Positions 1 to 34,154 of a stretch of 34,154 nucleotides of DNA are shown here, piece after piece. The stretch's first letter is position 1. Each line of letters begins with the position of its first letter. The notes under the pieces were generated by a model. That model had not been told where the DNA came from. It did not search any database and saw only the letters and a program-made list of their open reading frames with translations. The stretch comes from Kiloniellaceae bacterium (GTDB taxonomy: Bacteria; Pseudomonadota; Alphaproteobacteria; Kiloniellales; J153), in contig JAJFGN010000032.1 of assembly GCA_021776115.1 (NCBI GenBank), positions 1 through 34,154 of the forward strand, given 5' to 3'. The position numbers and the translations under genes were made by a program.

Positions 1-13
1 TGCGGTGCATCGT

Positions 14-84
14 CAAGGCTTTCCGACGCCCTCCGGCGGGCCGCCACCGCGACCGGAACGGCGGCTTACCAAGGCTTTCGGACG
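14..84. repeat. Short direct repeat, 15 bp, two copies
   Basis: Two copies of a 15-bp sequence, CAAGGCTTTCCGACG at 14-28 and CAAGGCTTTCGGACG at 70-84, differ at one base and are spaced 56 bp apart. They lie in the gene-free left edge (1-160). The spacing is not a multiple of three, so this is unlikely to be a coding repeat. Nothing else recognisable was seen in 1-160. It may be chance in GC-rich DNA. Confidence 0.3.
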
Positions 85-160
85 GCGTCGCGCACGCCTC
101 GCGATGCCCCGCATCGCCACGGCGCACGCTCCTGGCCGAAAACCTCGGTAAGTCGTCTCT

Positions 161-1039
161 ATGGGTCATTATCAGCGATCCTTGGTATTAATTGTCGTAA
201 TCGGCCTCGTCGTGCTCAGTTCCTGCGGTCAGATACCCCGCCCTTTCGAACATCAGGCAGACCTAAAAAGCGACCTGCTCGTTCTCAAAGATCGGGCTGG
301 GATCGTTGTCGCACCCCTGGCCGGCGACTTGCCAGCCGACCCGGATCGCTTGGCCTTGGCCATGGTGAAGCAGCTGCGGGACTTGAACGTACCCGCGACA
401 ACGGACGCCGTGAATAATGAAAGCCGCTATCTGCACGGATCGGCGGCTCAGAAATCTTCGGCGACGGCGCCGGATCAACTCGTGGTCGAATGGGAACTGT
501 GGGACCTGGATGGGCGTCTAATCGGCAGCTACACCCAGCAAAGATCGCTCACACGGATAGCTGGGCCGAGCGACGGAACCGCCCTGATCGATGCCATGGC
601 CGCCGAGGCGGCGCCAAAAATCGCCGCTTTGGTGCAGGAACCACGGGTTGTTGAGGCCAAGGTTCCCGGATTCCCAGGAGGCAGGCTGGTCGTGGCGCCG
701 ATTAGCTCAGGGCCGGGCGACTCGGCGCAGAGCCTGGTTCCGGCGTTGCGGGCCGAGCTGGCCGCCGCCGGCTTTCCCGTATCCCTCCAACGAAGCCCCC
801 GCGACATTCTGGTCCAGGGGAAGATTACTCTGGAACCGGTCCGGAACGGCCGCGAGGAGGTCGCGATCACCTGGTCCGTTGTGAGCGCCCGGGACGGCGA
901 GGAACTGGGCCAGGTCGACCAACGGAACCAGGTCCCGGCCGGCAGCCTGGATGGCCCCTGGGGCTCCACCGCCGTCGAGATCGCCCGGGGGGCGGCGCAA
1001 GGCATACGCGACCTCTTGGGGCGCGCCGCGATCCCGTGA
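161..1039 (+). CDS. Putative lipoprotein with two tandem homologous units
   Basis: This 292-residue protein begins with a lipoprotein signal peptide: a basic start, a hydrophobic stretch at residues 8-19 and a lipobox LSSC with the lipidated cysteine at residue 22. I do not recognise a named family. The mature part looks internally duplicated. Residues 47-159 and 175-290 share a GIVVAPL / RLVVAPI start, a central W-x-x-x-x-x-DG-x-x-(I/L)G segment (111-127 and 238-257) and an alanine-rich helical end. This suggests two similar alpha/beta units, perhaps a periplasmic assembly or binding protein. It is followed after about 127 bp by prs, with its own putative promoter in between, so it is probably a separate unit. 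Function is unknown; that it is a membrane-anchored periplasmic protein is well supported. Confidence 0.8.
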   Translation: MGHYQRSLVLIVVIGLVVLSSCGQIPRPFEHQADLKSDLLVLKDRAGIVVAPLAGDLPADPDRLALAMVKQLRDLNVPATTDAVNNESRYLHGSAAQKSSATAPDQLVVEWELWDLDGRLIGSYTQQRSLTRIAGPSDGTALIDAMAAEAAPKIAALVQEPRVVEAKVPGFPGGRLVVAPISSGPGDSAQSLVPALRAELAAAGFPVSLQRSPRDILVQGKITLEPVRNGREEVAITWSVVSARDGEELGQVDQRNQVPAGSLDGPWGSTAVEIARGAAQGIRDLLGRAAIP

Positions 1040-1060
1040 AAATTCGGTCGCGAGGCCCTG

Positions 1061-1087
1061 TTTACACAAAGGTGACACGTTGATAAT
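1061..1087 (+). promoter_or_regulatory. Possible sigma-70-type promoter for prs
   Basis: TTTACA at 1061-1066 and GATAAT at 1082-1087 each match the -35 and -10 consensus at five of six bases, about 80 bp before the prs start. The 15-bp spacing is short; shifting the -10 by one base gives 16. The call rests on pattern alone. Confidence 0.35.
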
Positions 1088-1166
1088 GTCCGCCCGCCCG
1101 GGGCAAGGTTGTCCGGGATATCCTTGGCACCGTTAGCGCAGCGCACGGCCGGACAGGCACCTTGTC

Positions 1167-2111
1167 ATGAAAATTATGACCGGCAACAGCAATCGGCCCC
1201 TGGCCGAGGCGATATCGGCATTTCTTAACCTACCCCTCACCAAGGCCAGCGTCCGGCGGTTTTCGGACATGGAGATATTCGTTGAGATCGACGAGAACGT
1301 GCGCGGCGAGGACGTTTTCCTGATCCAATCCACGTCCTACCCCGCGAACGACAATCTGATGGAGTTGCTGGTCGGATTGGATGCCCTCAAACGAGGATCG
1401 GCCCGGCGGATCACGGCGGTCATTCCCTACTACGGCTATGCCAGGCAGGATCGCAAGTCAGGCCCACGCACACCGATCTCGGCCAAGCTGGTGGCCAACG
1501 TGATCACCTCCGCCGGCGCCGACCGGGTCCTGACGCTGGATCTTCACGCCGGCCAGATCCAAGGGTTTTTCGATATCCCGACCGACAATCTCTACGCCGC
1601 CCCGGTCTTTACCAAGGATATCGTGGAGCGCTTCAACGGCGACGATCTGACCATAGTGTCGCCCGATGTGGGCGGCGTCCTGCGCGCGCGGGCGATCGCC
1701 AAGCGCCTTGACGCCGACCTGGCGATCATCGATAAGCGGCGCGAGCGCGCGGGCGTTTCCGAGGTGATGCATATCATTGGCGATGTCCAGAATCAGCGCT
1801 GCGTCCTGATCGACGATATCGTCGATTCGGCGGGTACTTTATGCAATGCGGCCGAGGCGCTGATGAATGCGGGCGCCAAGTCGGTCAGCGCTTATGTGAC
1901 CCACGGCGTGTTGTCAGGCGGGGCCGTGGCGCGTGTTTCGGCCTCGCCCCTGCAGGAGCTGGTCATGACCGACAGTATTCAGGCGACGGAGGCCGTGCGC
2001 GTGGCGCAGAACATCCGGCAGATTACCATCGCCCCGCTTTTAGGCGATGCGATGCAGCGGATCAGCGAAGAGCGGTCCGTTTCCAGCCTGTTTCAGTTCG
2101 CGAGCAGGTAG
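1167..2111 (+). CDS. prs: Ribose-phosphate pyrophosphokinase (PRPP synthetase)
   Basis: This enzyme makes 5-phosphoribosyl-1-pyrophosphate from ribose-5-phosphate and ATP in the cytoplasm, feeding purine, pyrimidine, histidine, tryptophan and NAD synthesis. The 314-residue length is normal for the class I family. Seen in the sequence: the N-terminal [16 protein letters not shown] segment, the ATP/metal region [11 protein letters not shown] followed by [14 protein letters not shown], and the PRPP-binding loop [12 protein letters not shown] near residues 214-225. The usual N-terminal GN motif is present as [12 protein letters not shown]. It leads the conserved alphaproteobacterial order prs-rplY-pth-ychF. 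The apt gene near the right end of the window uses its product, though the two are far apart. Confidence 0.97.
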
Positions 2112-2206
2112 CTGCAAAATACGGGACCGGCACCCCTGGAGGCCGGCCCAGACACGCTCCCGGATAAATAAGAGGCCGGGAACCGCTTTGTTTAAGGAGT
2201 GAGACC

Positions 2207-2878
2207 ATGAGTGAAATCGTAAGCATGCCCGCGCTGGCGCGGGAGCGGGCCGGGAAGGGGCCAGCCCGCGCAGCCCGGCGCGCCGGGCTGGTACCCGGCG
2301 TCATCTATGGCGCCAAGAAAGACCCCGTGATGATTACCTTGGACCCGCGCGACCTGTTTCGGGGCCTGAAGACCGGCTCTTTCCTAGCCACGATTTACGA
2401 ACTGGACGTTAGCGGCAAAAAGGAACGGGTCCTGCCGCGCGACGTTCAATTCGACCCGGTAACCGACAATGCGATCCATGTCGATTTCCTTCGTGTCTCC
2501 GCGGCCACCGCGGTCACGGTTGAGGTTCCAGTCCAATTCCTGAATGAGGAAGAGGCACCGGGCCTGAAACGCGGCGGCCTCCTGAACATTGTCCGCCACG
2601 AAATCGAGATGAATTGCCGTGCCGACGCTATTCCGAGCCAAATAGAGGTCGACTTGACTGGCCTCGACATTGGCGACAGCGTCCACATCAGCATGATAAC
2701 GCTACCGGACGGTGTGGCGCCGACCATCACCGACCGCGACTTTACGATCGCGACGATCGCGGCGCCGACGGTGGTCCGCGACGAGGAAGCCGAAGCGGCG
2801 GCCGCCGAGGGCGAGGCCGAGGGCGAAGCAGAGGCAGGCGAAGAGAAGGCCGAGGAGGAAGGCGAGAGCGAGGGCTAA
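2207..2878 (+). CDS. rplY: 50S ribosomal protein L25/general stress protein Ctc
   Basis: This 223-residue protein binds 5S rRNA in the large ribosomal subunit. It is the long CTC form: an N-terminal L25 beta-barrel (about residues 5-95, with the typical GLVPGVIYG near the start) plus the C-terminal TL5/CTC beta domain (about 100-190). It ends in a low-complexity tail rich in Glu, Ala and Gly (about 190-223), common in alphaproteobacterial L25. A strong ribosome binding site, AAGGAG at 2194-2199, sits 7 bases before the ATG and fixes the start. It lies 95 bp after prs and 27 bp before pth, consistent with an rplY-pth-ychF transcript. Confidence 0.96.
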   Translation: MSEIVSMPALARERAGKGPARAARRAGLVPGVIYGAKKDPVMITLDPRDLFRGLKTGSFLATIYELDVSGKKERVLPRDVQFDPVTDNAIHVDFLRVSAATAVTVEVPVQFLNEEEAPGLKRGGLLNIVRHEIEMNCRADAIPSQIEVDLTGLDIGDSVHISMITLPDGVAPTITDRDFTIATIAAPTVVRDEEAEAAAAEGEAEGEAEAGEEKAEEEGESEG

Positions 2879-2905
2879 GACCCCGCTCCCCGCCGCCACT
2901 GACTT

Positions 2906-3547
2906 ATGCAGCTCCTGGTCGGGCTCGGCAATCCCGGCCCACGCCACGCCAACAATAGGCACAATATCGGATTCATGGCGCTGGACGAAATCGTCCGGCG
3001 TCATGGCTTCGGCCCCTGGCGCGTGCGGTTCCAGGGCCGCGTGGCCGAGGGACGTATCGGCGACAACCGCGTTCTAGCCTTCAAGCCGGAAACCTATATG
3101 AACGAATCCGGCCGTGCGGTTGGCGAAGCTCTCCGCTTCTTTAAGTTAAAGCCAGGCCAAGTCACTGTGATCTACGACGAGATCGACCTCAAGCCCGGTA
3201 AGATCAAGGTCAAGACCGGTGGCGGCGCCGGCGGTCATAACGGTATTCGCAGTATCGATGCGCATATCGGCCGCGATTACCGCAGGGTCCGCCTGGGAGT
3301 CGGCCACCCGGGGCAAAAAGACCTGGTCCACGGATACGTGCTGCGTGACTTCGCCAAGGCCGAGATGCCCGGGGTCGAGAAGTTGATCGACGCCGTGGCC
3401 ACGGAAATGCCTTTACTGATGAACGGCGACGAGGCTGCTTTCATGTCGCGTGTCGCCCACTTGATCGCGCCCCCAAAACCGGCCAAGCCCAAGCCCGACT
3501 CAACCGAGTCGGCAGGCGATACGAAGGGCGAAGCGGATGGGATTTAA
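2906..3547 (+). CDS. pth: Peptidyl-tRNA hydrolase
   Basis: Pth frees tRNA from peptidyl-tRNAs dropped by the ribosome. All family marks are visible: [20 protein letters not shown] at the N-terminus, holding the conserved Asn and the catalytic His, then [10 protein letters not shown] and [14 protein letters not shown] with the catalytic Asp, then [13 protein letters not shown]. The 213 residues include a roughly 25-residue Lys/Pro-rich C-terminal extension beyond the usual domain, which is variable in the family. The last 11 bases overlap the start of ychF in another frame, so translation is probably coupled. No strong ribosome binding site is visible, and the gene follows rplY by 27 bp. Confidence 0.96.
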
Positions 3548-4634
3548 CTGCGGCATTGTCGGCCTGCCCAACGTCGGCAAATCGACCCTGTTCAACGCCT
3601 TGACCGAGACAGCAGCGGCCGAATCGGCCAACTACCCCTTCACAACCATCGAGCCCAACATCGGCCGGGTCCCGGTGCCCGACGCCCGCCTGGAGACGAT
3701 CGCGCGCATCGGCAAATCGGCCAAGATCATTCCGACCGTGCTGGAGTTCGTGGACATCGCCGGCCTGGTGCGCGGCGCCTCCAAGGGCGAAGGGCTGGGC
3801 AATAAATTCTTGGCCAACATCCGCGAGGTCGACGCCATTGTGCACGTTCTGCGCTGCTTCGACGGGGAAGCGACCCACGTCGAGGGTTCGGTCGATCCAG
3901 TCCGGGATGCGGAAACCGTTGAGACCGAGCTGCTTCTGGCCGACCTGGACAGCGTCGAGCGGCAGCTTGACGCGGCGCTCAAACGCGCACGCGGTGGAGA
4001 GAAGGAGGCCAAGGCGCGCCTCGCCGTTCTTGAACCGGTCGTGGAGGCCCTGCGTGAAGGGCTCCCGGCGCGCAGCGTCGAGGTCTCGCGGGACCTTACG
4101 CCTCTTTTTCGGCAGCTCAATCTCTTGACCGCCAAGCCCGTCCTCTATGTCGCCAACGTCGAGGAAGAATCGGCCGCAGTGGGCAACGCTCACTCGGTCC
4201 GGGTGACTGCCTTGGCGGAGGCGAAGGGCGCCGCCTGCGTCATCGTTTCAGCTGCGATCGAGGCCGAGGTGGCTACCCTGGGCAACCCCGAGGAACGCCG
4301 GGACTTCCTGGAAACCCTGGGCTTGGAGGAAGCAGGCCTCGCCCGAATTATACGCGCCGGTTATGCCCTGCTCGATCTTGTCACGTTTTTCACCGTCGGA
4401 CCCAAGGAGGCGCGCGCCTGGACCGTCGAGCGCGGCGCCAGTGCGCCACAAGCCGCAGGGGTCATTCATAGCGATTTCGAGCGCGGCTTCATCCGGGCGG
4501 AAACGATAGCCTATGACGACTTTGTTACCTGCGGCGGCGAGCAGGGAGCCAAGGAAATGGGTAAGATGCGCGCGGAGGGCCGTGACTATATCGTCAAGGA
4601 CGGCGACATCTTTCATTTCCGCTTTAATGTCTGA
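3537..4634 (+). CDS. ychF: Redox-regulated ATPase/GTPase YchF (OBG family)
   Basis: This 365-residue cytoplasmic P-loop NTPase of the OBG family associates with ribosomes and prefers ATP. Seen: the G1 loop [15 protein letters not shown] (residues 8-22), the switch II/G3 region [19 protein letters not shown] and an atypical G4 NVEEE in place of NKxD, the known YchF feature that relaxes guanine specificity. A coiled-coil-prone insertion lies around residues 125-180, and the C-terminal TGS domain ends in the typical [12 protein letters not shown]. The length matches the family (about 363-366). It overlaps pth by 11 bp, the usual proteobacterial arrangement. Confidence 0.97.
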
Positions 4635-4698
4635 GTCTCCGGTCCAATATTGAACATTATAGAATCATGGCTTGGCGAGCAGCACGGAGGTAAATTCC

Positions 4699-5061
4699 AT
4701 GAGCGGCACCGCAAATCCCCATAAGATTAGCGAACGGATAACCATTGAAGCGCCCGGAACCCACGCGCGCGCCAGTTTCAACGGCGAAACCGTCGCCGAA
4801 AGCGACAACGCGCTAGTTCTCCTGGAGAATGGCTATCAGCCGCGGGTTTATTTCCCGCAGGCCGATGTGCGCATGAACCTGCTCAGCCGCACCGACAACG
4901 AGACCCACTGCCCGTTCAAGGGCGACGCTGCTTACTGGACCCTCACCGCCGGCGGCGAAACACTGGAGAACGCGGCCTGGGCCTATCTGGAACCGCTGCC
5001 CGAGATCACGGTCATCGCCGGCCACCTGAGTTTTGCGGACGCGGTCAAGGTCGAGTCATAA
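4699..5061 (+). CDS. DUF427 domain-containing protein
   Basis: A 120-residue soluble protein of the DUF427 family, a small beta-rich fold of unknown function. Typical features are a VAESDNALVLLENG strand pair, a central YFPQADVRMNLL, the sequence THCPFKGDAAYWTL and a C-terminal NAAWAYLEPLPE. The CPFKG-x-A-x-Y/W pattern is the hallmark. I chose the ATG at 4699 because GGAGGT lies about 8 bases before it; an upstream start at 4672 would add nine poorly conserved residues. It follows ychF by 64 bp on the same strand and precedes a small membrane protein gene. No pathway can be inferred from the context. Confidence 0.9.
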   Translation: MSGTANPHKISERITIEAPGTHARASFNGETVAESDNALVLLENGYQPRVYFPQADVRMNLLSRTDNETHCPFKGDAAYWTLTAGGETLENAAWAYLEPLPEITVIAGHLSFADAVKVES

Positions 5062-5107
5062 ACTCGGGCCGGCCAAGGCCCCCTACGCCGTGTCGCACTC
5101 TCCCGAT

Positions 5108-5389
5108 ATGCCCAGCCTATGGCATTTCGCGACCGCCGACGGTACCCCACGAAATTCTTTGAAGGTCGCGCTCGTCATCGGCGCGATCCTGACCTTGATC
5201 AATCAAGGAGACGTCATCTTGGCCGGCAAGATGCCGAATATCGCGAAAGCCGGTCTGACTTTTGTCGTGCCCTACCTTGTGGCGACTTATGGCGCGGTCA
5301 TGGCTAATACCAAGGATCGCTGCTTTGAAATAAGCCGGCCTACTTGTATGGATCGGCGGCATCGCGCAAACCGTCGCCGAAGAAGTTGA
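5108..5389 (+). CDS. Small membrane protein, NrtS-like (nitrate/nitrite transporter family)
   Basis: A 93-residue protein with two hydrophobic segments, about residues 18-35 (VALVIGAILTLINQGD) and 46-65 (LTFVVPYLVATYGAV). The pattern RNSLKVALVIG, then LINQGD, then a Lys/Ala linker and VPYLVATYGA matches my memory of the NrtS family of small nitrate/nitrite transporters. I chose the ATG at 5108, which leaves a short family-like N-terminus; the frame is open from 5033. The last 50 bases overlap, tail to tail, the 3' end of the ABC permease gene on the other strand, so the Arg-rich C-terminus (DRRHRANRRRRS) is encoded opposite that gene. No nitrate reductase lies in the window, so the substrate is inferred only from the family. 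Confidence 0.72.
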   Translation: MPSLWHFATADGTPRNSLKVALVIGAILTLINQGDVILAGKMPNIAKAGLTFVVPYLVATYGAVMANTKDRCFEISRPTCMDRRHRANRRRRS

Positions 5390-6530
5390 AGGCCAGGATC
5401 AAAACGATAACCGGCAACACCGGCAACATGAGCCAGGGGTAGAGCGCGACTACGTTAATGTTCTGGGCCTCGTTGAGCAGGACGCCCCAGGAGGTGATCG
5501 GCGGGCGCAGGCCGAGGCCGAGGAAACTGAGCGCCGTCTCGCCCAAAATCATGGTCGGAATTGTTAGGGTGGCCGAGGCGATCAGATGGCTCATGAAGCC
5601 GGGCATCAGGTGCCGGGCGATAACGCGAGTCGGGCTGGCCCCGATTAACTGCGCCGCCACGCAGTAGTCCTCCTCGCGTAGGGCCAAAAGTTTCGAGCGC
5701 ACCGCGCGCGCCAGGCCGGTCCAATCGATCAAACCCAAAATGGCGCTGATCCCGAAATAGATCACGATCGGGCTCCAATTCACCGGCAAAATCGCCGAAA
5801 GCGCCATCCATAGCGGGATTTCCGGAAACGACCGCACAACCTCGATGATCCGCTGAATGATCGCATCGGCCAATCCGCCGTAGTATCCGGCAATGCCGCC
5901 AATAACGAGGCCAAGAGAGAAGCTGATAACGATTCCGATCAGCCCGACGGTCAGGGATATGCGGGCGCCATAAATAATGCGCGAAAACATATCGCGGCCC
6001 AGCCGATCCGTGCCGAACAAGAAAAGCGTACCGTCCTCGGGCGGGCAGACGATGTGAAAACTTCCCGGCACAGCGCCCCAGAAGTCGTATGAGTCGCCGA
6101 GGCAGAAAAAGCGGATCGGCTGAACCCGGGAGGTGTCCTCGGTGTACTCGCGCTTGAGGTTCTCCATATTCAGCCGGTAGGTCCAGCCATAGACAAAGGG
6201 TCCGACAAACTCGCCCTCGTGGAACAAATGAACCGACTGCGGCGGCGTGTAGATGAAGTTCGTGTCTTGGCTATGCAGGTTGTAGGGCGCGAGAAATTCG
6301 CTGAACAAAATCGAGCCGTACATGATAAGTAGGATGCCCCCGCAGAACATGGCGACCTTGTGGCGCTTTAGCTTCCACCACATTAGTTGCCATTGCGAGG
6401 CCAGGTAATATTTCTCCTGCGCTGGCGTCAGTTGTTCGACCGAATAGGGATCGAACGGCTCGTCGGAAACGAAATGCGCGTGCCGGCCGGCGGCGTCCTT
6501 GGGGCTCCCTATATCGCTGGGCGGGGTCAC
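5340..6530 (-). CDS. Peptide/oligopeptide ABC transporter permease (DppC/OppC type)
   Basis: Inner-membrane permease of 396 residues, the second permease of the transporter. Residues 1-57 are cytoplasmic and one membrane span lies at about 58-78. A long periplasmic insertion follows (about 80-165, with HSQDTNFIYTPPQ and several aromatic and Cys residues). The BPD_transp_1 core begins at FGTDRLGRDMFSRIIYGAR and carries the EAA-type loop (DYCVAAQLIGASPTRVIARH). The insertion makes it longer than classic DppC (about 300 residues) and is typical of a subgroup paired with large substrate-binding proteins. The start is GTG at 6530, overlapping the TGA of the upstream permease (GTGA) and preceded by AGGAGG at 9 bases. 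Its end overlaps the NrtS-like gene. Confidence 0.93.
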   Translation of the reverse strand: MTPPSDIGSPKDAAGRHAHFVSDEPFDPYSVEQLTPAQEKYYLASQWQLMWWKLKRHKVAMFCGGILLIMYGSILFSEFLAPYNLHSQDTNFIYTPPQSVHLFHEGEFVGPFVYGWTYRLNMENLKREYTEDTSRVQPIRFFCLGDSYDFWGAVPGSFHIVCPPEDGTLFLFGTDRLGRDMFSRIIYGARISLTVGLIGIVISFSLGLVIGGIAGYYGGLADAIIQRIIEVVRSFPEIPLWMALSAILPVNWSPIVIYFGISAILGLIDWTGLARAVRSKLLALREEDYCVAAQLIGASPTRVIARHLMPGFMSHLIASATLTIPTMILGETALSFLGLGLRPPITSWGVLLNEAQNINVVALYPWLMLPVLPVIVLILAFNFFGDGLRDAADPYK

Positions 6531-7525
6531 CGGGTCGTACCTCCTTGCAAGCGAATGCGCGGGTCGAGCACCGCGAGCGCCAGATCGGAAATCAACACGC
6601 CGATGACTGTCAGGAAAGCCAGGAACATCAGGAACGATCCGGCCAAGTACATATCCTGGCTGCGCAGCGCGCCGAGCAGCATGGGACCCGTCGTCGGCAG
6701 GGAAAGAATGATTTCAACCACCGCCGCGCCGGAAATGATGCTGGGCAAGAGACTCCCGATATCGGCGATGAAGAAGTTAAGCGACAGGCGGAAGGGATAT
6801 TTCAACAACAACTTCATGGGTGACAATCCCTTGGCCCGGCCGGTTACGACGTATTGCTTCTCCAGCTCGTCCAAAAGGTTCGCACGCAACCGCCGGATCA
6901 TCCCGGCGGTACCGGAAGTCCCAATGACCACGACCGGAATCCAAATGTGCTCCAGGACCGACAAGGCCTTCGGCCAAGTCCAGGGCTGGTCGATGTACTG
7001 CGCGTCCATCAAGCCGCCGATCGAGGTGCCGAAAAAGACATTGGCGATATACAAAAGAACCAGAGCCAGCAGGAAATTGGGTGTCGCGAGTCCGATGAAC
7101 CCCAAAAAGGTGAGCGTGTAGTCGCCCCAACTATACTGCCGCACCGCGGAATAGAGCCCGATGGGAAAAGAAACGATCCAGGTGAACACGATCGTTACGA
7201 ACGAGACCAGAGCCGTCAGATAAAGCCGGTCGCCAACCACTTCCGACACCGGCAAGCGAAACTCGAAGGAATAGCCGAAATCGCCCTGCAGCATGCCCCA
7301 GACCCAGAACACGTACTGCTCCATGATCGGACGATCGAAGCCGTACTGCCGGCGCAACGCCTCGATCTTTTCGGTATCGACGGATTCGCCCTGGGACTGC
7401 AATTCCGCGATATAGCTTTCAAAATAGTCGCCCGGTGGAAGCTGAATGATGACGAATATGATCAAACTGATCGCGAGCAAGGTCGGGATCATGATAAAAA
7501 AGCGACGAACGATATAAGTAAGCAT
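6527..7525 (-). CDS. Peptide/oligopeptide ABC transporter permease (DppB/OppB type)
   Basis: Inner-membrane permease of 332 residues. It starts with the typical MLTYIVRRFFIMIPTLLAIS and the first span, followed by a periplasmic loop (about 30-100) and five further spans. The coupling loop GTAGMIRRLRANLLDELE...VVTGRAKGL is the EAA motif that contacts the ATPase. It pairs with the downstream permease through a GTGA overlap. It lies 103 bp after the substrate-binding protein gene, and that gap holds nothing obvious. The length is normal for DppB. The transport substrate cannot be read from the sequence. Confidence 0.94.
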   Translation of the reverse strand: MLTYIVRRFFIMIPTLLAISLIIFVIIQLPPGDYFESYIAELQSQGESVDTEKIEALRRQYGFDRPIMEQYVFWVWGMLQGDFGYSFEFRLPVSEVVGDRLYLTALVSFVTIVFTWIVSFPIGLYSAVRQYSWGDYTLTFLGFIGLATPNFLLALVLLYIANVFFGTSIGGLMDAQYIDQPWTWPKALSVLEHIWIPVVVIGTSGTAGMIRRLRANLLDELEKQYVVTGRAKGLSPMKLLLKYPFRLSLNFFIADIGSLLPSIISGAAVVEIILSLPTTGPMLLGALRSQDMYLAGSFLMFLAFLTVIGVLISDLALAVLDPRIRLQGGTTR

Positions 7526-7628
7526 GCCGGCTCAGGTGTTTCCGTGGCTCATCTTGGCACTTATCTCTGCGGCCTTCATGCTATGGGAACTCGGTCAACG
7601 CACGGCGGTGTTCTGTCGGGCATACCGG

Positions 7629-9578
7629 TCATTTCTGTGCCGCGCGCCGTTCGGCCGATAGCCAAAACGTGTCCGGTTTATAGATGCCGAAGTACGCGCT
7701 CGGACTCCAGCTAAAGATGCCTTTTGACGGCACATTATTCAGGCCCGCCGCAACCACGACCGGTTGCGGTACACCGTTGACGGTACCAATCGAAAACACT
7801 TGATCGGCGCGAATTTCCAATATCCTTTGCCATACCTGCGTGCGTGCTTCCTTGGTCTTGGCGAGACGCCAATCCTTGTAGAGGCCGAGCAGTTCCTTCG
7901 CCGCAGGCAAGTCCGGCTTCTGCCCGGTCTTTGCGGAAGATTCAAAATACTCGCCCCACTTCGACCACTGCAGTTGAATCTGTTCGGTGGGCGTGAATTC
8001 CGACGGCGCCACGTCCGCTGTCGGCAGGGCGTTATCAAGGCCGGACCAGACCGACATGACCGCCTGGCCGGCGAACACCCGGTTGCGGAAAACTTCGCGC
8101 TGCGAGGGTTTGGTAAAAAGCTCGACACCGACCTTGCCCCAATCCTTCTTGATCATCTCGAGCACATCTGTCTCCTCGGTACTTTCGCCCGAAGTGTCTA
8201 TGATGATCTGAACCGACCGCCCGTCCGGTAGCAGTCGCGTCCCGGCGCCATTGCGCTTAGTTAAGCCAACTTGGTCCAACAAGGCATTCGCCTTCTTCGG
8301 GTCGTGTTGGGCCCAAGCACTCTGGTATTTGGGGTCATACAGCGGACTCTCCGGCAAAACGGTGTCGGCGCCAGGCCGGGCCAATCCGAAATAGAGAACC
8401 TGATTAATCGCGTTGCGGTCGATGGCGACGGAAAGTGCGCGCCGAAAGCGCACGTCACGCATAAGGGTACGCCATGCGGGATCCTCCGCCGTCAGGTTTG
8501 GAAACAGTGCGACCTTGGAGCCGGATGCGGTGGTCCAAAGGCGAACCTGAAAGCCCTTATCCTTTTCGCCTTGCTTCAGAAAAGTGTAATGGTCGAAACG
8601 GATATGCCGGGCCTGTAAGTCAGTCTCACCAAAACCGGTTTTCGCCGGAACCAGGTTGCTGTCCGAAATGTTGACGATCACGCGGTCCAGGTAGGGCAGT
8701 TGCCGCCCAGCACTATCCACCCTGTGATAGTAAGGGTTGCGCGTGAACACGAAACGGTCGGCGGGCCTGGGCGTGATATTCATCCAGGGCTGCAAGACCG
8801 GCAGATCGATGTTGTCAAAGCGGTACTGCTCGTCCTTACGATTGAAAAGGCTGACCCAGTTTCGCGCCGAGGCTTCCACGATCTTCTCCGCCAGGTCTTT
8901 TTGCTCGGCGTAGGCGGCATGAAACTGCTTAAGGTAGTGGGCCGGCCGGTAGATATACAACGGCCGCGCGCCCGCAATCGCGGGCAGGAAATAGGGATTT
9001 GGGTTCGACCAGCTATAACGCACAGTCTGAGGGTCGATGATTTCGACGCGGGGCGCCTCGCCATCGACCCTGAGCACTTTCGGTGGACCGAAGGGCGATA
9101 GTTCCTCGTTATTGACCACATCGTCCCAGTAGAAGCGGAAATCCTCCGCCGTGAAGGGTTGTCCGTTCGACCAACGATGATTCTTTCGCAACCGGAAGGT
9201 AAATACCTTTTGGTCCTCGACCTCGATCTTTTCGACAATATCGGGCACGAGGTTCAGATCGGGATCAAGGCCGACCAAGCGGGCATAGCCATAAACGGTC
9301 ATCAAGCGGATGTCTTTTTGGCGCCCCATGAGCGTTTCGATCGTTCCACCGTGTTCACCCAGGACTTGCTCGTTGGGGATTAGAGTCGCGACGGACGGAG
9401 GATCGGGTAGTCGTTCACTGACCGGCGGCAGATTTCCGCTGGCAACCAGGGGCGCAAGTATCGGCGGTTCGATAAACTCGGCCGCGCGCACCGACGAGGC
9501 GAAAGCAAAAAGCAAAGCCAAGGCACTGACCGAGCAAGCTAGGGCTGAGCTGGCTAAGGTGATTTTTTTAAATTTCAT
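7629..9578 (-). CDS. ABC transporter substrate-binding protein, family 5 (peptide/opine type)
   Basis: A 649-residue periplasmic binding protein with a Sec signal peptide: MKFKK, a hydrophobic stretch to about residue 30 and an AxA-type site near SVRAA. The SBP_bac_5 fold is shown by FTFRLRKNHRWSNGQPFTAEDFRFYWDDV (about 130-160) and DVRFRRALSVAIDRNAINQVLYFGLA in the second lobe. It is larger than DppA or OppA (about 535), resembling long family-5 receptors that pair with permeases carrying a periplasmic insertion. The ATG overlaps the ATPase stop codon (ATGA) with GAGG upstream. The placement ATPase, then receptor, then permeases departs from the usual receptor-first order. The ligand is unknown; peptides, opines or sugars are possible. 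Confidence 0.93.
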   Translation of the reverse strand: MKFKKITLASSALACSVSALALLFAFASSVRAAEFIEPPILAPLVASGNLPPVSERLPDPPSVATLIPNEQVLGEHGGTIETLMGRQKDIRLMTVYGYARLVGLDPDLNLVPDIVEKIEVEDQKVFTFRLRKNHRWSNGQPFTAEDFRFYWDDVVNNEELSPFGPPKVLRVDGEAPRVEIIDPQTVRYSWSNPNPYFLPAIAGARPLYIYRPAHYLKQFHAAYAEQKDLAEKIVEASARNWVSLFNRKDEQYRFDNIDLPVLQPWMNITPRPADRFVFTRNPYYHRVDSAGRQLPYLDRVIVNISDSNLVPAKTGFGETDLQARHIRFDHYTFLKQGEKDKGFQVRLWTTASGSKVALFPNLTAEDPAWRTLMRDVRFRRALSVAIDRNAINQVLYFGLARPGADTVLPESPLYDPKYQSAWAQHDPKKANALLDQVGLTKRNGAGTRLLPDGRSVQIIIDTSGESTEETDVLEMIKKDWGKVGVELFTKPSQREVFRNRVFAGQAVMSVWSGLDNALPTADVAPSEFTPTEQIQLQWSKWGEYFESSAKTGQKPDLPAAKELLGLYKDWRLAKTKEARTQVWQRILEIRADQVFSIGTVNGVPQPVVVAAGLNNVPSKGIFSWSPSAYFGIYKPDTFWLSAERRAAQK

Positions 9579-11476
9579 GACGTGAGAACCTCTGGCCGGG
9601 TTTCCGCGCTCGCGCGTACGAAATGTTCGCCTCCCAAATCGAAAAGCTTCGACGGCGCCGCTTCACTCAAGGTGAATGGTGCTGGAAAATCCGCCGGCCC
9701 CGCCTGTTTCATAGCGGATATGTGGCCGAAATCGAGCTTGCGGCTGGGATCGGGATACGGCACGGCGGACAATAAAGTTTGGGTATAAGGATGCACCGGT
9801 TTGGAGAATAGGACATCGCGTGGTGCGATCTCGACCAAGCGGCCAGCGCACATGACGGCGATGCGGTCTGCCATGTAGTCGACAACAGCAAGATTATGCG
9901 AAATGAAGAGGTAGGTCAGCCCCAGCTCGCTCTGCAAATCTTTCAACAGGTTCAGGATCTGCGCTTGAATGGAAACATCGAGCGACGACACGGGTTCATC
10001 GCAAATCAGAAGTTCGGGTTGGAGCGCCAGGGCGCGGGCAATGCCCAGACGCTGGCGCTGACCGCCCGAAAAACTGTGCGGATAGCGACGCAGGAAGCGC
10101 ACGTCGAGGCCGACCAAACGCATTAGCTCCTTAACCAGCTCAATACGTTCCTCCTGTGTGCCGACATTGTGAACCACCAAAGGTTCGCTGATGATATCGA
10201 GCGCGGTCATGCGTGGGTTGAGCGACCCAAAGGGATCTTGGAAAATGAACTGGACGTGACGCCGGAAATTGAGCAAGCCCGCGCCCTTCAAGGCCAGAAC
10301 ATCGACATCCTTACCGGCCGTCCGATATGTCACCGAACCGGCGTCGGGCAGGAGCGCGCGCATAATCACCTTGCTGGCCGTCGTCTTGCCGCATCCGGAT
10401 TCGCCAACCAGGCCCAGGCACTCCCCGCGCCGCACCGTGAAACTGACGTCGTCGACCGCTGTTACCTCCACCTTGGCGCCCAATCCCAGGACACCTTGCT
10501 GGCGCAAGGTGAAAGCCTTGGTCAGCCCTTTGACTTCCAGGACGGTTTCGCCTGCCACGTCCAGGTGCGGACCTTCGGCGCCGTCGGACCCGGCCTTGCG
10601 CAGGAGCCGGGCTTTACCCGGCTCGATCTCGCGAATGGGAACCAGCCGCTCGCCACGCGGCATGTTGGTACGCGGCACCGCGGTGAATAGGGCCTTGAGG
10701 TAGGGGTGCTCCGGCCGGCCGAATATCTCGGCGCAGGGGCCACTTTCAACGACCCGGCCGTGATACATCACGACAACCTCTTCAGCGATGTTCGCCACGA
10801 CGCCAAGATCGTGCGTGATAACCAAAACCGCCATGCCGAGCTCGCTCTGCAAGTCAATCAACAGTTTCAATATCTGTGCCTGAATCGTCACATCCAGCGC
10901 CGTCGTCGGCTCGTCGGCAATGAGTAATGACGGACGGCAAATCAAAGCCATCGCGATCATCGCGCGCTGGCGCAACCCGCCAGACAACTCGAAGGGATAA
11001 GCGTTTAGGGTGGCGGCAGGAGCGGGAAAACCAACCAGCCGGAGCATCTCTTCGGTCAGATCGCGTCCGGTCTTGCGGTCGACGTCACGATGCAGGAACA
11101 AGGCCTCGCCAACCTGATCGCCTATCGTGTGGACGGGCGATAATGAGGTCATCGGCTCTTGAAAAATTATCGATATATGGCCGCCGCGAATCGCGCGCAT
11201 GCGCGCGCCGTCGCGATCCAGCGCAGCAATATCGATTTCGGCGCCCGACTTGGCCGGGTCGCGATATAGGATCTGACCGCCATCTATCATCCCGACTTTC
11301 GGCAAGATTCCCATGATGGCTTGAGCAACGGTCGATTTGCCCGATCCGGACTCGCCGACTAGGGCGACGGTCGAACCTTTACGGATATCGAAGGAGACAC
11401 CATTGACCGCGGGCACGATCGACCCATGGATGCGAAAGCCGACCTCAAGGTTACGAACCGAAAGGACGTCATCCAT
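9575..11476 (-). CDS. Dual ATP-binding protein of the peptide ABC transporter (DppD-DppF fusion type)
   Basis: A 633-residue cytoplasmic ATPase with two complete nucleotide-binding domains, equivalent to fused DppD and DppF. Domain 1 has Walker [10 protein letters not shown], signature LSGGLRQR and Walker [10 protein letters not shown]. Domain 2 has [17 protein letters not shown] and LLICDEPVS. Each domain ends in the oligopeptide-type segment ([12 protein letters not shown] and [12 protein letters not shown]). An acidic/Gly linker of about 40 residues joins them. I chose the ATG at 11476, with AAGGA about 10 bases upstream; a TTG at 11503 would add nine residues and overlap the preceding gene. 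The ATGA overlap with the receptor gene shows translational coupling. Confidence 0.94.
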
Positions 11477-11489
11477 GAAGCGCGGGTCC

Positions 11490-12149
11490 TTACTTTCGGC
11501 CAATCAGCATGAAGCGGGAATAGCGTCGCCGTTTTAGCGTGCCCTCGTAGTACAGCTCGCTCATTGGCAGTTGCGCTTTAAGCTCCACCAGATCGACAAC
11601 ACAGTTAACATGCTCGTCGCAATCGAAATAATCGTTCGACTGCACGACCAGCAACATGTCCTTGGGAACCCGGTCATACCAATCCGACGCAACGGGCATA
11701 TGTTCGCAGCTGGTATTGACGATCAGGTCTCGCGTGCGCCCGGCGGCAAGTTTGTAATTCAGGGCCGCGGCGTTCGCCGTAATCGCTTTGAAGTGGCCGT
11801 GGGCGCTAGCCTCCGCGTTAACGCGCTCCGCGACTGGCGCGCAAGCCGGATCTATGTCGTAGCTCCGCACTTGCGTCGTTTGGAACCTCGCGTCGCTGAG
11901 CAAAAGCGCCCCAAGGGCGCCGTACCACCCGCCTAGGACATGGACAGTCCCGAAGTTTCCGCCCAGGGTCTCGTGTGTGCGATCGAGCAACCACGTCTTG
12001 CTCGCGACCTGATTGGCGTTGAAGGCATGGTGCAGCCCTTCGGGCGGCGCGCTGAAACGCCCACACACGGCTTCGCTGAATTCCGCCGGGCGGCTAAAAG
12101 CCGCCAGATCGGTCAAGGTTTCGGATTTCGGGCCGCCATGGTCAAACAT
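11490..12149 (-). CDS. Class I SAM-dependent methyltransferase-like protein
   Basis: A 219-residue soluble protein. A Rossmann-type first motif VHVLGGWYGALGALLL (about residues 69-84), then a strand ending in SYDIDP (about 98-103), resemble motifs I and II of class I methyltransferases. NTSCEHM (about 147-153) and VVQSNDYF follow, then a C-terminal RYSRFMLIGR. No substrate can be named. It is the first gene of the run leading into the peptide ABC operon; its stop lies 13 bp before the ATPase ATG, so co-transcription is likely. Whether it modifies the transported compound or is a chance neighbour is unknown. No clear ribosome binding site is visible before the ATG at 12149. Confidence 0.75.
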   Translation of the reverse strand: MFDHGGPKSETLTDLAAFSRPAEFSEAVCGRFSAPPEGLHHAFNANQVASKTWLLDRTHETLGGNFGTVHVLGGWYGALGALLLSDARFQTTQVRSYDIDPACAPVAERVNAEASAHGHFKAITANAAALNYKLAAGRTRDLIVNTSCEHMPVASDWYDRVPKDMLLVVQSNDYFDCDEHVNCVVDLVELKAQLPMSELYYEGTLKRRRYSRFMLIGRK

Positions 12150-12570
12150 CTAAAATACTGCTCCCTGGCCAATCCATTGCACGAGGACGCAACGGAAGCA
12201 CCTGAAATTCATACATATTTTGAGCGCGATCAGACTATCGCCCGATCCCGCAAACAGCAACATTTCAATATTGAGGCGTCGATATTGCCCCGCCTTGTGA
12301 AACCGTCCCTTACGTTCGCGCCTCAACACCCTGTTTGCCGCCCTATGGCCCGACTCTTCGCTCTGCTCCCGTATGCCGCGTAAGTCGGCCCGCCAGCTAT
12401 TTGATCTTGTCTTGCTGTTCCAGCGGTTGAGTCGCCTATGGTGTTTTGTGCGGCCGGACAGGTCAAGCTCTTGTTCCGCGCGACCGCCTTGGCCATTGCC
12501 GGAAACTCGGGCTAGGGTGCGGGCTAATCCAAGCCCCGCCTAGCACTCTACCAGACATTTGGGAGCCAGG
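12150..12570. other. Divergent intergenic region with possible operator
   Basis: This 421-bp gap separates the methyltransferase gene (-) from the YjbQ gene (+), and I see no convincing gene in it. Its left part is richer in A and T than its surroundings. It holds an inverted repeat, CAATAT at 12266-12271 and ATATTG at 12282-12287, separated by 10 bases, about 117 bp before the methyltransferase start. It could bind a dimeric regulator of the ABC operon. The evidence is symmetry alone. Confidence 0.3.
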
Positions 12571-12990
12571 ATGCGCCAAACACGCCATCTCCTCACGGTC
12601 TTGGCAGCCGCTCAGGGCATGCATGAGATCACACCCGAGGTCGCGGCATGGATTGCCCACGAGGATATCTGCGACGGACTCTTGACTCTTTTCATCCGGC
12701 ATACCTCGGCATCGCTCCTGATCCAGGAAAATGCCGATCCCGACGTCCAATACGATCTGCAAGCCTGGTTAGATGCAGCGGCGCCACAGAGAGCGGAACT
12801 TTATCGCCACAGCGCCGAGGGCCTCGACGACATGCCGGCCCACATTAAGAGCGCCCTGACCCAAAGCCATCTGAGCGTCCCCATCGGTGAGGGAAAATTG
12901 ATGCTGGGCACCTGGCAGGGCATCTATCTGTTGGAGCACCGCCGCCGGCCGCGCGAAAGGCAGGTGGTCTTACATCTCCTGGGCGAATAG
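12571..12990 (+). CDS. YjbQ family protein (UPF0047; secondary thiamine-phosphate synthase)
   Basis: A 139-residue cytoplasmic protein of the YjbQ/UPF0047 family, whose members have a weak thiamine-phosphate synthase side activity; the true role is unsettled. Family marks: FIRHTSASLLIQENADPDV (about residues 41-59), YRHSAEGLDDMPAHIKSALTQ (about 78-98) and GTWQGIYLLEHR (about 113-124). The conserved histidines of the presumed metal or active site are all present. I chose the ATG at 12571, with GGGAG five bases upstream; a TTG start at 12559 is less likely. It stands alone, divergent from the methyltransferase gene and 158 bp before the next gene on the same strand. Confidence 0.92.
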   Translation: MRQTRHLLTVLAAAQGMHEITPEVAAWIAHEDICDGLLTLFIRHTSASLLIQENADPDVQYDLQAWLDAAAPQRAELYRHSAEGLDDMPAHIKSALTQSHLSVPIGEGKLMLGTWQGIYLLEHRRRPRERQVVLHLLGE

Positions 12991-13148
12991 GGAAATGCTC
13001 CCGCCAGCCGGCGTTCTCTGTTGACCGCCGAGCTTGGATGACCGGGCATCCATATTTCACACGGAATTTCCGCGACCGAATAATTTGAGGCATACTTCGC
13101 AAGAACGGGCCGGACCCTAACAGGGGTCAGCCGAAGGGGCAAAACGAC

Positions 13149-14243
13149 ATGATGACACAGGTCACCGACCAGATGCCAATCGGCACAGAGGGGCAGTTGG
13201 AACGCGGCGACCGTGTTCCGCCGTTTGCCCTGCCCGATCAGAATGGCGCCGCGGTGACGCCCTTGTCCGACGACGTAGCCGGCAAGCCGATGATCTTGCT
13301 CTTCGAGTGTGCGGACGAACAAGCCGGGCCAGCCCTTGAGCGAGAGCTTGTGGCGTTACGTGACACCAGAAGAGACTGGGAGCTGAACGACACGGTCGTT
13401 TTCGCCATTACCCGGCGAAGCCCGGAAGAAAACCTCAGACTCCATGACTCCCTCGAACTGCCCTACTCGGTGCTATCCGATGGGTCGGGAGAGGTCTTCC
13501 GGGCCTATGGATTGGATGCCCTGCCACCGGGCTGCCCAAACGTTACGTTCGTATTGGATACCAACATGCGGGCGATCGAGATCGTGGCGGGGGGCAACCC
13601 TGGATCGCAGGCGCCCCGCGCCATCGACAAAATCTCGACCCTGATGGCAGACAACCCTGGCACCCAATTGAAGCGGCACCCGCCGGTCTTGGTGGTGCCC
13701 GGCGCCTTAACGCCAGAGGATTGCGCCCGTGCCGTTCAAGTATGGCACCGCCCGGTGCGGGTCTGGGAAACGGATGGCATGATCTGCGACGGTTACGCGG
13801 TGGAAAAGGGCGACTTCAAAGTCCGGAACGAGAGCTATGGACGGGTAATGCAACTCGTCGTGCGCGACCCACAGGTACAGAAATACCTGGATGCCAAGAT
13901 GGGGCGGCGCGTCTTGACCGAGATTCAGAAGGCTTTCCAGACCAAGGTCTCGCGACGTGAGGATTACCGAATTGCCAGGTATGACGCCGCGGAGGGTGGT
14001 AGCTTGCCCGCCCACCGCGATAATCCGACGCCGGAAACCAAGCATCGGCGCTTCACGGTTTCAGTTACGCTGAATGCCGAGGAATTCGATGGCGGCGCGC
14101 TGAGATTTCCGGAGTACGGCAGGCAGGAGTATTTGGTACCAACCGGCGCCGCGGTCGTTTGGTCCTGCGCTTTGTTGCACGAGGTCCTACCGGTTGTATC
14201 CGGGCGCCGCTTTATTCTGGGCACCCATTTGTTCGGGACCTGA
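13149..14243 (+). CDS. Peroxiredoxin-like/2OG-Fe(II) oxygenase fusion protein
   Basis: This 364-residue protein joins two domains. Residues 17-170 form an AhpC/TSA-like thioredoxin fold: GDRVPPFALPDQNG, then MILLFECAD, and LPYSVLSDGSGEVFRAYG with TFVLDTNM. Residues 178-364 form a 2-oxoglutarate/Fe(II) dioxygenase domain with iron ligands H289 and D291 (AHRDN) and H344 (LLHEV), and R353 or R354 to bind 2-oxoglutarate. Where peroxiredoxins carry the peroxidatic cysteine after the first beta-strand, this protein has Pro61 (AGPALE), so the N-terminal domain is probably not a working peroxidase; Cys54 is off position. The oxygenase resembles prolyl-4-hydroxylase-like enzymes acting on proteins. 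AAGGGG precedes the ATG. The substrate is unknown. Confidence 0.85.
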   Translation: MMTQVTDQMPIGTEGQLERGDRVPPFALPDQNGAAVTPLSDDVAGKPMILLFECADEQAGPALERELVALRDTRRDWELNDTVVFAITRRSPEENLRLHDSLELPYSVLSDGSGEVFRAYGLDALPPGCPNVTFVLDTNMRAIEIVAGGNPGSQAPRAIDKISTLMADNPGTQLKRHPPVLVVPGALTPEDCARAVQVWHRPVRVWETDGMICDGYAVEKGDFKVRNESYGRVMQLVVRDPQVQKYLDAKMGRRVLTEIQKAFQTKVSRREDYRIARYDAAEGGSLPAHRDNPTPETKHRRFTVSVTLNAEEFDGGALRFPEYGRQEYLVPTGAAVVWSCALLHEVLPVVSGRRFILGTHLFGT

Positions 14244-14319
14244 GCGAACGGAGCCGCGGAAGGTATCCAGAAGAACCATCCGCGCCCCGTCTCACGTATC
14301 GCTAACAAATTGTAAAACC

Positions 14320-14396
14320 TGGTCGGGGAGAGAGGATTCGAACCTCCGGCCCCCGCCTCCCGAAGACGGTGCTCTACCAGGCTGAGCTACTCCCCG
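14320..14396 (-). tRNA. tRNA-Pro (anticodon CGG)
   Basis: Read on the minus strand, a full 77-base cloverleaf is seen. The acceptor stem CGGGGAG pairs with CTCCCCG, followed by A73 and an encoded CCA. The D arm is AGCTCAGCCTGGTAGAGCA. The anticodon stem CCGTC/GGCGG encloses loop TTCGGGA with anticodon CGG at 14360-14362, and the T arm contains GGTTCGAATCC. It decodes CCG, a frequent proline codon in this GC-rich genome. It lies alone between the oxygenase fusion gene and the TRAP operon, antisense to both. No integrase or att-like duplication of its 3' end was seen nearby. Confidence 0.96.
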
Positions 14397-14643
14397 GCGC
14401 GGCCGGTTTATAGCGGCTCGCCAGCGCCTTGGCAACGATCCAGAGTAACCGGCGGACCGGCCCTGGAAAGTCACCCCCCGCCCCATTCGGCCTTGTCTCA
14501 TGGGGTGGCCCTGGGCTAGCGTTCAGCCAACGAATTGGTACGCAATGGCCAGAAGGCCAACGCGCCGACAGCGTCTGGGGCAACAAACGTCCGCCGGCTC
14601 TATCGTGGTGGGCAAATATTCCATTAGGGAGGAGGCCAAATTT

Positions 14644-15708
14644 ATGCACGTCAGAACCGTCTTTAGGTCCTTAGCCACGGCGCTTGCCGTCGGTGGGGCG
14701 CTAACCCTTTCGATGGCCGGCGACACCTACGCCGCGGAAGATCGGGTCAACTGGAAGATGGGCAGCGCTTTCCCAAGCAAGTTGGTCCAACTTGGGTCGC
14801 TCGGCAAGAGCCTGTCCGCCAAGATTGAACGGGTGTCGGGAGGAAATGTCCGGCTCAAATTCTTCGAGCCGCATGCGCTGGTTCCGCCGCTCGAGATGTT
14901 CGACGCGATCTCGGCCGGGTCGCTCGACGCCGCGTGGTCCACGCCCGGCTATTGGTTCGGCAAGGAAAAAGCCCTGGCCCTTTTCGCCGCCGTGCCTTTT
15001 GGGCCGAGCGCGGGCGAATACATGGGCTGGGTTTTTTACGGCGGCGGTAAAGAGTTGATGGACAAGATCTACGCCAAACACGGGATCAAATCGATCATGT
15101 GCGGCGTGATCGCGCCCGAGGCGTCCGGCTGGTTCCGCAAGGAGATCAATTCAGTCGACGATCTAAAGGGCCTTAAGATGCGCTTCTTCGGATTGGGCGC
15201 GAAGGTCATGGAGAAGATCGGGGTCTCGACCCAGTTGATCGCCGGCGGCGACATCTATCCGGCGCTGGAGCGCGGTTCGATCGACGCCACTGAATACTCC
15301 ATGCCGGCGATCGACCTGAACCTCGGTTTCTATCAGATAGCGAAGCACTACTACTTCCCGGGTTGGCACCAACAAGCGACCTTGTTCGATCTTATGATGA
15401 ACAAGGCGAAATGGGACGCGCTGTCCGAAACGCAGCAAGCCCAGATCGAGGTCTCCTGCGGCGATAACTTCCGCGAAGGCTTGGCCGAGGGCGAAGCCAT
15501 CCAAGGCAAGGCACTAAAGGAGTTGAAGGCCAAAGGCGTGCAAATCCATCGCTGGTCGCCGGAGATCCTGGACACCTTGCAGTCGGCGTGGAACGACGTG
15601 GCCGCCGAATTGGCCGCCGAGGACGCGACCTTCAAGGAAGCCTGGGAATCCCTTCAAGCTTTCCGCGCCGAGTATGCGGAATGGAAGGCCGTGGGTTACC
15701 TGCAGTAA
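14644..15708 (+). CDS. dctP: TRAP transporter substrate-binding protein DctP (TakP-like)
   Basis: A 354-residue periplasmic receptor of the DctP family. A signal peptide covers about residues 1-30 (hydrophobic stretch, then TYAAED). The ligand-binding core shows LKGLKMRFFGLGAKVMEKIG with the conserved arginine that salt-bridges a carboxylate, then GGDIYPALERGSIDATEY and HYYFPGWHQQAT. The last pattern resembles TakP-type receptors for 2-oxo acids, so a monocarboxylate or 2-oxo acid is likely. I chose the ATG at 14644 because GGGAGGAGG lies just before it, and upstream in-frame starts would spoil the signal peptide. The two membrane subunits follow after a terminator-like stem-loop. Confidence 0.93.
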   Translation: MHVRTVFRSLATALAVGGALTLSMAGDTYAAEDRVNWKMGSAFPSKLVQLGSLGKSLSAKIERVSGGNVRLKFFEPHALVPPLEMFDAISAGSLDAAWSTPGYWFGKEKALALFAAVPFGPSAGEYMGWVFYGGGKELMDKIYAKHGIKSIMCGVIAPEASGWFRKEINSVDDLKGLKMRFFGLGAKVMEKIGVSTQLIAGGDIYPALERGSIDATEYSMPAIDLNLGFYQIAKHYYFPGWHQQATLFDLMMNKAKWDALSETQQAQIEVSCGDNFREGLAEGEAIQGKALKELKAKGVQIHRWSPEILDTLQSAWNDVAAELAAEDATFKEAWESLQAFRAEYAEWKAVGYLQ

Positions 15709-15724
15709 ACCCGGCACATTTTGA

Positions 15725-15752
15725 GAGGCGCGTCTAAAGACTGGCGCGCCTC
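15725..15752 (+). other. Perfect 8-bp inverted repeat after dctP
   Basis: GAGGCGCG at 15725-15732 pairs with CGCGCCTC at 15745-15752 around a 12-base loop. No T-run follows, so alone it is not a terminator. It lies 16 bp after the dctP stop, just before a longer stem-loop, and may protect the 3' end of a dctP-only mRNA. Confidence 0.55.
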
Positions 15753-15765
15753 ACAGACGCATACA

Positions 15766-15799
15766 CCGGGGCCCAGAGGTCCATCTGGGTCCCGGTTTT
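15766..15799 (+). terminator. Strong stem-loop with T-run between dctP and dctQ
   Basis: CCGGGGCCCAGA at 15766-15777 pairs with TCTGGGTCCCGG at 15784-15795 over 12 positions, including one G-T pair, with a six-base loop and TTTT at 15796-15799. This has the form of an intrinsic terminator. Because dctQ and dctM continue 117 bp later on the same strand, it probably acts partially, giving more receptor than permease mRNA, a known strategy for periplasmic receptors. Confidence 0.75.
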
Positions 15800-15915
15800 G
15801 CAATCGTCAGGGTTCTCGCGCAGGTCGAAAGACGGCCGGCGGACGACCCAATTCCACATCCGCGGAAGCCGGCCCAACCCTAGTCATGAACTAGGCGATC
15901 CGGGGGACGAGCGAC

Positions 15916-16509
15916 ATGGGTTTTCTAGTTCGAATTAGCGACGGCATCGACCGCCTTTTGACCTGGGTTGGCCGAATCGCCGCCTGGGCCGGGGTCATCC
16001 TGATCGCGACCACGATCTTCGATGTGATTACCCGCCGCTTCTTCGTTCTCGGATCCACCAAGCTACAGGAATTCGAGTGGCACATGCACGCCGTGCTGTT
16101 CGCGTTCCTCATAGGATACGCCTACCTCAAGGACGCGCATGTACGCATCGACCTGGTTCGCGACCGGCTGAGCAAGCGGACCCAGTGGTGGATCGAGCTC
16201 CTCGGCTGCCTCCTGTTCTTGCTGCCCTATTGCGCCTTGGTCGTTTACTACAGCTACGACTTCACCGTCCGATCTTATGAGACGGACGAGATATCTGCCT
16301 CCGCCACGGGCTTGAGCTACCGCTGGATTATAAAATCGGTGTTGCCGATCGGATTCTCGTTACTCGGGCTTGCGGGGATCGCCGTGGTTTTGCGCAAGAT
16401 CGTGGAGCTGATGGGCCCGCCCGAATTACGCACCAAGGTTCATGAGACCGAAGTGGCGGAAGCCGAGCCCCTTGTCGAGTCAGTCGGGCGTCGGAAGGGC
16501 GGCGAGTAA
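15916..16509 (+). CDS. dctQ: TRAP transporter small permease DctQ
   Basis: A 197-residue inner-membrane protein with four predicted spans, at about residues 15-35, 52-72, 92-112 and 138-158. Family marks are TTIFDVITRRFFVLGSTKLQE after span 1 and AYLKDAHVRIDLVRDRLS in the loop after span 2. It forms the transport complex with DctM and takes substrate from DctP. The C-terminal 35 residues are charged and cytoplasmic. The stop overlaps the dctM start (TAATG), so translation is coupled. GGGGGACGA lies before the ATG. Confidence 0.92.
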   Translation: MGFLVRISDGIDRLLTWVGRIAAWAGVILIATTIFDVITRRFFVLGSTKLQEFEWHMHAVLFAFLIGYAYLKDAHVRIDLVRDRLSKRTQWWIELLGCLLFLLPYCALVVYYSYDFTVRSYETDEISASATGLSYRWIIKSVLPIGFSLLGLAGIAVVLRKIVELMGPPELRTKVHETEVAEAEPLVESVGRRKGGE

Positions 16510-17876
16510 TGTTCTATATTGAAGACTATCTCCCAGCCTTCATGTTTCTGGCCCTGGGGATACTGCTATTCAGCGGCTATCCGGTCGCCTTCGTTCTGAG
16601 CGGAATCGGCCTGGCATTCGGCCTTGTCGGCATATATTTCGACGTCTTTTCCTTCATTCAGTTTTTCAACATCGTGCCGCGCATTTGGGGTGGTATTGCC
16701 GAAAACTTAATACTGACCGCGATCCCCATGTTTATTTTCATGGGGACGATGCTGGAGCGCAGTGGCGTCGCTAACGACTTGCTGAATTGCCTCCAGGTTC
16801 TTTTGCGGCGTGTGCCGGGCGGTTTGGCCCTGTCGGTGACACTCATGGGCACGATCATGGCCGCGACCACGGGCATCATCGGCGCCTCGGTCGTGATGAT
16901 GACCCTGCTGGCACTGCCGGTGATGATTGAACGCCGCTATAATATTCCGCTGGCGACCGGAACGATCGCGGCCTCCGGCACCCTGGGAATCCTGATTCCG
17001 CCCAGTATCATGCTGGTCATCATGGCGGACCTTCTCGCCCGTTCGGTCGGCAATCTGTTTGTCGCCGCTGTGATACCCGGCTTCATCCTGGCCGGCCTCT
17101 ACATGCTCTATATCTTCGTGTTCTCCGGCGCCCGGCCCCATCTGGCACCGCCTTTGCCAGACGACATCGGCCCCAAAACCAACACGGCGATGGCCCTGAT
17201 GGTGTTGCGCAGTTTCATACCGCCACTCTTTCTGATCTTCCTCGTCTTGGGTTCGATCCTATTTGGCTGGGCGACACCGACCGAAGCAGCCGGCGTCGGC
17301 GCCGCCGGCGCCATGTTTCTGGCCTTTGTCAGCCGCAAGCTCTCGTGGCGGGTACTGCGCGATGTGGTTGAGCGCTCGGCGCTAACCGGCGGCATGCTGT
17401 TCGGTATCTTCCTGGGCGCGACTTGCTTTTCTTATGTGTTCCGTGCGCTTGGCGGTGACGATTTGGTCATTGGCACGGTCGAAAGCTTTGAACTCAGCTC
17501 CTGGGGTCTCTTGTTCATGCTGATGGGCTTGGTCTTTGTGCTCGGATTTTTCTTCGACTGGATTGAAATCACCTTGATCGTGCTGCCCGTGTTCTCGCCG
17601 ATTATCGAACTGTTGGATTTCGGCGATCATGTGATGCGGCAGGAAGTCGTGTATTGGTTTGCGATTCTGATCGCCGTCAACTTGCAAACATCGTTTCTGA
17701 CGCCGCCCTTCGGCTTCGCGCTCTTTTATTTGAAGGGCGTCGCACCGCCGCAAGTGCGTATTCAACATATCTACAAAGGGATTATCCCCTTTGTCCTCCT
17801 GCAATTGGTTGGTTTGGGGTTGGTCATGGCGTTCCCCGATTTGGCACTATGGTTGCCACGGGTTTTACTCGACTAA
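16509..17876 (+). CDS. dctM: TRAP transporter large permease DctM
   Basis: A 455-residue inner-membrane protein with about 12 spans; it carries the sodium-driven transport step. Typical motifs include FLALGILLFSGYPVAFVLSGIG at the start, TAIPMFIFMGTMLERSG and TGIIGASVVMMTLLALPVM. SGTLGILIPPSIMLVIMADL in the first half is echoed by TSFLTPPFGFALFYLKG in the second, the paired hairpin regions of the DctM fold. The length is at the upper end of the normal range. It is translationally coupled to dctQ, and its end faces the DUF2336 gene across 95 bp with no clear terminator. Confidence 0.94.
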   Translation: MFYIEDYLPAFMFLALGILLFSGYPVAFVLSGIGLAFGLVGIYFDVFSFIQFFNIVPRIWGGIAENLILTAIPMFIFMGTMLERSGVANDLLNCLQVLLRRVPGGLALSVTLMGTIMAATTGIIGASVVMMTLLALPVMIERRYNIPLATGTIAASGTLGILIPPSIMLVIMADLLARSVGNLFVAAVIPGFILAGLYMLYIFVFSGARPHLAPPLPDDIGPKTNTAMALMVLRSFIPPLFLIFLVLGSILFGWATPTEAAGVGAAGAMFLAFVSRKLSWRVLRDVVERSALTGGMLFGIFLGATCFSYVFRALGGDDLVIGTVESFELSSWGLLFMLMGLVFVLGFFFDWIEITLIVLPVFSPIIELLDFGDHVMRQEVVYWFAILIAVNLQTSFLTPPFGFALFYLKGVAPPQVRIQHIYKGIIPFVLLQLVGLGLVMAFPDLALWLPRVLLD

Positions 17877-17971
17877 ACGAACTGCCTAGAGCGTCATTCG
17901 AGATTCGGCGCTTTTCGATCGCACCATAGAGTCTTGCGCCGGGCGATCGAGCGCGATTTTGGGTATTGGTT

Positions 17972-19102
17972 TTAGGCCGCAGCCTGCTCGAGCTTACCCA
18001 TGAGATAATCTATATCCTCTCGGGAAAACGTAGACGCCGGGTCATCGAATTGCGTCAACATGCGCTCAAGCATCTTACTGATGAACCGAGCCCGGTCGTT
18101 GGGTCCGCCGTCATACTCCGTTTCCTCGGCCAGATCGACGCCCGCGCGAAAGGCCGGATACCAACGCTTCGGGAGACTGGCCTTCAGGTAGATCGATTGC
18201 AGCCCCAAACCTCCCTCGTCGTGAATTAGGATTCGGGCATTCGGCAAGGGAACTCCCGCGAGTTGGGCCAGCCCGCGTTCAAAGAAACCTATGTCCCCAA
18301 TACTGATGGCACGAAGCAGGAGCGAAGGTGTCAACCTCCGCTTGCGGTGCAGCTGACTTATCAGGTTGTCCAATTCTGTCTCGGTCGAACCGAATTGGAC
18401 CAAATTCATTGTTGCCCGTTCACGCGCCTGAAGTATCAGGTTGGTCGCGACATCGACAGGCAGCTCTTGTTTCTCCGAAAGGTAATCCTGCAATTTCTGC
18501 GTTACCGCCTCGACAAGCTGCTCGGAAATCGCGGCCGGCAAATTAGTTCGGCGCGATAAAGAATCGGAGACGCGGGTGCTACTTTCGTACTTGTCAATCA
18601 CTCGCCCGAGCGCGTTTTCGGTAAGCTCCGCCCCCTCGTTAGAGACAAGACGCGCAACCGCGGTCTCGTTTCCGGTGTCGATCAAAGCGTCGGCTATGAC
18701 GGCGGAAACGCGGGGGCGCTGCGCCACCGCAACTTGCCTGGTCGCGGAATGTCCACGCACGATCTCCAGCAAATCGGTGTCTGTCAAAACCTCGGAGAAC
18801 TTGATCACCGGCAGAGCGACCGAATCGACATCGTTCGCAAGAGACATTGCGACGTCATGCGGCAGGTCTGGTGAAGACTTTAGATGCGCCGCAAGAGATT
18901 CTCGGACAAGAACTTCGGTATCCTTAACCAAGGCCCGAAATATGTCTTCCGCGATTTGGCGCTCGCTATCGGTCAGCTCTCCGGTCGAGAACTGATCCGC
19001 AATTTTCCCTGTCGTAGCGGCCCGGTTCTGGACCGAGGGATTGGTCATGAGGGTTTTGACGTCTGCGGCACTGAGCCGCTGGCGAACGATTTCGTCTGTC
19101 AT
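17972..19102 (-). CDS. DUF2336 domain-containing protein, paralogue A
   Basis: A 376-residue protein made almost entirely of short helices, like HEAT-type repeats, in the DUF2336 family that is common in alphaproteobacteria and of unknown function. Helical units recur through the first 230 residues, with phrases such as NPSVQNRAATTGKIADQF, LPHDVAMSLANDVDSVALPVI and DTGNETAVARLVSNEGA. The second half (GDIGFFERGLAQLAGVP, LPKRWYPAFRAGVDLAEET) is also helical. No signal peptide or membrane span is seen. It is clearly homologous over its whole length to the next gene upstream (19301-20428), a tandem duplication. Its promoter region carries a CtrA-like box. It may be a protein-interaction scaffold in a CtrA-linked process such as cell cycle or motility; that is inference. 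Confidence 0.88.
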   Translation of the reverse strand: MTDEIVRQRLSAADVKTLMTNPSVQNRAATTGKIADQFSTGELTDSERQIAEDIFRALVKDTEVLVRESLAAHLKSSPDLPHDVAMSLANDVDSVALPVIKFSEVLTDTDLLEIVRGHSATRQVAVAQRPRVSAVIADALIDTGNETAVARLVSNEGAELTENALGRVIDKYESSTRVSDSLSRRTNLPAAISEQLVEAVTQKLQDYLSEKQELPVDVATNLILQARERATMNLVQFGSTETELDNLISQLHRKRRLTPSLLLRAISIGDIGFFERGLAQLAGVPLPNARILIHDEGGLGLQSIYLKASLPKRWYPAFRAGVDLAEETEYDGGPNDRARFISKMLERMLTQFDDPASTFSREDIDYLMGKLEQAAA

Positions 19103-19211
19103 CGCGTGCTACATCCGCAGTCCGTGGTTCCACACTTGCCGCGTACAGCTATCGGATCGGCTTGCCGCGATCCTAAACAGCCTTGGCCCCTACAGTATGC
19201 TTGTAGGACGG

Positions 19212-19226
19212 TTAATCGAGGATTAA
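19212..19226 (-). promoter_or_regulatory. CtrA-like box upstream of DUF2336 paralogue A
   Basis: On the minus strand the sequence is TTAA-TCCTCGA-TTAACC, an exact match to the alphaproteobacterial CtrA consensus TTAA-N7-TTAAC. It ends 109 bp before the gene start. After 10 more bases comes CATACT, a possible -10 element, which would centre the box on the -35 position, as in many CtrA-activated promoters. The same layout occurs before the paralogue. Confidence 0.7.
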
Positions 19227-19300
19227 TCCGCTATAAATCAATGATTTGAGTTGGGCCGGACCGCCTTGAATTAGCCCATATAGGACCGAGCCGGGAGCGA

Positions 19301-20428
19301 TCAGGCAGCGATTTGCCGAAGCTTGGCGATCAAAAACTCGATGTCCGAGGAACTGATTCTTTTAGACGGATCGGGAAAACGGGTCAGCACACGCTCCAGC
19401 ATTTTCTCGACATAGCGCTCCCGGTCATTGCTGCCGCCGTCGTAGTCGGTCTCAACCGCGAGGGTGATCGCGGCGCGAAACGCCGGATACAATGCCTTAG
19501 GCAGCTCAGCTCGCAAGTAAAGAGATTCGAGCCCAAGCATACTCTTGTCGTGAACCAAAAGCTGTACGTTTTTTAATGGCAGGCCCGTCAACTTCGCGAC
19601 CGCGCGCTCGAAGAACGTCAGATCGCCTGTGCACAACGCGCGCAACAGAAGCGAGGACGTCAATCCTTTCTTGCGGTGCAACTGATCGATCAAATTGTCG
19701 AGCTCGGCATCGCTGGAGCCATAATCCAGAAGGCTCATGATAGCCCGCTCGCGAACTTGTAGGATCAGATCGCTGGCGACATCGGGCGAAACGTCGTGTT
19801 TGTCGATAAGATACTCATGCAAGCGTTCGGACATCGCGGCAACCACGCGCTCGGAAATGGCCGGCGGAAGATCGGACCGCCGCGTCAAGGAATCGGTCAC
19901 CGGCGTGCTGCTTGAATAGTTGTCCACGACCCGGTCATAGGCCGCTTCACTGATTTGCGCTCCCTCGTTGCGCACCAAACGCGCCACTGCGTCTTCGTTG
20001 CCGGTATCCACCAAGACGTCCGACACCTGCTCGGAAACCTGGGTCCGTTGTGCGATGGCCGATTGCTTCGCCGGACCGTGGTCGCGAACGATGGTAATCA
20101 GATCCTCATCGGTAAGGACATCGGAAGCCTTGAGTATCGGCAAGGCAACAGAATCTACATCCCTTGCCAAGGTGAGGGCAACATCGTGCGGCAAGTCGGG
20201 ATTGGCTCTAAGGTGCGCCGACAAGGCCTGGCGCACACGTATCTCGGCATCCTTCGATAGAATACGGAAGATGTCTTCCGCGATACGGCGCTCTTCGTCG
20301 TTGAGCGTCGCAGCGTCGAAACCCTTAGCTATCTTGGTCGAGGCCGCGGTGCGAGCCTCGGGCGACGGGTCGGAGAGCAGACGAGTAACATCGTCCTTGG
20401 TTAACTGTACCGTGTTTTCTTCGATCAT
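19301..20428 (-). CDS. DUF2336 domain-containing protein, paralogue B
   Basis: A 375-residue all-helical soluble protein, paralogous to the downstream gene over its full length. Shared phrases include RRIAEDIFR, DLPHDVALTLARDVDSVALPI, TGNEDAVARLVRNEGAQ, LDNLIDQLHRKKGLT and the C-terminal YDGGSNDRERYVEKMLERVL. The N-terminal 230 residues look like repeated helical hairpins. There is no catalytic motif, signal peptide or membrane span. The gap to paralogue A is 198 bp and contains a separate CtrA-like promoter, so the two may be transcribed independently but under the same control. Function is unknown; retention of both copies with matching promoters suggests related but not identical roles, or dosage. 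Confidence 0.88.
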   Translation of the reverse strand: MIEENTVQLTKDDVTRLLSDPSPEARTAASTKIAKGFDAATLNDEERRIAEDIFRILSKDAEIRVRQALSAHLRANPDLPHDVALTLARDVDSVALPILKASDVLTDEDLITIVRDHGPAKQSAIAQRTQVSEQVSDVLVDTGNEDAVARLVRNEGAQISEAAYDRVVDNYSSSTPVTDSLTRRSDLPPAISERVVAAMSERLHEYLIDKHDVSPDVASDLILQVRERAIMSLLDYGSSDAELDNLIDQLHRKKGLTSSLLLRALCTGDLTFFERAVAKLTGLPLKNVQLLVHDKSMLGLESLYLRAELPKALYPAFRAAITLAVETDYDGGSNDRERYVEKMLERVLTRFPDPSKRISSSDIEFLIAKLRQIAA

Positions 20429-20538
20429 GTCAGATTTGCACCGTCTGTTTGGTTACCTCCCGAAACCATCCTGATTTGGATCGCACCGGACCGGCCGAAT
20501 ACCCGCCTAACAAGAGTAGAAGTATGACTTACTCTCGG

Positions 20539-20553
20539 TTAAGCAGAGTTTAA
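20539..20553 (-). promoter_or_regulatory. CtrA-like box upstream of DUF2336 paralogue B
   Basis: On the minus strand the sequence is TTAA-ACTCTGC-TTAACC, an exact TTAA-N7-TTAAC match in the same orientation as the one before paralogue A. It ends 110 bp before the gene start. It too is followed after exactly 10 bases by CATACT. The N7 and N10 spacers differ between the two promoters, while the half-sites, the CATACT and the spacings are kept. Confidence 0.72.
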
Positions 20554-20632
20554 TAGCTGCCCGAATACGGCGGATGACTCGAGATTTCAGGGAGGAAAGG
20601 TAGCTGAAAGGCTTGGTTAACGCGGCCGAAAG

Positions 20633-20647
20633 GTTAACTCCGCGTTA
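20633..20647. promoter_or_regulatory. Additional CtrA-like box at the 3' end of the histidine-rich protein gene
   Basis: TTAA-CTCCGCG-TTAAC is an exact consensus match on both strands, 204 bp before DUF2336 paralogue B and covering the stop codon of the upstream gene. A further half-site, GGTTAAC, lies at 20614-20620. No CATACT follows. It may be an auxiliary site for the paralogue B promoter. Confidence 0.45.
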
Positions 20648-21392
20648 ACAAGGCACCGGCGATGGCCCGAACCTGATCCTCTACGGACACATCCATAAAT
20701 GAAGTCACCTCCAGTTCGCGATCCTCGTAAAGGTCACGGTCCGGATACCGGCTGGCCCAACTGGAAGCGGCGGCGTCCCGGGCGTCCAGCAAGCCCACAA
20801 TCTGCGGTTTGAACAAGCGGACCATGGCCGAAATCCAACGATTTACTGGCCAGGACGGCTGAGTGTGGTCGACTTTGAAGTAGTCCAACAAAATTTTGAC
20901 GTCTGGGGCCGTATACCAAACCTCGCCCGTGACCCAGCGATTTACCGTGAACAGGCGAAAGGGAAGGCCTTTGTTATCCATGGCGATTGCGATCAGGTGG
21001 CTGAGCGCGTCGTCCGGATCTTCGGGTGCCTCGTATCCCGGTACGGGGGCGGGCTTGATGCCCGGCGGCATGCCACGGGGCCGAACAAAAGTATGGAAAT
21101 GGCCGTGCTCGTCGCCAAACCGTTCTTCGACCGGGTGAGCGTGAAAATAGTACTGACTGTGGGTTTCGCGGTCATACACGTCGCCTGGCGGGTAGTGGTC
21201 CCACTCGTAGAAGGTTTCATGGCCTTTAATCAGCTCACCGACCAGGTTGTCGTCGGTCTTGGCCAAGGCACGGTAGATCTCCACAATCTCCTGCCCCGCT
21301 TCGGCCATGGTTTCCAAATCGCTCTGGTCCAAGCCATCGAGATCCAAGGCTAGATCGGTTCTAAACTCACGAATCGAAGTATCGTTGCGCAT
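20634..21392 (-). CDS. Conserved hypothetical protein, histidine-rich (DUF6969-like)
   Basis: A 252-residue soluble protein that I recognise only loosely as resembling the family called DUF6969. Its marked feature is a histidine cluster in the first half: HYPPGDVYD (66-74), YYFHAHP with H84 and H86, and EHGHFHTF with H96, H98 and H100. This resembles a metal-binding centre. The middle (DPDDALSHLIAIAMDNKGLP, about 126-144) and NRWVTGEVWY (151-160) also look conserved. No signal peptide or membrane span is seen. It is the last gene of the minus-strand run, 90 bp after the SUMF1-like gene, with a terminator-like hairpin on the opposite strand between them. Enzyme activity is unknown. Confidence 0.75.
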   Translation of the reverse strand: MRNDTSIREFRTDLALDLDGLDQSDLETMAEAGQEIVEIYRALAKTDDNLVGELIKGHETFYEWDHYPPGDVYDRETHSQYYFHAHPVEERFGDEHGHFHTFVRPRGMPPGIKPAPVPGYEAPEDPDDALSHLIAIAMDNKGLPFRLFTVNRWVTGEVWYTAPDVKILLDYFKVDHTQPSWPVNRWISAMVRLFKPQIVGLLDARDAAASSWASRYPDRDLYEDRELEVTSFMDVSVEDQVRAIAGALLTRS

Positions 21393-21439
21393 GGCTCAAA
21401 TGTAGCGATCGTCTCGGCTCTGTGCGAGCCCTAGCAGTC

Positions 21440-21467
21440 CTCAAATTGGTGTGATTTGAGTTTTTTT
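21440..21467 (+). terminator. Terminator-like hairpin with T7, on the strand opposite to its neighbours
   Basis: CTCAAAT at 21440-21446 pairs perfectly with ATTTGAG at 21454-21460 around a seven-base loop, followed by seven T residues (21461-21467). It has the layout of an intrinsic terminator for rightward transcription, though the stem is AT-rich and both flanking genes point left. It may stop antisense transcription into the TRAP operon, or act as an operator before the histidine-rich gene (48 bp from its start). Confidence 0.5.
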
Positions 21468-21482
21468 GCACCGCGCCGGCGC

Positions 21483-22388
21483 CTATTCGGCGATCAGTCG
21501 AAACCCGATCAAGATATGCTTGAGATTCGCCGGCCGGCTATGGCGCGCCGCCGGCCGACAAACGCCACAACCGGAATCGTCCCAGGAGCCGCCCTTGACG
21601 ATAATGCGCTCGTTACCGCTCGCCGCCGCCGTTGCCGTCCATTCGAAAACCTGACCGGCCGCGTCGAGCAGTCCGTAGTGGCTGGCCCCGCCAGGGAAAC
21701 TAGCGACAGGCAGGGTATCGAAGGGCCCCCGGTCGTGGCTGTTCAAGAGCCCGGGCCGCCAGTCATCGCCCCAGGGGAAGCGATCCCCGGAAGGTCCGCG
21801 CGCCGCCTTCTCCCACTCCAACTCTTCCGGAAGCCGCCAGGTACGTCCGGTCACGCCTGACAACCAACACGCATAAGCCCGCGCGTCCGCGTGCGTGACC
21901 AGAACCACGGGGTGATCCTCCCGCCCCGGCGGCAAGCGGCCCTGAGCCCAGGCATGCCGGCGGGTGCGCTCATAAGGGTGGATGAGGCCGTAACCGCGCC
22001 AAGTATCTATGTCGACGTCGGGCGCCGGATGCCCGGTGGCGGTAACAAAAGCCGCGTATTGAGCGTTGGTTATCGGCGTTCGCGTGATTTCAAACGCGCC
22101 GAGTTCGCGTTGTCCGCGTTGAGGCTCGTTTTCATACCATTTCCCTTCCCGCGTGCGGCTGTGCCCGTAGGCGGCTTCGTCAAGCCGGTACGCGGCCTCT
22201 CGCTCCGCACGGTCCGAGCCGGCAATGAAAGGCCCGGCCGGAACAGCGATCAGGTCCGGCACGGCTCGGCTCGGCGCGCCGTTTGCGTCAAAGGATGAAA
22301 TGCAGCCGACAGCGACCAGGGACATACCGAGAAGAAGCACGACGCCCCAGATCCCGCGGCTTCGATTGAGCAACACGGCGGCCGGCAT
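21483..22388 (-). CDS. SUMF1/FGE-fold lipoprotein without formylglycine-enzyme cysteines
   Basis: A 301-residue protein with a lipoprotein signal: a hydrophobic stretch at residues 13-27 and a lipobox ending in Cys29. The rest is a formylglycine-generating-enzyme-sulfatase fold: FEITRTPITNAQYAAFV, then GREDHPVVLVTHADARAYACWL, RLPEELEWEKAARG and a C-terminal KGGSWDD with IGFRL. True FGE carries catalytic cysteines in GGS-x-x-C-x-x-x-x-C. Here the first position is Asp, and the cysteines form a CGVC motif (274 and 277) instead. It is therefore probably not a sulfatase activator but a SUMF1-fold binding or structural protein. I chose the ATG at 22388, which overlaps the stress-protein stop (TAATG); starts further upstream add an implausible Arg-rich N-terminus. 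Confidence 0.85.
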   Translation of the reverse strand: MPAAVLLNRSRGIWGVVLLLGMSLVAVGCISSFDANGAPSRAVPDLIAVPAGPFIAGSDRAEREAAYRLDEAAYGHSRTREGKWYENEPQRGQRELGAFEITRTPITNAQYAAFVTATGHPAPDVDIDTWRGYGLIHPYERTRRHAWAQGRLPPGREDHPVVLVTHADARAYACWLSGVTGRTWRLPEELEWEKAARGPSGDRFPWGDDWRPGLLNSHDRGPFDTLPVASFPGGASHYGLLDAAGQVFEWTATAAASGNERIIVKGGSWDDSGCGVCRPAARHSRPANLKHILIGFRLIAE

Positions 22389-22816
22389 TAATCGCGAACG
22401 ACGAGGACCGAACAGCTGGCGTGACGTGCGACGCGGGCCGCGTTGGGGCCAAGCAGGTAATTCTTCAGCGCCGGGCGGTGCGCAGCCATGACGATCAAGT
22501 CGCATTGGACTTCCTGCGCGGCCTTCAGGATTTCCTCGTAGATCGTGCCGTGTCTAACGACATGGGAGATCTTCACGTCGCCCGGCACGTCCTTGGCCGA
22601 GATCTCCTTCAATCTAGCCGCCGCCTGCACCTCTGCCTTCTCCTCGTAGTCCGCTGGGAAATATTGCGCGACAATGGGCAGCCCGAAATTCGGCATGACA
22701 GCCATCAGGTACAGCTCGCCTCCCTCCAGGCGACACTGTGCGACCGCCGCGGGCAGGACCATCTGCCAAGAGCTGGCTTCGTTCAAATCGATGGGCACGA
22801 GAATTCGCTTAAACAT
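22388..22816 (-). CDS. Universal stress protein, TRAP-associated (TeaD-like)
   Basis: A 142-residue cytoplasmic UspA-fold protein: FKRILVPIDLNEASS at the start, VVRHGTIYEEILKAAQEVQCDLIVMAAHR in the middle and ARHASCSVLVVRD at the end. The ATP-binding loop is atypical; the usual G-x-x-G appears as AHRPALKNYLLGPNAARV, missing the first glycines, so nucleotide binding is uncertain. It follows the TRAP permease gene by 20 bp, and in known TRAP systems (TeaD with TeaABC) such a protein tunes transport. The stop overlaps the next gene by TAATG. Confidence 0.92.
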   Translation of the reverse strand: MFKRILVPIDLNEASSWQMVLPAAVAQCRLEGGELYLMAVMPNFGLPIVAQYFPADYEEKAEVQAAARLKEISAKDVPGDVKISHVVRHGTIYEEILKAAQEVQCDLIVMAAHRPALKNYLLGPNAARVARHASCSVLVVRD

Positions 22817-22836
22817 AGCAAGGGGCCCTTGTTGTC

Positions 22837-25422
22837 TCAGGTGGCAGGGACGGCGCGCCCACGCCGGCCCCGTTGCAGGAACACGACCAGTCCGAGCAAG
22901 ACCAGCGCCGGAAGGAACATCAGCTCCTTGGGTGGGCGATCGGTAGCGACCACAATCCCACTGATCTCCCAGTCGAAGTCAAGGCCGGCACTCTCCGCCG
23001 CGCTGCCGAAAACGAGATTGTCGATCAAAATCTTGCCGTCTTCGCTGCGCAGCTCGATGCCGGCTCCGGCCAGGCGCTCCGCGGCACTTCCGCCGGCGCC
23101 GAGGGTGAGCATGACCACCTTGCGCACATAGTCGCCCTCGAGCGTCTCGCCTTCGCTCTGCAACCTGATGCGCGCGGCGGGCGGCATGGCATCGACCGTC
23201 TCGTAAATGGCCTCGGCACTCCTGATGGCCGTGGGCGGATAGACCATGTCCCACCAATATCCGGGCCGGAACAGGGTAAAGGCAACCAAGAGCAAAATCG
23301 CCGTCTCCCAGATCCGCGACTTGACCAGGAAGAAGCCCTGGGTCGCCGCCGCGAAAGTGAGCATGGCGATGACCGCGCTGGCGATCGTCAGGACGAGTTG
23401 CCACCATCGATCGACCCCGATCAAGAGAAGTTGGGTGTTGAAAATGAACATGAACGGCAGGATGGCGGTGCGGATGTCGTAGGCGAAGCCCTGCAAACCG
23501 GTCTTGATCGGATCGCTTTTCGCGATCGCCGCCGCGGCGAAGGCGGCCAAGCCGACGGGCGGCGTATCGTCGGCCAGAATGCCGAAATAGAACACGAACA
23601 TATGCACCGCGATGAGCGGGACGATCAATCCCGACTCGGCCCCCAGATTGACGATGACCGGCGCCATCAGGGTCGATACCACGATGTAGTTCGCGGTGGT
23701 CGGCAGGCCCATGCCCAGGACCAGGCTGATGATCGCGGTGAAGATCAGCATCAGCATGATGTTGCCGCCGGAGACGAACTCCACGAACTCGGTCATCACC
23801 AAGCCGATGCCGGTTAGGGTTACGGTGCCGACGACCACGCCGGCGGCGGCGGTGGCGACCCCGATGCCGATCATGTTGCGGCTGCCTGACACGAGTCCTT
23901 GGACCAGATCGTCGAAGCCCTGATGAACCGCGCCGGAGCGGTCCTGACCGCGAAACAGGGCGAGCAAGGGGCGCTGCGTGATCACGACGAAAACCATGAA
24001 CAACGCCGCCCAAAAGGCCGACAAGCCCGGCGACAGACGTTCGACCACCAGGCACCACATAAGCAGCACGACCGGGACCAGGTAGTACAAGCCGACCTTG
24101 ATGGTCGGACCGGCCAGCGGAAGCTCCTTGATCTCCGGCTTGGTGTCGAGCTCCGGATAGCCGGCCGCGAACTTAACCAGGGCGACATAAACGATGAGCA
24201 CCAGGGCGGTCGCGATCCAAGGGGTGGCGTCGCCGGAGACGGCCTTGATCCAGCCCAGGCCGTAATAAACCACGCCGCCGAGCACGACCATGCCCAGGAA
24301 CGTCGCCAGAAACGACGTGATGCTTTGTATGACCGTGCGTTGCACGCGGCGCGGCAGGCCCTCCATTTTCGCCTTCGAGGCCTCTAGGTGCACGATGTAG
24401 ACCAGGGCGATGTAGGAAATGATCGCCGGCAGGAAGGCGTGCTTGATCACCTCGATATAACTGATACCGACATATTCGACCATCAGGAAGGCCGCCGCAC
24501 CCATGATCGGCGGCGTGAGCTGCCCGTTGGTCGAGGAGGCGACCTCGACCGCGGCCGCCTTGCTGGCGGGGAAGCCAACCTGCTTCATGAGCGGAATCGT
24601 GAAGGTTCCGGTGGTCACCACGTTGGCGATCGACGAGCCGGACACCAGCCCCGTCATGGCCGAGGACACCACGGCGGCTTTGGCCGGACCGCCGCGCATG
24701 TGGCCGAGCAGGGCGAAGGCGACCCGGATGAAATAGTTGCCGGCGCCGGCGCGCTCGAGCAGCGAGCCGAAAAGGACGAACATGAAGACCATGCTGGTCG
24801 ATACCCCCAGCGCGACGCCGAAGACGCCCTCGGTCGCGAGCCAGTAGTGCGACATGCCCTTGGCCAGCGAAGCGCCCTGGTGGGCAATGACATCGGGCAT
24901 ATACGGCCCGGCGAAGGTGTAAATCAGGAACACGCCGGCCACGACCATGAGCGGCGGGCCGAGCGCGCGGCGCGTCGCTTCGAGCAGCAGTGCGAGACCG
25001 GCTACGCCGACCACCAAGTCAAAGGTTATCGGCGCGCCCGGCCGATCGGATAGCGACTCGTAAAACAGGAACAGATAGCTGGCGCAGAACGCGCCGACGA
25101 GGGCGAAGGCCCAATCTTGAATCGGGATCCGGTCGCGCGGCGAGCCCTTGAACGCCGGGAACGCGGTAAAGGACAAGAAGATTGCGAAGGCGAGATGAAT
25201 CGCGCGCGCCTCGGTATCGTTCAAAACCCCGAAATTGAATATGAACGGCAGAGGCGAGGCATACCAAAGCTGAAACAGGGCCCAGGCCAGCGGCACCGCG
25301 AACAGGACTTTCGCCGGAATGCCCTTAGGCGAGCGCGCGCCAGTATCGGCCTCGGCGATCATGTCCTCGGCCGAACTCACCTTGGCGGTTTGATCCAGCG
25401 CTTCGGTCTTTTCTTCGCTCAT
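22837..25422 (-). CDS. TRAP transporter fused permease (4TM/12TM, TAXI type)
   Basis: An 861-residue inner-membrane protein in which the small (DctQ-like) and large (DctM-like) permeases are fused. The N-terminal 60 residues are cytoplasmic, followed by spans with PFIFNFGVLNDTEARAIHLAF. The DctM part carries AAVVSSAMTGLVSGSSIANVV, SSTNGQLTPPIMGAAAFLMV, LGMGLPTTANYIVVSTLMAP and FYFGILADDTPPVGLAAFAAA, all typical of the TAXI subfamily. After the last core spans comes a soluble PDZ-like segment (about residues 720-825, DUF3394-like) with ERLAGAGIELR and FGSAAESAGLDFDWEI, and one more span at the end. I chose the ATG at 25422, with AGGGGA upstream; a TTG two codons earlier is less likely. It should serve the TAXI receptors encoded just upstream. 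Confidence 0.94.
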   Translation of the reverse strand: MSEEKTEALDQTAKVSSAEDMIAEADTGARSPKGIPAKVLFAVPLAWALFQLWYASPLPFIFNFGVLNDTEARAIHLAFAIFLSFTAFPAFKGSPRDRIPIQDWAFALVGAFCASYLFLFYESLSDRPGAPITFDLVVGVAGLALLLEATRRALGPPLMVVAGVFLIYTFAGPYMPDVIAHQGASLAKGMSHYWLATEGVFGVALGVSTSMVFMFVLFGSLLERAGAGNYFIRVAFALLGHMRGGPAKAAVVSSAMTGLVSGSSIANVVTTGTFTIPLMKQVGFPASKAAAVEVASSTNGQLTPPIMGAAAFLMVEYVGISYIEVIKHAFLPAIISYIALVYIVHLEASKAKMEGLPRRVQRTVIQSITSFLATFLGMVVLGGVVYYGLGWIKAVSGDATPWIATALVLIVYVALVKFAAGYPELDTKPEIKELPLAGPTIKVGLYYLVPVVLLMWCLVVERLSPGLSAFWAALFMVFVVITQRPLLALFRGQDRSGAVHQGFDDLVQGLVSGSRNMIGIGVATAAAGVVVGTVTLTGIGLVMTEFVEFVSGGNIMLMLIFTAIISLVLGMGLPTTANYIVVSTLMAPVIVNLGAESGLIVPLIAVHMFVFYFGILADDTPPVGLAAFAAAAIAKSDPIKTGLQGFAYDIRTAILPFMFIFNTQLLLIGVDRWWQLVLTIASAVIAMLTFAAATQGFFLVKSRIWETAILLLVAFTLFRPGYWWDMVYPPTAIRSAEAIYETVDAMPPAARIRLQSEGETLEGDYVRKVVMLTLGAGGSAAERLAGAGIELRSEDGKILIDNLVFGSAAESAGLDFDWEISGIVVATDRPPKELMFLPALVLLGLVVFLQRGRRGRAVPAT

Positions 25423-25484
25423 GTCCAATTTCCCCTCACTCGCCCTCTTGCGAGCCCATCCCGGGCCCCTTATCGACGGGGCTC

Positions 25485-26453
25485 CTAGAGCAAACCCTTC
25501 TCGCGGAAGTAGCGTTCCGCCCCCTCGTGGAGCGGTGCCGACAAGCCGTCGCGCGCCATGTCCTTCGCGTCCAGCAGTCCGAAGGCCGGATGCATGCGGC
25601 GCAAATCGCCGAGGTTGTCGAACACCGCTTTCATGACCGCGTAGATAAGCTCGGCGTCCACGTCCGCCGAGCTTACCACCGTCGCCTTGACGCCAAAGGT
25701 GGTCACGTTGTCCGGATTGCCCGCGTACATCCCGCCCGGGACCGTCGTGTAGGCGTAGTATGGATTCTCCGCCACCAGCTTATCGATGGTCTCGCCCGCG
25801 ACCTCGACCAGGACGGCGTCGCACAACCCTGCGGCTTGGCCGACCGAGGCGTTCGGATGCCCCACGGTATAGATCATCGCTTGGATCCGGTTGTGGCACA
25901 GCGCCAAGGACTGCTGCGACGCCGGCAATTCCTCGGCTAGGACGAAGTCCTTCTTGGTCCATCCTTTAGCGGCCATGACCACTTCCATCGTGGCCCGTTG
26001 CCCGGAACCCGGGTTGCCTATATTGACCCTCTTGCCCTTGAGATCGTCGAGGCGGCGGATCGCGGCGTCGCGCCGCGCGACCACCGTGAAGGGTTCTCCG
26101 TGCAGCGAGAACAGAGCCCGTAGGTTGTCGAACCCGGTATCGACGAACTCGACCGGGCCGGTCCCGGTAACGGCATGATATTGCCAGTCGGATTGTGCCA
26201 GCCCGATCTCAATCGCGCCGCCGACCACATTGTTGAGGTTCGAAAGGGACCCCGCCGTCGGCAAAGCCTTGCACGTCAAACCTTCGACGTTGCGCTCGAT
26301 CAGCCGGCAAATCGCCCGGCCCGCCGGGTAGTAAACGCCCGAGGTGCTGCCGGTCCCGATTAGGATTTCCTCGGCCCGGACCGCCTTGGAAAACGATGCG
26401 AAGATCGCGACCGCCAGGAGCAGGAGGAACGCGCATTGACCGCCCCGTTTCAT
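25485..26453 (-). CDS. TAXI family TRAP solute-binding protein, copy 1
   Basis: A 322-residue periplasmic receptor with a signal peptide of about 28 residues ending AVRAEE. Family motifs: [78 protein letters not shown] and the end [29 protein letters not shown] receptors usually bind carboxylates such as glutamate or 2-oxoglutarate; the ligand here is unknown. It lies 62 bp before the permease gene and is closely similar to copy 2. I chose the ATG at 26453, preceded by GGGGGTGG, because it gives a proper signal peptide. Confidence 0.93.
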   Translation of the reverse strand: MKRGGQCAFLLLLAVAIFASFSKAVRAEEILIGTGSTSGVYYPAGRAICRLIERNVEGLTCKALPTAGSLSNLNNVVGGAIEIGLAQSDWQYHAVTGTGPVEFVDTGFDNLRALFSLHGEPFTVVARRDAAIRRLDDLKGKRVNIGNPGSGQRATMEVVMAAKGWTKKDFVLAEELPASQQSLALCHNRIQAMIYTVGHPNASVGQAAGLCDAVLVEVAGETIDKLVAENPYYAYTTVPGGMYAGNPDNVTTFGVKATVVSSADVDAELIYAVMKAVFDNLGDLRRMHPAFGLLDAKDMARDGLSAPLHEGAERYFREKGLL

Positions 26454-26581
26454 GACCACCCCCGAGTTCTGCGCCCGAGCCTCCGGCTTTGAGCCCTCCC
26501 GAATCGGGGCGCGGCCCAAACGGCGCCCGCATGGCAAGATAGGCGGGGAGCGGCCCCAAGGCCGCGCCCCGCCGTGCCGCC

Positions 26582-27571
26582 TTACATCAGGCCGGCTTCC
26601 TTATAGTACTTAACCGCACCCGGATGCAGAGGCGCGGACAGGCCATCCTTGATCATCTCTTCTTTTTTCAACACCCCGAAGGCCGGGTGCAGTTTCTTGA
26701 AGCTGTCGAAGTTCTCGAACACCGACTTGACGACCCAGTAGACCGTGTCGTCGGGGGCGTTGGTCGAAGATACGAATGTCGCCCCGACACCGAAGGTCTT
26801 CACATCGGAATCGCTTCCGCGATACATCCCGCCCGGGATTGTCGCCGTGCGGTAGTAGTCGTTATCCGCGACCAGCTTGTCGACTTCCGGACCGCTGACC
26901 TCGACGATCACGCTGTCGCAGGTAGTCGTGGCCTCCTTGATCGAGCCGCTGGGGTGGCCGACCGTGAACACCATGGCGTCGATCTTGTTGTCGCACAGCG
27001 CCGCCGACTGTTCCGCCGACTTGAGCTCGGAGGCGAGCGCGAAGTCGCTCTTGCTCCAGCCCAGGGCACCCATCACGACTTCCATGGTGCCGCGCTGACC
27101 GGAACCCGGATTGCCGATGTTGACCCGCTTGCCCTTGAGGTCCTGGAAGGTCTTGATTCCGGCGTCCGCCCGGGCGACCACGGTGAAGGGCTCCGGATGA
27201 ACCGAGAACACAGCGCGCAGACCCTTGAAGGGGCCGGCGTCCTTGAATTTGCTGGTGCCGTTATAGGCGTGATACTGCCAATCGGACTGAGCGACGCCCA
27301 TGTCGAGCTCGCCGGCGCGGATCGTGTTCAGATTGTAGACCGAGCCGCCCGTGCTCTCGACCGAGCAACGCACACCGTGTTTCTTGCGGCCTTTATTGAC
27401 CAGGCGGCAAATCGCGCCGCCGGTCGGATAATAGACGCCGGTGACGCCGCCCGTGCCGATCGTGATGAACTTTTGCTCTGCTGCGCGCGCACCGTCCTCG
27501 GCGGCGCCCATGACCATGACCGCCGTCGCCGCGATGCTTGCGGCAAACAGGGTCGACGCGATTTTCCTCAT
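26582..27571 (-). CDS. TAXI family TRAP solute-binding protein, copy 2
   Basis: A 329-residue periplasmic receptor with a clear signal peptide (residues 1-30, ending ARAAEQ). It shares with copy 1 [77 protein letters not shown] and [16 protein letters not shown]. It differs by a Lys/Arg-rich [10 protein letters not shown] segment near residues 63-72. AGGAGAGGTCC lies before the ATG. A 393-bp leader separates it from copy 3, so it may head a sub-transcript with copy 1, the permease and the stress protein. Confidence 0.94.
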
Positions 27572-27964
27572 GGACCTCTCCTTTTTCTCGTTTCCTTGGT
27601 CTCAGGCGGGAATCCCTTGGGCCCGCCTTGTGAAGGCGGCACCGCGGCACGAATTGCGTTACCCGGCATGGAGTCTCCGCGTACCCTCAAGCCAAAGCGC
27701 CACGGGAACCGTGCGTGATTGAACCAGCCAAACCTCCCAAACTTCCGCGGATGCCTTTGGCACCTTCTTCGTGCTTACAACCGTAGTGAACACTTTTCCG
27801 GCAGGAAAGAAAAGGTCGATCCACGAAACCCAATAAAGAAACGATTCGCCTCTGAAGGGCGCCGTGCGCAAGGGTCGAAAAACAAGCGCTGACTATTCTA
27901 AAACCCGGTATACATTAAAGAGTTATATTGAACCTTCTATCAAACCTCAGTCGAACAATACTCG
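27572..27964 (-). other. Intergenic leader between TAXI copies 2 and 3
   Basis: No gene is supported in this 393-bp gap. A hairpin (CCGCCTT at 27623-27629 and AAGGCGG at 27633-27639, loop of three) lies about 52 bp before the copy 2 start in the likely mRNA leader. The far end (about 27885-27955) is AT-rich. On the minus strand it reads TTGATA, 18 bases, then TTTAAT, a weak promoter candidate. The region probably carries a separate promoter for copy 2 and the genes below it. Confidence 0.4.
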
Positions 27965-28945
27965 CTATCTGCCGGCATTACCGAAGTAGCGCGCAGCTCC
28001 TTTGTGCGTCTCTAACACAAACCCGACTCCAATCATTTCTTCACGCGTCAGGTGGCCGAGTACTGGATGCTGACCTTTCAAGGCGGCAAGGTTGGAGAAA
28101 ACAGCGTCGGTCAAGGCGAATACCGTGTCCTCCGAAACCTTCGCCATCGTCACAAGAGTCGCGCGCACGCCATAGCTGCGCACAGCCTGGTCCTGACCAC
28201 GATAGATTCCAGGAGGGACGCGCGCCGGCGCATAGAATGGCCATTCACGGCTGATTCGATCGATTACCCGTGCCGGCACCTCAAGCAAGCGTGCAGAGCA
28301 CAAGGCGGTCGCCGCCGCCACAATTCCATCTGGGTGATTGACCGGTAAAATGAAAGCGTCGATGCGGCCCTCGCACAAAGCGGCAGCCAGGTCGGCTGGC
28401 GGCAATTCCAAGATCTCGCCCAAATCCGCGCGCGACCAAGCTAGGGCGGCGACAAAAGCCTCAGCGGCCGCGCGCGTGCCGGAACCAGAAGGACCCAGAT
28501 TGACCCGCCGCCCCTTCAGATCGTCCAGGGCTGTTATGCCGGCGCTGGGGTTGGCTACGATTGTGATCGCATGGGCCTGGAGCGAGAAAACCGCACGCAG
28601 GTTATCAGCCTTGTCCAACTCTCCCACTTGTCCGCCATGCGACGCCAAATACTGCCAGTCCGATTGGACCAGGGCGAAGTCTATCTCGCCGCGCGTCAGG
28701 CGCAGAAGATTGTCCTGCGAGCCAGCCGTCGCCTCGACCAAACAGCGCGGACCTTGGCCACCCCGGGCCTGATTGAAGACGCTGCAGATTGCGCCTCCAA
28801 CCGGAAAATAGGTGCCGGCGGCGGGGCCGGTCCCGATCACGATAGGACGCTCTTGGGCGTGCGCTGACGCGGCGAGGCTCAACAAGAGAGCCGCAAGGGC
28901 TCCTCGAAGTAAAACCGGCAGGGATGGGCCGTTATGACCAGCCAT
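27965..28945 (-). CDS. TAXI family TRAP solute-binding protein, copy 3 (divergent)
   Basis: A 326-residue periplasmic receptor with a signal peptide (ALAALLLSLAASAHAQE). It retains IGTGPAAGTYFPVGGAICSVFN, FALVQSDWQYLASH, DDLKGRRVNLGPSGSGTRAAAE and VPPGIYRGQDQAVRSYGVRAT, but is clearly more diverged than copies 1 and 2. It uses GPSGSGTRA where they use GNPGSGQR(A/G) in the ligand pocket, which suggests a different ligand. Its ATG at 28945 lies inside the end of the BKACE gene (14-bp overlap), tying the receptor to the aminotransferase-BKACE pair. No permease of its own is adjacent. Confidence 0.92.
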   Translation of the reverse strand: MAGHNGPSLPVLLRGALAALLLSLAASAHAQERPIVIGTGPAAGTYFPVGGAICSVFNQARGGQGPRCLVEATAGSQDNLLRLTRGEIDFALVQSDWQYLASHGGQVGELDKADNLRAVFSLQAHAITIVANPSAGITALDDLKGRRVNLGPSGSGTRAAAEAFVAALAWSRADLGEILELPPADLAAALCEGRIDAFILPVNHPDGIVAAATALCSARLLEVPARVIDRISREWPFYAPARVPPGIYRGQDQAVRSYGVRATLVTMAKVSEDTVFALTDAVFSNLAALKGQHPVLGHLTREEMIGVGFVLETHKGAARYFGNAGR

Positions 28946-29798
28946 ATTCTTCCAACATCTTGCGCGCGGCCCCGGGGCCGGCGACCGGACGGCCAAGGCC
29001 CGCGGCATTGGCCGCGGCGGCGGCAACCAGTGCGGCGTTATCCGGCGCCGGCGAGCCATCCGCCAGAAACAGGTTATTCTCGAAGCCGATGCGGACGTGA
29101 CCGCCGAGAGCGGTGGCCGCCGCGGCACAAGCCGCTTCGCGCGCGCCAAAGGCGCAGACGGCCCAAGGGTGCGCCAAGGAATTCGCGCTTAAGAACGGCA
29201 ACAAGTCGCCAGGCTCGGAGACCTGGCCAGGGGTATAGCGACCCAGAACGAAGAGCACGAAGTGGCGCCCGGGCGGCACGACGCCCCGCGCGATAAGGTC
29301 GTCAAGGCGGTGAAGGTCGTCGGCTGAATATACGATAAACTGCGGTTGCACCGCCTCGTTCCGCATCCAAGCAAAGAAAGCGGCGGCGGCGGCTTCGTGC
29401 GCGGCGTCGGGTACGATCTCGCGCACGGCGAGGCTAACCGCCTCAGGGCGAAGTTCCCGTACCATCGCCATCTGTTGCGGCGGCTGGTAGATACCGACCG
29501 CTTCCGAGGTCACTTGGATTACAATACCTTGGCCCGCCACCCGGCGCACCGCCGCAATGGCGTCGCGGTAAGCTTCGGCATCCAGCGTATGCCCACCGTC
29601 GCGATCTCGCACGTGCAAGTGAATCATGGCGGCGCCGGCCTCGGCGCAGGCGGCAGCACAAGCCGCGATCTCGTCCGGCGTCATGGGCAGGGCCGGGTGA
29701 TCCGCCTTGGTCTTGCGCGCCCCGTTAGGCGCCACAGTCAAGATCAAGGGCGCCCAGGGGGCTGGCTCCGCCACCATCGTGCTAGCGGAGTCGCTCAT
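28932..29798 (-). CDS. BKACE family enzyme (DUF849; beta-keto acid cleavage)
   Basis: A 288-residue cytoplasmic TIM-barrel enzyme of the family typified by 3-keto-5-aminohexanoate cleavage enzyme. Members use acetyl-CoA to convert a beta-keto acid to acetoacetate and a shorter acyl-CoA. Seen: TVAPNGARKTKADHPALPMT (21-40), the zinc-ligand pair H60 and H62 in IHLHVRD, and the third ligand region GFENNLFLADGS with E240. The family usually has Glu-Asp-Asn there; this protein has Glu-Asn-Asn. The APNGA start, in place of the more common VTGA, also suggests a subfamily with its own substrate. I chose the ATG at 29798, which overlaps the aminotransferase stop as ATGA; the 59 residues upstream are an Arg-rich shadow. 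Confidence 0.92.
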   Translation of the reverse strand: MSDSASTMVAEPAPWAPLILTVAPNGARKTKADHPALPMTPDEIAACAAACAEAGAAMIHLHVRDRDGGHTLDAEAYRDAIAAVRRVAGQGIVIQVTSEAVGIYQPPQQMAMVRELRPEAVSLAVREIVPDAAHEAAAAAFFAWMRNEAVQPQFIVYSADDLHRLDDLIARGVVPPGRHFVLFVLGRYTPGQVSEPGDLLPFLSANSLAHPWAVCAFGAREAACAAAATALGGHVRIGFENNLFLADGSPAPDNAALVAAAAANAAGLGRPVAGPGAARKMLEEYGWS

Positions 29799-31159
29799 GC
29801 CGGGGCCAATGCGCTCGCCCGGTATTCGTCCGGCAATTCCGCGATAGCCGCGTCGACGGCCTGCCCTAATCCCTCCGCGATACGGTCCACATGCTCGTCC
29901 TGCACGATAAAGGGCGGCGCCAGCAGCACATGATCGCCACGCGCGCCATCCAAGGTCCCGCCGTTGGGATAGCACATGAGACCGCGCGACATGGCTTGGG
30001 ATTTAATTCGGGCGTGCAGGCGCGCCGCCGGAGCGAAGGGCTCGAGCGACCCGCGCTCAGCCACCAGCTCGACGCCAATAAACAGACCGCGCCCACGAAT
30101 GTCGGCAACATGCGGATGATCGGCAAAACGCTCCGCCAAGAGCCCGCGCAGGCGGGCGCCTTGACCGCGCACATTTTCAAGCAGCCCTTCTCGCTCGATG
30201 ACCTGCTGCACCGCCAAGGCGGCAGCGCAGGACGTGGGGTGCCCGATATAGGTGAAACCATGTTGGAAAAACCCGGTCCCCGCGGATACCGCATCGTATA
30301 TCTTACCCGACACAAGGCACGCCCCGATGGCTTGATAGCCGGCGCCTAATCCTTTGGCGCAGGTCAAGAGGTCCGGGGCGATACCATCTTGCTCGCAGGC
30401 ATAAAGAGTGCCGGTGCGGCCCATCCCGCACATGACCTCGTCAAGGATCAGCAGCACGCCATACTTGTCGCAAATCTCGCGGATCCGCTTGAAATAGCCC
30501 GGAACCGGCGCGACGGCGCCGGCGGTCGCACCCACGACCGTCTCGGCGATAAAACCAATCACGGTATCGGGCCCCTGGCTTAGAATCTCCGTCTCCAATT
30601 CGTCGGCGACGCGCTGGCCATAGTCTTCCTCGCTCTCTTGCGACGGTTTCTCGCGGAAAGCGAAACAGGGAGGAATGTGGCTGACGTCGATCAGGAGCGG
30701 CTGAAACATGTCGCGCCGCGCCCTGTTGCCGCCTGCGGCGAGCGCACCCAGGGTATTGCCATGATAGCTCTGCCAGCGGGCGATGAATTTGTGGCGTTGC
30801 GGTTGACCGATCTCCACGAAGTATTGACGCGCCAACTTCATCGCGGATTCGTTCGCTTCGGATCCGCCGGAGACAAAATAGACCCGCTCAAGACCACTAG
30901 GCGCGTGCTCGATCAGGTGCTCGGCCAAGGCTTCCGAAGGCGCATTGGTAAAGAACGAGGTGTGCGCGTAGGGCAGCTTATCGAGCTGGTCTTTGATCGC
31001 CTGGATGACCGAAGGGTGACTGTGACCCAGACAAGAGACCGCTGCCCCGCCCGAGGCATCGAGGTATCGCTTCCCTTCACTATCCACAACGTAGACGCCA
31101 TCGCCACGCACCGCGAGGGGGTAGGTGTGATGGGTGTGCCGATGGAACACGTGCGGCAT
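29795..31159 (-). CDS. Class III aminotransferase
   Basis: A 454-residue PLP-dependent aminotransferase. Visible: SGGSEANESAMKLARQY (cofactor phosphate loop, 97-113), ILDEVMCGMGRTG with D240 binding the pyridine nitrogen, and CAKGLGAGYQ with the Schiff-base lysine K269. The N-terminal YVVDSEGKRYLDASGGAAV and GHSHPSVIQAI are typical. The family moves amino groups from omega- or beta-amino acids or diamines to pyruvate or 2-oxoglutarate. The coupling to BKACE suggests that the product is a beta-keto acid. I chose the ATG at 31159, with AGGAGG about 8 bases before it. It is the first gene of the run and is divergent from apt. Confidence 0.93.
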   Translation of the reverse strand: MPHVFHRHTHHTYPLAVRGDGVYVVDSEGKRYLDASGGAAVSCLGHSHPSVIQAIKDQLDKLPYAHTSFFTNAPSEALAEHLIEHAPSGLERVYFVSGGSEANESAMKLARQYFVEIGQPQRHKFIARWQSYHGNTLGALAAGGNRARRDMFQPLLIDVSHIPPCFAFREKPSQESEEDYGQRVADELETEILSQGPDTVIGFIAETVVGATAGAVAPVPGYFKRIREICDKYGVLLILDEVMCGMGRTGTLYACEQDGIAPDLLTCAKGLGAGYQAIGACLVSGKIYDAVSAGTGFFQHGFTYIGHPTSCAAALAVQQVIEREGLLENVRGQGARLRGLLAERFADHPHVADIRGRGLFIGVELVAERGSLEPFAPAARLHARIKSQAMSRGLMCYPNGGTLDGARGDHVLLAPPFIVQDEHVDRIAEGLGQAVDAAIAELPDEYRASALAPA

Positions 31160-31437
31160 GGCTGTAACCTCCTGGCATATGCCTGGCCGTCGGCGGAATC
31201 GGCCCAACTTATGGGGCAGCGGCTGATTTATGCATATCCGGTAACATCCGCCGAAAACCGGGGTCGCCGTGTCCATCTAGGTAAACCGGATCGACCCCCG
31301 CCTTGCAAGAGGGCATCGCAGGCCGAGCTAAATCCGAAAAACCGGGCGAATGCGCGTTGTCGGGCACCGGACTGCTTTGTAGTATCCGGCCGGCCAAGAG
31401 AATGCCGAATCGATACCCGGCGGGAGACGACCTGACT
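31160..31437. other. Divergent intergenic region between the aminotransferase gene and apt
   Basis: This 278-bp region separates the divergent aminotransferase and apt genes and should hold both promoters. On the right side the only recognisable signal is the putative apt promoter described separately. I see no clear -35/-10 pair for the aminotransferase run and no strong inverted repeat that would mark a regulator site. Confidence 0.4.
31357..31385 (+). promoter_or_regulatory. Possible promoter of apt
   Basis: TTGTCG at 31357-31362 and TAGTAT at 31380-31385 are separated by exactly 17 bases, and the -10 ends 52 bp before the apt ATG. Each box matches the sigma-70 consensus at four of six bases, with ideal spacing. 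Confidence 0.35.
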
Positions 31438-31953
31438 ATGGACTTGAGGAACCACATTCGCACGGTGCCTGATTTTCCCAAGCCGGGAATCTTATTTTAC
31501 GACATCTCGACCCTGCTGATGCATGGGGCCGCCTGGCAGGAGACAATGACGCAGCTTGCGGCAGCCGTGACGCCGCATCGCCCCAACATCCTGGCTGGTA
31601 TAGAATCTCGCGGCTTCCTGGTCGCGGCGCCCTTGGCGCTGAAGCTGGGGCTCGGCTTCATCATGGTGCGCAAGAAGGGCAAGCTGCCCGGCGCCACCGT
31701 GCCTTTTACCTATGACCTGGAATACGGCACCGACACGATAGAAATCCAGGGCGACGCGGTGCAGCCTGGGCAGAGGGTGGTTATCCTCGACGACCTCCTT
31801 GCGACCGGCGGCACGATGGGTGCAGCGGTCAAATTGCTGCGTCACTGCGGCGCCGACGTGACCGGCGCCGCCTGCCTGATCGAGCTGGCCTTTCTCAAGG
31901 GCCGGGAAAAGCTCGATATTCCGGTCTCGACCCTGGTCAGTTACAGCGAATAA
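31438..31953 (+). CDS. apt: Adenine phosphoribosyltransferase
   Basis: This 171-residue cytoplasmic purine-salvage enzyme makes AMP from adenine and PRPP. Seen: the N-terminal [20 protein letters not shown] (APRTs have this just before the hood), [30 protein letters not shown] and the PRPP-binding loop [13 protein letters not shown] (about 116-128). The length is typical. I chose the ATG at 31438 because the family N-terminus begins there and GGGAG precedes it; the frame is open further up but codes for an unlikely extension. It stands alone, divergent from the aminotransferase gene. Confidence 0.96.
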
Positions 31954-32005
31954 CCCTGGGGCGGCACACCGGGGCACCGGGTCGAGTTACCTCACAATCG
32001 TTGAT

Positions 32006-32020
32006 TTAGCGATAAATTAA
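32006..32020 (+). promoter_or_regulatory. Near-match CtrA-like box upstream of the PAS sensor gene
   Basis: TTAG-CGATAAA-TTAACC matches the CtrA consensus at all but one base, in the direction of the downstream gene. The box ends 145 bp before the proposed GTG. A weak -10-like GATGCT follows nine bases after TTAACC. It resembles the DUF2336 promoters but is less exact. Confidence 0.4.
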
Positions 32021-32165
32021 CCGTGATTCGCGATGCTTGCTCTTTGGCGGGGCTGGAAGTCGGTAGAGCGCTCTACTCTGAAAGTCGCCGTTATTTCGCC
32101 CAACGATCCATCGATCTACAACTATTCCGTGTGAAGCCGTTGGGGTATTGTTGGGGCCCGGTCAG

Positions 32166-34154
32166 GTGTTGCCATTGGACTTTATCGATCTCGTCCTCCT
32201 GGGCGGCTTAGTCTGTTTCGGCCTTGCGCTCATAGTTATGGCCAACAGGCTTAGGGCTGCTCACGCCCTGGCGAAGCAATTTCAGCATGGCCACTTAGAT
32301 GAGCAAGCCAACCAATCCCTGACGAACGCGATCGAGAATTTGCCGCACGGCATCGCGATTTTCGACTCGCAAGACAGGCTGTCCTTATGTAACGGCAAGC
32401 ACGCCGCGATATTTCCGCTCGTGCATCACCTCATGGTCCCCGGCCGATCCTTCGAGGAAATTTTGAGGTCTTCGGCGGCCTTAGGAAACTATCCATTAAA
32501 GGGCCAGCAACTGGAAGAATATATCTCCGAGCGCCTGGCCAACCACCGCAATCCTCCGGGCAAGCCGATCCTTCAGCCCTTGAGCGATGGCCGGTGGGTT
32601 CAGATAAATGAAACTAAGACTGTCGACAACGAAACGCTCGCGACTTGGACCGATGTCACTCAGTTGAAGTTGCGCGAGCAGGCCCTGGCGATCCTGACGG
32701 AGCGGGACACCAGTGAGCGCGACTTCCTCGAGACCGCGGCCGAGGCCATCACTGTCGGGCTAGGGTGCCGTTGGGCCGGTGTCGCGCAGACGCTCGAGGG
32801 AAGCCGGGCACGTGTGCTCGCCATGTGGGGCGATGGCGCGCCAGGCACCTGCTTCGAGTACGAACTCGAAGGCACACCTTGTGCGAACCTTACCGAAACT
32901 CAGGATTTCTGTTATTTCCCCACCCAGGTTACCGATCAATTCCCGGACGACCAAATTCTCGTAGACGTGGGCGCCGCCAGCTATATCGGTCACGTCATTC
33001 GAGACTCAAGCGGTCGCGCGACCGGGCACATATTCGCTCTCGATGACCGGCCAATGGATACGCCGTCTTGGCGTCGCGATCTTATCGAATTGATCGCACG
33101 TTGGGTCGATATGGCTCTCAAGGAACAACACGCCAGGACAACCGCGCGGGACCGCACCCGGCGCTTGAACGATATTATCGAGGTGGGCGCCGACTGGGTT
33201 TGGGAAACCGGGCCCGATATGCGTTTTTCATACTTCTCCGATCGTCTTTCCGAAGTCCTGGGCTTAGACGCCGCGCAGTTACTCGGTAAAACCAGAGAAG
33301 AAATACTCGGCGGTAGCGCGGACGAGCCAAGCTGGCGCGACCACTTGGCCGATTTGCGGGCACGCAAACCTTTCCGTAATCTCGAATACACCCTGCAAGC
33401 GGCCGATGGGACGCAGCGCCACCTGCGCATCAATGGCAAACCTATCTACGATGACAAGGGATCGTTCCTGGGATACCGCGGAACCGGAACCGACCTGACG
33501 GCGGAGGTGACGGCGCGCAGAGAAAACATGCGGACTCTCCAGTTTCTGGAGGCCGTGTTCGAAAATCTCCCTGAAGGCATCAGCCTAGCCGATGCCGACC
33601 TCAATGTCGTCGCTTTCAACCGCCGTTTCTTGGAAATGCTCGACTTTCCGCCCGAAGAATTCGAGCCTGGCGATCCGTTTGAAAAATTCATCCGCTACAA
33701 TGCCGAGCGCGGCGAGTACGGTCCCGGCGATGCGGACGAACAGGTTCGCGAAAGGGTCGCTCTCGCCAAGCGCTTCGAAGCTCACCACTTCGAGCGGCCG
33801 AGCACGGATGGCGGCACACTGGAAATCCGGGGCAATCCGGTCCCCAGTGGTGGGTTCGTGACAACCTACACGGATATCACGGAGCGTGTACGCAGCGAGC
33901 GCGCTTTGCGGGAAAGTCAGGCGAGTCTGGAAAACGCCCAACGGATTGCCCAGCTTGGCAATTGGGACTGGGATATTCGCGGCAACAGCCTTACCTGGTC
34001 CAAGCAAATTTACCAGATATTCGGGCTTCCGACCGACGAATTCGGCGCCACCTATGAGGCTTTTCTCGACCGCGTTCACCCGGACGACCGGGCCGCGGTT
34101 CAGGTCGCCGTCGAAGTAGCCTTGGCGGGCGAGCCCTATGCTTTGGACCACCGT
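32166..34154 (+). CDS. Membrane-anchored multi-PAS/GAF sensor protein (3' end outside the window)
   Basis: An open frame of 663 codons runs to the right edge without a stop. It has one membrane span near the N-terminus (about residues 6-27), then a PAS domain (about 50-165; NAIENLPHGIAIFDSQDRLS to TWTDVTQLK) and a GAF-like domain (about 182-318). A PAS domain (about 332-448; ADWVWETGPDMRFSYFSDR), another PAS (about 457-575; FENLPEGISLADADLNVVAF to TYTDITERV) and a PAS_3-type domain (from about 592; AQLGNWDWDI with HPDD at 638-641) follow. The missing C-terminus is likely a histidine kinase or a GGDEF/EAL output. The start is uncertain: GTG 32166 and TTG 32169 keep the membrane span, while ATG 32238 would lose it. 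An in-frame stop lies further upstream. Confidence 0.85.
   Translation, partial: MLPLDFIDLVLLGGLVCFGLALIVMANRLRAAHALAKQFQHGHLDEQANQSLTNAIENLPHGIAIFDSQDRLSLCNGKHAAIFPLVHHLMVPGRSFEEILRSSAALGNYPLKGQQLEEYISERLANHRNPPGKPILQPLSDGRWVQINETKTVDNETLATWTDVTQLKLREQALAILTERDTSERDFLETAAEAITVGLGCRWAGVAQTLEGSRARVLAMWGDGAPGTCFEYELEGTPCANLTETQDFCYFPTQVTDQFPDDQILVDVGAASYIGHVIRDSSGRATGHIFALDDRPMDTPSWRRDLIELIARWVDMALKEQHARTTARDRTRRLNDIIEVGADWVWETGPDMRFSYFSDRLSEVLGLDAAQLLGKTREEILGGSADEPSWRDHLADLRARKPFRNLEYTLQAADGTQRHLRINGKPIYDDKGSFLGYRGTGTDLTAEVTARRENMRTLQFLEAVFENLPEGISLADADLNVVAFNRRFLEMLDFPPEEFEPGDPFEKFIRYNAERGEYGPGDADEQVRERVALAKRFEAHHFERPSTDGGTLEIRGNPVPSGGFVTTYTDITERVRSERALRESQASLENAQRIAQLGNWDWDIRGNSLTWSKQIYQIFGLPTDEFGATYEAFLDRVHPDDRAAVQVAVEVALAGEPYALDHR

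Follow-up and report, generated by a model that had tools for sequence, protein, structure and literature searches.

Two tandem spbR genes of a Kiloniellaceae bacterium are each preceded by a TTAA-N7-TTAA box whose conservation upstream of orthologous genes supports its maintenance by selection and whose position fits a promoter activated by CtrA. In the order to which the bacterium belongs, the exact box was found within ~270 nt upstream of 50 of the 51 SpbR-equivalog genes sampled. A simple model would suggest that each tandem copy has its own CtrA-activated promoter, and that the SpbR protein then acts as a polar adaptor that is later cleared; we consider this model very probable. We infer CtrA binding, activation rather than repression, the timing of expression, the polar function, and proteolysis from the sequence of the window, which denotes the whole stretch of 34,154 nucleotides that was analysed, and from comparison with related genomes and published systems. 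Throughout, "the order" refers to a set of 58 related genomes; NCBI places the Kiloniellaceae in the Rhodospirillales.

Two tandem spbR genes and their predicted promoters

The features of the window that enter the analysis are the following.

17972-19102, minus strand: gene A, an SpbR/DUF2336 protein of 376 aa with the C-terminus ...KLEQAAA (Pfam and NCBIfam profiles)
~19187, minus strand: predicted start site of gene A, giving an 85-nt leader
19194-19199, minus strand: CATACT of gene A, predicted -10 (sequence; -10 pattern in orthologous promoters)
19212-19226, minus strand: TTAA-N7-TTAA box of gene A, predicted CtrA site at -39 to -25 (exact scan; orthologue conservation)
19301-20428, minus strand: gene B, an SpbR/DUF2336 protein of 375 aa with the C-terminus ...KLRQIAA (Pfam and NCBIfam profiles)
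~20514, minus strand: predicted start site of gene B, giving an 86-nt leader
20521-20526, minus strand: CATACT of gene B, predicted -10 (sequence; -10 pattern in orthologous promoters)
20539-20553, minus strand: TTAA-N7-TTAA box of gene B, predicted CtrA site at -39 to -25 (exact scan; orthologue conservation)
20634-20648, no strand assigned: third TTAA-N7-TTAA, overlapping the stop codon of the DUF6969 gene at 20634-21392

The products of genes A and B, which are 57% identical in alignment, both pass the DUF2336 (PF10098) gathering cut-off of 34.6 bits (A, 241.5 bits; B, 257.5 bits). Both also score above the cut-off of 400 bits for the NCBIfam SpbR equivalog (NF052659; A, 471 bits; B, 455 bits), with matches that cover the full model (positions 1-358 of 358). 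Their closest named relatives are encoded in Kiloniellaceae metagenome-assembled genomes (88, 81, and 80% identity). The original prediction had spoken of an uncharacterised protein family; given the equivalog match, that description is outdated for this subfamily, on which a published Caulobacter study exists. In that study, by Wang and Bowman (2019, Mol Microbiol 111:1700), SpbR of Caulobacter crescentus is reportedly a cell-pole and chromosome-segregation protein, and proteolysis appears in the title. No paper using the name DUF2336 was found in the literature searched. Proteins A and B resemble Caulobacter SpbR in matching the equivalog over its full length, and differ from it in that they are encoded by two tandem copies, that proteins of the order end in KLxQ-[hydrophobic]-[AS]-A, and that their polar location is a prediction.

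The tandem pair is present in the window genome and in five named relatives (L040-L042, L044, L045), and each tandem copy seen keeps its own TTAA-N7-TTAA box. In the window's family, eight of nine genomes have two copies above the SpbR cut-off, and the one that does not is 59% complete. The immediate upstream neighbour of the pair in the window is the DUF6969 gene (279.9 bits), with FGE-sulfatase and Usp genes beyond it; none of these genes showed a link to the promoters.

Read in gene orientation, TTAA-N7-TTAACC-N10-CATACT precedes both DUF2336 genes, and the gap between box and ATG is 109 bp for gene A and 110 bp for gene B. This part of the original prediction proved exact to the base, both in the sequence and in an exact scan. 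The N7 is TCCTCGA in A and ACTCTGC in B, and the N10 is also unlike between the copies. Setting CATACT at -12 to -7 places the box at -39 to -25, with its centre at -32 and its 5' base at -39. The box had been described as centred on the -35; it does lie over the -35 in the geometry of CtrA-activated promoters, with the centre now refined to -32.

The window, at an A+T content of 39.7%, contains three TTAA-N7-TTAA sequences, compared with a mean of 0.04 in dinucleotide shuffles, and none of 100 shuffles reached three. The match between the two promoters is not due to chance. The earlier argument that three boxes exceed the chance expectation holds for the count itself, but the third should not be counted as a matching promoter. 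A -10 at the right distance from it was not found, and a box at the equivalent place was not seen in three same-genus genomes (L103, L104, L105), of which L103 retains a TTAACC half-site near the position. The third box was for these reasons rejected as a member of the same promoter set and is probably incidental or species-specific.

Across the 4.3 Mb genome, perfect matches to TTAA-N7-TTAA-N13-ATA[AC]T are confined to the two promoters of the window, a uniqueness that measures rarity and not independent support, because the pattern was written from these same promoters. When up to two mismatches are allowed, the pattern barely outnumbers its reversed control (55 versus 47 strand matches). 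A third match in the genome appears once the spacer may be one base shorter; this third match (L191, G000:C37:70777-70808) stands before an 88-aa ORF that has no Pfam family, and sequences similar to it match in the same-genus genomes G289, G290, and G291. The shorter pattern TTAA-N7-TTAAC yields 30 strand matches at 22 places, compared with 10 for the reversed pattern. Among the genes near these places (30 hand-picked ORFs were scanned) are motA, a bactofilin gene, an ORF adjoining a FlgL-like gene, and a MinD/ParA-like gene, and one place lies ~500 bp before mraW; transporters, metabolic genes, and many genes without an obvious link are found there as well. Enrichment for flagellar and chemotaxis genes was judged informally, from the presence of motA and a FlgL-like neighbour (below curated cut-offs).

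Conservation of the box upstream of spbR

The 51 SpbR genes above the cut-off in the order are distributed over 42 genomes and five family-level groups. While the exact box at spacing 7 is nearly invariant upstream of these genes, none of the other spacings between 0 and 15 is seen in more than three of the 51 upstream regions, and the sole gene that lacks the exact box, in G299, has a box with one mismatch. For comparison, only 5 of 187 other genes, taken from 33 named loci and the window, carry the exact box, with no preference for a spacing. Upstream distances for the SpbR genes and for the paralogues described below may be off by about 30 nt, because the gene start was approximated as 27 nt before the first matched profile position. 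The SpbR locus L232, which has an in-frame stop and no box, was kept in the SpbR box count.

The sequence between the half-sites varies, the N7 taking 27 forms among the 50 boxed promoters, while the half-sites and their spacing stay fixed, as the original prediction of selection had anticipated. Loss of the box upstream of orthologues had been named as evidence that would speak against that prediction, and conservation was found instead. It is important to note that genomes of one genus do not provide independent sequences, and a single N7 is common to 13 promoters. The C that follows the box is kept in 90% of 29 non-redundant spbR promoters. A -10 of the form [N]ATA[AC]T lies 10-12 bases past the box in 37 of the 50 promoters (after 11 bases in 20 and after 12 in 17), and at six wrong spacings the same form was found in 0-2 of the 50; the strict pattern is missing from the remaining 13. 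One-mismatch counts are weaker evidence than exact ones, since, once a mismatch is tolerated, spacing 6 too reaches high counts in the order (32/51 spbR and 24/30 ctrA genes).

When the promoter pattern was searched with two spacers in the 58 related genomes, 97 matches were found, compared with 21 for the reversed pattern, summed over genomes; of the 97, 37 stand immediately before a listed DUF2336 gene and share its strand. Several further matches were recorded. In L194 (G308:C303) the pattern precedes a gene for a ParA-type ATPase, and G302 and G297, of the same genus, contain matches with the N7 of L194, the downstream gene having been checked in L194 alone. In L195 (G305:C98) the pattern stands before each of two CHASE-domain genes, one of which encodes a histidine kinase while the other is truncated where the stretch ends.

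Beyond the order the box is largely degenerate, though its enrichment persists. Among 85 SpbR genes found elsewhere in the class, 16 carry the exact box within 270 nt upstream; within 160 nt, 15 genes have an exact box and 53 a box with at most one mismatch, compared with 0-2 and 7-17 genes, respectively, for other spacings. The 33 named relatives divide into 20 with an exact box within 350 nt, four with only a one-mismatch box, and nine with neither. The box was not found within 350 nt of spbR in cultured Novispirillum itersonii (two records), Rhodothalassium, or Thalassobaculum, and that of Azospirillum carries one mismatch. A class-wide sample of the best-scoring DUF2336 genes, in which the loci L081 and L098 are incomplete and mis-anchored, gave 6 exact boxes in 29 and is superseded by the SpbR-equivalog comparison. 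The counts for the named relatives, the class-wide sample, and the order overlap in part and are not independent. Given the 16 exact boxes in 85 genes and the nine boxless named relatives, the association between box and spbR is wide and is strict in this order only.

The box is also not exclusive to SpbR, as it occurs before DUF2336 paralogues that score below the SpbR cut-off. Sixty such genes (L312-L371), all from the genomes of the order, were picked in listing order, skipping those with stops, fragments, starts beyond profile position 20, and the window's own. Within 270 nt, 13 of them have an exact box, compared with up to six for other spacings; within 160 nt and with at most one mismatch, the numbers are 38 of 60 and 6-14. 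One of the three paralogues in the window genome itself is boxed, at 197 bp upstream. By this comparison, CtrA may also control members of the DUF2336 family beyond SpbR.

CtrA and alternative explanations for the box

The model depends on a CtrA protein being available to use the box, and the gene is present:

G000:C19:50671-51342: ctrA of the window genome, an NCBIfam CtrA equivalog at 427-428 bits (cut-off 350)

A genome without ctrA had been named as a finding that would count against the prediction. The best match to Caulobacter CtrA is approximately 70% identical, and at the threshold used the CtrA model has no second match in the window genome. In the order, CtrA was detected in 41 of the 42 genomes with SpbR, compared with 11 of the 16 without (Fisher p = 0.005, a test that ignores kinship); of those 16, two have SpbR-like genes just below the cut-off and two are only 69-72% complete. 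The exception, G340, has SpbR and a perfect box and gave no CtrA match at the threshold used; its assembly comprises about 190 contigs, and the missing CtrA is possibly an assembly gap.

The promoters of ctrA and motA provide a measure of how strictly the box is kept elsewhere. The region upstream of the window genome's ctrA has a one-mismatch box, TTAA-N7-TAAA. Among 30 of the 53 genes in the order above the CtrA cut-off, none has the exact box upstream and all 30 have one with at most one mismatch; at that tolerance, spacing 6 is matched in 24 of 30 and the remaining spacings from 3 to 12 in at most seven. In the window genome, an exact site lies 36 bp before the motA ORF. Across the order, motA, the only flagellar gene compared between genomes, has the exact box in 7 of 30 upstream regions and a box with at most one mismatch in 26 of 30 (30 of 48 matches listed). 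For the exact box, conservation is stricter upstream of spbR (50/51) than upstream of motA (7/30).

TTAA-N7-TTAA is the established CtrA site (PMC4287350 and PMC9437464). In Caulobacter, the 5' base of full CtrA motifs lies near -35, at -39 in the case of ctrA P2, and these motifs activate and drive expression in predivisional cells (PMC4287350). The window's promoters share with the Caulobacter full-site promoters of that work (n = 52 start sites) the half-sites, the spacing, the position over the -35, and the downstream -10, and their 5' base at -39 is that of ctrA P2; they differ in that both the box and its spacing from [N]ATA[AC]T are conserved before one gene family throughout an order, and in that the CtrA site is predicted. 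Activation by CtrA~P is the simplest reading, because the box at -39 to -25 is placed like the Caulobacter activating sites. CtrA~P would occupy TTAA-N7-TTAA across the -35 region, the 5' base lying at -39, and would recruit RNA polymerase to the CATACT -10. SpbR would then be made while CtrA is active, late and before division, would serve as a polar adaptor, and would subsequently be removed by proteolysis.

Alternatively, CtrA might bind the boxes and repress spbR, or contribute only as an auxiliary regulator, a possibility we regard as unlikely. It has precedents in Caulobacter, where CtrA half sites over the -10 repress and where a single full site can be activating for one promoter and repressing for a second, as at ctrA P2/P3 (PMC4287350). 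However, no TTAA is conserved over the -10 of the spbR promoters, and their conserved 5' base at -38/-39, with the box over the -35, corresponds to the activating position in the same source. The box could also be used by another response regulator with a CtrA-like recognition sequence, which appears slightly less probable still. Response regulators are numerous in the genome, which yields 39 matches to CtrA, many of them over the receiver domain only, and a second CtrA-like protein of 310-335 bits is found in four relatives (G295, G305, G311, G314). Against this stand the single CtrA-model protein of the window genome (428 bits), the identity of TTAA-N7-TTAA with the published CtrA consensus (PMC4287350 and PMC9437464), and the ctrA and motA promoters of the order, which, where tested, bear the same box in degenerate form.

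A more trivial origin of the boxes, through chance, through the A+T-rich composition of promoters, or through copying of one promoter along with the tandem duplication, has next to no likelihood. A+T-rich promoters do often contain TTAA, and genes A and B are duplicates. Yet the shuffles predict 0.04 boxes where three are seen, spacing 7 is singled out within the very same upstream sequences, background genes are rarely boxed, and the box also precedes single-copy spbR genes of other families, with unlike N7 sequences; chance and shared copying were rejected on these grounds. CtrA-dependent activation of each spbR copy is the reading retained below.

The SpbR protein and its predicted role in CtrA output

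An AlphaFold2 model of SpbR is all helical (pLDDT 78, pTM 0.58). A Foldseek search of the PDB with this model gave no match at E <= 0.001. VIA-align returned many HEAT/ARM rows, the best with Z 10.0 over 146 residues and an rmsd of 4.6, in a range (Z < ~13) that is common for repeats, and profile matches to the repeats of the PP2A A subunit are weak (best E 1.5e-4). The predicted all-helical architecture, with its low-significance HEAT/ARM-like neighbours, would fit an adaptor role.

A C-terminus ending in AA was found in 27 of the 31 SpbR proteins of the order with a readable end, mostly as KLxQ-[hydrophobic]-AA, in 18 of 29 outside the order, and in 26 of 38 among the named loci. In a control set of all stop-to-stop frames of at least 300 codons, coding or not and with SpbR included, 38 of 344 end in this way. 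ClpXP recognises ssrA-type degrons, and the KLxQ-[hydrophobic]-[AS]-A tail resembles such degrons. The tail would fit the proteolysis named in the title of the SpbR paper, although an ending shared by a family is by itself a weak indication. The CtrA of the window genome, as read, ends in AAAG and not in AA, and the degron idea does not rest on CtrA. DUF2497, which we take to be PopZ, is found in 88 of 90 SpbR-containing genomes (counted by eye) compared with 229 of 296 others, a co-occurrence that is confounded by reduced genomes lacking both genes.

These elements can be combined in a more far-reaching reading, a "SpbR pulse," which we put forward tentatively and hold to be possible rather than probable. 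Pulsed synthesis of SpbR would be a founding output of CtrA, its control at least as old as that of motility and stricter in this order. CtrA would switch on spbR by way of a full site that hardly varies, and the conserved C-terminal KLxQ-[hydrophobic]-[AS]-A tail, resembling a ClpXP (ssrA-type) degron, would serve to remove the protein, so that CtrA-driven transcription and proteolysis together would produce a short polar pulse. Tandem duplication in the window's family would have generated two forms of SpbR with the switch kept on each, perhaps one form per pole.

Known from previous work is the CtrA site itself; apparently new, from the promoter comparisons, are the CtrA-type promoter on spbR and its unusual conservation. 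No report of CtrA control of spbR was found in the literature searched, and given its limited coverage a missing report is no proof of novelty.

In the Rhodospirillales, CtrA controls motility (Greene et al. 2012; Bird and MacKrell 2011; both cited in PMC8116508), and PMC8116508 describes ctrA as dispensable in Rhodospirillum centenum and Magnetospirillum magneticum. The same source hypothesises that the primordial role of CtrA was motility, with cell-cycle control acquired later, and names DNA repair as another possibly ancient function. The present case shares with that motility control the regulator, the NCBI order, and an exact site at the window genome's own motA; it differs in that the predicted target is a cell-pole protein and that the exact box is stricter than that of motA. 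The finding matters because motility is the role hypothesised to be primordial, yet the promoter with the stricter exact box is that of spbR and not that of motA. The promoter finding supplies SpbR with a regulatory context, and CtrA may long have governed the cell pole.
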